From NCBI GenBank assembly GCA_008638015.1, contig VTPD01000004.1, forward strand, positions 1-59,539: DNA of 59,539 nt, given 5' to 3'. Origin of the DNA: Pelagibacteraceae bacterium. GTDB lineage: Bacteria; Pseudomonadota; Alphaproteobacteria; Pelagibacterales; Pelagibacteraceae. The notes under the pieces are model-generated. The model was given only the letters and a program-made list of their open reading frames with translations, had not been told where the DNA came from and ran no database searches. A program made the position numbers and the translations under genes. Below are positions 1 through 59,539 of this stretch, piece after piece; position 1 is the stretch's first letter, and every line of letters begins with the position of its first letter.

Positions 1-425
1 TTTTCCATGCTCATTTTAATTAGTTCTTTTTTTGTAAAACCAGTATCTTCTTTTTGTAAATCTTCAGTTAATTTCTTTAATCTTTTAATAGAATTATTAA
101 TGGTGTTCCAATTAGTTAACATCCCACCAAGCCATCTATGATTAACAAAATAATTATTGGTTTCTTTTGCAACGTCAGCAATTAATTCTGATGCTTGTTT
201 TTTTGTAGAAACAAATAAAATCTTTCCTTTACTAGAGGCGCATTTGTGCATTTCTAGTAATGCTTTATTCAGCAATTCTAACGTTTGAGATAAATCAATT
301 ATATGTACTGAATTTTTTTCACCAAAAATAAATGGTTTCATTTTTGGATTCCATCTGAAAGTTTTATGGCCTAGATGAACGCCAGCTTCTAATAGGTCTT
401 TTATTGTAACACTTGGTATATTCAT
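1..425 (-). CDS. rpsB: 30S ribosomal protein S2 (N-terminal part, cut by window edge)
   Basis: This gene encodes ribosomal protein S2 of the small subunit. The visible 141 codons begin MNIPSVTIKDLLEAGVHLGH and continue through the family's RWNPKMKPFIFG and HRWLGGMLTNW segments, which are typical of the S2 N-terminal half. The ATG at 423-425 is chosen because the S2 family starts just before this motif. The gene runs off the left edge, so about the last 40 percent is unseen. It lies downstream of dnaE on the same strand but has its own promoter and a folded leader, so it is probably expressed separately. In alphaproteobacteria tsf usually follows rpsB; that part is outside the window. Confidence 0.97.
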   Translation of the reverse strand, partial: MNIPSVTIKDLLEAGVHLGHKTFRWNPKMKPFIFGEKNSVHIIDLSQTLELLNKALLEMHKCASSKGKILFVSTKKQASELIADVAKETNNYFVNHRWLGGMLTNWNTINNSIKRLKKLTEDLQKEDTGFTKKELIKMSME

Positions 426-430
426 ATTTT

Positions 431-503
431 TTTCCGGTTAATCCACCGAAGAAACTACCTTTGCAGGACCGGGGGCTTACGCCATTTTCTTCGTGCGAAA
501 TTT
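431..503 (-). promoter_or_regulatory. structured rpsB leader RNA with candidate pseudoknot
   Basis: The roughly 80-base leader in front of rpsB folds strongly for such AT-rich DNA. An 8-bp perfect stem pairs 486-493 with 447-454 (CGAAGAAA with TTTCTTCG). It encloses two small hairpins with GNRA loops: GGC-GTAA-GCC at 474-483 and CCT-GCAA-AGG at 458-467. A CCGGT segment at 468-472 between them can pair with ACCGG at 434-438, just before the start codon, giving a pseudoknot. An alternative local hairpin, CGGT with ACCG, competes for that last strand. Structured rpsB leaders are known in SAR11 and other alphaproteobacteria and are thought to bind S2 for autoregulation. The fold is read from the sequence; its function here is inferred. 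Confidence 0.8.
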
Positions 504-508
504 ACGCT

Positions 509-536
509 CTTATAAAAGAATGAAAAATTAAATCAA
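509..536 (-). promoter_or_regulatory. candidate sigma-70 promoter of rpsB
   Basis: Reading on the minus strand, a TTGATT -35 box (531-536) lies 16 bases from a TATAAG -10 box (509-514). This places the transcription start near 500-503, directly in front of the structured rpsB leader. The -35 box begins only five bases after the dnaE stop codon. The position and box quality fit a dedicated ribosomal-protein promoter; no experiment is implied. Confidence 0.6.
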
Positions 537-541
537 GACTA

Positions 542-3500
542 TTAATTAATTATTTTTGCTAAAAAGTCATATTTTTCAAGGTTTTTTAGCGATTCATTAT
601 CAATTTTTCTCTTATTCTTTAGTTTAAAAATATACTTATTATTTTTTGACACATAATCTAAAATTACTGAGGTATTGCCCTCCTTTATAAGATTTAATTT
701 TAATTCAGATAATTTAGCAATATTATCTACATTTATTGATACATCATTAATTTTTTTTTCTGAGATTTCCTCAATAGGAAAAATTCTAGAAACATTTGTT
801 CGCTCTATGCCTGTTTTTAAAGTTTCACGCTTAACATTAATTAAAAAAGATTTTCCTGGTTTCAATTTATCTCTATTTGTTACTAATAATTCTGAAAAAA
901 TAAAAAATTCAAACATTCTACTTAAATCACTAAACTTAACTATTGCAAATGGCATGCCTTTAGCAGTTTTTTTTTCTTGAATAGCCATAACAGTACCCGA
1001 CAACATACATTCTTTCAAATCAACATCCTCTATAAAGCTTTGGTAATTTTTAACATTATAACTTTCTAGTGTTTGCCTAAAATTTTTAAGAGGATGATCA
1101 CTTACGAAAAACCCTATTGACTCAAACTCTCTCTTAATTTTTTCAGATTGATCCCAATCATTTAATGAAGAAAAACTTATTTTAAATTCTTGATTTGTTG
1201 AAGTATCAAATAAATTAATTTGATTTAATTCATCAATTTCATCAAAATTTTTTGCTTGTTTAATAATTTCAGGAACATTTTCAAATAATTTTGCCCGATT
1301 TTTATCTAAACAATCAAAAGCTCCTGCTTTTACAAGACCTTCAAGTTGTAATTTATTTATATCTTTACTGTTAACCCTTCTTATAAAATCTTCTAATGAT
1401 AAAAATTTACCATTAGTTTCTCTTTCATTAATCACATTTGATATGGCTTCGTAACCAACTGCCTTGATAGCTGATAAAGCATAATAAATTGTATTTTCTT
1501 TTGGTAAAAAATCAGCAAATGAATTGTTTATACAAGGTGGGTAAACATTAATAGAAAGCCTTTTTAACTCCTCGTAATATTGATTTAGTTTATCAGTATT
1601 AGACATCTCCATGCTCATAGAAGCAGCAAAAAAACTCAAAGGATAATGAGTTTTTAAATATGCAGTTTGATAAGCAATTAGAGCATATGCTGCAGCATGA
1701 CTTTTATTAAATCCATACTGAGCAAATTTTTCAACAAGTTGAAATATATAAATAGCTTGATCTTTGGCTATGCCATTATTTACTGCACCCTCAATAAAAT
1801 CTTTCTTCTGCTTTTCCATTTCTGCAGATTTTTTCTTACCCATGGCTTTTCTTAAAATATCAGCTTTACCCGCTGAAAAACCTGACAAAACTTGAGCAAT
1901 CTGCATCACTTGCTCTTGGTAAATTATAACTCCATAAGTTTCTTTTAAAATGTGTTCTATTTTAGGATGAAGATACTCTGGAGTTTCAATTCCATGTTTT
2001 CGGTTATTGTAAGTTGGAATATTTTGCATGGGACCGGGTCTATATAAAGCAACCAAGGCAATAATATCTTCAAATTTATTTGGTTTCATTTGTTTTAAAA
2101 CCTCTCTCATACCAGTACTTTCTAATTGGAATATTCCCATAGTTTCACCGGTAGTTAAAAGCTCAAAAGTTTTTACGTCATCTAATGGAATTTTTTCTAT
2201 TTCTAAATTTTCATTGTTTTTTTTAATTAACTCTATTGTTTTTTTAATTACTGTAAGAGTTTTAAGACCCAGAAAATCAAATTTAACTAATCCTGCTTCC
2301 TCAGACCATTTCATATCAAATTGTGTTACGGGAATTGGAATGTTAGAATCATGATCTTTATATAAAGGAACAATCTCAGTTAAATCTTTATCACCAATAA
2401 CTATTCCTGCTGCGTGAGTTGCAATATTTCTATATAAACCCTCCAATTTAAGAGCAAGCTTAACCAATTTGTCTATTACCGGATCTTCTTTTTGTGCCTC
2501 TTGAATTCTCGGTTCCATTGCAACAGACTCAGCTAAAGACAAGGGTCTTGAAGGATCAAAAGGTATCATTTTTGAAAGTTGATCAACTCTACCGTACGGA
2601 AGACCTATTACTCTTCCAATATCACGTAATGCCATACGAGCTTGAAGTTTTCCGAAAGTAATAATTTGGGCAACTTTATTTACATATTTATCTTTCACAT
2701 AATTTATAACTTGGTCTCTGTCTTCTTGACAAAAATCTATATCAAAATCTGGCATTGAAATTCTATCTGGATTTAAAAATCTTTCAAAAATTAAACCAAA
2801 TTTAATTGGATCTAAATCTGTAATGGACAAACACCACGCAACTAGTGACCCTGCTCCAGAGCCTCTACCCGGACCTACTGGAATATTATTGTTTTTAGCC
2901 CATTTAATATAATCAGAAACTATTAAAAAATATCCAGAAAATTTCATTTTGGATATCATTAAAACTTCATAATTAAGTCTATCCTCATATTCTTTTGTAA
3001 TTTTTTTTATTTGATCATTGTCACTAATATTTTTTAAAACAAAATCTTTTAGTTTTATTTTTAGACCTTTTTCAGCCTCAGATTTTAACTCATCGTTTAC
3101 ATTTGATAATTCAGTGCTAAAATTTGGTAGCATGGGCTTGCTGCTTAAGGGTCTAAAATTACATCTTAATTTAAGACTATAATTATTTTCCAAGGCTTCA
3201 GGTAAATCTGCAAAAAGAGACTGCATTTCCTCATGAGATTTTAAATAGTGTTGATCAGAATATTTAAGACGTTTTGGATCATTTACATAGGTTTTTTGAC
3301 CAACACATACATAAGCATCATGCGCCTCATGCATATCTTGAGTTAGATAAAACACTTCGTGAGTAGCAATTAAAGGTATTGTAAATTTTTGACTTAATTC
3401 TAGTAATTTTAACTCTAAATTTTTCTCATGTTCTTCATTGTGTCGTTGTATTTCTATGTAAGCGTTACCTTTAAAAATATTTTCTATTTTTTGTAGTAAA

Positions 3501-3964
3501 AAGCTAACTTCTAATGAATTTCCACTTAATATTAATGAAGAAATTAATGATCTTGATCCACCAATTAAAATAATTAAACCTTCAGAATATTGAAATAACT
3601 TTTCAATGCTACAATGTGGATCTTCATTTTTTTCAATAGATAAGTAAGAATTAGAAGAAAGTTTTAAAAGATTCTTATAACCAACAGAATTTTTTGCAAT
3701 TAAAGAAATTTTTCCTATTTTTTCTAAATTATTATGAGAGAAAGAAAAATTTATTTGTGTTCCTATAATAGGCTGTGTTCCAGATTTTGAAATTTCTTGA
3801 GAAAACTCTAAGGCTCCACATAAATTTAAAGAATCTGAAATACCTACAGCTTCGATTTTTTTTTCCTTACAAAATTCACTTAGCTCATTAATTTTCAATG
3901 CCCCCTCGCAAATTGAATACTGAGTATGAATTTTAATATGATTGAAGTTATTTTTTAGATTCAT
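542..3964 (-). CDS. dnaE: DNA polymerase III alpha subunit
   Basis: This is the catalytic subunit of the replicative DNA polymerase. The 1140 aa length is normal for DnaE1. The N-terminal PHP domain starts near residue 10 with IHTQYSICEGAL, close to the family's H-x-x-YS-LLEGA pattern. The polymerase core carries PGRGSGAGSLVAW and the catalytic PDFDIDF motif at residues 405-411, with the third acidic site in TQFDMKW. The region HAAAYALIAYQTAYLK is also diagnostic. The C-terminal OB fold is present (MPFAIVKFSDLS). The gene overlaps lolD by one base (stop of lolD with start of dnaE) and is the last gene of the long minus-strand run before the rpsB promoter. Confidence 0.98.
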   Translation of the reverse strand: MNLKNNFNHIKIHTQYSICEGALKINELSEFCKEKKIEAVGISDSLNLCGALEFSQEISKSGTQPIIGTQINFSFSHNNLEKIGKISLIAKNSVGYKNLLKLSSNSYLSIEKNEDPHCSIEKLFQYSEGLIILIGGSRSLISSLILSGNSLEVSFLLQKIENIFKGNAYIEIQRHNEEHEKNLELKLLELSQKFTIPLIATHEVFYLTQDMHEAHDAYVCVGQKTYVNDPKRLKYSDQHYLKSHEEMQSLFADLPEALENNYSLKLRCNFRPLSSKPMLPNFSTELSNVNDELKSEAEKGLKIKLKDFVLKNISDNDQIKKITKEYEDRLNYEVLMISKMKFSGYFLIVSDYIKWAKNNNIPVGPGRGSGAGSLVAWCLSITDLDPIKFGLIFERFLNPDRISMPDFDIDFCQEDRDQVINYVKDKYVNKVAQIITFGKLQARMALRDIGRVIGLPYGRVDQLSKMIPFDPSRPLSLAESVAMEPRIQEAQKEDPVIDKLVKLALKLEGLYRNIATHAAGIVIGDKDLTEIVPLYKDHDSNIPIPVTQFDMKWSEEAGLVKFDFLGLKTLTVIKKTIELIKKNNENLEIEKIPLDDVKTFELLTTGETMGIFQLESTGMREVLKQMKPNKFEDIIALVALYRPGPMQNIPTYNNRKHGIETPEYLHPKIEHILKETYGVIIYQEQVMQIAQVLSGFSAGKADILRKAMGKKKSAEMEKQKKDFIEGAVNNGIAKDQAIYIFQLVEKFAQYGFNKSHAAAYALIAYQTAYLKTHYPLSFFAASMSMEMSNTDKLNQYYEELKRLSINVYPPCINNSFADFLPKENTIYYALSAIKAVGYEAISNVINERETNGKFLSLEDFIRRVNSKDINKLQLEGLVKAGAFDCLDKNRAKLFENVPEIIKQAKNFDEIDELNQINLFDTSTNQEFKISFSSLNDWDQSEKIKREFESIGFFVSDHPLKNFRQTLESYNVKNYQSFIEDVDLKECMLSGTVMAIQEKKTAKGMPFAIVKFSDLSRMFEFFIFSELLVTNRDKLKPGKSFLINVKRETLKTGIERTNVSRIFPIEEISEKKINDVSINVDNIAKLSELKLNLIKEGNTSVILDYVSKNNKYIFKLKNKRKIDNESLKNLEKYDFLAKIIN

Positions 3965-4644
3965 TAAGATTTATTGATAACATTGCCATCTGATAAAGTT
4001 AATCTTAAATCTGTTTTTTGAGCTAAATCTCTATTGTGAGTTGCAATAATTACAAGTCTGTTATTTTTTTTTAATTTAAACAAATAATTTAAAATCATAT
4101 TGGTATTTTTATGATCTAAATTTCCAGTAGGCTCGTCAGCAAATAATAATTTTGGATCATTAATTATTGCTCTTGCAATAGCTACACGTTGCTGTTCTCC
4201 TCCTGACATTTGATAAGGATAGTGATTCATTCTATTGGATAAGCCAAATTCTTTTAATAATTTTTCTGCTAATAAATAAGATTTATTTTTGTCGTTGCTT
4301 TTATTTAAATAAGCTAAGGCAATATTTTCGATAGCACTTAAATCAGAAATTAAATTATTATTTTGATAAACTATCGCTATATCATTTTTTCTTAAAGTTG
4401 TTTTTTCTTCATCGTTAGATTTTACTAAATCTTTATTATTAAAAATAATTTTACCAGTATCGGGGCTGTCTAATAAAGCTAATAAATGAAGTAGTGTACT
4501 TTTTCCAGATCCTGATGGACCTACAAGGCTAACTATTTTGTTATCTTCAAAATTTATATTTATGTTTTTTAAAACTGAAATTTTTTCATATCCATCTTTA
4601 AAACTTTTGCTTAGCTTATGGAGAGATAAAAAATACTTATTCAT
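3964..4644 (-). CDS. lolD: lipoprotein-releasing ABC transporter ATP-binding protein LolD
   Basis: LolD is the ATPase of the inner-membrane LolCDE complex, which extracts outer-membrane-directed lipoproteins from the membrane. At 226 aa it has the usual length. Walker A is GPSGSGKST at residues 42-50, the ABC signature MSGGEQQ is near 146-152, and Walker B LLFADEP is at 166-172. The family is shared with MacB/FtsE-type ATPases, but the eight-base overlap with the downstream end of lolC makes LolD the best call. The product acts at the cytoplasmic face of the inner membrane. Confidence 0.92.
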   Translation of the reverse strand: MNKYFLSLHKLSKSFKDGYEKISVLKNININFEDNKIVSLVGPSGSGKSTLLHLLALLDSPDTGKIIFNNKDLVKSNDEEKTTLRKNDIAIVYQNNNLISDLSAIENIALAYLNKSNDKNKSYLLAEKLLKEFGLSNRMNHYPYQMSGGEQQRVAIARAIINDPKLLFADEPTGNLDHKNTNMILNYLFKLKKNNRLVIIATHNRDLAQKTDLRLTLSDGNVINKS

Positions 4645-5872
4645 ATTTTAAAGATTCTATTGGATTAACTTTTGAGGCTTTGATTGAAGGATAAATCGAA
4701 GCTAAAAATGTAATAAATAAAGAAACTAATGATATTACAAGTATAGTAGGCCAATGTATTTCCGATGGCATTTGACTTAAAAAATAAATTTCAGCTGGAA
4801 AAATTTCAATATTAAAGGCGGAACTCAAAAATAATCTTATATTTTCTACATAGTAGGAAAAAAGAACTCCAAGAAAAACACCAAATATCGTTCCTGCTGC
4901 TCCTATAGTAGAGCCCGTAATAAAAAAAATCTTATTAATTGAATAGCTTGAAAAACCAAGAGTTTTTAATATCGCAACTTCTTTAGTTTTATTTTTTACC
5001 AAAATGGTTAATCCAGAAATAATATTAAAAGAAGCTACTATTATGATTAATGTTAAAATTATAAACATGACATTTCTTTCAACCAATAAAGCGTCATAAA
5101 AAGATTTATTGTTATCAATCCAGGAAAAAACTTGGAAAGCTTCATTAGATAAACTATTTTTTACTACCTCGGCTTGATTAGGATTCTCTAATCTTATTTC
5201 AATATTTTTATCTTTGACATAACCTGAAAGAAAATTTTCTGAAGTGGAAATGTCAAAAATTATATAATTATTATCAAACTCATAAATACCACTCTTATAA
5301 ACAGATCCCACTTTAAAGGTGTATTGTTCAGGTAAATTTCCAAGAGGTGTGCTTTCTTTTTTACTAGAAAGAATTGTTATTTCATTATCAACCCATACAC
5401 CCAATTGTTCAGCCAGGTTAGATCCAATAGAAATATAACTGTTACCAAATTTGCCAATATTGCCATCTATTATTTTTTTATTAATTAATTGATCATTTAA
5501 AAAATCTTTTTTATTCAAGCCTCTTAAAACAACACCCTTATTAGCATTGTTTGTAATAACCAAGCTTTGAATAGAATATGTTAAATTTACACTTTTACTT
5601 TGAATATTTTTATTTTTAAGAAGTTTGGAAATTTTATTTTTTGTAACATCGTAATCTATAAATTGATAAACTGAAATATGTGGTTGAAATAATAATAATT
5701 TATTAATTAATTCTGATCGAAAACCATTCATTACAGACATCACAATAATCAATGTTGCTACACCTAATCCAATTCCTAAAAATGAAAAAATTGAAATTAC
5801 CTTTAAGACTCCCTCTTTCCTTTTTGGCTTAAGGTACCTTTTGATAATTAAAAACTCAGCTGGACTAATCAA
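4637..5872 (-). CDS. lolC: lipoprotein-releasing system membrane protein LolC/LolE
   Basis: This is the permease partner of LolD. It has an N-terminal transmembrane segment in [20 protein letters not shown], a large periplasmic domain, and three C-terminal transmembrane segments typical of the FtsX/LolC fold. The [12 protein letters not shown] segment is characteristic. The start is TTG (5870-5872), overlapping the proS stop as TTGA; it is preferred because the protein then begins [13 protein letters not shown] like other family members, and no ATG lies near. Only one permease gene is present, as is usual in alphaproteobacteria, so a homodimer probably replaces LolC plus LolE. Confidence 0.92.
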
Positions 5873-7194
5873 TTTAAATATAAATTTTCTATTTTTTTTA
5901 CCAATTCATCTAGCGAAAGATTAATTTTATCGCTTGTGATTTCTTTAAATTCGTATTCATTTTCAGCTTGTTTGGAGCCAATAATGACTTGATAAGGAAT
6001 TCCTATTAAATCAAAATTCTTAAACTTACTTGCTGGACTTTCGTCTGTATCATCTAGTAGCACTTCAATTTTTTTTTCATTTAGCAAATGATATAATTTA
6101 TCTGCTTTCTTTTTACAGATTTCATCATTTTTTTTACCTAAATTAATAATTGCTACTTGAAAAGGAGTTACTGACTTTGGCCATTTCATTACATTATTAT
6201 TATAATTAGCTTCGATGATAGCTCCTACTAGTCTAGATACACCAATTCCATAAGATCCCATTTGAACTGTCGTGTTAGTTCCAGTGCTAGAATTAACCAT
6301 TGCATTCATTGGTTTAGAATACTTATCACCAAAATGAAAAATATGACCAACTTCTATACCTCTTGTAATTAATTGATCTTCTTTTTTAACTTTTTTATCA
6401 AATTCTACTTGATCAAATTTTTCATCGGTCGCAGAATAAAAACTTGCATAAGTATCAACCATTGATTTCAAGCTTTCTTTATCATTTTTAAAGTCACTAA
6501 TTTTTAAATCTAATAACTTTTTATTTGTATAAATTTGGCTTTCACCTGTTTCAGCTAAAATAATAAATTCATGAGATAGATCTCCACCAATTGGTCCTGT
6601 ATCAGCTACCATGGGTAGTGCTTTTAACTCAAGTCTTTCAAATGTACGTAGATATGCATAAAACATTTTATTATAAGAGTGATTGGATTCTTCCTTGGTT
6701 AGATCAAACGAATAACTATCTTTCATTAAAAATTCTCTACATCTCATAATTCCAAATCTTGGTCTAATTTCATCTCTAAATTTCCACTGTATGTGATAAA
6801 GAATTAATGGAAGTGACTTGTAAGATTTAACGTTGTCTCTAAAAATTTGAGTGATAAGCTCTTCATTGGTTGGTCCATACAATAATTCCCTGTCTTGCCT
6901 GTCTTTAATTCGTAACATTTCAAGACCATAGCCATCATATCTGCCACTTTCTTTCCATAAATCCGCAGATTGAATCGTTGGCATCAACATCTCTTGCGCA
7001 CCAGCAAAGTCCTGCTCTTCTCTAACGATTTGTTCTATTTTTTTTAACACCCTAAAACCTAATGGTAGCCAAGAATAAATTCCTGCTGCTGACTGCCTAA
7101 TCATCCCAGATCGGATCATCAATTGATGTGACTTTATTTTTGCATCCGTAGGAATATCTTTTACTATTGGCAGGAATAATTCTGATAATTTCAT
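5869..7194 (-). CDS. proS: prolyl-tRNA synthetase, short alphaproteobacterial type
   Basis: This enzyme charges tRNA-Pro with proline in the cytoplasm. At 441 aa it is the short class II form that lacks the editing insertion present in the roughly 570 aa enzyme of E. coli. Visible motifs are GPTNEE at 107-112, motif 2 beginning [10 protein letters not shown] near 139, and motif 3 in [10 protein letters not shown]. The anticodon-binding domain fills the C-terminal third. The ATG overlaps the stop of the preceding DUF1467 gene as ATGA, and its own stop overlaps the lolC start. Lack of the insertion means mischarged Ala-tRNA-Pro, if corrected at all, must be cleared by a separate protein not seen here. 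Confidence 0.97.
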
Positions 7195-7448
7195 AATTTT
7201 GAAAAGAATTCTCTTAAATTTATAATTTCAAAATATGACAAAAGATAAATAATCGCAAATATAAATACAGAGATAGCAGTAGTAATAATAAATTTTCTAT
7301 ACATTTGAGGATTAGAAGGAGCCCCCGGATCCGTTCCTGGTGTAATAGATTGCTGCTCTAATTGACTTTTGATTTTTAATGGAAGAATCATAAAAAAAAT
7401 AACCATCCATAAAATTACAAAAATTACTAAACTTCCCATTAAAGACAT
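7191..7448 (-). CDS. DUF1467 family small membrane protein
   Basis: This is an 85 aa protein with two transmembrane segments, roughly residues 4-24 and 51-70, separated by a short loop with a [15 protein letters not shown] segment. The PLKIKSQ stretch after the first helix and the PGTDPGAP segment match the DUF1467 family, which is found mainly in alphaproteobacteria next to proS. Function is unknown. It overlaps the proS start by four bases, so the two are probably translationally coupled, and it follows rnj after five bases. Confidence 0.8.
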
Positions 7449-7453
7449 ACTTA

Positions 7454-9121
7454 TTATACTCTTATTAATGTGATGTTTGTGTAAGGTCTTTTTCTGGTCT
7501 TGCTATAAATTATTTTTTTCAAATTAGACTTGAGAGCATCAATCAGATTTTTTTCATGTTTTTTATTATTTAAGGAGTAGGCTTTGCTAGTTTTTAAAAT
7601 TTCGTCCTCCATCTCATAAAAACACTCATCTAATTCTTCGTCATTAAATGGCAGGCCTCTAATATTAATAATTGGATTTCTATCTAAATTACCCTTTTTA
7701 GATATGATTAAAGTTACATCCATCAAACCATTATGAGCAATATTTTTTCTGTCTTTTAAAAATCTAGACTGGTCATCGATAACTCTGTTACCATCAACAT
7801 ATAATTTTCCGTTATGAACTTTATCAATAATTTTCGGTTCACCGGGAGCAATTCTAATCATGTCACCATTTTCAATCAACATTGGTTGGGGAACACCTAA
7901 AGACGTTGCAAAGTCATAATGCTCTTTCATGTGTCGATGCTCTCCATGTACTGGTATTGAAATTTTGGGTTTAATCCATTCATACATATCTCTCATTTCA
8001 TCTCTCCCTGGATGTCCTGAGACATGAATAAATGCATTCTCTTCTGATATAACATTGATATTATTTTTTACTAATTGGTTGTGAATTTTAAAAAGTTTTT
8101 TTTCATTTCCTGGAATAATACGAGAAGAAAAAATTACCGTATCTCCTTCATCTAGATAAACATCTGGATGTTCTTGATTCACTATTCTATTCATTGCACC
8201 AAGAGGCTCTCCTTGACTTCCGGTACATAAATAAACAATTTTATCTCTTGGTATTTTTTTTGCATCTCTTGGATCAAGCGGCGGTTTAATATTTTGCAAA
8301 TAACCACACTCTCTTGCAGTGTTATAAATTCTATGCATAGATCTTCCAACTAACGAAAGATGTCTTCCAACTTTTTCTGCACATTTAAAAACAGTTTCCA
8401 TTCTTGCTACATTAGATGCGAAAGTTGTAACAATAATTTTTTTTTTTATATTTTCAAAAACAGTAAGCATACTTTCACGAACATCTTTTTCTGAACCAGA
8501 CCTGCCTTCAGTGAAAATATTTGTAGAATCACAGATCATTGCTAATACGCCTTGCTTGCCAATCTCTTTAAGCTTAATCTCATCCATCTGTTTTCCAATT
8601 AATGGATCTGTGTCACATTTCCAATCACCTGTATGCAATAAGGTGCCATGCGGAGTTTTTATCTGTAGAGCGTTTGGCTCTAAAATTGAATGTGTTAAGG
8701 TTACGTAGTTGATATCAAAAGGACCAATTTTAACATTTCCATTCAATTCAATAATTTTTAAATGACTTCCAATATTAATTTTTTTTTCTCTAAATTTTTC
8801 TTTTATTAAAGTAGCAGTAAAAGGAGTTGCGTATATTGGGCATTCTAAGGATGGCCACAAGAGTGCAATTGCTCCAATGTGATCTTCATGGGCATGAGTA
8901 AGTAATATTCCAAGCAAATCATCTTTTCTTTGTAGAATAAAATCAGGATCGGGAACCATTAAATCTATCCCTGGAACAGAGTCATCAACAAACCCAACTC
9001 CAATATCGATAATTATCCACTGATGATTATTTTTTTCACCATAGCCATATAGGTTCATATTCATACCAATTTCACCGGAACCACCTAATGGGCAAAAGAT
9101 TAATTCGTTATTATTTTTCAT
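7454..9121 (-). CDS. rnj: ribonuclease J
   Basis: RNase J is a 5'-3' exonuclease and endonuclease in RNA maturation and decay. The 555 aa protein has a metallo-beta-lactamase core with THAHEDH at 75-81, giving the H-x-H-x-D-H zinc ligands, followed by a beta-CASP insertion and the conserved VSGHPGRDEMRDMYEW and IPVHGEHRHMKEH segments. A C-terminal RNase J domain follows. The start ATG shares one base with the coaX stop (TAATG). In alphaproteobacteria rnj commonly sits between coaX and proS, as here. The genome therefore has both RNase J and an RNase E/G (44676-46622). Confidence 0.96.
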   Translation of the reverse strand: MKNNNELIFCPLGGSGEIGMNMNLYGYGEKNNHQWIIIDIGVGFVDDSVPGIDLMVPDPDFILQRKDDLLGILLTHAHEDHIGAIALLWPSLECPIYATPFTATLIKEKFREKKINIGSHLKIIELNGNVKIGPFDINYVTLTHSILEPNALQIKTPHGTLLHTGDWKCDTDPLIGKQMDEIKLKEIGKQGVLAMICDSTNIFTEGRSGSEKDVRESMLTVFENIKKKIIVTTFASNVARMETVFKCAEKVGRHLSLVGRSMHRIYNTARECGYLQNIKPPLDPRDAKKIPRDKIVYLCTGSQGEPLGAMNRIVNQEHPDVYLDEGDTVIFSSRIIPGNEKKLFKIHNQLVKNNINVISEENAFIHVSGHPGRDEMRDMYEWIKPKISIPVHGEHRHMKEHYDFATSLGVPQPMLIENGDMIRIAPGEPKIIDKVHNGKLYVDGNRVIDDQSRFLKDRKNIAHNGLMDVTLIISKKGNLDRNPIINIRGLPFNDEELDECFYEMEDEILKTSKAYSLNNKKHEKNLIDALKSNLKKIIYSKTRKRPYTNITLIRV

Positions 9122-9876
9122 TATTTAAATAAATGTTTATTAAAATTAATTAATTCCAACACACCCTGTAAGGTTATATTTTTATTAATAGATGCTTTAT
9201 GAACTAAAGAATTTGAAAAAATAGTAGATAATCCACCTGTGAGAATCACTTTATATTTTTTTTTAGTGGTTGATATGATTTTATTAATTATTTGATTAAT
9301 CATACCAATATAACCCCAATAAATTCCAGAATTGATAGCTGAGATAGTATCTTTGCCTATAACTTGGTTTGTTTTCTTTAAACTAATTAAAGGCAGTTTT
9401 TCAGTAAATTGATTTAATGTTTTTAAAGTTAATTTTATTCCTGGCGTAATCAGGCCACCGAGATAAAAACCCTTTTTAGACAAAATATCAAAAGTAGTGG
9501 CTGTTCCAAAATCAACAATAATACAATTAGTTTTGTAAAGAGCGTATGCAGCTATTGAATTAGCAATTCTATCTGAACCTACCTGGTTTGGTTTTGTAAC
9601 TTTTAACTTAATAGGTTTTTTAAAAACTTTATCTAGTATTTCATAACAAGGAATTTTTTTTCTTTGCAAAAAAACTTTAAGTTTATTTGACACATTAGGA
9701 ACAACTGAAGTTACAACTACATACTTAATATTTTTTCTTAATATAAAATTTTTAAATTTTTGATTTTTTAAAATATTACTTGTGTTGAAAGACTTGTAGT
9801 TTTTTATTTTTTTAGAATTTAAATTACATAATGTAAATTTAGAATGAGTATTCCCAAGGTCACCAATTAAAAACAT
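9121..9876 (-). CDS. coaX: type III pantothenate kinase
   Basis: CoaX phosphorylates pantothenate in the first step of coenzyme A synthesis. The 251 aa length fits. Type III markers are visible: the phosphate-binding GDLGNTHSK at 5-13, GSDRIAN at 100-106, and DFGTATTFD at 122-130, followed by GGLITPGIKLT. The enzyme belongs to the ASKHA fold. The gene overlaps the end of birA by ten bases and its stop touches the rnj start. The birA-coaX-rnj order is common in alphaproteobacteria after nuoN. Confidence 0.94.
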   Translation of the reverse strand: MFLIGDLGNTHSKFTLCNLNSKKIKNYKSFNTSNILKNQKFKNFILRKNIKYVVVTSVVPNVSNKLKVFLQRKKIPCYEILDKVFKKPIKLKVTKPNQVGSDRIANSIAAYALYKTNCIIVDFGTATTFDILSKKGFYLGGLITPGIKLTLKTLNQFTEKLPLISLKKTNQVIGKDTISAINSGIYWGYIGMINQIINKIISTTKKKYKVILTGGLSTIFSNSLVHKASINKNITLQGVLELINFNKHLFK

Positions 9877-10391
9877 TTAAATATAACTTTCATTTCTTTA
9901 TAAATAATTTCAGAAAAATCAAAAAAATCAATTTTTTTTCCTATTTCTTTATAAATACTAGTGGTTTTGTAAGATTTGAGACTAGGGTTTTTAATTAAAT
10001 TAATTCCAATGCCAAGGATAACATAAATTTTTTTTTTAAATTTAAAACTCTCTACGAGAATACCTGATATTTTTTTTTGTTTTATAAGAATATCATTTGG
10101 ATATTTTATAGCTAATTTATTTTTCATTATATATTTTGAGAAAACATTAATGACTAATTTTAAAGCTTCAAACTGAATCTGTGAAACTTGTGAATAATTA
10201 TTTACAGGAAAAAAAAATGAACTAAAAAAATTTCCTCTTTGAGAAATCCATTTATTTCCAAATCTACCCCTGCCTTTAGATTGATAATTACTAACTACCA
10301 ATCCATATTTAATATTTTCTTCTTCAATTAATTTTTTTGCTTCATTATTAGTGCTATCTACTTCATTAAAATAAAAAATAGCGGGATGCAT
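9867..10391 (-). CDS. birA: biotin-[acetyl-CoA-carboxylase] ligase, minimal form
   Basis: BirA attaches biotin to the carrier lysine of AccB, which is encoded at 48064-48483. The 174 aa protein is only the catalytic domain. The biotinoyl-AMP loop is KGRGRFGNKW at 39-48, the catalytic lysine region is IKYPND at 95-100, and KISGILVE and ILGIGINL follow. There is no N-terminal helix-turn-helix, so it cannot repress transcription as the E. coli protein does, and the C-terminal SH3-like domain appears to be lost or very short. It follows nuoN after six bases. Confidence 0.93.
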   Translation of the reverse strand: MHPAIFYFNEVDSTNNEAKKLIEEENIKYGLVVSNYQSKGRGRFGNKWISQRGNFFSSFFFPVNNYSQVSQIQFEALKLVINVFSKYIMKNKLAIKYPNDILIKQKKISGILVESFKFKKKIYVILGIGINLIKNPSLKSYKTTSIYKEIGKKIDFFDFSEIIYKEMKVIFKCF

Positions 10392-10397
10392 AAAACT

Positions 10398-11816
10398 TTA
10401 TTTTATTGCAGCTGTAGCAATATTCGTAAAAAAAGTAAAAATTGAAGGATTTAAAAAATAAAATAATATTATTAAAGTTGAAAATGCTAATGAAAATTTT
10501 ATTCCATTGCTACTTATTGGATCAAATTTTTCTTGGCTTGGATCAAAATATATAATTTTAATAATTCTCAAGTAATAAAATGCTGAAATAACAGAGGTAA
10601 CCAATCCAATCACTGCTAAAGTATAAAATTCAACTTTAACTACGGCCATAAAAATATAAAATTTAGCAAAAAAGCCTGCTAGAGGAGGAATTCCTGCTAG
10701 TGAAAATAAAATTACCACAAAGGACAAGGCAACCAGTGGATGATTTTTAGATAGACCAGATAAATCTCGAATATTTTCTAAATAAATATTTTTTCTCTTC
10801 ATTACTAAAATACAAACAAATGAGCCAATACTCATCACAACATAAATCAAAACATATAAAATTGTTGAAGCCACACCATCTTTTGTTCCAGTCACTAAAC
10901 CGGCTAGCGCATATCCCATGTGGCTAATGCCGCTATAAGCCATAAGTCTTTTAATATTGCTTTGTCCAATTGCAGCGACAGCACCTAAAATCATAGATGC
11001 AACTGAAATAAAAATTAAAATTGTTTGCCATTCAATTACAATATTTCCAAAAGGAACATATAAAATTCTTATTATTGCAGCCATACCGGCAACTTTTGGC
11101 GCTAATGCAAAAAAAGCAGTTACAGAAGTTGGGGAACCCTCATATACATCTGGTGTCCACATATGGAAAGGTACTGCTGAAATTTTAAATGCCAGACCTA
11201 CTAAAATAAAAACAAGTCCAAACAGAAGAGCCAAATTATTTGCATCAAAAGATTTAGCAATAATGTAGTAGTTGGTTGATCCTGTAAAACCATAAATTAA
11301 AGAACAACCATACAATAACAGCCCAGAAGAAAGCGCTCCAAGTACAAAGTATTTCACACCTGCTTCCGTAGATTTGATAGAGTCTCTATTCAGAGAAGCA
11401 AGAACGTACAAAGATAAAGATTGCAACTCAATTCCCAAATATAATCCCATAAGATTATTAGAACTCACCATTACAAACATTCCTAAAATAGATGTTAAAA
11501 CTAAAATAGGATACTCAAATTGGTTAATAGAACTATTTTTTATATATTCATTTGTAAAAAACAAAGCTATCGCGCTACTGCCCAAAATAAGAATTTTCAT
11601 AAATATAGAAAAAGAATCTACTAGATAATTTTGTGAAAATAACTCGTTACTTATGTCATTGTTAATATAAACAACAGGTATAAGTAATAGTAGGCCTATG
11701 CTTGAAAATCTTATTATTAGATTAAAACTATTTTTCTTAAAAACACCCAGCATTAATAAACCTATAGTAAGTAGAGATAAAAAAATTTCAGGATAAATTA
11801 AATTTAAGTTTTCCAT
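10398..11816 (-). CDS. nuoN: NADH-quinone oxidoreductase subunit N
   Basis: NuoN is one of the three antiporter-like membrane subunits of complex I that pump protons. It is 472 aa with about 14 transmembrane helices and the family's KYFVLGALSSGLLLYG and FHMWTPDVYEGSPTSVTAFF segments. The start at 11816 directly abuts the nuoM stop with no gap. It is the last nuo gene; birA follows after six bases. Confidence 0.97.
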   Translation of the reverse strand: MENLNLIYPEIFLSLLTIGLLMLGVFKKNSFNLIIRFSSIGLLLLIPVVYINNDISNELFSQNYLVDSFSIFMKILILGSSAIALFFTNEYIKNSSINQFEYPILVLTSILGMFVMVSSNNLMGLYLGIELQSLSLYVLASLNRDSIKSTEAGVKYFVLGALSSGLLLYGCSLIYGFTGSTNYYIIAKSFDANNLALLFGLVFILVGLAFKISAVPFHMWTPDVYEGSPTSVTAFFALAPKVAGMAAIIRILYVPFGNIVIEWQTILIFISVASMILGAVAAIGQSNIKRLMAYSGISHMGYALAGLVTGTKDGVASTILYVLIYVVMSIGSFVCILVMKRKNIYLENIRDLSGLSKNHPLVALSFVVILFSLAGIPPLAGFFAKFYIFMAVVKVEFYTLAVIGLVTSVISAFYYLRIIKIIYFDPSQEKFDPISSNGIKFSLAFSTLIILFYFLNPSIFTFFTNIATAAIK

Positions 11817-13319
11817 TTATTTAATAGAGGCCTGTTTTAAGATTAGTAATTTTTCATTATAGACAGAAATAACATTCTCCACACTGACTGAGATTGTATC
11901 TAAAATAATATTTGGAAAAACGCCAAGTAAAATAGTTAAAAAAACTAAAGGCAAAAGTGTCGCTAATTCAGTTTTGTTTATTTCTTTCAATAATTTTACA
12001 TTATCATTTGCGACGGCACCAAATATTACTCTTCTATAAAGCCACAAACTATAGCATGCTGATAATACGACTCCTGTAGCAGCAAAAAAAGCCACTAAAT
12101 AATTTGCTTTAAAAGCACCTATCAAAACCAAAAACTCTCCAACAAATCCACTTGTTCCGGGAAGACCTAAGCCTGCAAGAATAAATACTAAAAAAATAAC
12201 TGAATATCTTGGCATCGTATTAACCACTCCACCATATTCTGAAATTTCTCTGGTATGCATTCGGTCGTAAACAACTCCTACGCATAAAAATAATGCTGCA
12301 GACACAATTCCATGACTAATCATTTGGAATATACTTCCTTCTATTCCTTGTGAATTAAAAGCAAAAATACCAATAGTAACAAAACCCATATGAGCTACAG
12401 ACGAATATGCAATCAATTTTTTCATATCTTTTTGCATCAATGCAACTAAGGAAGTGTAAATTACGGCAACAATGCTCAAAGCAAAAATAAGAGGGGCAAA
12501 ATAAGCTGATGCAATTGGAAAAAATCCTAATGAAAATCTAATAAAACCATATCCAGCCATTTTTAATAAAATTGCTGCAAGAATAACTGAACCAGAAGTT
12601 GGTGCTTCAACGTGTGCGTCTGGTAACCAAGTATGTACAGGCCACATGGGAGTTTTAACTGCAAAAGAAGCAAAAAAACCAAGCCATAACCAATATTGAT
12701 ATTTTTGATCAATATTAAAAGATAAAATTGTTTGAATATCAGTAGTGCCGGTTTCTAAATATATAAAAATAATTGCAACAAGCATAAACACAGAACCAAA
12801 AAGTGTATACAAGAAAAACTTAAAGGCTGCATAAACTCTTCTTATACCACCCCAAATCCCAACGATTAAAAACATTGGAATTAAGCCTGCCTCAAAAAAT
12901 AAATAAAAAATAAATAAATCTAAAGAACAAAAAACACCTAGCATCATTGTTTCCATGACCAGCAAAGCAATAAAAAAATCTTTTGTTCTATTTGTTACAC
13001 TGTTGTAAGTGGCAACAATACAAATTGGAGTTATAAAAGCAGTTAAAACAACAAATAGAATTGAGATACCGTCGACACCGACCCTATAATTAATAAAGTC
13101 TACAATCCATTTTTTATTTTCAACAAATTGAAAATCTTTTGTTGTGTTATCAAATTGTAACCACAAAAAAAGTGACATTATAAAAACAAGTAATGATGTT
13201 AGTAGAGAAACTCTAAAGCTAGTTTTTTTAACTTTTATTTCATCTCCGCTATTCAATAAAATAAAAAGTACGCCTACCAATGGTAAAAAAATAATTATTG
13301 ATAAAATTGGAAAATTCAT
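11817..13319 (-). CDS. nuoM: NADH-quinone oxidoreductase subunit M
   Basis: NuoM is an antiporter-like proton-pumping subunit of complex I. It is 500 aa with about 14 transmembrane helices. Diagnostic stretches include LFYLFFEAGLIPMFLIVGIWGG-like sequence around residues 135-155, which carries the key membrane glutamate, and the lysine- and histidine-bearing TPMWPVHTWLPDAHVEAPTS segment. The ATG at 13317-13319 follows the nuoL stop by three bases. Confidence 0.97.
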   Translation of the reverse strand: MNFPILSIIIFLPLVGVLFILLNSGDEIKVKKTSFRVSLLTSLLVFIMSLFLWLQFDNTTKDFQFVENKKWIVDFINYRVGVDGISILFVVLTAFITPICIVATYNSVTNRTKDFFIALLVMETMMLGVFCSLDLFIFYLFFEAGLIPMFLIVGIWGGIRRVYAAFKFFLYTLFGSVFMLVAIIFIYLETGTTDIQTILSFNIDQKYQYWLWLGFFASFAVKTPMWPVHTWLPDAHVEAPTSGSVILAAILLKMAGYGFIRFSLGFFPIASAYFAPLIFALSIVAVIYTSLVALMQKDMKKLIAYSSVAHMGFVTIGIFAFNSQGIEGSIFQMISHGIVSAALFLCVGVVYDRMHTREISEYGGVVNTMPRYSVIFLVFILAGLGLPGTSGFVGEFLVLIGAFKANYLVAFFAATGVVLSACYSLWLYRRVIFGAVANDNVKLLKEINKTELATLLPLVFLTILLGVFPNIILDTISVSVENVISVYNEKLLILKQASIK

Positions 13320-13322
13320 AAA

Positions 13323-15233
13323 TTAAAAAATAATGATGTATGTTAATAAAATAGATAAACCTATAAGTATTACAAAAGCATAGTGATACAAAAAACCACT
13401 TTGAAATTGTACTGCTCTATCAGAAACTAATTTAACTATCTTTGCAAATCCATTAGGACCAAAACCATCTATAATTAATATATCTCCTATATTCCAAAAA
13501 AATTTTCCAATTTTTTTTGCAGGATTAACAAAAATAAAATCATATAACTCATCAAAATACCATTTGTTCAATAAAAAATTATATAAAGGTTTATTTGTAT
13601 CAATAAATTGCTTTAGGAAATTTTCGTTTTTAACAAATAAATAATATGCAATAGGTATTGCGGCCAAGACTAAAGTTGGCGTAATTAATAAAAACCACAA
13701 AGGAGGATGATTCAATGTAAATTGCTTTATAAAGAAAATAGAATTATTCCAAAATTCCATGAAATAACTTCCAATAAAATAATCTTTAAAAACAAATCCT
13801 GAAAATATTGCACCGATGGATAAGCCTACCAATGGCAATAACATCACAAAAGGTGACTCATGAACTTTAGATAAATCGATATTTTTGTTTCTGAAATTTC
13901 CATGAAATGTTTTAAAAATTAATCTCCATGAATATAATGAAGTCATGAATGCAGTAAAAATACCAATAAATAAGGCATAATTTGCTAAAATTGATTTAGA
14001 TTGAAATGCAACTTCAATAATTGCGTCTTTAGAATAAAAACCAGCAAGAAATGGAAATCCTGTTAATGCGAGAGTTCCAATGATCATTAAAGCATAAGTG
14101 TAAGGAATTTTTTTCCAAACGCCTCCCATGTTACGCATATCTTGTTCCTCGTGAAAAGCATGTATTACAGATCCCGCTCCTAAAAAAAGCAAAGCTTTAA
14201 AAAAAGCATGGGTAAATAAATGAAATATTGCAATATGATAAGCGCCCAATCCTGCTGCAAAAAACATGTAACCTAACTGGCTACAAGTAGAATAAGCAAT
14301 AACTCTTTTGATATCATTTTGAACTAAACCGATTGTTGCTGCAAAAAAAGCAGTGGTTGCACCAATAAAAACAATTAGATTTAATGCAAATTGAGAATAT
14401 TCAAAAATTGGAGAACATCTTACAACTAAAAAAACTCCAGCTGTAACCATTGTGGCAGCATGAATAAGGGCCGATACTGGAGTTGGTCCCTCCATGGCGT
14501 CTGGTAACCATGTGTGCAAAACTATTTGTGCAGACTTTCCCATTGCACCGATAAATAAAAAAACACAAATAAAAGTAATCAAAGAACCTTCCATACCTAA
14601 CATGGATAATTTTTCATTTTGCAAAGAAGATATTTGTTGAAATACTTCAGAAAAATTTAGTGTGCCAAGGTATTTAAAAAGAAGAAAAATTCCAATTGCT
14701 AAACCAAAATCTCCTACTCTATTAACTACAAATGCTTTTATTGCTGCAGCGTTTGCAGATGGTTTTTTAAACCAAAACCCTATTAATAAATAAGAGGCAA
14801 GGCCAACTCCTTCCCAGCCAAAGAATAATTGTAAAAAATTATCTGATGTCACTAACATTAACATCATAAAAGTAAATAACGATAAGTAAGACATAAACCT
14901 TGGCTTGTCTGGATCATGACTCATGTATCCAATAGAATAAATATGAACCAATGCAGAAACACTAGTAACAACTACCAGCATCACTGAGGTCAAAGTATCA
15001 ATATAAATTGACCAATTTAAAATTAATTTATCAGAACTTATCCAATTAATTATTTTATAGTTGTAAATTTGTTTTCCTAAGGCAACATCAAAAAAATAAT
15101 AGATGGAGATTAAAGCCGATATAGTTACAGCTGAGCAAGTTATTAATTGGGACTTCTTATCACCGAGCGATCTACCAAAAAAACCGGCTACAAAAGAAGC
15201 TACTAACGGTAAAAAAATAAGTAAATAAGCCAT
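13323..15233 (-). CDS. nuoL: NADH-quinone oxidoreductase subunit L
   Basis: NuoL is the distal proton-pumping subunit of complex I and carries the long lateral helix. At 636 aa it has the expected length. Family segments include FFGWEGVGLASYLLIGFW near 140-155 and HTWLPDAMEGPTPVSALIHA near 245-265. The C-terminal part holds the lateral helix and final anchor. It lies between nuoK (two-base gap) and nuoM (three-base gap). Confidence 0.97.
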   Translation of the reverse strand: MAYLLIFLPLVASFVAGFFGRSLGDKKSQLITCSAVTISALISIYYFFDVALGKQIYNYKIINWISSDKLILNWSIYIDTLTSVMLVVVTSVSALVHIYSIGYMSHDPDKPRFMSYLSLFTFMMLMLVTSDNFLQLFFGWEGVGLASYLLIGFWFKKPSANAAAIKAFVVNRVGDFGLAIGIFLLFKYLGTLNFSEVFQQISSLQNEKLSMLGMEGSLITFICVFLFIGAMGKSAQIVLHTWLPDAMEGPTPVSALIHAATMVTAGVFLVVRCSPIFEYSQFALNLIVFIGATTAFFAATIGLVQNDIKRVIAYSTCSQLGYMFFAAGLGAYHIAIFHLFTHAFFKALLFLGAGSVIHAFHEEQDMRNMGGVWKKIPYTYALMIIGTLALTGFPFLAGFYSKDAIIEVAFQSKSILANYALFIGIFTAFMTSLYSWRLIFKTFHGNFRNKNIDLSKVHESPFVMLLPLVGLSIGAIFSGFVFKDYFIGSYFMEFWNNSIFFIKQFTLNHPPLWFLLITPTLVLAAIPIAYYLFVKNENFLKQFIDTNKPLYNFLLNKWYFDELYDFIFVNPAKKIGKFFWNIGDILIIDGFGPNGFAKIVKLVSDRAVQFQSGFLYHYAFVILIGLSILLTYIIIF

Positions 15234-15235
15234 AA

Positions 15236-15547
15236 TTAACCCTTTAGAGAATTGATATCCTCAACGTGAATGCTTCCTTTGTTTCTAAAAAAAACAACTA
15301 ATATAGCTAGGCCTATTGCCGCTTCTGCAGCGGCAACAGTTAAAACAAACATGGTAAATACCTGTCCTACTAAATCATTTAAATAAACTGAAAACGAAAC
15401 TAAATTTATATTTACTGCTATTAATATAAGTTCAACTGACATTAAAATAACAATTACATTTTTTCGATTTAAAAAAATTCCTATAATTCCTATAGTAAAA
15501 ACTACAGCTGATAAAAAAAGATAGTGAGCTAAAGTAATTTCAATCAT
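15236..15547 (-). CDS. nuoK: NADH-quinone oxidoreductase subunit K
   Basis: NuoK is a small membrane subunit of complex I with three transmembrane helices. A longer frame extends upstream to 15589, but the ATG at 15545-15547 is preferred: it gives 103 aa beginning [15 protein letters not shown], the usual NuoK start, and overlaps the nuoJ stop by only eight bases. The conserved glutamates lie in [15 protein letters not shown] and [12 protein letters not shown]. Confidence 0.95.
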
Positions 15548-16157
15548 TAATTTTAACACCTTTAAAATTTGGAACATCTCGCAATTCAACAGATTCGTCT
15601 CTTTCTCTAGAAACTTGAGTAGTTATATCCTGCCTTCTTAAAGAATCTTTCCTTCTAAATGTTAAAACGATTGCTCCAATCATTGCTACTAATAAAATCA
15701 AACCCGAAATTTGAAAAAATAAAATATAATCTGTGTAAATAATCATTCCAAGACTTTCAGTATTGCTTACGAGTGGTTTGGCTATTTTTTTGGTAACAAT
15801 AAATTCAGCTTTATATTTCCATGCACTTATCATCATTACTAATTCAATAAAAATGACAACTCCAATCAACATTCCAAATGGCAAATAATCTAAAAATCCA
15901 GTTTTTAGTTCTGAAAAATTAATATTAATCATCATAACAACGAACAAAAACAACACCGCAACTGCTCCAACATAAACAATTAAGGTTATCATTCCTAAAA
16001 ATTCTGCTCCAAGCATTATAAAAAGACAAGCAACACTTACAAAATCTAATATTAAAAAGAAAACAGCATGCACTGTGTTTTTTGATGATATAACCATCAC
16101 CGAAGAAGCTATTACTACAAAAGAAAAAAAGTAAAAAATAATTGCGTGCGCTAACAT
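15540..16157 (-). CDS. nuoJ: NADH-quinone oxidoreductase subunit J
   Basis: NuoJ is a membrane subunit of complex I with five transmembrane helices. It is 205 aa. The conserved [27 protein letters not shown]-type helix, around residues 50-75, is diagnostic. The C-terminus is soluble and charged. It starts two bases after nuoI, and its stop overlaps the nuoK start by eight bases. Confidence 0.96.
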
Positions 16158-16159
16158 TG

Positions 16160-16645
16160 TTATCTATAGGATTTATCTGTTTTTATATTATGAGCTATTT
16201 CTTTCTCCCATCGATCACCGTTATCTAAAAGTTTTTCTTTATTGTAATATAATTCCTCTTTAGTTTCGGTTGAGAATTCGAAGTTTGGACCCTGAACAAT
16301 TGCATCTACTGGGCAAGCCTCTTGACACAAACCACAGTAAATACATTTAACCATATCAATGTCATAACGAGTTGTTTTTCTTGAGCCATCTTCTTTAAGC
16401 TCTGCATCAATTGTAATTGCTTGGGCGGGGCAAATGGCTTCGCATAATTTGCAGGCTATACATCTCTCCTCTCCATTTGGATATCTTCTTAATGCATGTT
16501 CACCTCTAAATCTTGGACTTAACGGTCCTTTTTCAAATGGATAGTTGACTGTAGCTTTAGGTTTAAACATATACTTAATTGCCAACAATAATCCTTTAAC
16601 AAATTCTAATAAAAAGACTGTTTTAACAATTCGACTAAATTTCAT
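16160..16645 (-). CDS. nuoI: NADH-quinone oxidoreductase subunit I
   Basis: NuoI is the ferredoxin-like subunit carrying clusters N6a and N6b. The 161 aa protein has two C-x2-C-x2-C-x3-CP motifs: C62, C65, C68, C72 and C101, C104, C107, C111. An N-terminal amphipathic/hydrophobic segment anchors it at the membrane arm. The N-terminal [20 protein letters not shown] stretch is characteristic of alphaproteobacterial and mitochondrial (NDUFS8) forms. Confidence 0.98.
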
Positions 16646-16647
16646 AA

Positions 16648-17649
16648 TTAATTAGGTAGAAGGTTAAAGTAAAATAACACAGATGAGGTTAATATTACCC
16701 ATAATAACGAAATAGGTAAAAATACTTTCCATCCTAATCTCATTAATTGATCATATCTATATCGAGGTACTATTGCCTTAACCAATGCAAAAACAAAAAA
16801 AAGTAATAAAATTTTTAAAATTAACCATATCGGTGAAGGTATTAAATTAAAAGGTGAGATATCAAGTGGTGGTAACCACCCGCCTAAAAACAAAATTGAA
16901 CCTAGGGCACACATAAGAAGAATATTTGCATATTCACCTAGCCAAAATAATGCATACATCATTCCTGAGTACTCAGTTTGATATCCAGAAACTAATTCCG
17001 CTTCCGCCTCTGGCAAATCAAATGGAGGTCTGTTTGTTTCTGCAAGTGCAGAAATAAAAAAAATTACAAACATTGGAAATAAAGGAATAGCAAACCATAT
17101 TTTTTTTTGAGCAACCACAATATCCACTAAGTTTAATGAACCTACGCACAACAACACAGTAACAATAATAAAACCTATAGAAACTTCATATGAAACCATT
17201 TGTGCAGCTGATCTTAAGGCACCTAAAAAAGGATATTTAGAATTCGATGCCCAGCCAGCCATAATTATTCCATATACACCGAGAGATGAAACAGCGAATA
17301 AATATAGAATACCTACATTAATATTAGTTACATAAAGATTTTCACCAAAAGGTATTACCGCCCAAGCCAATAGAGCAAGTGACATTGTAACGACTGGAGC
17401 TAAAACAAAAATAACCTTATTTGCTCCAGCAGGAATAATAATTTCTTTAAAAATATATTTCAGTGCATCAGCTGCTGTTTGCAATAAACCAAAAGGACCA
17501 ACTACATTTGGACCTTTTCTAAGTTGTACCAAACCCCAAACTCTTCGATCAACCCAAACGATTAATGCAACAGCAATTAACACTGGCATTAGTAAAGCTA
17601 AAATTTTTAAGCTGTCAAAAAATATTATATTTAAATATTCACTAATCAT
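16648..17649 (-). CDS. nuoH: NADH-quinone oxidoreductase subunit H
   Basis: NuoH is the membrane subunit that links the peripheral arm to the pumps and helps form the quinone site. It is 333 aa with about eight transmembrane helices. The loop [20 protein letters not shown] starting near residue 204 is the family signature at the quinone chamber. It overlaps nuoG by eight bases. Confidence 0.97.
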
Positions 17650-19654
17650 CAGTTCCAGTTTTTTTTAATTTTTCTCTTGCAATTTTACATTCCATCATTG
17701 TAGCTGATGATCTAGCAATTTCATTGGATTGATAATAATCAAGATATTGGTAGTGAACTACAGAGTCTAAATCTAATTTTTTTTCACTAATATCTAAATT
17801 GGAATAATCTATAATCGGCAGTTCATCGATTTTTGATAATGAAGGAAAGGACTCGAATAATTTAATTCTGAGTTCCTCAATTGTATTAAATTTAAGGGTT
17901 TTGTTTAACGTTTCTGATAAAGCTCTTAATATTTTCCAATCCTCTTTTGCATTTCCTGGAGGATATGAGGCCCTATAAGCTGACTGAACCCTTCCTTCGA
18001 GATTTACATACAGTCCATCTTTTTCAGTAAAAGCTGCTCCTGGTAAAATTACATCAGCAATTTTTGCGTTTTTACTAGCATGTGATCCTTGATAAATAAT
18101 AAACTTATTTTTTTTATCGATGTTAATTTCATCAGCTCCTAACAAATACAAAATTTCATTTTGAACAACATTTTCTATTAAATTATATGCTCCTATCATT
18201 ATAGCTCCAACTGATGAGGCGGATTGATGAAGAATATTTAAAGCATTGAGTTGATTATATTTTTTTAAAATTAATTTTGAAGTTTCAATTACAAATTGAC
18301 CTTGAAGCGAATTTAAAACAGACTCACCAATAATAAACATTGGTTTTCTTGCTTTTGCTAACTTTTCAAAAAAAGAATTTTTTTCATTTAGAATATCCCT
18401 TAAGATACTTAAATTATCTCCCAAGAAATTAATTTTATAAGTTTGATCTTCAGGTAAGCCTATAGAAAAAATATCTAGTTTTTTTTGAGCATAATTTTTT
18501 CTAATTCTAGCATTAACCATAGTAGCTTCAATTCTAGGATTTGCGCCAATTAATAAAATCAAATCTGAATGATCAATTCCTTCAATTGAACTATTGAATA
18601 AATAATTTCCAGGATGCGATGGATTAAAATAAAAATCTTTTTGTCTAAAATCTATAGAATTTGAACCTGCCAAACTATTAATTAAAAGTTTAAAAGCATA
18701 TATGCTCTCTAGATCAACTGTAGATCCAATTATTCCACCTACTCGAACAGTTTTGTTAATTTGATTTGAAATTTCTACAAATGCGTCATCCCAAGAACAC
18801 TCGATTAATTTTCCATTTTTTCGTACAAAAGGACTATCTATCCTATTATTTAACAGACCATCACAAGCATATCTTGTTTTATCTGAAATCCACTCTTCGT
18901 TAATTTCTTCATTTGTGCGAGGTAAAATTCTTTTCACCTCCCAGCCTTTAGTATCAACTCTAATATTGGACCCAACCGCATCCATCACATCAATGGTTTC
19001 AGTTTTTGTTAGCTCCCAAGGTCTTGCTTCAAATGCATAAGGTCTTGATGTTAATGCGCCTACAGGGCAGAGATCTATTACATTTGCTGACAACTCACTA
19101 TTAATCGTTTTTTCAAGAAAAGTAGTAATCTCCATATTTTCACCTCGATTTATTGCACCTAAATCAGGTACGCCAGCTAACTCCTCTGAAAAGCGAATAC
19201 ATCGAGTACAGTGAATACAACGGTTCATTTGGGTTTTAATTAAAGGACCCATATATTTTTCTTTTACTGATCTTTTATTTAATTCGTATCGAGAATTACC
19301 ACCACCAAACTTCATTGATTGATCTTGTAAATCACACTCTCCGCCTTGATCGCATATTGGACAGTCAAGAGGGTGATTAATAAGTAAGAACTCCATTACC
19401 CCTTCTCTTGCTTTTTTTACCATTTGTGTATTCGTATAAATAACTTGCCCTTCTGCTACTGGCATTGCACATGATGCAACTGGCTTTGGTGATTTTTCCA
19501 TTTCTACTAAACACATTCTACAATTTCCTGCTATGGATAATTTTTCATGATAACAAAATCTTGGAATTTCTTTTCCAGCTATTTCACAAGCTTGTAAAAC
19601 CGTGGTTCCATTCTCAACTTCAATTTCTATTCCATCTACTTTAACTTTAGGCAT
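17642..19654 (-). CDS. nuoG: NADH-quinone oxidoreductase subunit G
   Basis: NuoG is the large iron-sulfur subunit of the NADH-oxidising arm. The 670 aa length matches the short alphaproteobacterial/mitochondrial form. The [2Fe-2S] cluster N1b ligands are C34, C45, C48 and C62; the N5 ligands are H94, C98, C101 and C107; the N4 ligands are C146, C149, C152 and C196. The rest is a degenerate molybdopterin-oxidoreductase fold. No extra N7 cluster motif is evident. The gene overlaps nuoF by eight bases. Confidence 0.97.
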
Positions 19655-20909
19655 TACACTTCTCTTCCATTTCTTTTCTAAAATGTCTTAATAAACCTTG
19701 CACTGGCCATGAAGAACCCTCACCAAAAGCACAAATTGTATGACCTTCAATTTGCTTAGTAACATCCATCAACATATCTATTTCTTCTATGTCCGCTTCT
19801 CCCCTTCCAATTCTCTCTAACATTCTCCACATCCACCCAGAGCCTTCTCTACAAGGAGTGCACTGTCCACAACTTTCGTGTTTATAAAATCTTGCAATTC
19901 TAGAAATGCATTTAACAATATCTTGCGATTTATCAATGACAACAATGCCTGCGGTCCCAAGTCCACTCTTCGCTTCTATTAAAGAATCAAAATCCATTAA
20001 TATTGTTTCACAAACTCTTTTTGGCAATAAAGGCATCGAAGATCCACCTGGAATAACAGCTTGAAGATTGTCCCAACCTCCTGTTACTCCGCCAGCATGT
20101 TTTTCAATTAAATCTTTTAGAGGTATGCTCATTTCCTCCTCAACATTGCAAGGGTTGTTTACATTTCCTGAAATACAAAAAATTTTTGTACCTCTATTTT
20201 TTGGTCTTCCAAAAGACGCAAACCAATCAGCTCCTCTTCTTAAAATAGTTGGAACAACTGCTACAGTTTCTACATTATTGACAATGGTTGGGCAGCCATA
20301 AAGCCCTACCAAAGCTGGGAATGGAGGTTTTAATCTAGGTTGGCCCTTGTTACCTTCTAAGCTTTCAAGTAAAGCAGTCTCTTCTCCACAAATATATGCT
20401 CCTGCTCCAAAATGGATATACATATCCAAATCCCATCCAGTGCCAGCAGCATTTTTTCCCAAATAACCTTTCTCATAGGCTTGATCAATCGCCTGCTGTA
20501 AAATTTTACCCTCATTTACATATTCTCCCCTTATGTAAACATAACAAGTGTTTGCACTAACTGCATATGAAGCAATCAAGCATCCTTCGATTAATTTTTG
20601 CGGTTCATAGCGAATAATATCTCTATCTTTACATGTGCCAGGTTCAGATTCATCTGCATTAATTACAAGATAGTGAGGTCTTCCTTCTTTAACCTCTTTA
20701 GGAGCAAAAGACCATTTAACACCTGTCGGGAAACCAGCGCCACCCCTTCCTCTTAATTCTGATTTTTTTATTTGATCTATAATCCAATCTTTTCCTTTAT
20801 TGGTAATTTCTTTTATATCTTTCCAATCACCACGCTTTATAGATGAATTTAGATCAAAACTATCATCGCCATATAAATTTGTAAAAATTCTATCTTTATC
20901 TTTTAGCAT
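19647..20909 (-). CDS. nuoF: NADH-quinone oxidoreductase subunit F
   Basis: NuoF binds NADH and FMN and passes electrons to cluster N3. The glycine-rich nucleotide site [11 protein letters not shown] lies at 53-63, and the [4Fe-4S] ligands are C347, C350, C353 and C393 ([11 protein letters not shown] and HTICAFGEG). The 420 aa length is standard. It abuts nuoE with no gap and overlaps nuoG by eight bases. Confidence 0.98.
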
Positions 20910-21509
20910 CTAATTTTTTATTAAAGTTAAACGATCTCTTATGGGTTCAGAACCTTTTCTTCCTTTTTGAGATCCGATACTGGGTAAACTATCATCATTA
21001 AAACTTTGAAAAATTTTTTTAGCAGACTGCTCATCTAAATCTTCATAATAATCATCATTAATTTGTATCATGGGAGCATTTACACAAGCCCCCAAACACT
21101 CCACCTCAATCCAAGAGCTTTTTTTATCCTCGCTCAAATGACCTTCTTTTTCAGAAATATATTTCTTACACATATCTACAATTTTTCCAGATCCTCTAAT
21201 CATACATGGAGTTGTAGTGCATACTTGAACAAAGTATTTTCCAACCGGAGCAAGATTGTACATGGTGTAAAACGTTGCAACTTCAAAAACTTTTATGTAC
21301 GGCACTTCTAGTAGGTCAGCAATATACTGAATTCCTGCCAAAGGTATCCATCCATCATTTTGTTTTTGAGCTAAATACAATAAAGGCATAACTGCACTTT
21401 TTTTTCTTTGTTCAGGATATTTTTTTAAAATTTCATCTTTTTTTTTCAAATTAATTTCTGAAAAAATAAAGCTTTTAGGTTGTTCTTTTGCTATGTGTTT
21501 TCCACTCAT
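20910..21509 (-). CDS. nuoE: NADH-quinone oxidoreductase subunit E
   Basis: NuoE is the thioredoxin-like [2Fe-2S] subunit (cluster N1a). The four ligands are C97, C102, C138 and C142 (VCTTTPC and CLGAC). At 199 aa it is of normal length. The N-terminal [17 protein letters not shown] helix region is characteristic. Its start overlaps the nuoD stop by four bases, suggesting translational coupling. Confidence 0.97.
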
Positions 21510-22681
21510 CGATCCACTTCTCCGAATACAATGTCCATTGAGCCTAAAACTGCAGGTACATCAGCTAACATATGACCTTTAATCATATAATTCATTGCCT
21601 GAAGATGAACAAAACCAGGTGCTTTAATTTTGCATCTATACGGCTTATTAGAGCCATCTGAAATAAGATAAACTCCAAACTCTCCTTTAGGAGCCTCTAC
21701 TGCTGCATAAACCTCTCCTGATGGAACGTGGTAACCTTCCGTATACAGTTTAAAATGATTTATCAAAGCTTCCATACTAGTCTTCATTGCTTGTCTTTTA
21801 GGAGGTCCAATTCTTGAGTCCGTAGTCATGATCGGTCCTTTAGGAAGTTTTTCTAATGCTTGCATTATTATATTTGTACTTTCTCTCATCTCTTCGATCC
21901 TGCATAAATACCTATCGTAACAATCTCCATTTTTTCCTACAGGAATTTTAAAATTAAACTCTTCATAACATTCATACGGATTTGATTTTCTTATATCCCA
22001 GGGAATACCTGAACCTCTTAACATTACACCTGAGAAACCATGATCTAAAACTTCTTGTTTAGAAATAATTCCTATATTTACGTTTCGCTGTTTAAAAATG
22101 CGATTATCCGTCAACAAAGTTTCTAAGTCGTCTATAACCTTTGGAAAATTTTTACAAAAATCATAAATGTCTTCTGCTAAACCGTGAGGCATATCTATAT
22201 GAACACCTCCTGGTCTAAAATAATTAGCGTGCAATCTTGATCCTGAAACTCTTTCATAAAAAACCATAAGCTTTTCTCTTTCTTCAAATCCCCACAATGA
22301 TGGAGTAAGAGCACCCACATCGAGAGCTTGAGTTGTAATATTAAGTATATGACTTAAAATTCTTCCTATTTCACAAAAAATCACTCTTATATGCTGAGCT
22401 CTTGAAGGCACTTCAATTTTAAGTAATTTTTCAACTGCTAGAGCAAATGCATGCTCTTGGTTCATTGGAGCTACATAATCTAATCGATCAAAGTAAGGAA
22501 TGGCTTGGGTATAAGTTTTGTGCTCAATTAATTTTTCTGTTCCTCTATGAAGCAAACCAATATGAGGATCTGCTCTTTCAATTACCTCACCATCCAATTC
22601 TAAAATTAATCTCAAAACACCATGGGCAGCTGGATGCTGAGGTCCAAAATTTAGATTCATCGTTTTTGTATGCTTAGCCAT
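21506..22681 (-). CDS. nuoD: NADH-quinone oxidoreductase subunit D
   Basis: NuoD is the 49 kDa-type subunit that forms the quinone pocket with NuoB. It begins [20 protein letters not shown], with the conserved GPQHPAAHG loop at 13-21. The 391 aa length matches a separate NuoD, not a NuoCD fusion. The [14 protein letters not shown] and [17 protein letters not shown]-like stretches are also typical. It lies four bases after nuoC. Confidence 0.98.
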
Positions 22682-22685
22682 TATT

Positions 22686-23294
22686 CTATTTTTCTTTTTC
22701 TATTTTTAATTGCTCTTTATTTATATATTCAGAACCCTCCCAAGGACTTTCAAAATCAAAATCTCTGAAGTCTTGAGCTAATTTAACAGGTTCATAAACT
22801 ACTTTTTGTAACTCCGAATCGTACCTAACTTCTTTATGACCCGTAAGAGGAAAATCTTTTCTTAAAGGATATCCTTCAAACTCATAATCCGTTAATATTC
22901 TTCTTAAATCTGGGTGATTAGAAAATTTAATACCATACATGTCAAAAACTTCTCTTTCTTGCCAATTTGCCGAAGGAAAAATATCGGTCAGACTTGGAAC
23001 TAAATCATTTTCACTAACACAAATTTTAATAGAAATTCTTAAATTTTTTTCATGGCTCAGTAATAAATAAATAATCTCAAAACGAATTTCTCTTTGAGGA
23101 TAATCAACTCCAAGAATATCAACTAATTGTCTGAACTTAAAATCTGAACTTCTTTTTAAAAAATCTATATTAAATAATAAATCTTCTTTAGAGGATGATA
23201 ATATTAAATTATCGTCATTTAGCTCTAAATTAGTTAATTTTATTTTTTGATTTTTTTCTATTAAACTCTTTAGATTATTATATTCTTCTTTCAT
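22686..23294 (-). CDS. nuoC: NADH-quinone oxidoreductase subunit C
   Basis: NuoC is the 30 kDa-type subunit of the connecting arm. The 202 aa protein carries the family signature [10 protein letters not shown] at 113-122, then [20 protein letters not shown]. The N-terminal half is more diverged. It is separate from nuoD, as in other alphaproteobacteria and mitochondria. Confidence 0.97.
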
Positions 23295-23296
23295 TT

Positions 23297-23845
23297 TTAT
23301 CTTTGCAAACTACCTTCGCGTCTAATTTTTTTTTGAAGTTGTAAAATACCATAGAGCAAAGCCTCTGCAGACGGAGGGCATCCTGGCACATAAATATCAA
23401 CTGGTACAATTCGATCACAACCTCTAACTACGGAATAAGAATAATGATAATAACCACCTCCATTAGCACAGCTTCCCATTGATATTACATATCTAGGCTC
23501 TGGCATCTGGTCGTAAACTTTTCTTAGAGCTGGCGCCATTTTATTAGTGAGGGTTCCAGCAACTATCATTACATCAGATTGTCTGGGTGAAGCTCTTGGT
23601 GCAGCACCAAATCGCTCTAAATCATATCTAGGCATCGAAGTTTGCATCATTTCAACAGCGCAACATGCCAATCCAAAAGTCATCCAATGTAAAGATCCTG
23701 TTCTTGCCCAGTTGATTAATCGGTTACTTGCAATCGTTACAAAACCTTTTTCAGTAAACTCCTCGGCAACCTCTCTAAATTCTGAAGGTATTTTGTCCAG
23801 TTTGTTTGTTAATTCTATTCCCAATCTAGCGCTCCTTTTTTCCAT
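23297..23845 (-). CDS. nuoB: NADH-quinone oxidoreductase subunit B
   Basis: NuoB carries cluster N2, the last redox centre before quinone. Counting from the first ATG, the N2 ligands are C61, C62, C126 and C156 ([27 protein letters not shown]). The start is uncertain. The ATG at 23845 gives 182 aa and a 31-base overlap with nuoA. A TTG at 23822-23824, seven bases after an AGGAG sequence, would give 175 aa beginning LGIELTNKL and a shorter overlap of ten bases, and may be the true start. Confidence 0.97.
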
Positions 23846-24183
23846 TCATAAATAAACCCCACTGTTAAAACTGATAAAAAAATCATCATTGACCAAAAAC
23901 CTAGGGCACCAATTTTTCCAAGAGAAACTGCCCAAGGAAATAAAAAAGCAACTTCTAGATCAAATATAATAAATAAGATTGCAACAAGATAAAAACGTAC
24001 ATCAAATTTCATTCTAGAATCAGAGAAAGCTTCAAAACCACATTCATATGCAGATAATTTTTCAGAGTCTGGGTTGCTAGGTGAAAAAATAAAATTAATT
24101 ACTATAAAACCAAATCCTAAAGAAACTGAAATAACAAGAAAGATTAAAATTGTAGCGTAATCTCTTAAAAAACTAATTTCCAT
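23815..24183 (-). CDS. nuoA: NADH-quinone oxidoreductase subunit A
   Basis: NuoA is a three-helix membrane subunit of complex I and the first gene of the nuo operon. The 122 aa protein has helices near residues 8-30, 63-83 and 91-113. The loop [20 protein letters not shown], around residues 42-61, is the family signature that reaches the quinone region. The upstream 84 bases separate it from gpsA and probably contain the operon promoter; I see no single convincing pair of boxes. Confidence 0.96.
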
Positions 24184-24267
24184 GGCCCAAGTCTATACAC
24201 TTAAATTATTAACTGATAAATAAGCCATTTTAGCAATTACCCACAAAAAAAGTCAGTAAAATCCTTA

Positions 24268-25290
24268 TTAATTTGATATTTTTTTCCAGTTAATAATAAA
24301 TTTTTGATTTTTAACAATGGCTGTAAATAAAAAATTTAACAAAGGTAATTTTTTGCTGCCAATTTCTCTAATTAGTATTGATCCAATTTTCAATATTAAA
24401 TCAGATCCTTCAACTGTAATATTTCTCATTTGGGAAGAAATTATTTTTTTAAAATTAAATCCTTGGCCTAAAAAAAAACCCAACTTACTATTTCTTCCGC
24501 CCAAGGCGCTTACATACAAATCTCCTGCTCCAGCTGGTCCCAATACAGTGTCTGGTTTGCCTTTGTATTTCTTAACAATGATAGTCATCTCTTTTAATGA
24601 TTGTTCAAATAAAAAAGAGGCTGCATTGAAATAATTATTTTTTTTATCTTTAAATTTTAAGTATGAATTAGATTGACCCATGGCCGCACCTATTACGGTT
24701 GCATAAATGTTTTTAATAGCAGCACAAATTTCTGAACCTTTGTAGTCATTGCTAATCACAGGATGATAAAAATTATTTTTAAGAATATTTTTAACAAAAT
24801 TAGCTACTTTAATACTTGTAGATGAAAGCAATGTACGTGTATGAGTTCTTTTAATTAACTCGCCAGCCAAACATGGTCCTGTAGCAGAAACAATATGTTT
24901 AATTTTTGTTTTAGATTTAAAATAATCACTAATAGTTTGAATTTTATTATTAAAAACACAAAGTCCTTTTGTTAGAAGCAAAATTGGACAATTTAAATTA
25001 ATTAGGTTTATTTGATTTATAGCCCACTCTAAGCCGTTTGTATTTACTCCCACAACAACTAAAGAAAACTTGATACTTTCTAATTTTTTTATATTTGAAA
25101 AAAATTGAACATTATTAGAAAAATTAACTCGAAAAATAGGATCTATTTTTTTTTTATTTTTATTAATCTTGATAATTTTTTTTTTATCTAGGGGCGTTCC
25201 TAAAATAAAAATTTTATTTTTATTATAATCTAATAAGGATGCATAAGCTGTACTCGCAACGCCAAAACCAATAATTAAAATATTGTTCAT
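24268..25290 (-). CDS. gpsA: glycerol-3-phosphate dehydrogenase-like protein (GpsA family, divergent)
   Basis: GpsA reduces dihydroxyacetone phosphate to glycerol-3-phosphate for phospholipid synthesis. The family is recognised from an N-terminal Rossmann segment IIGFGVASTAYASL, the catalytic-lysine segments LLTKGL and AAIKNIYA, the GPCLAGEL block, and GAGDLYVSALGGRNSKLGFF near the C-terminus. Several motifs differ from the usual GxGxWGTA and GPSFA, so the protein is divergent. The frame extends to a TTG at 25311, but the ATG at 25288-25290 (MNNILIIGFG) puts the nucleotide fold at the usual place and is preferred. It lies upstream of nuoA on the same strand. It could also be a paralogue with altered substrate; the main alternative is a related NAD-dependent dehydrogenase. 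Confidence 0.72.
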   Translation of the reverse strand: MNNILIIGFGVASTAYASLLDYNKNKIFILGTPLDKKKIIKINKNKKKIDPIFRVNFSNNVQFFSNIKKLESIKFSLVVVGVNTNGLEWAINQINLINLNCPILLLTKGLCVFNNKIQTISDYFKSKTKIKHIVSATGPCLAGELIKRTHTRTLLSSTSIKVANFVKNILKNNFYHPVISNDYKGSEICAAIKNIYATVIGAAMGQSNSYLKFKDKKNNYFNAASFLFEQSLKEMTIIVKKYKGKPDTVLGPAGAGDLYVSALGGRNSKLGFFLGQGFNFKKIISSQMRNITVEGSDLILKIGSILIREIGSKKLPLLNFLFTAIVKNQKFIINWKKISN

Positions 25291-25360
25291 TTTACAAGTT
25301 GATACTAACAAAATTATTATACATATGAATAATAAAATTATCTGATTAATAGAGTAAGAA

Positions 25361-25436
25361 TGGTGCCCCTTGCCCGATTCGAACAGGCCACCTACTGATT
25401 ACAAATCAGTTGCTCTACCTAATGAGCTAAAGGGGC
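25361..25436 (-). tRNA. tRNA-Thr(UGU)
   Basis: The minus strand folds into a complete cloverleaf of 76 bases including an encoded CCA end. The acceptor stem is GCCCCTT with AAGGGGC, the D stem GCTC with GAGC, the anticodon stem ACTGA with TCAGT, and the T stem GCCTG with CGGGC around the TTCGAAT loop. The anticodon TGT is at 25401-25403, which reads threonine ACA codons. It stands alone between gpsA and the EamA gene. Confidence 0.97.
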
Positions 25437-25495
25437 AATTGACGTGTTTTTTACATAATTAATCAAATAGAAACAATATAAAAGAATTGTTGATA

Positions 25496-26383
25496 TTAAA
25501 TAACAAGTTTATTTTTTTGATTAATGATCAAAATGGATCCTAGTATTAAAATAGGTAAACCAATAATCAAACTTTGAGACCATTCTAAATTTTCAAAATA
25601 AGTAGATATCAAAAGTGCAAGAACAGGCATAAAAACTCCAACGTATCCGGCTCTACCTGCGCCAATATTGTTAACTAAATTTAAATATAAATAAAATGCA
25701 AAAACAGTGCCAAAAACAGATAAGAATAATAAAGCAGAAATATAAGGTAGCGAAATTTCAAATAAAATCTCAGCACCCCTAACTTTAGCAACGCACAATG
25801 TAAAAATGCATCCGTATAGCATTCCATAAGCTATAGTAGAAAAGAAAGGCATTTTATTTTTTGAATTCCTAACATGTATCATATTTCCACATGACCAAAA
25901 AAAAGTAGCAATAAAAGACAAAACTATTCCAATATGTGTTGAGTTATTTAAATTAAAATTCAAAATTTCTTTATTAAAAATTATAAAAATTCCGATTGCA
26001 CCTAAAACACCTGCTATCCAAGTTTGATAAGTAGCATTAGTTTTGTAAATAATTTTTTCACCAATAATATTTAAAATAAGATTAGCTGAAAATGCAATGC
26101 AAACAACACCGCTAATAAGATAAGTATTGGCTAAATAAAAAAAAATATAATTTGAAGAAAATAAACAAAGGCCAAGTGCCAAAAACCATACGTGATCGTA
26201 CAATTTAAATTTTAATTTCTGATTAGTAAGAAATAAAACTGCAAATATAATAATACAGGCAAGACCAATTCTATAAAAAACTGATATTAAAGGATCCACG
26301 TAACCTAATTGAAATTTTATAATATACCATGTGGGAGACCAACAAAGTAAAGTAGATACAAATAATAAAGCATTTTTAAACAT
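25496..26383 (-). CDS. EamA/DMT-family membrane transporter
   Basis: This 295 aa integral membrane protein has about ten predicted helices arranged as two EamA repeats, the layout of the drug/metabolite transporter superfamily. The N-terminal PTWYIIKFQLG and the second-repeat IGAGRAGYVGVFMPVLALLIS segments fit the family; the latter resembles the common A-x2-P-V-x-A-x-L motif. The substrate cannot be told from the sequence; family members export amino acids, nucleosides and other small metabolites. It is transcribed away from the plus-strand cluster that begins at 26464. Confidence 0.85.
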   Translation of the reverse strand: MFKNALLFVSTLLCWSPTWYIIKFQLGYVDPLISVFYRIGLACIIIFAVLFLTNQKLKFKLYDHVWFLALGLCLFSSNYIFFYLANTYLISGVVCIAFSANLILNIIGEKIIYKTNATYQTWIAGVLGAIGIFIIFNKEILNFNLNNSTHIGIVLSFIATFFWSCGNMIHVRNSKNKMPFFSTIAYGMLYGCIFTLCVAKVRGAEILFEISLPYISALLFLSVFGTVFAFYLYLNLVNNIGAGRAGYVGVFMPVLALLISTYFENLEWSQSLIIGLPILILGSILIINQKNKLVI

Positions 26384-26445
26384 GTAAAACTCTGTATCTA
26401 CTTATTTTTGAAATATGTAAAATTATATTTATTTTCAAAAAATGG

Positions 26446-26451
26446 TATAAT
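26446..26451 (+). promoter_or_regulatory. extended -10 promoter in front of the 26464 gene cluster
   Basis: A perfect TATAAT box preceded by TGG gives an extended -10 element (TGGTATAAT, 26443-26451). No good -35 box lies 16-18 bases upstream, as is typical of extended -10 promoters. The expected start of transcription, about 26457-26459, is only some six bases before the ATG at 26464, so the message would be nearly leaderless. Confidence 0.55.
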
Positions 26452-26463
26452 TACCTAGAATCT

Positions 26464-26832
26464 ATGAAGAATAAATTTACAATCGACGAAATATTAGAAT
26501 CGGTAAATGAAATTTACCCTGAAAACAAAAGTTTAAAAAAATTTGATAATAAAGAAATTTTAGAATCTATTAATCAAATTGAGTTATTGTCTTCTAAAAA
26601 GAAAGTAGAAAATTCTAATATTTTGAATATCAACAATATTCAAATTGAAGAAATTAAAAAAAAAGAAGTTGTAAAAAAAATAATTAAAGAAGCAAAAATT
26701 TTTGATAAACCTCTTTTATTAAATAAAATTATCAAGTATCAGCCAGTTAATAATAAATATTTATTTTTAAACAAATTACATAATTCTAAATTGCAGATAA
26801 TTACAATGAAAACACCAAGGATTAATAAATGA
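26464..26832 (+). CDS. hypothetical protein with repeated EILESxNxI motif
   Basis: I do not recognise this 122 aa protein. It is very lysine-, asparagine- and isoleucine-rich, with no signal peptide, membrane helix or cysteine. Residues 8-15 read DEILESVN and a second copy, KEILESIN, occurs around 29-36. The first copy resembles the EEILASI helix at the N-terminus of the polar organiser PopZ, but the PopZ C-terminal oligomerisation region is not visible, so this is only a resemblance. The C-terminus is basic. Its stop overlaps the start of the next gene as ATGA, which suggests co-translation with the zinc-ribbon membrane protein. A near-consensus extended -10 element lies just upstream. Confidence 0.7.
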   Translation: MKNKFTIDEILESVNEIYPENKSLKKFDNKEILESINQIELLSSKKKVENSNILNINNIQIEEIKKKEVVKKIIKEAKIFDKPLLLNKIIKYQPVNNKYLFLNKLHNSKLQIITMKTPRINK

Positions 26833-27155
26833 TTATAAGTTGCAAGTGTGGAAAATATCAATTTACTATAAAAAAATCAGACATGCCAAATAATGGTAGA
26901 GAAGTTCAATGTGGAATATGTAATGAAGTATGGTTTCACGGCCTGGGGTCACAAAACAATAAACTTTCAATCAATAAAAGTTTTAAAAATCCATTTTTAT
27001 ATCAATTAATTATTTATATTATTATAATTTTATCAATTATTGGAATTGTAGATATGTTAGAAGAATTTTTTATTTCTTTAAATACTCAATTTCAAAACTA
27101 CTATGTTGCCAAAGAACAGCTGATTCAAAAAATTTTAACAATTATAAAAAAATAA
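26829..27155 (+). CDS. zinc-ribbon membrane protein (MJ0042-type finger)
   Basis: This 108 aa protein starts with a small zinc-ribbon of the MJ0042 type, with cysteines C5, C7, C28 and C31 and the family ending CxxCxxxW (CGICNEVWF). The first knuckle reads C-x-C where the family normally has C-x2-C. A single transmembrane helix spans roughly residues 55-75, followed by a short charged tail. In alphaproteobacteria such fingers often precede a DUF3426-like region, which is here reduced to the helix and tail. Function is unknown; a membrane-tethered regulator or metal sensor is possible. It overlaps the preceding orphan gene by four bases and is followed after 31 bases by the IscU-like gene. Confidence 0.78.
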   Translation: MIISCKCGKYQFTIKKSDMPNNGREVQCGICNEVWFHGLGSQNNKLSINKSFKNPFLYQLIIYIIIILSIIGIVDMLEEFFISLNTQFQNYYVAKEQLIQKILTIIKK

Positions 27156-27186
27156 AGTTTCAATAAATATTCATAAAGCATTTATT

Positions 27187-27591
27187 ATGAAAGAAGCGAT
27201 ACAAATAGCTGCAAATACAAAATGTTATGGATTGACTAATAAAGCCAATTATCATGGTAAACTTAAAAATAAAAACTGTGGTGATGAGATACAAATTGAA
27301 TTTAATATTAAAAAAAATTGCATTACCAATTTTAGATATGAAGGTGAAATGTGCATATATTGTCAGGCATCTGCATCTATCATTGCAAATACCAAAATCA
27401 ATTTACATCAGCAGAACTTAAAAAAAATTCAAAAACAAATCTATGATTTTTTTAATAACAAAATTAAATTTAAATTTTTTGTAATTAAAAAATTTTCACT
27501 AATCGTTAAAAAAAAAAACTACCCAAGAAAAGAATGTATTACCTTGCCAATAAATGCTATTTTAAAAATTATTTCAAAAAATGATAATTAA
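27187..27591 (+). CDS. IscU/NifU-like iron-sulfur scaffold paralogue
   Basis: This 134 aa protein has the three-cysteine layout of IscU-type scaffolds: C31 in NCGDE, C56 in the EGEMCIYCQASAS block, and C117 in RKECITLP. These match the NPxCGD, GxGCxIxxASAS and RxxCAxLP positions of IscU/SufU proteins. It is shorter and more diverged than the SufU of the main suf operon (30503-30967), lacks that protein's N-terminal helix, and is lysine-rich between C59 and C117. It overlaps sufE by eleven bases, so the two are probably co-expressed and may act together in sulfur transfer. Its exact role, scaffold or sulfur acceptor, cannot be told from sequence. Confidence 0.75.
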   Translation: MKEAIQIAANTKCYGLTNKANYHGKLKNKNCGDEIQIEFNIKKNCITNFRYEGEMCIYCQASASIIANTKINLHQQNLKKIQKQIYDFFNNKIKFKFFVIKKFSLIVKKKNYPRKECITLPINAILKIISKNDN

Positions 27592-27979
27592 AAAAATTAT
27601 AGCAAAGGGAGAGGAAATTTCAATTCTTGAGGGGACTGATAGACTGCAATATTTAATAGATATCGCTAAAGATGCAGAACCATTAGAGGCGAAACATAAA
27701 ATTGAACAAAATAAAATAATTGGTTGTGCTTCTAATTTGTGGGTGGTGGGTATGAAAAATCAAAATGGTAATATGAAATATATTTTTGATGCTGATGCTT
27801 TCATAACCAAAGGGACTGCTAAATTAGTTATAGATATTTTAAATAATGAATCTGCAGATGAGATTTCCAAATTAAAAAAAGAAGATTTTAAAAGTCTAGG
27901 AATTTTAGAACTTCTCACTCCCCAAAGACAAAGCGGTTTATCCAATTTAATTGATACTTTGATACGACTATCTAAATAG
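27581..27979 (+). CDS. sufE: cysteine desulfuration protein SufE
   Basis: SufE accepts persulfide sulfur from the cysteine desulfurase SufS, which is encoded at 30968-32185. At 132 aa it has the family length. The catalytic cysteine is C49 in KIIGCASNLWVVG, and the segment PQRQSGLSNLIDTL near the C-terminus is typical of SufE (R-x-G-L). It lies apart from the suf operon, behind the IscU-like gene. It converges on zapE with a three-base gap between stop codons. Confidence 0.93.
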   Translation: MIIKKIIAKGEEISILEGTDRLQYLIDIAKDAEPLEAKHKIEQNKIIGCASNLWVVGMKNQNGNMKYIFDADAFITKGTAKLVIDILNNESADEISKLKKEDFKSLGILELLTPQRQSGLSNLIDTLIRLSK

Positions 27980-27982
27980 AAA

Positions 27983-29053
27983 TTATTTAAGAAAATTGAC
28001 TGATGTTAATTCATGCAATCTACTCAAAGTTCTTTTAAATGGTTTTGTAAGTTTATTAGATGAACCTAATTGATGAATTGAATATTCGGAAGTCGCAATT
28101 AATAATATTTTTTTTTCATACAAAATATCTATTAAAGTGATAAATCGATGCTGTTCATCCAAATTTTCATCATTAAAACTGGGTATGTTTTCCAATAAAA
28201 TACAATCGCACTGTTCCGCAATTTTAATATAATCCTCCGCTGCAATATTTTTTTTACATAGCTCATTAAATTGAAATTTTGCAACGCCGTCAAAATAATC
28301 ATCAATAATAAATTCTCTATTTTTTATTACTATCCTTCTTTTTGTTTTGGTTTTATTTTTGGTTAATTCTCTAAAAAGTTTATTTTTTTTGAAATTATTT
28401 TCCTCATTAATAGGATAAAAAAAACGGTCTAAATTATTAATTGAAGATTTTCGATAATCTTCACCAATATTTAGCTCTTTTTCTATACAAAATTTTTTAA
28501 AAATTTTAATAAATGGAATAAATTGCTCTCTCTGCAACCCATCTTGATAGAGATCATCAATTTTTGTATTCGATGTAACTATAACTTTTATATGTTCATT
28601 AAATAATGAGGAAAATAATTTTCCTAAAATCATTGCATCAACAATATTGGTAACTTGAAATTCATCAAAATAAATATATTCATAATTTTTTCTTAATTTT
28701 TTTGCATACAATTCTAGTAAATTTTCTGATTTTGATTTTTCTTTATTAATGTGTAGGAAATTATGAACCTCAATCATGAATTCATTAAAATGAAGTCTAA
28801 TTTTTTTCTCACTCAAGAATTCATAAAAAAAATTTAACAACATTGTTTTTCCAACACCCACATCGCCATATAAATAAAAACCAAGTTTAGATTGCTTTTT
28901 ACCTAGTAATTTTTTCAGCAAAGATGTTGAATTTTTGTAACTATGATAAAAAAGTGACAAATCTTCAATAATTTCAATCTGAAATTTGTTTTGTTTGTAT
29001 TTTTTTTCAATACAAAAATTTAGAAAATTTTCTTTCAAATTTTTTATATGCAT
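27983..29053 (-). CDS. zapE: cell division protein ZapE (AFG1-like ATPase)
   Basis: ZapE is an AAA-type ATPase associated with the division ring in bacteria and homologous to mitochondrial AFG1/LACE1. The 356 aa protein has Walker A GDVGVGKT at 63-70, Walker B YIYFDEFQVT with D130 and E131, and the family segments FDGVAKFQFNELC and HRFITLIDILYE. It reads toward sufE and is divergent from nadK, with 35 bases between the starts. Confidence 0.9.
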   Translation of the reverse strand: MHIKNLKENFLNFCIEKKYKQNKFQIEIIEDLSLFYHSYKNSTSLLKKLLGKKQSKLGFYLYGDVGVGKTMLLNFFYEFLSEKKIRLHFNEFMIEVHNFLHINKEKSKSENLLELYAKKLRKNYEYIYFDEFQVTNIVDAMILGKLFSSLFNEHIKVIVTSNTKIDDLYQDGLQREQFIPFIKIFKKFCIEKELNIGEDYRKSSINNLDRFFYPINEENNFKKNKLFRELTKNKTKTKRRIVIKNREFIIDDYFDGVAKFQFNELCKKNIAAEDYIKIAEQCDCILLENIPSFNDENLDEQHRFITLIDILYEKKILLIATSEYSIHQLGSSNKLTKPFKRTLSRLHELTSVNFLK

Positions 29054-29088
29054 TTTTTTAGATAAATTATGCTATGCTTTAATATCAT

Positions 29089-29856
29089 ATGAACAATTTA
29101 AAAATTTGCCTTATTACAGATAATACAAGTAAAGCGATTTTAGCTAAAAAACAAATTTTAAAATTTTATAACAATTCTCCTATAAATAAATGTGATGCTA
29201 TTGTCGTTATTGGAGGTGATGGGTTCATGCTGCAATCCTTAAAAAAATATTATAAGTTTAATAAACCCTTTTATGGAATGAACAAAGGCAATCATGGATT
29301 TTTACTAAATCCATTTTCAATAAAAGATTTATCTAATAAAATAAAAAAAACTAATCAATTAATTTTACATCCACTTGAAATGACTGTTGTTTCAAAAGAC
29401 AAAACTATAAAAAAACAGATAGCAATCAATGAGGTGTCAATCTATAGAAAAACTAAACAAGCAGCGAAATTAGAAATAGCTGTAGATGGAAAAATTAGAA
29501 TTAAAGAATTAACTGGCGACGGTACTTTGGTTGCAACACCTGCCGGTAGCACCGCATACAATCTTTCAGCTAAAGGTCCTATATTAAACCTAGATAGTCA
29601 ACATTTAACCATTACACCTATTAGCCCATTCAGACCAAGAGGCTGGAGAGGCGCAATTGTTTCAAACAAATCTACAATAGTAATAAAAAATTTAGACTCA
29701 AAAAAAAGACCTGTAAGTGCAGTTGCAGATAATAACGAAATAAAAAATGCACTAATAGTTAAAATTTCCGTAAATTGGAAAATTCAATTTAAACTATTAT
29801 ATAATAAAAAATTTGGATTGCAGGAAAGAAATCTTGCAGAACAATTTAAATTTTAA
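29089..29856 (+). CDS. nadK: NAD kinase
   Basis: NadK phosphorylates NAD to NADP. The 255 aa protein has the GGDG motif at 42-45, the GMNKGNHGFLLN segment, and the conserved ELTGDGTLVATPAGSTAYNL region near residues 137-156, where the family has LxxDGLIVSTPTGSTAY-like sequence. The 35-base gap to zapE contains overlapping AT-rich -10-like boxes in both directions, but none stands out. It overlaps the end of the SufA-like gene by eleven bases in convergent orientation. Confidence 0.95.
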   Translation: MNNLKICLITDNTSKAILAKKQILKFYNNSPINKCDAIVVIGGDGFMLQSLKKYYKFNKPFYGMNKGNHGFLLNPFSIKDLSNKIKKTNQLILHPLEMTVVSKDKTIKKQIAINEVSIYRKTKQAAKLEIAVDGKIRIKELTGDGTLVATPAGSTAYNLSAKGPILNLDSQHLTITPISPFRPRGWRGAIVSNKSTIVIKNLDSKKRPVSAVADNNEIKNALIVKISVNWKIQFKLLYNKKFGLQERNLAEQFKF

Positions 29857-30184
29857 AAGACTCCCCGCAGCCGCAACGCTCTGTTTCATTTGGATTGTTA
29901 AATACAAAAGAAGAAGAAAATTTTTCTTTTTTATAATCCATAGTTGTTCCCAATAAATACATTATTGCCTTTGGATCAATATATACCTCAACACCTTTAT
30001 CTTTAATCACTTCATCACCTACCTTTTTTTCTTTTAAATAATGCATCTCATAAGTCATACCGGCGCATCCTCCTGTAACAACTGAAACTCTCACTCCAGC
30101 AACATTAGATTCTTTTGCTTTACTTAAAATTTCCTTAATTCTTTCTGCGGCAGCATCTGTAATTGTAATAATTGCATTACTCAT
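29846..30184 (-). CDS. sufA: A-type iron-sulfur carrier protein (SufA/ErpA-like)
   Basis: A-type carriers take Fe-S clusters from the SufBCD scaffold to target proteins such as the complex I subunits in this window. At 112 aa it has the family length, and the three cluster ligands are present: C40 in GGCAG, and C104 and C106 in RCGCGESF. Sequence alone does not separate SufA from ErpA or IscA; its place as the last gene of the suf operon favours SufA. Confidence 0.9.
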   Translation of the reverse strand: MSNAIITITDAAAERIKEILSKAKESNVAGVRVSVVTGGCAGMTYEMHYLKEKKVGDEVIKDKGVEVYIDPKAIMYLLGTTMDYKKEKFSSSFVFNNPNETERCGCGESFKI

Positions 30185-30187
30185 AAA

Positions 30188-30499
30188 TTATAAATTCAAT
30201 TCTAATTTTGCCGATTCTGACATTTTTGTTTTATCCCAAGGTGGGTCCCAAACAATTTTAACTTCAACTTCTTCAATTTCAGGTATTTCTTCCACAGATC
30301 TTTTTACTTCCATTGGCAATGACTCTGCAACAGGACAGTGCGGACTAGTTAATGTCATATCCATTGAAACTTTTTTTTCATTAATTCTCACATCGTAAAT
30401 CAAACCCAATTCATAAATATCCACTGGTATTTCTGGATCGTAAACACTTTTTAGTTTTTCCACAATTTTATCCATTAACAAAGAATCTTCTGGTTTCAT
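30188..30499 (-). CDS. sufT: SUF-associated DUF59/MIP18 protein SufT
   Basis: This 103 aa DUF59 (MIP18) protein has the family core SVYDPEIPVDIYELGLIYDV and the DMTLTSPHCPVAESLP segment with its single conserved cysteine. SufT proteins help mature Fe-S proteins, apparently in cluster transfer or trafficking. It lies between sufU and sufA with gaps of three bases on each side, in the usual alphaproteobacterial suf order. Confidence 0.92.
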   Translation of the reverse strand: MKPEDSLLMDKIVEKLKSVYDPEIPVDIYELGLIYDVRINEKKVSMDMTLTSPHCPVAESLPMEVKRSVEEIPEIEEVEVKIVWDPPWDKTKMSESAKLELNL

Positions 30500-30502
30500 G
30501 AT

Positions 30503-30967
30503 TTATACTTTATCTATATTAATTTCTTTTTTATTTTCAAATAGTAATGAATTCAAGCCAAGCCAGGGTAATGTAGCACATTTAATGCGCATTGGAAAAT
30601 TACTAACACTAGAAAAAGAATTGATTTTTAAAGATTCTTCTTTGCTAATTTTGGGTAGTTTGGAAGTATCTATTTTATTAATTTTTTTTAGAAAAAAATC
30701 AATTAAGTGCTTTGTTTCGTTAATATTTTTTTTTATTACTAATTCAGTCATTATAGATGAAGCAGCCAAGCAAATAGCACAACCGTTACCTCGAAAAGAA
30801 ATATCTTTAATTATATCTCTTTCAAGTAATGCGAAAATTTCTATTTTGTCACCACATAATGGATTGTGAGCAACAATACTATCACAAGGTTTGTCTAAAC
30901 TTTTAAAATTTCTTGGATTTTTTCCATGATCTAGAATTAAATCTTGATATAAAGATTTTAATTCCAT
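30503..30967 (-). CDS. sufU: SUF system NifU-family protein SufU
   Basis: SufU is an IscU-fold protein that acts with SufS, either as a zinc-dependent sulfur acceptor or as a scaffold. The 154 aa protein begins MELKSLYQDLILDHGKNPRN, typical of SufU, and carries C38 in NPLCGDKI, C63 in GNGCAIC, and C130 in RIKCATLPW. A SufU-type insertion occupies the stretch before C130. It abuts sufS with no gap. The genome also keeps a separate SufE and an IscU-like paralogue (27187-27979). Confidence 0.92.
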   Translation of the reverse strand: MELKSLYQDLILDHGKNPRNFKSLDKPCDSIVAHNPLCGDKIEIFALLERDIIKDISFRGNGCAICLAASSIMTELVIKKNINETKHLIDFFLKKINKIDTSKLPKISKEESLKINSFSSVSNFPMRIKCATLPWLGLNSLLFENKKEINIDKV

Positions 30968-32185
30968 TTAATTCGAAAATATTTTTTGACATTTTTTTAT
31001 ACCATCAAAAAGACAGTCAATATCTTCTTCATTGTTATAAACGCCAAAAGAAACTCTAACAGAAGAATTAACATTCATTACTTCATGCAAAACTTGACAA
31101 CAATGATGTCCACCTCTGACCGCTATCCCCTCCTGATCTAAAATTGTAGATACGTCATGAGAATGAATTTTATCTATATTAAAGGAGAAAACACCGCCTT
31201 GATTCTTAGGAAGAGCAATAATCTTTACTGAATTATTCAATCTTAATTTATCAATTGCTATTTTTGTTAATTTTTCTTCATGTTTAAAAATTTCTTTTTT
31301 GCTTAAATTATTGATAAAATTTACTGATTCATTAAGTGCTATTATTTCAGCTGTAGGCATGGTTCCAGCTTCCATTTTCCAAACTCCCCTAGCATAAGCA
31401 ATGTCCTTTTTGCTAACATAATCAATCATTCCTCCACCGCCGATGAAAGGATCAAATGCTTCTAGCCATTTATACTTAATCGATAGTAAACCAACACCAG
31501 TTGGGCCATACATTTTGTGTCCTGAAAAAGCATAAAAATCACATTCTAGGTCGTTAATGCTAAATTCAAGATGTCCGGCTCCTTGCGTTCCATCTACACA
31601 GACAGGAATATTTTTATTTTTTGCTATTTCAATAATTTCCTTAAGTGGATTAATAGCTCCAGTAACATTCGACATATGTGTTACAGAAATAATTTTAGTT
31701 TTAGATGTGATTAATGATGGAAGTTTATCCAATTGTAAGTTTCCATCCTTGTCAATTGGAATGAATTTAATAACTGCACCTTTCTTTTTTCTTAAAAAAT
31801 GCCACGGAACATAGTTGGCATGATGCTCCATATCAGTTAAAATAATTTCATCTCCTTTATTGATAAATTTTTCTCCAAAACAGCTAGCAACTAAATTTAA
31901 AGACTCGGTTGCATTTTTAGTAAAAATTAGTTCATAATCTTTTCCAGATCCTATAAATTTTTTAATACTACTTCTTGTTTTTTCATAATCTTCTGATGCA
32001 TTGACAGCTAAAGTATAAATTCCCCTACCTACATTTGAAAATCGATTAGTATAAAAATCACTGATTGAATCAATTACGGTTTGTGGTTTTTGTGAAGAAT
32101 TTGCACTATCTAAATAGATTAATTTTTTTCCTTTGATTTTATTGTTAAAAATTGGAAATTGATCCTTAATATTTTTAGATATCAT
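30968..32185 (-). CDS. sufS: cysteine desulfurase SufS
   Basis: SufS is the PLP enzyme that mobilises sulfur from cysteine for cluster assembly. The 405 aa protein has the PLP lysine K224 in FSGHKMYGPTG, the TDMEHHANYVPW segment, and the catalytic cysteine near 362-363 in RGGHHCCQVLHE. It belongs to the group II desulfurases that need SufE or SufU as sulfur acceptor. It overlaps the end of sufD by eleven bases. Confidence 0.97.
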   Translation of the reverse strand: MISKNIKDQFPIFNNKIKGKKLIYLDSANSSQKPQTVIDSISDFYTNRFSNVGRGIYTLAVNASEDYEKTRSSIKKFIGSGKDYELIFTKNATESLNLVASCFGEKFINKGDEIILTDMEHHANYVPWHFLRKKKGAVIKFIPIDKDGNLQLDKLPSLITSKTKIISVTHMSNVTGAINPLKEIIEIAKNKNIPVCVDGTQGAGHLEFSINDLECDFYAFSGHKMYGPTGVGLLSIKYKWLEAFDPFIGGGGMIDYVSKKDIAYARGVWKMEAGTMPTAEIIALNESVNFINNLSKKEIFKHEEKLTKIAIDKLRLNNSVKIIALPKNQGGVFSFNIDKIHSHDVSTILDQEGIAVRGGHHCCQVLHEVMNVNSSVRVSFGVYNNEEDIDCLFDGIKKCQKIFSN

Positions 32186-33425
32186 TATTATAATGTCCTA
32201 ACTGTTGATAGAATTTTTTCTGAAAGTTGTTGTCAGTGATTTTATCAATTACCTCAGCTAAAAAACCTTTAATCATCATATCTTTAGCATCTTTTTCATC
32301 AATACCTCTAGAACGTAGATAAAATATGGATTCATTATCAATATTACCTGAAGAGGAACCGTGACTACATTTTACATCATCTGCATATATCTCCAATTCT
32401 GGTTTGGAAAAAAATTTTGCATTATCTGATAATAGTAGAGCTCGTGACAACTGATAACCGTCTGTTTTTTGTGCTTTAGAATCTACAAAAATTTTTCCCT
32501 GAAAACTTGAAATTGACTGGTCATATAAAGCTGTTTTTACAAATTGAGAGCTTTTAGTGTTTTCCTCATTGTGGTTCATTAATAGCTTAATTTCATGGTT
32601 ACATTTTTCATGTAGTAATTGGATTGCATTGACGGAAGCAAAACTGTTTTTTCCATTTAAATTGACAATTGTTTCATCTCTTCTTGAATTGATATTTTTA
32701 GAAAAATTAAACAATTCAAAATACGAGTCTTCATCTAAATTACATTTAAGAAAATTATAAATAGTAGAATTTTTATTTGAAATATTATTATCAAATTTTT
32801 TTAAAATTGAATTTTTAGATAAAAAAATTTCTGTATTGCTGGTTGTCAGATATTCACTATCATTTTCATAAATAGGTTTTTCGTAGATAGTTATAGAAGA
32901 ATTCTCATTAACTAAGATAAAATTTTTATAACCAAAATAATTTGAATTAAAATGATTAGAATAATAATAATAAATGACAACTGGCTTATTGATCTTGGCG
33001 TTTTTTTCTACTTCTATTAAATAACCATTTTCAGCAAAGGCATTATTTAAATTTAAGACTGGGTTCTCTCCTTCTTTTTTAATTGATTTTAAATAATTGC
33101 TATTTTTTTCAATTTTTAATCCTTCAATTAAAATACTTTTGCTAACCAAGTTACCGTCATAAAAAACAATACTATAATGGTCAAATGCTTCATTGTGTGA
33201 AACGGGTAAATCATTTGATAAAGATTTTGAAATATTAAAATTGTTAAATTTCTGAAGGTCTTTAGTTAATGGAGAGTACTTCCAATCTTCATTTTTAATA
33301 CCTGGATAACCATTTTCTAAAAAATGATTAATTGATCTTTTTCTAAACTCTAGATCTGTATCATTGCTTTGAAAACTTTTTATAAATGCATCAAAACAGT
33401 TTTTTATATTAGAATAATTTTCCAT
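32175..33425 (-). CDS. sufD: Fe-S cluster assembly protein SufD
   Basis: SufD forms the SufBC2D scaffold complex. The 416 aa protein has the parallel beta-helix core of the SufB/SufD family, and its C-terminal signature KCSHGSSSGNIDNESIFYLR (one histidine and one cysteine) is clear near residues 350-370. The N-terminal region contains YPGIKNEDWKYSPL, typical of SufD. It is three bases from sufC and overlaps sufS. Confidence 0.94.
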   Translation of the reverse strand: MENYSNIKNCFDAFIKSFQSNDTDLEFRKRSINHFLENGYPGIKNEDWKYSPLTKDLQKFNNFNISKSLSNDLPVSHNEAFDHYSIVFYDGNLVSKSILIEGLKIEKNSNYLKSIKKEGENPVLNLNNAFAENGYLIEVEKNAKINKPVVIYYYYSNHFNSNYFGYKNFILVNENSSITIYEKPIYENDSEYLTTSNTEIFLSKNSILKKFDNNISNKNSTIYNFLKCNLDEDSYFELFNFSKNINSRRDETIVNLNGKNSFASVNAIQLLHEKCNHEIKLLMNHNEENTKSSQFVKTALYDQSISSFQGKIFVDSKAQKTDGYQLSRALLLSDNAKFFSKPELEIYADDVKCSHGSSSGNIDNESIFYLRSRGIDEKDAKDMMIKGFLAEVIDKITDNNFQKKFYQQLGHYNNDI

Positions 33426-33428
33426 TTA

Positions 33429-34163
33429 TCAAATAAATTTTGCATATCCCTCATTTTCTAACTCTAAAGCCAATTTCCAATCCCCCGTTTTAACAATTTG
33501 TCCGTCCGACAAAATATGTACAAAATCAGGTTTTATATAATTTAATAGTCTTTGGTAATGAGTGATAATTAAAAAAGATCTATCTGGATCTCTTAAGGCG
33601 TTCACACCATTAGAAACAATTTTTAATGCATCGATATCTAAACCTGAATCAGTTTCATCCATAATAACAAAACTTGGTTCCAGCAGTGCCATTTGTAAAA
33701 TCTCATTTCTTTTTTTTTCACCACCTGAAAATCCTACATTTAAAGGCCTAGATAACATTTCTTGTTCAATCTTAAGTTCTTGAGATTTTTCTTTTACTAA
33801 TTTTAAAAATTCGATTGCATTAATTTCTTTTTCGCCTTTAGATTTTTTGATTGAGTTAATAGAAGTTCTTAAAAAATTATTAGTAAAAACACCTGGTATT
33901 TCTATGGGGTATTGAAAAGCTAAAAAAACTCCTTCTCTGGCTCTTTCCTCGGTATTTAACTCAAGTAAATTTTTTTTATTAAAACTAACTTCACCAGTAA
34001 CATTGTATCCTTCTTTGCCAGACAAAACGTAAGATAAGGTACTTTTTCCTGATCCATTGGGGCCCATAATTGCATGAACCTCTCCCTTTCCAATAGTTAA
34101 ATTAAGACCTTTTAAAATCTCTTTATTATCAACGCTTGCTTTTAAATTTTTAATATTAATCAT
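33429..34163 (-). CDS. sufC: Fe-S cluster assembly ATPase SufC
   Basis: SufC is the ABC ATPase of the SufBCD scaffold. The ATG at 34161-34163 is preferred to a TTG one codon earlier, because it shares one base with the sufB stop (TGATG). Walker A is GPNGSGKST at 34-42, the signature FSGGEKKRNE is near 145-154, and Walker B FVIMDETDSGLDID follows, with the DSGLD variant typical of SufC. Confidence 0.97.
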   Translation of the reverse strand: MINIKNLKASVDNKEILKGLNLTIGKGEVHAIMGPNGSGKSTLSYVLSGKEGYNVTGEVSFNKKNLLELNTEERAREGVFLAFQYPIEIPGVFTNNFLRTSINSIKKSKGEKEINAIEFLKLVKEKSQELKIEQEMLSRPLNVGFSGGEKKRNEILQMALLEPSFVIMDETDSGLDIDALKIVSNGVNALRDPDRSFLIITHYQRLLNYIKPDFVHILSDGQIVKTGDWKLALELENEGYAKFI

Positions 34164-35614
34164 CAACCAACACTGCCTTCTAAGCTAATTCCAACTAACT
34201 TTTGAGCCTCTACAGCAAATTCCATTGGTAACTGCTGCAAAACTTCTTTGCAGAAACCATTTACAATTAAGCTCACTGCTTCTTCTTGATTAAGACCACG
34301 TTGTCTGCAATAAAATAATTGGTCGTCGCTTATTTTTGAAGTAGTTGCCTCATGCTCAACTTCAGATGAGGAATTTTTATTTTCTATGTATGGAACAGTG
34401 TGTGCTCCACACTTGTTACCAACTAATAATGAGTCACATTGAGTAAAGTTTTTTGCTCCTGTTGCTTTAGGGTGGATACTTACTAGGCCTCGGTAAGTAT
34501 TGTCAGCATGACCTGCTGATATTCCTTTTGAGATAATTTTACTTTTTGTATTTTTTCCTAAATGTATCATTTTAGTGCCAGTATCAGCTTTTTGATAATT
34601 GTTCGTAATTGCAACTGAATAAAATTCTCCTTGAGAGTTATCACCCTGAAGAATACAGCTAGGATATTTCCACGTTATTGCGGAACCAGTCTCGACTTGC
34701 GTCCATGAAATTTTTGAATTTCTTCCTCTGCAAGCTCCCCTTTTAGTTACAAAATTATAAATTCCTCCATTTCCATTTTTATCGCCTGGATACCAATTTT
34801 GAACTGTTGAATATTTAATTTCTGCATCGTCTAAAGCAATCAGCTCTACATTTGCAGCATGTAATTGATTTTCATCTCGCATTGGAGCTGTACAACCCTC
34901 TAAATAACTTACGTAACTTCCTTTATCTGCAATTATTAACGTTCTTTCAAACTGTCCTGTATTTTCTGCATTAATTCTAAAGTACGTTGAAAGTTCCATT
35001 GGACATCTTACTCCTGGTGGAATGTATACGAAGGATCCATCGGTAAAAACTGCAGAGTTTAATGTCGCAAAAAAATGATCTGACATAGGTATTACAGAAC
35101 CTAAATATTTTTGGACAAGCTCAGGATGATTTCTAGTTGCCTCAGAAATAGAACAAAAAATTACTCCAATGTCTTTTAATTTTTCTTTAAAAGTTGTTGC
35201 AACTGATACAGAGTCAAAAACAGCATCAACCGCAACTCCAGCCAATCTTTTTTGCTCCAAAAGAGGGATGCCGAGTTTTTCATAGGTTTTTCTAATTTCA
35301 GGATCAATATCATCTAAAGATTTTGGTTGATCCTTCATGCTTTTCGGAGCTGAATAGTAATAAAGATCTTGATAATTAATTTTTGGATATTTTGGTTTTT
35401 GCCAATTTGGTTCTTTCATGCTTTGTAATCTAGAATAGGCTTTGAGACGCCAGTCTAGCATCCACTTTGGTTCTTTTTTTTGATCAGATATGAATTTAAT
35501 CGTATCTTCGTTTAAACCTTTAGGAACATCAATGGTCTCAATATCAGTTACAAAACCATGACTGTACTCAGAGTTTTGATTATAATTTGTTATTATTTCC
35601 TGGCTATCGCTCAT
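34163..35614 (-). CDS. sufB: Fe-S cluster assembly protein SufB
   Basis: SufB is the main scaffold on which nascent [4Fe-4S] clusters form. It is 483 aa. Typical stretches are [20 protein letters not shown], near residues 234-253, and [20 protein letters not shown] near the C-terminus. As the first gene of the operon it is probably led by the promoter in the 118-base divergent region to 35732. No separate IscR/RirA-type regulator gene is visible beside it. Confidence 0.97.
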
Positions 35615-35684
35615 AATGATGTCATTATTTAAAGGCTTTAATAATTAAAAATACAATAAAATGTAAATTATTTTACCTTATTAT

Positions 35685-35713
35685 TATTTAGTTATGATAT
35701 AAGCCATTTTCAA
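35685..35713 (-). promoter_or_regulatory. candidate promoter of the suf operon
   Basis: On the minus strand a TTGAAA -35-like box (35708-35713) is 17 bases from a TAAATA -10-like box (35685-35690), about 70 bases before sufB. The -10 match is weak, and other AT-rich boxes nearby could serve. No convincing iron-regulator or IscR operator could be identified by eye in this 118-base region. Confidence 0.3.
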
Positions 35714-35732
35714 AATAATTCAATTAACCTTT

Positions 35733-36389
35733 ATGAAGCACAACAACGCAGAAATTTTTATTAACGGTCCTGATGGAAAACTTGAAGCTAAATATATTCA
35801 AAGTAAAAAAGATAATGCTCCAGTAGTGCTTATTCTTCATCCTCATCCTGAATATGGTGGCACTATGAACAACAGGGTAGTTTACAATGCTTACCATACT
35901 TTTTTACAAAATGAATTTTCTGTTTGCAGATTCAACTTCAGAGGGGTTGGGAAAAGTGAGGGAAAATTTGATAACGGTCTAGGAGAGCTATCCGACGCAG
36001 CAGCCGCATTAGATTTTATTCAAAGAAACAATCCAAATTCTAATGAAAGTTGGGTAGTTGGTTTTTCATTTGGTGCTTTGATATGTATGCAGTTATTAAT
36101 GAGAAGACCAGAAATTTTTAGATTTGTGTCAATTTCTCCCCAACCAAATATTTTTGATTTTAATTTTTTAGCACCCTGTCCTACTTCAGGTCTTGTAATT
36201 CATGGAAATCAAGATCAATTAGTTACTGAAGATTCTATCAAAGGATTAAAAAATAAACTTACAAGTCAAAAAAATATTACAGTGGACTTTCAAGAAATAA
36301 AAAATGCAAATCACTTTTTTTTGAATAAAGATAAAGAGTTTATCAAAATACTAGATAATTATATTAAAAAAGAATCTCGATTATTTTAG
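35733..36389 (+). CDS. alpha/beta hydrolase
   Basis: This 218 aa alpha/beta hydrolase has the nucleophile elbow GFSFG at 110-114 with S112, an early HPHPEYGGTMNN segment typical of the CocE/PHB-depolymerase-like small hydrolases, a FRGVGKSEG block at 70-77, and later candidate acid and histidine residues in HGNQDQLV and NANHFF. It is probably cytoplasmic, as no signal peptide is present. Substrate is unknown. It is divergent from sufB and converges on anmK with a two-base gap. Confidence 0.85.
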   Translation: MKHNNAEIFINGPDGKLEAKYIQSKKDNAPVVLILHPHPEYGGTMNNRVVYNAYHTFLQNEFSVCRFNFRGVGKSEGKFDNGLGELSDAAAALDFIQRNNPNSNESWVVGFSFGALICMQLLMRRPEIFRFVSISPQPNIFDFNFLAPCPTSGLVIHGNQDQLVTEDSIKGLKNKLTSQKNITVDFQEIKNANHFFLNKDKEFIKILDNYIKKESRLF

Positions 36390-36391
36390 TC

Positions 36392-37495
36392 TTAATAAAT
36401 AATACCACCCGATATTTTTTTCTTTACACCGGTTGTGGAAGGGAAAGTAATAGGTAAGTTTTTAACACACCTAGTAGCCAAGTAAGCAAAAGCCTGCGAT
36501 TCTATAAAATCACCATTAATATTTTTTGCATCAATTAAATTAATTTTTTGTACACAATTCTCCTGTATTGATTTAATAATAGATAAATTTTTTCTACCAC
36601 CACCAGCAATGTAAACATCGGCAACTTTATTTTTATAATTTAATTCATTAATAGCATTGGCAATAATTTTTCCCGTAAGAAAAGCTAGGGTGGCAGCCCC
36701 ATCAAATAAATCAAGACCTCTAAATTCAGACAAAGAAAAGTCCGATGTATCAAAAGAAATTTTCTTTTTTTTTAAATAATCCAATTTATCAATAAAGGAA
36801 TTGACCATTGAAATATTAACTTTTCCTTTTTTTGAAATAGAGCCATTTAAATCATTTTTGCTATATCTATCAAAATAATCAATCCAAGAATCCAAAAGAC
36901 AATTACCTGGACCAATATCAAAGGCATGAATTTTTTTATTAAATATATAGGTTAAATTTGAAATACCACCAATGTTAATAAAAAAAAATGGCTTATCACT
37001 TTTAAATTTTTTGCATAGAGCCTGATGATATACTGGCGTTAAAGGAGCGCCCTCGCCTCCATTAAGCAAATCATTATCTCTAAAATTGAAGACGACTTTG
37101 CAATTAAATTTTTTTTTAATTAACTGAGGTTCGCCTAGTTGCAATGTAAATTTTTTTTCTGGCTTGTGTAAAACAGTTATTCCATGAAATCCAATAACAT
37201 CAATTTTTTTTTTAAAAGTTAATAAAATTTTTTTAACGGCGCTAATATGGTACGCTGTACATTCATGGCTTAATTCTTTGAATTCCTTACTGCTCTTGAC
37301 GTTTTTTTTATTATTCAAAAAATTTATTTTTTCTTTAAATTTTTTTAATTTAATTTGAAAATTTTTATTAAAAGGAAAATAAAATTCTTGATATATTTTA
37401 TAAACATTCACCCCATCCGTACTAATAATAGAAACGTCAATTCCATCAAATGACGTTCCGCTCATCAGGCCAATTGCATTAAATTTAATAGACAT
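36392..37495 (-). CDS. anmK: anhydro-N-acetylmuramic acid kinase
   Basis: AnmK phosphorylates 1,6-anhydro-N-acetylmuramic acid released from cell-wall turnover. The 367 aa protein begins with the family signature GLMSGTSFDGIDVSI at 9-23 and also has FNFRDNDLLNGGEGAPLTPV-like and FFINIGGISNLTYI blocks, and GPGNCLLDSWI. Placement beside tyrS is common in alphaproteobacteria. It is divergent from tyrS with a 61-base gap. Confidence 0.93.
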   Translation of the reverse strand: MSIKFNAIGLMSGTSFDGIDVSIISTDGVNVYKIYQEFYFPFNKNFQIKLKKFKEKINFLNNKKNVKSSKEFKELSHECTAYHISAVKKILLTFKKKIDVIGFHGITVLHKPEKKFTLQLGEPQLIKKKFNCKVVFNFRDNDLLNGGEGAPLTPVYHQALCKKFKSDKPFFFINIGGISNLTYIFNKKIHAFDIGPGNCLLDSWIDYFDRYSKNDLNGSISKKGKVNISMVNSFIDKLDYLKKKKISFDTSDFSLSEFRGLDLFDGAATLAFLTGKIIANAINELNYKNKVADVYIAGGGRKNLSIIKSIQENCVQKINLIDAKNINGDFIESQAFAYLATRCVKNLPITFPSTTGVKKKISGGIIY

Positions 37496-37556
37496 ATTTG
37501 ATATTTTACAATTGTTTAATAATGTATATTAATTTATTTATTATCTGCATTTCAAA

Positions 37557-38795
37557 ATGAATACTAATATTTTAACAGAATTTAAAAACCGCGGTTATTT
37601 TTTTCAATGTACAAATGAAAAATACTTAGAAAAATTACTTTCAAGTAAAAAAATAGCTTTTTATATTGGCTTTGATTGCACAGCGCCTAGTTTGCACGTT
37701 GGTAGCTTAATTCAAATAATGTGTTTACGCCTATTTCAGAAACATGGCCACACACCTATTGTTTTGCTTGGTGGTGGTACAACTTTAGTTGGCGATCCAT
37801 CTGGTAAAGAAGAGTCTAGAAAAATTTTATCAGAAAAAGAGATTAATAATAATATAAAATCTATTAAAAAAGTATTTTCAAAATTTCTTGATCATAAAGG
37901 AAAGAATAAGGTTGTTTATGTTAATAATAAGAAATGGCTTTCGCAATTAAATTATATTAATTTTTTACGTGATTACGGAAAACATTTTACTATTAATAAA
38001 ATGTTATCATTTGACAGTGTTAAATTGAGATTAGATAGAGAGCAATCTCTAAGTTTTTTAGAATTTAATTATATGATTCTTCAAGCTTATGATTATTTAC
38101 ATTTATTCAAAAAAAATAATTGCTGTTTGCAAATTGGAGGTTCCGATCAGTGGGGAAATATAGTTAATGGTGTTGAGTTGGTTAGGCGCGAGGTTCAAGA
38201 AGAAGCTATAGGCTTAACAACTCCTCTAATTACCACATCTCAAGGTACTAAAATGGGCAAAACAGAAAAGGGAGCGGTATGGCTTGATGAAAAAAAATTA
38301 AGTAGTTTTGATTATTGGCAGTTTTGGCGAAATACTGATGATAGAGATGTAATCAGATATTTGCAATTATTTACCGAATTAAGTGAGAAAGAAATTGAAT
38401 CTTATAAAAATTTAAGTGGAGATGAAATAAACAAGGCAAAAATTAAATTAGCTAATGAAGCCACCAAGCTTCTACATGGAGCAACAGCTGCTATAAAAGC
38501 AGAAGCAACATCTCATCAGACATTTGTGAACAAATCAACTGGCGGTGAACTTCCAACTAAAAAAGTAAGCAAAACTGAAATTGAAGATGGATTGAATTTT
38601 AAACAGATTTTATTGGAAATTAATTTTGCCTCTTCAGGAGGCGATTTTAAAAGAAATCTAAGCAATAACGCTTATAGAATAAATAACATCATAGAAAATA
38701 ATGAAAATAAAATCATTAATTCACATGATATTATTAATAATGAAATCAAAATTTCATTTGGGAAAAAAAAACATTTTGTCTTAAAAATTAATTAG
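37557..38795 (+). CDS. tyrS: tyrosyl-tRNA synthetase
   Basis: TyrS charges tRNA-Tyr. The 412 aa class I synthetase has the HIGH-type motif HVGS at 47-50 in FDCTAPSLHVGSL, the IGGSDQWGNI segment, and the KMSKS-type motif KMGKT at 232-236. The C-terminal region ends in a small S4-like fold. The stop codon overlaps the end of the AsmA-like gene by eight bases in convergent orientation. Confidence 0.97.
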   Translation: MNTNILTEFKNRGYFFQCTNEKYLEKLLSSKKIAFYIGFDCTAPSLHVGSLIQIMCLRLFQKHGHTPIVLLGGGTTLVGDPSGKEESRKILSEKEINNNIKSIKKVFSKFLDHKGKNKVVYVNNKKWLSQLNYINFLRDYGKHFTINKMLSFDSVKLRLDREQSLSFLEFNYMILQAYDYLHLFKKNNCCLQIGGSDQWGNIVNGVELVRREVQEEAIGLTTPLITTSQGTKMGKTEKGAVWLDEKKLSSFDYWQFWRNTDDRDVIRYLQLFTELSEKEIESYKNLSGDEINKAKIKLANEATKLLHGATAAIKAEATSHQTFVNKSTGGELPTKKVSKTEIEDGLNFKQILLEINFASSGGDFKRNLSNNAYRINNIIENNENKIINSHDIINNEIKISFGKKKHFVLKIN

Positions 38796-41064
38796 GACTT
38801 CTAAAAATATCAATAAATCTTTGGATAAATCTAGGTGTTAAAGTTCTAATCGGATTTACAGTAGTTTTTAATGAATCTGGCTGACCTTTAATTTTAAAAC
38901 TTGCTCCAAAAATTCCATCGCCCTTTTTGCCAGTTAAAACTTTTCCAACTAACGGAATTTGCCTAATAATATTGTTTAGCATGTATGCGGGCACTAAATT
39001 TCCACTTAAACTTACAAAGCCATCAGGATTTATGACACCTTCCAAAGTATAACCAAGCGAATCTCCAGTGCCGTACGCTTCTTTAATTTCCAATTGTTTA
39101 TTAATAACTTCAAACTCGAGGTAAGATTTATCAAAAAAAACACCCTTACCTTCGAGAGTATCAATAATTCCAGTGAAAGATGTCAAGGATAGTAAATTTG
39201 CTAATATTGGCATTTTTTTTACATAATATTTAGATAAAGTTATCTTTGAATAAGATTTATCGTCATTAAATTTTTCACTTACAAAATTTAATTTCCCATT
39301 CGAAAAATCTTTAGCAAAATTTAAACCAATTAAAAAAGGCTTAGATTTGTCAGAAGTTAAAATTGTTTCTAAATTATTATTATTATTTTTTTTGATTTGA
39401 ACCTGAGCTGTTTCTGTGTTTGAGAATGCACCAAAGCCATTTAAATTTATTATTTTTCCTCCTTGTAACTTTGCAGACATTTTTACATCTTTTAGAAAGT
39501 CATCAGCAATAATAACTTGCTTAAAATTCACATTAAATTCAGAATTAAAATTTTTAGAATAAAGTGATCTTTTCGTATCTCTAGAAGTTAAAGATTTAAT
39601 ATAGTTTGTTAAGTTAATTTTTTCTCCACTAATTAAAAACTGTTTTTTTTGTTTGGTGATTGAAAAATTGTTATCCTTAGTATTTATTTTTAGTATTCTT
39701 AAATCATTAACATAAAAATCTTTATTTAAATTTAGATCATCAAAATAAATTGAATCTTGATTGGCAGAATAATTAAAGTCAGTTATTAAATAAAAGTTTG
39801 TTTCTGGTGTAATTTTAAATTTTAACTGAGAAGCAATTTCTTTATTTTTTTTATAATTGATCGTATCAATTTTAAATTCCGCTTGATCTAAATTTAAATT
39901 TACATCAATTAATAAATTTTTATTTTTTATAAAATTAACTTTTAAACCAACCAGTCCTGAAATAAATTTATTTTGAATTATATTATTCAAAACCTTTGTA
40001 TCTACTTTTCCTTGAATATTGCTCTCAAATTTATCTGAGTCTAAATTTTGATTAAAACCAAAGCTAAAAATGTTTTTTTCAAATAATACAGAACCATCAA
40101 TTGTAATTTTTTTATCTATCAAAGCAGCTTTGACAGCTAAATCTGATAGTTTAAAAATATGATTTTTTTTTGAATCTTTATTTAAAATTGTATATTCGGC
40201 GCTACCATTTAGTAATTTAATCTGACTATTGCTGTTGTAGTTTTTTAAAGAAAAATCTTTATTTAAAGCTCCATCTATAAGTATGTCTGCTTCTATTCTT
40301 CCGTTTAAATTATCCAGTCCTTTTGGCAGTTGAATTTTATAAATATTATTTTTTTCATTTAGTTTTAGAATATTATTAATTTGACCATCTACTAAAATTC
40401 TTGTTTTAAAAATTTTTGTTAGCGAATCTTTGATATCTATTTCAAAAATACTATCCTTAATCTTTAATTCGTCAAAAGTACCTTTATTGATGTTAATATC
40501 TAATTTAGATTTTTTAAAATTAAAATTTGCATTGATTGAACTGAATAAGGGTAATTTATTATTAATTTCAAATCCTAAATTTTTTATCAAACCTACGGCA
40601 GAAATATCATCAAAGTTATCTAAGTTTATGGAAAAAATTCCCTCTACTTCACCTGATTTAACTTTTTTCAAATAATCTAATAAATTATCTATCTTAAATG
40701 TTTCTATGATTGGTAAAAAATCATTTATTTGTGTTCGATTTAAATCTAAATATACTTTTTTTAACTTATTTTCTTTTTGAATAATTGATAACAAGCTTGT
40801 CGTAACCTCGATTTTTTTAATATTAATTATTTTTTTATTATAAGATAAATTAGGATTATTAATTTTTAGTTTAATATCTAAATTTTTTAATTCTAGTGAT
40901 GCAGTGATTGTATCGAATTGTAGTTTAGAAAGTGGGAACTTTTCACTAATTTTTTTTTGAATTGTTGAATTAAAATAAGAAGTGCTTATTCCATTTATTA
41001 ATACAAGAAATAATAAAAAAAATATTACAAAAATAACTGAAAAAAATTTAATAAATGTATTCAT
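38788..41064 (-). CDS. AsmA/YhdP-like envelope protein
   Basis: This 758 aa protein has one N-terminal transmembrane helix (about residues 4-26) followed by a long beta-rich, lysine/asparagine-rich region. The C-terminal segment with GFGAFSNTETAQVQI, LEGKGVFFDKSYLEF and SLSGNLVPAYMLNNIIRQIP resembles the AsmA-like C-terminal domain of the YhdP/DUF3971 group. Related proteins are thought to bridge inner and outer membranes and move lipids. The neighbourhood anmK-tyrS-AsmA-like is common in alphaproteobacteria. The assignment to a particular subfamily is uncertain. Confidence 0.75.
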   Translation of the reverse strand: MNTFIKFFSVIFVIFFLLFLVLINGISTSYFNSTIQKKISEKFPLSKLQFDTITASLELKNLDIKLKINNPNLSYNKKIINIKKIEVTTSLLSIIQKENKLKKVYLDLNRTQINDFLPIIETFKIDNLLDYLKKVKSGEVEGIFSINLDNFDDISAVGLIKNLGFEINNKLPLFSSINANFNFKKSKLDININKGTFDELKIKDSIFEIDIKDSLTKIFKTRILVDGQINNILKLNEKNNIYKIQLPKGLDNLNGRIEADILIDGALNKDFSLKNYNSNSQIKLLNGSAEYTILNKDSKKNHIFKLSDLAVKAALIDKKITIDGSVLFEKNIFSFGFNQNLDSDKFESNIQGKVDTKVLNNIIQNKFISGLVGLKVNFIKNKNLLIDVNLNLDQAEFKIDTINYKKNKEIASQLKFKITPETNFYLITDFNYSANQDSIYFDDLNLNKDFYVNDLRILKINTKDNNFSITKQKKQFLISGEKINLTNYIKSLTSRDTKRSLYSKNFNSEFNVNFKQVIIADDFLKDVKMSAKLQGGKIINLNGFGAFSNTETAQVQIKKNNNNNLETILTSDKSKPFLIGLNFAKDFSNGKLNFVSEKFNDDKSYSKITLSKYYVKKMPILANLLSLTSFTGIIDTLEGKGVFFDKSYLEFEVINKQLEIKEAYGTGDSLGYTLEGVINPDGFVSLSGNLVPAYMLNNIIRQIPLVGKVLTGKKGDGIFGASFKIKGQPDSLKTTVNPIRTLTPRFIQRFIDIFRSPN

Positions 41065-41065
41065 T

Positions 41066-42158
41066 TTATTTTAATTTATATAACGCACTTTCCAAGAATG
41101 AGTCTATGTCACCATCAAGTATTTTTTCTGGATCGGATCTTTCATATCCAGTTCTATTATCTTTTACCAATTGATATGGCTGAAGTACATATGATCTTAT
41201 TTGATGACCCCATCCAATATCAGTTTTATTTGACTCTATAGTTTTATTCTCTTCTTCTTTTTTTTTAATTTCTAATTCGTGCAATCTAGCTTTTAGCATA
41301 TTCATAGCTGTTTCTTTGTTTTTATGTTGAGATCTTTCATTTTGACATTGAACCACTATATTGGATGGTATGTGGGTTATTCTAACTGCGCTATCCGTCG
41401 TATTAACATGCTGCCCACCAGCTCCACTAGACCTATAAGTATCAATCCTTAAATCTTTATCATTAATTTCTATATCAATATTTTCATCAACGACTGGGTA
41501 GACCCAAACACTGGAAAAACTTGTATGTCTTCTTTTGTTTGAGTCAAATGGAGAAATACGAACTAGTCTATGTACACCAGACTCGTATTTCAAAAATCCA
41601 TAACAATATTTTCCATTTATTCTTATGGTTGAAGATTTAAAACCAGCCTCCTCGCCCTTTGTTTCGCTTATAAGTGAATAATTATAAGATTTTTTTTCTG
41701 CCCATCTAATATACATTCTTCTTAACATTTCTGCCCAATCCTGACTTTCTGTTCCACCGGCGCCAGCATGTATTTCTAAATAAACATCACGCTCATCATT
41801 TTTTCCAGACAAGAAACAAAATAACTCTATTTGTTTTATTTTTTTTTCTAATGAAACTAAGTTACTTTCAATTTCAGAAATAAACTTACTATCAGAATCT
41901 TTCTCTGAAAGAGTGATTAGTTCTTTTATATCTTGCAGTTCGGTATTGTATGATTTTGTGTCTTCTATTATTTTTTCTAGAAAATTTTTTTCCTTAAGAA
42001 TGATTTGAGCATTTTTATTATCATTCCAAAATTCGGGTAAGTTTATTTTTTTTTCAAGTTCTTGTAATTTTTCCTTTGACTGAATCTTGTCAAAGATAAC
42101 TCCATATATTAGAAATTGATTTTTCTAAATTTTCTATAATTTTTTTTTGTTCAAACAT
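41066..42158 (-). CDS. prfB: peptide chain release factor 2, with programmed +1 frameshift
   Basis: RF2 releases peptides at UGA and UAA. The first frame starts at the ATG 42156-42158 and reads 22 codons (MFEQKKIIENLEKS to SYL) up to an in-frame TGA at 42090-42092. The site is CTTTGAC, the classic RF2 recoding site. Skipping one base continues with DKIQSKEKLQELEKK and LPEFWND, and then the body of RF2, for a total of about 363 aa. The SGAGGQHVN catalytic loop and the IRSYVLQPYQLVKD segment are present. The gene abuts the PBP1A stop with no gap. The 248-codon frame ending at 41066 is only the C-terminal part. Confidence 0.97.
42089..42095 (-). other. RF2 programmed +1 frameshift site (CTTTGAC)
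   Basis: On the minus strand the sequence GGAGTTATCTTTGACAAG contains the CUU-UGA-C slip site, with a GGAG Shine-Dalgarno-like stretch four bases upstream of CUU. In E. coli the same arrangement lets ribosomes shift +1 when RF2 is scarce, which gives autoregulation. Both the slip site and the internal Shine-Dalgarno-like element are retained here. Confidence 0.95.
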
Positions 42159-44522
42159 TTAATATATAGTAGAGATTTTAATATTATTATTATAAATATA
42201 TTTATTAGGTATATAATCATATTTAAAACTTTCTAAAACATTATTATTTTTTTTATCCAAATTTAACGATCCTGTATTTATATCAGCATAAAAAAAATTG
42301 ATAGTTTCTGGTATTTTAAAAAAAGAGGCATTATATTTATCTGGTAAATTTTCAACTATATCTTGAAATATGGGTAAAGCAGCCCTGGCTCCTGTTTCGT
42401 ATTTACCTAAAGTTTGTGGCTCATCAAATCCAACATATACACCTATTGCTAATTTAGGATTAAATCCAACAAACCAGGCGTCGAAATTATTATTTGTTGT
42501 TCCGGTTTTGCCTGCAAGACGAATATTTAAATTTTTTAATTTTTTTCCAGTACCTCTTTCAACAACTCCCTCTAAAATTGACGAAATTTGAAAAGCAGTT
42601 TCTTCAGAAATTATTTTTTTATTTTTACTATCAATTTTTGGTAACTGAATAGTTTCACTTGAGATTTTATTACAATCTGTACAATCATATGATTTTTTTT
42701 TATAAATAGTTTTTCCATCTTGATTTTGTATAAAATCAATCATTGTCGGATCGACTATAAATCCACCATTTGGAAATATCGAATAAGCTGCTGTTAATTT
42801 TAATAAGGTAGTTTCATCTGACCCTAGTGAAAATGATAGAATATTTGATGGTTTTTTATAAATATTTAAATTTTCAGAAAAATCTAAAATTTTCTTATTC
42901 CCTATTAATTGTGCAAGACGAACTGTCATTAAATTTCGAGATTGCTCTACTCCATTACGCAAGGTATTTAATCCATAAAATTTATTTCCGTAATTGTTTG
43001 GCTTCCACTTTGTCTCTTCCCCTCGATTTTTGCTAACAAATGGAGCGTCTAGTAAAATTGTAGTTGGTTTAAATTTATTTTCTAATGCCAGGGCATATAC
43101 AAATGGTTTAAACGCCGATCCAGGCTGTCTATTAGCCTGATTAGTTCTATTAAATTTACTTAAATCAAAACTATATCCTCCAACATTACTATAAATATTT
43201 CCATTCCAAGGGTTTAAAACTATAACGGATCCATTAACTTTTGGTATTTGTTTTAATTCCCAGGATTTTGATGAATCGTTATAATTAACATAGATAATAT
43301 CGTTTTTTTTAAGAACTAAATTTACATCATCTATCTTAGGACCAAGCGAGTCCGCTGAAATATAAGACCTTGCCCAAGCTATATTCTTAAGAAAAATTTT
43401 TCCAACAACATCGCTTTGCGTTGTGATTGATGCATAATTTTTATCAACCTCATTTACGATTGCTAAATCCCAGTTATTAAAATTGTCTAATTGTATTTTT
43501 TCTAAATATTTTTTCCAATTATTTTTGTTTTCAATATTTATTAATGGACCCCTCCAGCCATGCCTTCTATCGTATTGCTCCAACCCTTTTCTTAATGCGT
43601 CAGAGGCTATTTTTTGCAATTGTTCATCGAGGGAAGTTTTAACATATAGCCCATTTTTGTATAAAACATCATTTCCATAAAGAGAAAATAATTTTCTTCT
43701 AACCTCTTCTGTATAAAAAGAGTTTTCTTTTTTTAAATTAATTAATTTTTTTTTTAAAACTATTTTTCTATTTACTTCAAAACTATATATATCTTTATCT
43801 ATAAAATTATTTTCTAACATTCGTTCCAAAACCCAATTTTTTCTTTTTAAAGTTGAGGAAAAGTTTCGGTAGGGATTGTATGTGCTGGGAGCTTTTGGCA
43901 AAGTTGCCAATAATGCAGATTCAGCAATCGATAATTCTTGGAGAGGCTTGTCAAAATAGGTCATACTAGCAGCAGCTACACCATAAGATCTTTCTCCTAG
44001 ATATATTTCATTTAAATAAAGTTCTAAAATTCTTTTTTTTGTTAAATGTTTTTCAATTCGAAAAGCTAAAATTGCTTCTTTAATCTTTCTTGAAAATGAA
44101 ATATCAGAAGTTAATAAAAAATTTTTTGCCACTTGCTGAGTGATAGTAGACGCACCTTCGAGCCTTTGGTTTAAAATAAAATTTTTAATATTTTTAAATA
44201 CAGCTCTAGTTATGCCTTTGGCATCAATACCAGGATGAGCAAAAAAATTTTTATCTTCAGCTGACAAAAAGGCATTAATTACATTCTTGGGAATACTATC
44301 GATTGATACAAAGGTTCTATTTTCAGTAGAAAAATTAGCTATTAAATTACCACTTGCGCTATAAACCTTTGTAGATACGGGTGGCTTATAATTTTCTAAA
44401 AATCTGTAATTTGGCAGGTCTAATGCAAAAAACCATAAAATTAATAATACAGAAAAAAAGGATAAAAAACTTAGTGAAAATATAATGATTACAAAAGACT
44501 TTAGGCTTCTAAACATATTCAT
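42159..44522 (-). CDS. mrcA: class A penicillin-binding protein 1A
   Basis: This bifunctional enzyme polymerises and cross-links peptidoglycan in the periplasm. The 787 aa protein has an N-terminal membrane anchor (about residues 8-32), a GT51 glycosyltransferase domain with FLSAEDKNFFAHPGID and GASTITQQVAKN, and a transpeptidase domain with S469-x-x-K in GSAFKPF, SRN, and KTGTTNNNFDAWF. The first ATG (44520-44522) or a second two codons later could be the start. Its stop abuts the prfB start. It is divergent from the RNase E/G gene with a 153-base gap, the longest non-coding stretch in the window. Confidence 0.96.
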   Translation of the reverse strand: MNMFRSLKSFVIIIFSLSFLSFFSVLLILWFFALDLPNYRFLENYKPPVSTKVYSASGNLIANFSTENRTFVSIDSIPKNVINAFLSAEDKNFFAHPGIDAKGITRAVFKNIKNFILNQRLEGASTITQQVAKNFLLTSDISFSRKIKEAILAFRIEKHLTKKRILELYLNEIYLGERSYGVAAASMTYFDKPLQELSIAESALLATLPKAPSTYNPYRNFSSTLKRKNWVLERMLENNFIDKDIYSFEVNRKIVLKKKLINLKKENSFYTEEVRRKLFSLYGNDVLYKNGLYVKTSLDEQLQKIASDALRKGLEQYDRRHGWRGPLINIENKNNWKKYLEKIQLDNFNNWDLAIVNEVDKNYASITTQSDVVGKIFLKNIAWARSYISADSLGPKIDDVNLVLKKNDIIYVNYNDSSKSWELKQIPKVNGSVIVLNPWNGNIYSNVGGYSFDLSKFNRTNQANRQPGSAFKPFVYALALENKFKPTTILLDAPFVSKNRGEETKWKPNNYGNKFYGLNTLRNGVEQSRNLMTVRLAQLIGNKKILDFSENLNIYKKPSNILSFSLGSDETTLLKLTAAYSIFPNGGFIVDPTMIDFIQNQDGKTIYKKKSYDCTDCNKISSETIQLPKIDSKNKKIISEETAFQISSILEGVVERGTGKKLKNLNIRLAGKTGTTNNNFDAWFVGFNPKLAIGVYVGFDEPQTLGKYETGARAALPIFQDIVENLPDKYNASFFKIPETINFFYADINTGSLNLDKKNNNVLESFKYDYIPNKYIYNNNIKISTIY

Positions 44523-44675
44523 ATTTATCCATAAAAAATTGTCTTTTTTTTGATATTTTGCTCCAATTGCATTTTAACACTTTCATTAAGAATGTTATTG
44601 AAATAGTATTGTTTATTAAGCTTTAAAACTTTTTATGAAAATTACATCAAAAATAACTAACTGGATATTAAACAA

Positions 44676-46622
44676 ATGGAAAAAGAGATTCTTATTGATG
44701 CTTCTCAAGAGAAGCAAACTCGTATCGCTATCAAATCTGACAATGGTGTTGAGGCATATGAATACGAAAATGAACAAAAAAAACAACTTAAGGGCAATAT
44801 ATACTTAGGTAAAATAAGTAGAATAGAACCATCATTACAAGCTGCTTTTGTAGACTTTGGAAACGAACGTCATGGCTTCTTGGCTTTTAACGACATACAA
44901 ACTCAATATTATCAAATCCCTATTGCAGATAAAGAGTCAATTCTAAAAGAAGAAGAAGAAATAAGAAAACAACTTGTTGAAGAAACTAAAGATCTAAATG
45001 TTGATATCCAAGTTGAAAATCATGAAAACTTTGAAAATCCAAGTGATGAAGATGATGAAAAAGAAGTAGAAGCAACTAATGAAGAATTAGATTCTCATCA
45101 TGAGGAGTTGTTGAATGATGTTCAAAAAACAGAGGATGAAAATGAATATGAAACTACAGATAATAACTCTGAAAATTCTGAATATGAAAAAAAAATAAAC
45201 GATATTCGATCAAGAAGAAAATTTAAAAGATATAGAATTCAAGAAGTAATAAAACCAGGTCAGGTTATTTTGATTCAAATTGTTAAAGAAGAAAGAGGAA
45301 AAAAAGGAGCAGCGCTTACAACTTTTTTATCTTTAGCCGGAAAATATATTGTCTTGATGCCTAACACTGCTAAGGGCGGTGGGATTTCCAGAAAAATATT
45401 TAACTCTCAAGATAGAAAACATGTGCGTGGGATAATTAATGAACTTAATATTCCTGATACTATGGGATTAATAGTAAGAACCGCAGGTGCAAAAAAAACT
45501 CAAAATGAAATTAAAAACGACTTAGATGTATTAATTCAAATTTGGGAGGAGATTAAACAAAAAACACTTAGTTCAAATGCTCCTAGCCTAATTCATGAAG
45601 AGGGAGATGTAATTTATCGAAGTATTAGAGATTTTTTTAGTAGCGAAGTAAAAGAAGTTATTATTGATGGCGCTGATGGTTATGAAAAAGCTAAAAAATA
45701 TGCAGAAATAATTGCTAAAGAACAAGTTAAAAAAATAAAAAAATACAAAGGAAAAGTTCCTCTATTCCATTCAAAAGGAATTGAAAAATATTTAAATGAA
45801 ATTTTTGAACCAAGAATAAATTTAAAATCGGGTGGATATTTAATAATTAACCCTACAGAGGCATTAGTTTCAATTGATATTAATTCTGGAAAATCTACTA
45901 AAGAAAGAAATATCGAAAAAACTGCTTTAGCAACTAATGTTGAAGCGGCCCAAGAAATAGCAAGGCAGGCAAAACTAAGAGATTTGGCAGGATTAATTGT
46001 TATCGATTTTATTGATATGGAAAACTATTCCAACAGAAGACTTGTAGAGAAAAAATTAAAAGAAGCTCTTAGACATGATAAAGCTAGAGTTCAAGTAGGT
46101 AAAATAAGTAACTTTGGATTACTTGAAATGACAAGACAAAGACTAAGAGAAAGCTCTATTCAATGGAAAACAATTTTATCCATTGATTCTTTTTCACAAA
46201 AAATATTAAAAATTATAGAAGAAAAAATATTTACTTTATCAAGAATTAAAATCGTAAAAGTAGAATTATCAAAAAAAATTATTGATTACTTAGAAACTTA
46301 TCAAAAAGAAGAAATTAATTATTTTGAAAAAAAGTATAAATTTAAAATTAAATTTGAAAAAAATGAAGATCTTTTATCTTACGAATATAAAATATCATTT
46401 AAAGATAATAAAAATAAGGAAATAGAAACAGTTAATTATATTGAGGAATTAATCATTCAAGAAAATATTTCTGTAGATTCAGGCACAGAAAATAGTTCTG
46501 AAGATAACAAGAATAAAAAGTTTTATAAAAAAAAGAAATTTTTTAAAAAAAAGTTTTTTAAAAAAAGAAGCAACTTTCATGAAAAACAAAACGAAGATAC
46601 TTCTAAAAAAGATGTTGCTTAG
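44676..46622 (+). CDS. rne: ribonuclease E/G
   Basis: This is the endoribonuclease that initiates mRNA decay and processes rRNA. The 648 aa protein begins with the RNase E/G start ([16 protein letters not shown]) and an S1 domain interrupted by a strongly acidic insertion around residues 90-170. The catalytic DNase I-like part has VSIDINSGK with D401 and VIDFIDME with D447, the two expected metal-binding aspartates, then [15 protein letters not shown]. The zinc-link CPxCxGxG that normally follows is absent, and the protein contains no cysteine at all. The tail is short and very basic, with repeated KKFF/KKKFF units, in place of a long degradosome scaffold. The stop overlaps the thiG stop region by four bases. 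Confidence 0.93.
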
Positions 46623-47392
46623 TTATTAATTTTTCCCTCTACTGGCGATGATGGATTCGCTAATATTTTTTTTTCCATTCTTCCAGATAGGAATGATTGC
46701 CTACCAGCAATAACTGCATTTTTCATGGCCTTTGCCATAAGAATTGGGTTATTTGCTTTTGCAATAGCAGAATTAACTAATACACCATCACATCCTAATT
46801 CCATTGCAATAACAGCATCTGAAGCAGTGCCGATGCCTGCATCTACAATGACGGGAATTTTCGATTGTTGTTTAATAATTTGTATATTTATTTTATTTGG
46901 TATTCCTTGGCCCGATCCAATTAAAGAACCTAGAGGCATAATTGCTACTACGCCAATTTTTTCTAATTCTTTACATGCTATAGGATCATCTGCGCAATAG
47001 ACCATCACCTCAAATCCTTCATCCACTAATACTTTTGCAGCTTTTAAAGTTTCTTGCATATTTGGATATAATGTTTGCTCATCACCTAATACCTCGAGCT
47101 TTACTAAGTTCCATCCTCCACTTGCTTTTGCTAAACGTAATGTTCGCAAAGCATCTTCAGCAGAATAACAACCTGCAGTGTTTGGTAAATAAGTTATTTT
47201 TTTTGGATCTATGTAATCCATCAACATTGGCTCTTTGGGATCGGTTATATTTACTCTTCTTACTGCAACAGTAACAATATCAGCTCCTGATGCGCTTACG
47301 GCATCTGAAGTTTGTTTAAGATCTTTATATTTTCCAGTTCCTACAATAAGCCTTGAATTAAATACTCTTTTTCCAATTTTAAATTCATCCAT
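46619..47392 (-). CDS. thiG: thiazole synthase ThiG
   Basis: ThiG forms the thiazole phosphate ring of thiamine from deoxyxylulose phosphate, dehydroglycine and ThiS thiocarboxylate. The 257 aa TIM-barrel protein has the catalytic lysine K98 in [17 protein letters not shown] and the phosphate-binding segments [13 protein letters not shown] and [13 protein letters not shown]. It lies three bases after thiS. No other thiamine synthesis gene is in the window. Confidence 0.96.
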
Positions 47393-47395
47393 ATT

Positions 47396-47599
47396 TTAAC
47401 CACCACCTATAAAAGTAACAATTTCAACTTGATCATTATTTTTCAAAACTGTTTTCGTATAATTTTCTTTATGAAGCACTTTTCTATTTAGTTCAATTGC
47501 TACTTTACCTTTAGGAATGGATAATTCTTCAAGCAAAGAATCTATATTAACACCCTCGCTCAAACTATATGGTTTTCCATTTAATTGTATTTCAATCAT
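47396..47599 (-). CDS. thiS: sulfur carrier protein ThiS
   Basis: ThiS is the small ubiquitin-fold sulfur carrier for thiazole synthesis. The frame extends to 47644, but the ATG at 47597-47599 (MIEIQLNGKPYSL) gives 67 aa, the normal size, and is preferred. The protein ends in GGG, supplying the C-terminal Gly-Gly that is thiocarboxylated. It is divergent from aroQ with only 27 bases between start codons, so there is no space for a TPP riboswitch outside coding DNA. Confidence 0.93.
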   Translation of the reverse strand: MIEIQLNGKPYSLSEGVNIDSLLEELSIPKGKVAIELNRKVLHKENYTKTVLKNNDQVEIVTFIGGG

Positions 47600-47626
47600 T
47601 TTTAATATATTTACGATTGTATCTTT

Positions 47627-48067
47627 ATGAATATAAAAATTCAAATAATCAATGGACCTAATCTAAATCTACTTGGAAAAAGAGAGCCCGAGATTTATGG
47701 TCATGTAACAATGGAACAAATTGAAACAAAGACCAAAGAACATTCCTCAAAAAAAAATATTGATGTAGATTTTTATCAATCAAATATAGAAGGAGAAATT
47801 GTTAATAAGATACAGGATGTTAGTGAAAAAGTTAGCGGTTTAATTATTAATGCTGCAGCTTTCACACATACATCTGTTGCAATATTAGATGCGCTGAACA
47901 CTTTAACAATCCCAAAAATAGAGATCCATTTATCAAATATTTATGCAAGAGAAGAATTTAGACACAAATCTATGATTAGCAAATCTGTAAATGGAGTTAT
48001 TTGCGGATTTGGTTTAAATAGTTATATATTAGCAGTAGATGCAATTGAAAATATTTTAAAAAAATGA
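47627..48067 (+). CDS. aroQ: type II 3-dehydroquinate dehydratase
   Basis: AroQ catalyses the third step of the shikimate pathway. The 146 aa protein has INGPNLNLLGKREPEIYG, with the catalytic tyrosine Y24, the NAAAFTHTSVAI segment with H81, and EIHLSNIYAREEFRHKS with H101. It overlaps accB by four bases, the usual aroQ-accB-accC order in alphaproteobacteria. Confidence 0.97.
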   Translation: MNIKIQIINGPNLNLLGKREPEIYGHVTMEQIETKTKEHSSKKNIDVDFYQSNIEGEIVNKIQDVSEKVSGLIINAAAFTHTSVAILDALNTLTIPKIEIHLSNIYAREEFRHKSMISKSVNGVICGFGLNSYILAVDAIENILKK

Positions 48068-48483
48068 AGATAGACAAAGATTTAATTAAACAACTTTCTG
48101 AATCTCTAAATGAATTTCATTTGACAGAATTAGAATACTCAGACGGAAAAACAACTATAAAAGTAGGAAAAGGATCCAAAGCTATAACAACAACATCACC
48201 CACAACCGAATCCTCAGTAAAAACACAAGCTCAAAAAGAAGATACTTCTTCAAACATTGTTCGTAGTCCGATGGTTGGTACAGCTTATCTTTCTCCAGAA
48301 CCTGGTGCAAAACCATTTGTGTCGGTTGGAAATAAAGTAAAAAAAGGAGATACGATTTTGATTATTGAAGCCATGAAAACAATGAATCACATTCAATCTA
48401 CTGTTGATGGAGAAGTAATAGAAATTTTAATCAATGATGGTGAAGCTGTAGAATTTGAGCAAGCTCTAGCTAAAATAAAATAA
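48064..48483 (+). CDS. accB: biotin carboxyl carrier protein of acetyl-CoA carboxylase
   Basis: AccB carries biotin in acetyl-CoA carboxylase. The 139 aa protein has an N-terminal helix region, a flexible Thr/Ser-rich linker near 40-62, and a C-terminal biotinyl domain beginning at RSPMVGTAYLSPEPG. The biotinylated lysine is K105 in EAMKTMN. The target is presumably modified by BirA at 9867-10391. It is followed by accC after three bases. Confidence 0.96.
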   Translation: MKIDKDLIKQLSESLNEFHLTELEYSDGKTTIKVGKGSKAITTTSPTTESSVKTQAQKEDTSSNIVRSPMVGTAYLSPEPGAKPFVSVGNKVKKGDTILIIEAMKTMNHIQSTVDGEVIEILINDGEAVEFEQALAKIK

Positions 48484-48486
48484 ATA

Positions 48487-49833
48487 ATGATAAAAAAAAT
48501 ATTAATTGCCAATAGAGGTGAGGTGGCAGTTAGAATTATTAGAGCTTGTAAAGAATTGGATATTAAATCTGTTGCAGTTCATTCTAATGTTGATCATGAA
48601 TCAATGCATGTTCAACTTGCAGATGAAAGTATTTGCATCGGTCCTCACAAAGCTCAGGATAGTTATTTAAACATACCGTCACTAATTTCAGCTTTTGAAA
48701 TATCTGGAGCCGACGCAATTCATCCAGGATATGGATTTTTATCCGAAAATTACGAATTTGCTAAAATTTTAAAAGAGCACGAAATTAAATTTATAGGTCC
48801 ATCTCCAGAATTGATAAAAAAAATGGGTGATAAAATTGAGGCTAAACGTATAGCAAAAGATCTAGGTTTGCCTACAATAGAAGGATCTGAAAAAGGTATA
48901 TCAAAGATTGAAGATGCGATCGAAATATCTAATAAGATTGGCTATCCAGTATTGATTAAAGCTGCTGGAGGTGGTGGTGGCAAAGGAATGAGAATAGTAG
49001 ATAAAGAATCAGACCTTCTCGAAAATCTACAAATGGCTAAAAATGAAGCAAAAAAATTTTTTGGTAATGACGAGGTATTTATTGAAAAGTATTTTAAAAA
49101 TCCAAGACACATAGAAGTGCAAATACTATCTGATGGAAAAGATAATACTGTCCATCTTGGAGAAAGAGATTGCACCATTCAGAGAAGGCATCAAAAAGTA
49201 ATTGAGGAGACTCCAAGCCCCGTACTTAGTGAAGACCAAAGAAATGAATTATTAAATACATGCGTTAAAGCTATTTCAAAGCTTGGTTATGAAGGTGCTG
49301 GAACTCTAGAATTTATCTACGAAGATGGAAAATTTTATTTTCTAGAAATGAATACAAGATTGCAAGTTGAGCATCCTGTTACAGAGGTAGTTACTGGTGT
49401 AGATATTGTTAAAAGACAAATAGAGATAGCTTCAACTGGAGAGTTAAGTTTAAAACAAGAAAATATAAAATTTAATGGTCATGCTATTGAATGTAGAATT
49501 AATGCTGAAGATTATTTAAAAAATTTTCAACCAAGCTCAGGCATTGTTCAAATTTATCACCAACCTTCAGGTCCGGGAACTAGAGTTGATGGCTGCTTAT
49601 TCCAAGGTGTAAAAGTTCAACCTTACTACGATAGTTTGATAGCTAAATTAATTTGCTATGGAAAAGATAGAGATTCAGCAGTGACTAGACTCAAAAGAGC
49701 ACTTGATGAATTTGTTATTAATGGAATTGAAAGCACTATAAATCTGCATAAAAAAATATTAAGACATGAAGATTTTTTACAATCTCGTTACGATGTTAAT
49801 TGGCTAGCAAATTCAAAAATTCTTGATCAATAG
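48487..49833 (+). CDS. accC: biotin carboxylase subunit of acetyl-CoA carboxylase
   Basis: AccC carboxylates the biotin on AccB using ATP and bicarbonate. The 448 aa protein has the N-terminal KILIANRGEVAVRIIRA start, the ATP-grasp glycine loop AAGGGGGKGMRI, and the conserved EMNTRLQVEHPVTE and DSLIAKL segments. Its stop overlaps the end of the DUF2155 gene by seven bases. In many alphaproteobacteria aat follows accC, but it is absent here. Confidence 0.98.
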   Translation: MIKKILIANRGEVAVRIIRACKELDIKSVAVHSNVDHESMHVQLADESICIGPHKAQDSYLNIPSLISAFEISGADAIHPGYGFLSENYEFAKILKEHEIKFIGPSPELIKKMGDKIEAKRIAKDLGLPTIEGSEKGISKIEDAIEISNKIGYPVLIKAAGGGGGKGMRIVDKESDLLENLQMAKNEAKKFFGNDEVFIEKYFKNPRHIEVQILSDGKDNTVHLGERDCTIQRRHQKVIEETPSPVLSEDQRNELLNTCVKAISKLGYEGAGTLEFIYEDGKFYFLEMNTRLQVEHPVTEVVTGVDIVKRQIEIASTGELSLKQENIKFNGHAIECRINAEDYLKNFQPSSGIVQIYHQPSGPGTRVDGCLFQGVKVQPYYDSLIAKLICYGKDRDSAVTRLKRALDEFVINGIESTINLHKKILRHEDFLQSRYDVNWLANSKILDQ

Positions 49834-50213
49834 CAATTTTCAATCCACAAATCATAGTTAGCGTGCTCAAAAGGATTTACGGAAGGATATTTGTTAATCA
49901 TCCAACCATTATAAATATAGACTATATCTTTATTTGCTTTTGTTTGATCTTGTACTTGTAAAAAAGCATAGATATCAGAGGATCCAGTTTTATTATCAAT
50001 TACGCATTTTGTTATTTTAATCCTCAAGTCATTTATTATTTTAATTTTTCCAATATTTAAAGAATGATTTGTTTTTTTGGAGGTTATTTTGTCTAAAATT
50101 ATAATTTGAGCTTGATTATTTGATTTATCATAAACTAAAATATTATCATCTGTTAAAGCTGACAATGGAATTATAAAGAAAAATAAAACCAGAAATATTA
50201 ATCTGGAAGCCAT
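49827..50213 (-). CDS. DUF2155 domain-containing secreted protein
   Basis: This 128 aa protein has an N-terminal signal peptide (hydrophobic stretch around residues 4-18, ending near LSALT) and the DUF2155 core, with the DKITSKKTNHSLNIG segment, KCVIDN, and the conserved ending YNGWMINKYPSVNPFEHANY. Two cysteines, in the KCVID and ENCY segments, may form a disulfide. Function is unknown. In alphaproteobacteria it sits beside the NDUFA12 gene, which it overlaps by sixteen bases here. Confidence 0.85.
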   Translation of the reverse strand: MASRLIFLVLFFFIIPLSALTDDNILVYDKSNNQAQIIILDKITSKKTNHSLNIGKIKIINDLRIKITKCVIDNKTGSSDIYAFLQVQDQTKANKDIVYIYNGWMINKYPSVNPFEHANYDLWIENCY

Positions 50214-50566
50214 TTTTTATAATTTTCTTTTTTTTCTTTAGTAATTTTCTTCGGATGATAAGCGTGATCAGATCCTGTTAAATTTTCATGATGCGGTTTT
50301 ATCCAGGGGTAATCAACTAGATTTGTTTTATCAGGTGTTGAAATAACTGTCTTATGTATCCACATGTGCCATTCGGGTGGAATTTTAGACGCTTCTATTT
50401 CATTTTTATAAATAACCCATCTTTTAGTATCTTTTAGATTTTTGTAATATTCATTTCCAAACTGATCTTCGCCAACTTTTTTTCCATAGAACAAAGTGAA
50501 TAAAAAAGTTCCAACGGTTTGATTGTTCCACCACGTAAAAATAGATTTTAAAAAATTTGTTAACAT
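50198..50566 (-). CDS. NADH:ubiquinone oxidoreductase accessory subunit NDUFA12 homologue
   Basis: This 122 aa protein is the homologue of the mitochondrial complex I accessory subunit B17.2/NDUFA12. It has the family's KVGEDQFGNEYY segment, RRW-like KRWVIY, the PPEWHMWIH core and a conserved PWIKPHHENLTGSDHAYHP-type stretch. It is expected to dock on the peripheral arm of the complex I encoded at 10398-24183, although it is encoded separately. Confidence 0.92.
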   Translation of the reverse strand: MLTNFLKSIFTWWNNQTVGTFLFTLFYGKKVGEDQFGNEYYKNLKDTKRWVIYKNEIEASKIPPEWHMWIHKTVISTPDKTNLVDYPWIKPHHENLTGSDHAYHPKKITKEKKENYKKWLPD

Positions 50567-50590
50567 GTTCGTGCTTAGGTTGTTAAATTT

Positions 50591-50618
50591 TTGTTAGACT
50601 TATCTCATATTGTAAAAT
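50591..50618 (+). promoter_or_regulatory. candidate promoter of the TSCPD-like gene
   Basis: A TTGTTA box (50591-50596) is 16 bases from a TAAAAT box (50613-50618), giving a plausible sigma-70 promoter with an untranslated leader of roughly 35 bases before the ATG at 50661. The match is moderate, and AT-rich DNA gives many such boxes. Confidence 0.4.
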
Positions 50619-50660
50619 AGAAGACAATATAAATCCAATTATTGATTCTTATTAAAAATT

Positions 50661-51503
50661 ATGAGCAAATATTTAGCAGAAAGTTTTTACACTTGTTTAT
50701 TTAAAATTACCCATCAGTTAGAAGAAGTAACAAACGAAAGTCTTAAAAATTTAGAAAATCGAAAAGACGGAAAATTTGATTTAATCGATATTAAATTCAA
50801 CAAAAGAAAAACAAGATCATTAAGCGATATTCCTAATACTCAAAGTAAAACTACCGATATTTCTGATAAAGAAAACTCTCTTCAAGAAATGTTACAAACT
50901 TCACAAAAATTATCAGAGAATTTTTCAGAAAATAAAAATCTAAACAAATTAGAAACAAAACTTGCTGCAGGTAGACGAAAAATGCCAGACAGAAGAAAAG
51001 GATATATTCAAAAAGCAACCGTTGGAGACCACAAAGTATATCTTCATATCGGAGAATATGATGATGGTAAAGTTGGAGAAATTTTCATTGATACAAATAA
51101 AGAAGGAGAGCTTGTAAAAGCTCTAATGAATAACTTCGCAATAGCTATTTCATTAGGTTTGCAGTACGGGGTTCCTTTGGAGGAGTTTGTTGATGCATTC
51201 ATTGATACTAAATTTGAACCATCGGGAAAAATTCAAGGTAATGACCGAATTTTAAGTGCCACTTCTATTCTTGACTATATTTTTAGAGAGCTTGCAATAT
51301 CTTATTTAAATAGAGAGGATCTTGCTCACACCCCATCGATTAAAAAAATTGAAACTACAACTGGAGAAGAAAATTTAGAAGAAAGTAAATTCCTTGATGT
51401 CTTAAAAAATATTACGAGTAAGGGATTTGTTAGAAACCAATACAAAGAAAAATTGGTTGATCTTAGCAATGTAAGATTAAATATAAAAAGTAAAAAGGCT
51501 TAA
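50661..51503 (+). CDS. stand-alone TSCPD/NrdJ-tail-like protein
   Basis: Residues 104-223 of this 280 aa protein closely resemble the C-terminal region of alphaproteobacterial adenosylcobalamin-dependent ribonucleotide reductase (NrdJ), including [50 protein letters not shown] and [19 protein letters not shown]. That region belongs to the TSCPD domain family. The rest of NrdJ, including the catalytic barrel and its active-site cysteines, is absent; the first 100 residues are a low-complexity, charged sequence I cannot place. The frame is intact, so it looks like a functional orphan rather than a pseudogene. Its role, for example as a reductase partner, regulator or nucleotide-binding protein, is unknown. 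Confidence 0.75.
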
Positions 51504-51510
51504 CTTTTTA

Positions 51511-53292
51511 TTATTTTAGTAATTTTAAATTAAGTTCTTTTAACTGATTGTCACTAACTTCACTTGGTGCATTCATCATTAGATCTTGAGCGCTTTGGTT
51601 CATTGGAAACATGGTAACTTCTCTAATGTTTTTTTCATCGGCTAGCAGCATTACAATTCTATCAAGACCAGGAGCTATACCTCCATGTGGAGGAGCGCCA
51701 TAAGATAAAGCATTTATCATTCCAATAAATTTTTTATCAACATCTTCTTTTGAATAACCAGCTATATTGAACAGTTTATACATCAATTCAGGTATATGAT
51801 TTCTAATTGCTCCAGAAGAAAGTTCTATCCCATTACAGACGATGTCATACTGGTAGGCTTTAATATCAAGAGGATTATCAAAATCTAGTTTACTAATATC
51901 ACCTTGTGGCATTGAAAAAGGGTTGTGACTAAATTCAATTTTTTTAGTAGTTGGGTCTATTTCAAACATTGGGTAATCAACTATCCAACAAAAAGCAAAA
52001 GTATTTTCATCAATCAAATTTAAATCTCTTCCGACTTTGTCTCTTGCCAATGACATGATTTTTTCAACTTCAGATTTATTTCCACAAGCAAAAAATATAC
52101 TATCTCCTACTTCTGCCTCACATAATTTCATTAAATTTTTAATTGCATTTTCAGAAAAAAGTTTACCAACTGGTCCTTTTGCTGAAAGCGCATTATTTTC
52201 TTTTTCAATAGTTAAATATGCTAAGCCCGAAGCACCCTGCTCTTTAGCCCACTTATCAATTCCATCAAAAAAACTTCTGGGCTTATCAAATGTTTTGGGT
52301 GTTTTTAAAGCTCTAACAACCGATCCACTTTTTACAAGTTTTTTAAAAATTTCAAATTTTACATCATCTTCTAAAAACAATTTAGTTGTATCAAAAATAA
52401 TTAAAGGATTTCTTAAATCAGGTTTATCAGACCCATATTTTAAAAGTGCATCTTCATAAGTAATTTGTGGAAAATTTTCTTGTAATATTTTCTTAGTTGA
52501 AAATTCTTTGAAGACATCAACAATCAATTGCTGAACTACTTGAAACACATCTTTTTGTTCAACAAAAGACATTTCAATATCTAATTGATAAAATTCACCA
52601 GGACTTCTATCTGCTCTAGCATCTTCATCACGAAAACATGGAGCAATTTGAAAATACCTATCAAAGCCAGCTACCATTATTAATTGTTTAAATTGTTGAG
52701 GTGCTTGTGGTAATGCATAAAATTTTCCAGGATTCAAACGACTTGGAACTAAAAAATCTCTTGCCCCTTCTGGACTGGAGGCTGTTAATATTGGAGTTTG
52801 AAATTCTAAAAATCCTAATTCTTTCATTTTTTTTCTAATAAAAGAAATTACATTTGAACGAAGAATAATGTTTTGATGAAGTTTTTTTCTTCGCAAATCT
52901 AAAAATCTATACTTCAATCTAATGTCTTCAGCATAATCTTGGTCACTAAACACAGGCATTGGTAACTCTTTGCAATAAGACAAGATTTCAAAATTACTAA
53001 CTTTGATTTCAATTTCACCTGTAAGCAAATCTTTATTGATAGTCTCTACTGATCTTTTGCTAGCTACACCCGATACTCTAACAACAGTTTCGAGTGACGT
53101 TTTTTCAATTAAATTAAAATTAGGATTATCATTTTGAATTACACATTGAGTAATTCCGTAATGATCTCTTAAATCTAAAAATAATAGGTTTCCATGATCT
53201 CTTTTTTTGTGTATCCAACCTGAAAGAATAACTTCTTCGCCATCATTTTTAGCGTTAAGTTGATAACAATTATGTGTTCGATAAATATTCAC
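51511..53292 (-). CDS. aspS: aspartyl-tRNA synthetase
   Basis: AspS charges tRNA-Asp, and possibly tRNA-Asn if it is non-discriminating. The 593 aa bacterial-type enzyme has an N-terminal OB-fold anticodon domain (GWIHKKRDHGNLLFLDLRDH), class II motif 2 in CFRDEDARADRSPGEFYQLD, a GAD-type insertion, and motif 3 in APGLDRIVMLL. It is divergent from rnd with 45 bases between starts. Confidence 0.97.
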   Translation of the reverse strand: MNIYRTHNCYQLNAKNDGEEVILSGWIHKKRDHGNLLFLDLRDHYGITQCVIQNDNPNFNLIEKTSLETVVRVSGVASKRSVETINKDLLTGEIEIKVSNFEILSYCKELPMPVFSDQDYAEDIRLKYRFLDLRRKKLHQNIILRSNVISFIRKKMKELGFLEFQTPILTASSPEGARDFLVPSRLNPGKFYALPQAPQQFKQLIMVAGFDRYFQIAPCFRDEDARADRSPGEFYQLDIEMSFVEQKDVFQVVQQLIVDVFKEFSTKKILQENFPQITYEDALLKYGSDKPDLRNPLIIFDTTKLFLEDDVKFEIFKKLVKSGSVVRALKTPKTFDKPRSFFDGIDKWAKEQGASGLAYLTIEKENNALSAKGPVGKLFSENAIKNLMKLCEAEVGDSIFFACGNKSEVEKIMSLARDKVGRDLNLIDENTFAFCWIVDYPMFEIDPTTKKIEFSHNPFSMPQGDISKLDFDNPLDIKAYQYDIVCNGIELSSGAIRNHIPELMYKLFNIAGYSKEDVDKKFIGMINALSYGAPPHGGIAPGLDRIVMLLADEKNIREVTMFPMNQSAQDLMMNAPSEVSDNQLKELNLKLLK

Positions 53293-53337
53293 TACAAAGC
53301 TCCGAAAATTAAATACATTTAATAACTAAAAAAAACA

Positions 53338-54396
53338 ATGATTATTGAAACAAACCAATCTTTAGAATCTTATTGCAAAGAGCTCTCTAAAAAAAAAATT
53401 GTATTCATGGACACCGAATTTGACAGAAGAAGCACATATTTTTCAAAATTATCATTCATAACTATATCGGATGGCATAAAAACTAATATTATAGACTGCT
53501 TACAGAAAAAACTATCGTTAAATCCTTTAGAGAAAATTATTAGTAATAAAAAAATTACAAAAGTGTTTCATGGATCGCAACAAGATTTAGAGATTTTTAG
53601 AAATATGAAAATACAAATACACTCCATATTTGATACTCAAATAGCAGCACAATTTTGTGGTTATAAAAATGCTCCTTCGTATGCAAATTTAGCTAGTGAT
53701 ATTTGCAAAATAAATATCGATAAAACTTTGCAAAACAGTGATTGGCTTAAGCGACCAGTAAATAAAAAAATGATTTCATATTTAGAATCAGATGTAAAAT
53801 ATTTGAGCAAAATCTATAAATTTTTTAATAGAAAACTAAAAAAAAATAAAAATTTAGAATTTTTTAATGAAGAAATGAATAATATTAATGTTATTTCTAA
53901 TTTAATTTCTAGTAGTGCTATAAGAAAAAAAATAAATCATCAAAATATTAAACTAAAACAATTTCAAGATTTATTAAAATTTAGAGAAAAAATAGCAAAA
54001 CAAAAAAATATACCTAAAAATTGGATTTTTAAAGATGAAGATATCAATAACATTATTGAAAATAAAAATTATCTAAACTTAAAAAAAAATAAAAATTTAA
54101 ACATAAATGAAAGAAAAAAAATAATAAGTTTGTTTCAAAAAATAAAATTAAAAAAAATAAAAATAAATTTTAATAGTAATATTGAAAAACTAGTTAATAT
54201 ATTAAAATCAGAAATTTCAAAAAAATATATAATTGCAGAACAGTTAATAGCTACAAAAAATGAAATTAAATTATTTTTAGATAATGATATTATAGTTCAA
54301 TCAAAATGGAGAAATAAGATATTTTATAAACCAATTGAAAAATTAATTAAAAAAGGAATAAATATAAAAATAAATAATAATAAAATTATTTTTTAA
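53338..54396 (+). CDS. rnd: ribonuclease D
   Basis: RNase D is a 3'-5' exonuclease that trims tRNA and other stable RNAs. The 352 aa protein has DEDD exonuclease motifs: D25 and E27 in FMDTEFD, HGSQQDLEIF, and YLESDVKYL. The C-terminal HRDC-like portion is highly lysine-rich. The gene converges on hda, their stop codons sharing a TTAA. Confidence 0.93.
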   Translation: MIIETNQSLESYCKELSKKKIVFMDTEFDRRSTYFSKLSFITISDGIKTNIIDCLQKKLSLNPLEKIISNKKITKVFHGSQQDLEIFRNMKIQIHSIFDTQIAAQFCGYKNAPSYANLASDICKINIDKTLQNSDWLKRPVNKKMISYLESDVKYLSKIYKFFNRKLKKNKNLEFFNEEMNNINVISNLISSSAIRKKINHQNIKLKQFQDLLKFREKIAKQKNIPKNWIFKDEDINNIIENKNYLNLKKNKNLNINERKKIISLFQKIKLKKIKINFNSNIEKLVNILKSEISKKYIIAEQLIATKNEIKLFLDNDIIVQSKWRNKIFYKPIEKLIKKGINIKINNNKIIF

Positions 54397-55052
54397 TTTT
54401 TTTCAAGGATTGAATTAATTACCCTTTTTGTAATTTTTTTTTTATCAACCAAGTTCTTCCTATCTATCAACTTAACAAAAGTGTTTATAGCCAGATAAGA
54501 TCTTTCGATTTTACTTAAAATAAAATCAATCATTTTTGGCTCTAGGGCAATTTGTCTGTCAGAAAAACTTTTTAACAAAATAGAGTAAAGTAAATTGTCT
54601 GAAGGATTGTGTATTTCAATATTAAAAATTGATTTAAATCTTGAGCTCAAATCATTTAAAGCAAAATGAAGTTTTGCGGTATCATGCAAGGAAGAAAATA
54701 TTAAAAAATTACCATTTGATTTAAAATGATTATAAATCAAAAATAACAATTCATTGTCAATTTCATTGGTAATATCTTCTATAATTATTTTTTTTTGTTT
54801 TAAAACATTGTCAATATTGCTTTTATTAATTTCTTTTTTTGAAATTTTTACAAAAGAATTTTTTTTTGCAAAAATTGATAATAAAAAAGTTTTGCCTGAT
54901 TTTTCTGGACCAAAAATATTTACTATATTTTCATCCCAATTTGGCCAAGTATTTAAAAAATGATAAACCTCCTCGTTACTTTTTGAGACACAAAAATCAT
55001 CTTCTAAAAAGAAATTTTCTTGCGTAAAATTAAATACCTGCTGCTCATTCAT
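54393..55052 (-). CDS. hda: DnaA-related regulator HdaA
   Basis: HdaA-type proteins promote ATP hydrolysis by DnaA and so limit initiation of replication. The 219 aa protein resembles the DnaA AAA+ domain: Walker A GPEKSGKT at 48-55, IIIEDI as a Walker B-like segment, a sensor region around FSSLHD, and an SRF arginine motif in DLSSRFKSIF. It lacks the C-terminal DNA-binding domain of DnaA. It overlaps the DUF2066 gene by eight bases. The ppk and ppx genes, commonly near hda in other alphaproteobacteria, are not here. Confidence 0.85.
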   Translation of the reverse strand: MNEQQVFNFTQENFFLEDDFCVSKSNEEVYHFLNTWPNWDENIVNIFGPEKSGKTFLLSIFAKKNSFVKISKKEINKSNIDNVLKQKKIIIEDITNEIDNELLFLIYNHFKSNGNFLIFSSLHDTAKLHFALNDLSSRFKSIFNIEIHNPSDNLLYSILLKSFSDRQIALEPKMIDFILSKIERSYLAINTFVKLIDRKNLVDKKKITKRVINSILEKN

Positions 55053-56118
55053 TAGTTAACAATCTCCAAGAATTAAAATTTTCTTTCAAAATAAAATTTA
55101 TTTCCTCTAAGTTTTTATTAAGATCATTAATTGTGCCTGAATAATAAATCTTTCCCCTATAAGCTTTAGAAGATACTTCAATATCCTTAATTTGCTTAAT
55201 GTTGTTTAGTTTTTGTAATTTTGATCTAATAATATTTAATTGTCTAATATTTTGAATATTGGTTGTGAATTCAAGGGATGTAACCAAACTAGAAAAAATT
55301 GTATTTTTCTTTTTCCATATCTTTTCTGTTTCAATTTTAATTGTATTAATTAGTTTAGATAACTGCAAATCACTTATTGTATGTGAAAAAACTTTATAAT
55401 AATTAGTTTTGTTCAAAGTTAATTTATACTGAATATTATCTAAATCTTTATCAAAATTAATAAATAAAATTAATGAATTTTTTAAACCATATTTTTTTAA
55501 AAAATAGGAACTATCATAATAATTAATATCAAATGAATTTAGATCTATATTTTTTTGATCCTCCAAATCTCCACTTGGAATTAAATATTTAACTAGCCTA
55601 GCTTTATCTTCTTCCAGATTCCAATTCGAAAGAAAAAAATTGTCCTCCCATAATTTAATTATATTATTATACTTAATTATAGGTATTACCAAAACTGGTG
55701 AACTTACTGTATCTGTGTAAATAATATTTCTACTATTTAATAAATTTTGTATTTTTTTTTTGTGAAAAGTTATTGATGTTTTAAAAATAAAATTTTTTTT
55801 ATTTTTTTCTTCTGCCAGAATATTAAATTTTACTATTGATTCATTTATATTGTTAAAATCAATATTTTTAATCTTCCAGTACTCGTCCTCCACCAAAACT
55901 CTTTTTGCAAAAGTATCAAAAGAACTATTTATTGCTTCTATTATAGCTTCATTTCTACTATATTTTTCTTTGCTATAGTCTGTTTTAAGAATAGTGTTTT
56001 CAACTTTAAAGATATCACTATAAGATTTGTTAGATAAAATTATTAATATTAATAAAATTAAAAATAGTTTATAAATTACTTCATATTTTTTTAAAAAATT
56101 AAATTCTAAAATATTCAT
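55045..56118 (-). CDS. DUF2066 domain-containing protein
   Basis: This 357 aa protein begins with a hydrophobic segment (about residues 15-34) that could be a signal peptide or anchor. It then carries the DUF2066 region, with RNEAIIEAINSSFDTFAKRV and related sequence around 57-80. Function is unknown. The start codon ATG (56116-56118) is only two bases from the purM GTG start on the other strand, so its promoter must lie within purM coding DNA. It overlaps hda by eight bases. Confidence 0.75.
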   Translation of the reverse strand: MNILEFNFLKKYEVIYKLFLILLILIILSNKSYSDIFKVENTILKTDYSKEKYSRNEAIIEAINSSFDTFAKRVLVEDEYWKIKNIDFNNINESIVKFNILAEEKNKKNFIFKTSITFHKKKIQNLLNSRNIIYTDTVSSPVLVIPIIKYNNIIKLWEDNFFLSNWNLEEDKARLVKYLIPSGDLEDQKNIDLNSFDINYYDSSYFLKKYGLKNSLILFINFDKDLDNIQYKLTLNKTNYYKVFSHTISDLQLSKLINTIKIETEKIWKKKNTIFSSLVTSLEFTTNIQNIRQLNIIRSKLQKLNNIKQIKDIEVSSKAYRGKIYYSGTINDLNKNLEEINFILKENFNSWRLLTNE

Positions 56119-56120
56119 TT

Positions 56121-57164
56121 GTGCAAAAAAAATTTACCTATAAACAAAGTGGTGTTGATATTAATAATACAACAAGACTTGTAAAATATATTTCAAATTT
56201 ATCAAATAAAACAAAGATCAAAGGTTCTTCAATAAGAAATTTTAAAAATATTGGCGGCTTTGGTTCTTTATTTGATCTATCTCAATATAATATTAAAAAT
56301 CCAGTATTGGTTAGTTCTACTGATGGTGTGGGCACTAAGCTTGAAATCGCTAATGAAATGAAAAAATTTGATACAATTGGCATTGATTTGGTTGCAATGT
56401 GCGTTAATGATCTAATTGTCCAGGGGGCAAAGCCTTTGTACTTTCTAGACTATATTGCAATAGGAAGAGTAATTGAAAAAAAATATAAAGATATTCTTAA
56501 GGGAATTGCAAAAGGATGTAAGATTTCAAATTGTTATTTAGCAGGTGGAGAGACTGCTGAAATGCCAGGAGTCTACACCGGAAATAAATTTGATTTAGCC
56601 GGTTTTTCTGTTGGTGCGATAGATAAAAAAAAAATTATAAGTGGAAATAAAATTAAAAATAACGATATAATTTTAGCAATTCCATCATCGGGTATTCATT
56701 CTAATGGGTATTCATTAATTAGAAAAATTTTAAAAGATAAAAAAATTAAATATACAAAAGAAAATAAAAAACTTTTTCATGATTTGTTAACTCCTACAAA
56801 AATTTACGTGAATGAAATAACAAAACTAGTAAATCTAAATTTAATTAATGGTTCTTGTAATATTACCGGCGGTGGACTTTTGGAAAATATTCCTCGAGTT
56901 TTAAAAAAAGGAATTTGCGCTCACATAAATTTAGACAATATAAAAGTACAAAATATTTTTCGTTGGATAAATAAACAGGGTGTTGAAGAGAAAGAAATGC
57001 TCAAAACTTTTAACTGTGGTGTTGGTTTTGTATTATTTGTAAAAAAAAATAATGTTAAAAGAATTCAATCTTTTTTTTCAAAACAATTTAAGCCATATAT
57101 TTTAGGATCTATAAAAAAAGATAAAAATACAAAAATAAAATTTAATGGAAAAATTAAATTTTAA
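56121..57164 (+). CDS. purM: phosphoribosylformylglycinamidine cyclo-ligase
   Basis: PurM closes the imidazole ring in purine synthesis (AIR synthetase). The 347 aa protein has the early YKQSGVDIN segment, the SSTDGVGTKLEIA and GIDLVAMCVNDLIVQGAKPL blocks, and GGETAEMPGVY, all characteristic. The start is GTG at 56121-56123, giving MQKKFTYKQSG as expected for the family; no ATG lies suitably upstream. It overlaps purN by 20 bases, the usual purM-purN pairing. Confidence 0.96.
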   Translation: MQKKFTYKQSGVDINNTTRLVKYISNLSNKTKIKGSSIRNFKNIGGFGSLFDLSQYNIKNPVLVSSTDGVGTKLEIANEMKKFDTIGIDLVAMCVNDLIVQGAKPLYFLDYIAIGRVIEKKYKDILKGIAKGCKISNCYLAGGETAEMPGVYTGNKFDLAGFSVGAIDKKKIISGNKIKNNDIILAIPSSGIHSNGYSLIRKILKDKKIKYTKENKKLFHDLLTPTKIYVNEITKLVNLNLINGSCNITGGGLLENIPRVLKKGICAHINLDNIKVQNIFRWINKQGVEEKEMLKTFNCGVGFVLFVKKNNVKRIQSFFSKQFKPYILGSIKKDKNTKIKFNGKIKF

Positions 57165-57717
57165 AAAAAAAATTTGTGTTTTTATTTCTGGAAAAGGCTC
57201 AAATTTACAATCACTGTATAAATATTCTCTGTTAAAAAAATCTAATTATAAAATTCATTTAGTAGTTTCAGACAAACATGAGGCAAAGGGATTAATTTTT
57301 TCTAAAAATAAAAAAATTAAATCAATTGTTATTAATGGCAATAAAGAAGCTTTTGAAAAAAAAATTTTTCATATAATTAAAAAAGAAAAAATTGATATTT
57401 TGTGCTTAGCTGGTTTTATGAAAATTCTTAGTTCTAATTTTATTACAAAATTAAAAATTCCAATTATTAATATACATCCGTCGTTGTTACCAAAATATAA
57501 AGGATTAAATACTCACCAACGAGCTATAGACAATAATGAAAAATTCTCTGGTTGCACAGTTCATTATGTAACTGAAAAATTAGATAGTGGAAAAATAATC
57601 TCACAAAAAAAAGTTAAAATTTTAAAAAAAGATAATGCGTTAAGTTTGTCAAAAAAAATTCTTCGATCAGAACATAAACTCTTTCCTGAAACTTTAGATA
57701 AAATTTGTAAAAATTAA
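57145..57717 (+). CDS. purN: phosphoribosylglycinamide formyltransferase
   Basis: PurN transfers a formyl group from 10-formyl-tetrahydrofolate to GAR in purine synthesis. The 190 aa protein has the GKGSNLQSL phosphate loop near 16-24, and the active-site residues N109, H111 and D147 in [12 protein letters not shown] and LDSGK. It overlaps purM by 20 bases. Its stop overlaps the ndk stop in convergent orientation. Confidence 0.96.
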
Positions 57718-58112
57718 CTAAAAAATAGTTCTATTTCTCTTTTTGCACTTTCTGCTGAATCTGAACCGTGAACTGAATTTTTATCAATAGATATTGCAAA
57801 CATTTTTCTGATAGTACCCTCTTTTGCTTCGCTTGGATTGGTAGCTCCCATTAATTCTCTATTTTTTTGAATAGCATTATCACCCTCTAAAACCATAGCA
57901 ACCAAAGGACCTGAGCTAATATAATTACAAAGATCGTTAAAAAATGGTCTTTCTTTATGCATTTCATAAAATTTTTCTGCAAATTGTCGGTCTACATGTA
58001 TTTTTTTCATATGACCAATTTTAAGATTATTGTCCTCAAAGACATTTATAATTTTTCCTATTAGATTTCTTTCTACTGCATCTGGTTTAATTAAAGATAA
58101 TGTTTGTTCCAT
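57714..58112 (-). CDS. ndk: nucleoside-diphosphate kinase
   Basis: Ndk balances nucleoside triphosphate pools by phosphate transfer through a histidine. The 132 aa protein has the [11 protein letters not shown] start, the [15 protein letters not shown] segment, and the active-site H115 in NSVHGSDS. It lies one base after pepA on the same strand. Confidence 0.97.
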
Positions 58113-58113
58113 A

Positions 58114-59539
58114 TTATTTCTCGTAATGCTCCTTTACTAGTCTGTTTAATAATTTTACTCCATACCCAGTTGCTCCTTCTGGAGTTACTTCTGTATTTTT
58201 TTTGGTCCAAGCCATACCTGCAATATCTAAATGCGCCCATGGAGTTTTGTTTCTTATAAATCTTTGAAGAAACTGAGCTGCAGTTATTGATCCTGCTCCA
58301 CCTGAATAATTTATATTTTGCATATCTGCAATTTTTGAATCCATCAGTTTGTCAAAATTTTCATTGAGAGGTAATCTCCATGCTTTTTCATTATCTTTTA
58401 AACTTACTTCTTGAATTTGATTAGCTAATTTATCATCGTTAGAAAATAACCCAGCATACTCATTGCCAAGCGCTACTACAATTGCTCCAGTTAACGTAGC
58501 TAAATTTATTATAAATTTTGGTTTAAACTTATCTTCTGTGTAAGCAATTGCATCAGCTAGTACTAACCTACCTTCAGCATCAGTGTTTAAAATTTCAATG
58601 GATTGTCCTGAATAACTTTTAACAACATCGCCTGGTCTCTGAGCATTTCCATCAGCCATATTCTCAACTAATCCAACGACACCTACAGCATTAACTTTTG
58701 CTTTACGTAAAGCTAAAGTTTTCATCAAACCAGTAACTGTTCCTGCTCCACCCATATCATACTTCATGTCTTCCATAAATTTTGCTGGCTTAAGTGAAAT
58801 ACCACCGGTATCAAAACAAACACCTTTTCCCACAAATGCCAAAGGTTTTTCTTTTGAAGATTTATTTCCATTCCACTTCATGATTGCCATATAAGAATCA
58901 TTTGAACTTCCCTGCCCCACTCCAAGTAAAGCATTCATTCCTAATGATTTCATTTTTTTTTCATTTAAAATCTCTATTTGCAAACCAATTTTTTTTAACC
59001 GTAAAATTTCATCAACAAATTTTTTTGGATTTAAAATATTTGCAGGTTGAGTAACTAAATTTCTTGTTTCCTCAATACCCAAATATATATTTAAACATTC
59101 TTTTATTAAACTTTTAACACTTTTTTCATTTACAGTGATAATCTGTATATTATTTAATTTATTTTTATTTTCTTTTTTATATTTAAAATTAGAAAAATGA
59201 TAACTTTTTGAATATAAACCTAAAAAAAAGTTACTAATAAAAATATTGAAATTTTTTTTAATCAATTCTGAACTATCTAAATATAAATTAACTTTCTCAA
59301 ATTTAGATATTCTATCAAATACAGTTCCTCCTAATTTTTGATAATCATAATCAAGCGTAGTTGAAGTAATTTTAAAAATAAAAATTTGATGCTTTATTCT
59401 ATTTTCGGGAATTTCAATTAAAACATTTTCAGAATTTTTAAAATCTTCTTTGTATAAATTTATAATATTAATGTTTTTTTTTAGTATATTGCTTGAATTG
59501 CTTAAAAAATTGAAATTTTCATCAGCAAAAAAAATGTGA
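58114..59539 (-). CDS. pepA: leucyl aminopeptidase (5' end beyond window)
   Basis: PepA (family M17) releases N-terminal amino acids from peptides, using two metal ions. The frame has no in-frame stop from 58114 to the right edge, so a TTG at 59265 is only an internal codon; about 474 residues are visible of an expected 480-500. Diagnostic segments are the metal-binding [13 protein letters not shown] and YDMGGAG, and the family signature [13 protein letters not shown]. The N-terminal domain is diverged. The true start is probably just outside the window. Confidence 0.93.

Follow-up and report, generated by a model that had tools for sequence, protein, structure and literature searches.

The locus between dnaE and rpsB in a Pelagibacteraceae genome raises the question of whether the short stretch preceding the gene for ribosomal protein S2 encodes a regulatory RNA leader, to which family such a leader would belong, and how it would act on translation initiation. 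The window (the whole stretch of DNA that was analysed, 59,539 nucleotides of contig VTPD01000004.1, assembly GCA_008638015.1) carries this gap on its minus strand, between dnaE (542-3964) and the rpsB start at 425, and there it reads ...TTTCGCACGAAGAAAATGGCGTAAGCCCCCGGTCCTGCAAAGGTAGTTTCTTCGGTGGATTAACCGGAAAAAAATATG. A leader of the rpsB-motif type (497-434) immediately precedes rpsB on this strand, and its parts are listed in Table 1. Our main reading, to which we assign a probability of roughly 0.85, is that a pseudoknotted fold of this leader, stabilised by S2, would block initiation.

Table 1. Features of the rpsB leader region in the window.
Feature	Positions	Strand	Basis or remark
Possible promoter TTGATT-16-TATAAG, just upstream of the leader	509..536	-	Sequence; would put the transcript start near 502
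rpsB motif (RF01815-type S2 leader): P1 around P2 and P3, plus H-type pseudoknot	434..497	-	RF01815, SAR11 model R1, covariation
P1 lower extension, 5' strand CGC, beyond bulged A494	495..497	-	Covariation; same pairs in RF01815
P1 5' strand, 8-bp core	486..493	-	CGAAGAAA (read 493-486), perfect complement of 447-454
P2 hairpin GGC-GUAA-GCC	474..483	-	Sequence; GNRA loop in the window
Pseudoknot 5' strand CCGGU, between P2 and P3	468..472	-	Complementary to 434-438
P3 hairpin CCU-GCAA-AGG, short	458..467	-	Sequence; GNRA loop in the window
P1 3' strand, 8-bp core	447..454	-	TTTCTTCG (read 454-447)
P1 lower extension, 3' strand GUG	444..446	-	Covariation; same pairs in RF01815
Pseudoknot 3' strand ACCGG	434..438	-	Complementary to 468-472
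rpsB, ribosomal protein S2, cut by the contig end	3..425	-	TIGR01011, E 5.6e-54; start ATG 425-423

The perfect 8-bp outer stem claimed by the original prediction was recovered, and three further pairs that it had missed follow past the bulged A494 (C495-G446, G496-U445 and C497-G444), so that the element starts at about 497. Among 5000 dinucleotide-shuffled versions of the leader, 6 contain an 8-bp stem around a GC-rich 5-mer that can pair with the 3' tail; the folding energy of the leader itself is unremarkable (z -0.64) and uninformative as evidence. The decisive evidence for the predicted structure is comparative, and comes from 71 aligned SAR11 leaders, 69 of them distinct. Across the distinct leaders the nested structure accumulates 160 cells with two-sided changes, compared with 53.6 in shuffles (none of 500 as high) and at most 26 when the partner strand is slid; the alignment behind these counts was fitted to the structure, which favours it, and a first MAFFT alignment gave the same picture. 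P1 is paired in 94.8% of cases, with two-sided changes at seven of its ten pairs; in the sister family C497-G444 has mostly become A-U and G496-U445 mostly U-A, with 11 two-sided cells each. P2 is 88.9% paired and has two-sided changes at all three pairs; P3 is 77.8% paired, and its third pair is poorly conserved. Both hairpins in the window do carry the GNRA loops that had been pointed out from its sequence. As a family feature these loops were ruled out, as they occur in only 4 of the 71 leaders for P2 and 5 for P3.

The rpsB motif was first described in 2009 by Meyer et al. in Ca. Pelagibacter ubique and marine metagenomes, in the position dnaE-rpsB according to their table; their text gives it a long P1, with P2 and P3 short in SAR11, and a pseudoknot in which the P2-P3 junction pairs with a 3' extension of P1 (PMC2704228). 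Our analysis found the same organization in the window: the dnaE-rpsB position, a long P1 that ends in a junction bearing P2 and P3, a pseudoknot between that junction and the 3' extension of P1, and GGUGGAUUAACCGG at the place of the conserved GGuGGauUAACCGG on the 3' side of the consensus. The Rfam model RF01815 matches the window at 497-419, with 34.2 bits (E 5.3e-5), which lies below its gathering cut-off of 40 bits. Of 61 genomes of close relatives that were searched, not one reached this cut-off, as against 73 of 289 other Alphaproteobacteria. Since the close relatives also remain below 40 bits, the threshold, and not the window copy, is behind the shortfall, which we read as a bias of the model towards longer P2 and P3 rather than as absence of the element. 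The Rfam cut-off thereby shuts out SAR11, the very clade in which the motif was discovered. Of 247 genomes of the order, 205 contain a match (E up to 0.001) to a covariance model that we built from 21 SAR11 leaders (R1); this model gives the window leader 96 bits, the window sequence being among those used to build it. The element is thus a known kind of leader, another copy of the described rpsB-motif family, as had been proposed; the window copy differs from the published motif in its score (34.2 against 40), in the GNRA loops of its P2 and P3, and in a pseudoknot that coincides with the Shine-Dalgarno (SD) position, a placement shared by nearly all the SAR11 leaders analysed.

Judged by the S2 protein, the nearest of the named genomes is a Pelagibacteraceae assembly (89%), followed by the single-cell genome SCGC AAA028-C07 (81%), which we take to be of the freshwater LD12 type. 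In the same-genus relative L144, tsf comes after rpsB. The sequence also suggests a separate promoter for rpsB, located between dnaE and the gene: TTG-N17-22-TRTAW, a pattern chosen after looking, is present in 53 of 69 relatives against 5.3 expected, and most of these pairs begin 40-51 nt from the end of the region analysed. A standard promoter scan did not report 509-536, and the standard consensus showed no excess over shuffles.

The pairing of CCGGT with ACCGG near the start codon had been proposed from the window sequence, together with a check for covariation at 468-472/434-438. Within SAR11 the strands are virtually invariant, being CCGGU/ACCGG in 70 of 71 leaders and CCGGU/ACCGA in the remaining one. 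We consequently rely on upstream regions gathered throughout Pseudomonadota by S2 protein or Rfam match, in which the strands vary widely (UCGGU/ACCGA, CUGGU/ACCAG, CCAGU/ACUGG, CCGAG/AUCGG, CCGGC/GCCGA, GGGGU/ACCCC and AUUGU/ACAAU). In 44 diverse leaders, 206 of 220 cells hold standard pairs, whereas shuffling whole 3' strands gives a mean of 150.8 and a maximum of 173 (5000 shuffles), and none of the five pairs lacks a two-sided change. It is important to note that the strands behind these counts were picked out by eye and subsequently confirmed to occur in the right order at each locus, with leaders lacking a clear reading left out (L205 and L186, for example), which may bias the set towards pairing, and that the shuffling ignores relatedness; nonetheless, the changes occur in several separate lineages. 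An automatic strand extraction, in which several leaders were mis-anchored, still yielded 38 pairing leaders against a shuffled mean of 21.6 and a maximum of 32. An Escherichia leader shares this layout, with the pseudoknot GGGGU/ACCCC, and this strand pair is present in 61 of 65 further loci, nearly all Gammaproteobacterial. These comparisons indicate that the pseudoknot of the rpsB leader is real: all five pairs covary outside SAR11, and SAR11 itself is invariant. Neither of the outcomes named beforehand as counting against the original prediction, a lack of covariation or of any match to an S2 leader model, was observed, since P1 and the pseudoknot covary and RF01815 matches.

A second pairing had been read as a switch between open and closed ribosome-binding states. 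CGGU (448-445) can also pair with ACCG (438-435), and a two-state leader would alternate between this hairpin and P1 plus the pseudoknot. The pairing is indeed possible in the window, where a pseudoknot-free ViennaRNA calculation that includes the start of the coding region gives it a probability of 0.8. Its conservation, however, is unsupported: among the 69 distinct SAR11 leaders it shows zero two-sided changes and loses its U-A pair in 21, it is complete in only 3 of the 44 leaders sampled across the phylum, and both of its strands are already accounted for by P1 and the pseudoknot. The two alternative pairings are therefore not both kept by compensatory change, and we regard a conserved switch as very unlikely. 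The competing pairing is a by-product of a P1 that ends in GG and of the CC in the pseudoknot strand; in the window sequence it may form by chance, with no sign of selection.

The geometry around the start codon sets the SAR11 leaders apart. In the window a spacer of 8 nt separates ACCGG from the rpsB ATG, and the GG of 434-438 together with A433 is the only SD-like stretch before the start. Over the 71 SAR11 leaders this distance is 3-12 nt, mostly 8, and in 68 of them the GG of the pseudoknot strand and the bases following it are the only SD-like bases (GGA in 51, GGAG in 17); of the others, two carry AGGA within the spacer and the third lacks SD-like bases. In other Alphaproteobacteria, in contrast, most spacers are 13-21 nt long and contain an SD of their own, with AGGA, AGGAG or GAGG in 50 of 70, some of these spacers having been matched at the wrong place by the pattern. 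In SAR11 the predicted pseudoknot thus overlaps the probable ribosome site, unlike in most other Alphaproteobacteria. We found no statement of this overlap in the openly readable literature, and it may be an unreported feature of the lineage. One same-genus leader (L143, genome G005, 1404-1499) has ACCGA, which removes the outermost pair of the pseudoknot as well as the single SD-like GGA. The leader is nevertheless kept, a point against our main reading, and this natural variant would be useful for testing.

In a group outside Alphaproteobacteria (L120, L125, L126, L131, L132, L188 and L196) the pseudoknot is AUUGU/ACAAU, or has GUUGU at some of the loci; almost all of the sequence is changed, with pairing kept. 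Several of these loci have GGAG or a similar sequence right after the 3' strand and, given these loci, the overlap of ribosome site and pseudoknot may have arisen more than once.

The window's genome assembly did not yield its own 16S rRNA, and the anti-SD was therefore read from three relatives, whose 16S rRNA ends in the usual CCUCC. SD-like triplets or longer stretches precede 14 of 54 genes in the window, about 9 being expected from shuffles, so that few genes have one although the relatives keep CCUCC. Given this scant SD use, covering the GGA may matter less than covering the initiation region.

According to our main reading, the 5' end of the mRNA would form P1 around P2 and P3, and the linker joining P2 to P3 would pair with bases shortly ahead of the start codon. 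When free S2 is in excess it would bind, probably together with S1, and stabilise this pseudoknotted fold, which would cover the bases 9 to 13 nt upstream of the AUG, including most of the only SD-like GGA; ribosomes would be blocked from initiating, and rpsB and the downstream tsf would be repressed. The structure, its covariation, the family match, the gene context and the geometry are established here. The reading as an S2 leader draws on the RF01815 match on the right strand and in the right place, and on the dnaE-rpsB context like that of P. ubique; by homology with E. coli, S2 is probably the ligand and repression the outcome, and we infer that the block is exerted through the pseudoknot itself.

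In E. coli, the rpsB 5' UTR mediates repression of rpsB-tsf by S2 with help from S1, and the operator includes neither the SD nor the start codon (PMC10931766). This operator shares its architecture with the window leader and differs in the first two pseudoknot pairs (G-C for C-G), in a longer P1, and in a separate ribosome site further downstream of the pseudoknot. With the SD outside the E. coli operator, a steric block by the pseudoknot need not be the ancestral mechanism. S2 could likewise recognise the SAR11 leader and repress, together with S1, from the P1/bulge region, as thought possible in E. coli, with no role for the pseudoknot in covering the ribosome site. The bulged A and its flanking CAC/GG are among the most conserved bases of the leader, and in E. 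coli control can be lost when a conserved bulge distant from the ribosome site is deleted (PMC10931766); the SAR11 spacer of about 8 nt and the missing separate SD in 68 of 71 leaders, however, would place a stable pseudoknot inside the initiation region, and we consider repression from P1 and the bulge unlikely, though still worth weighing. Our literature search for binding or expression results on SAR11 S2 leaders found none, a point against our main reading and in favour of a purely structural 5' end, whose role would be to protect the mRNA or assist initiation without any control by S2. The family-wide position before rpsB and the demonstrated S2 control of the homologous E. coli leader (PMC10931766) speak against this, and we give it hardly any credence.

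For the pseudoknot block that we favour, the SAR11 geometry invites an evolutionary account, which we offer tentatively and hold to be plausible rather than probable: genome streamlining in SAR11 would have fused two elements that were once separate. The downstream SD seen in other Alphaproteobacteria would have been lost, its function passing to the GG of the pseudoknot strand, and an operator acting at a distance from the ribosome site would have become a direct block.

Our study draws on many more genomes than the 2009 description and confirms the pseudoknot of this widespread autoregulatory leader. To the published description it adds two-sided changes for all five pseudoknot pairs across the phylum, support for the P1 extension, the dismissal of the switch, and the overlap specific to SAR11. 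The compact SAR11 version could help to clarify the mechanism by which S2 represses translation, a point reported to be unclear in E. coli, and, if the fusion of the two elements is true, S2 would control initiation in these organisms by pure occlusion.
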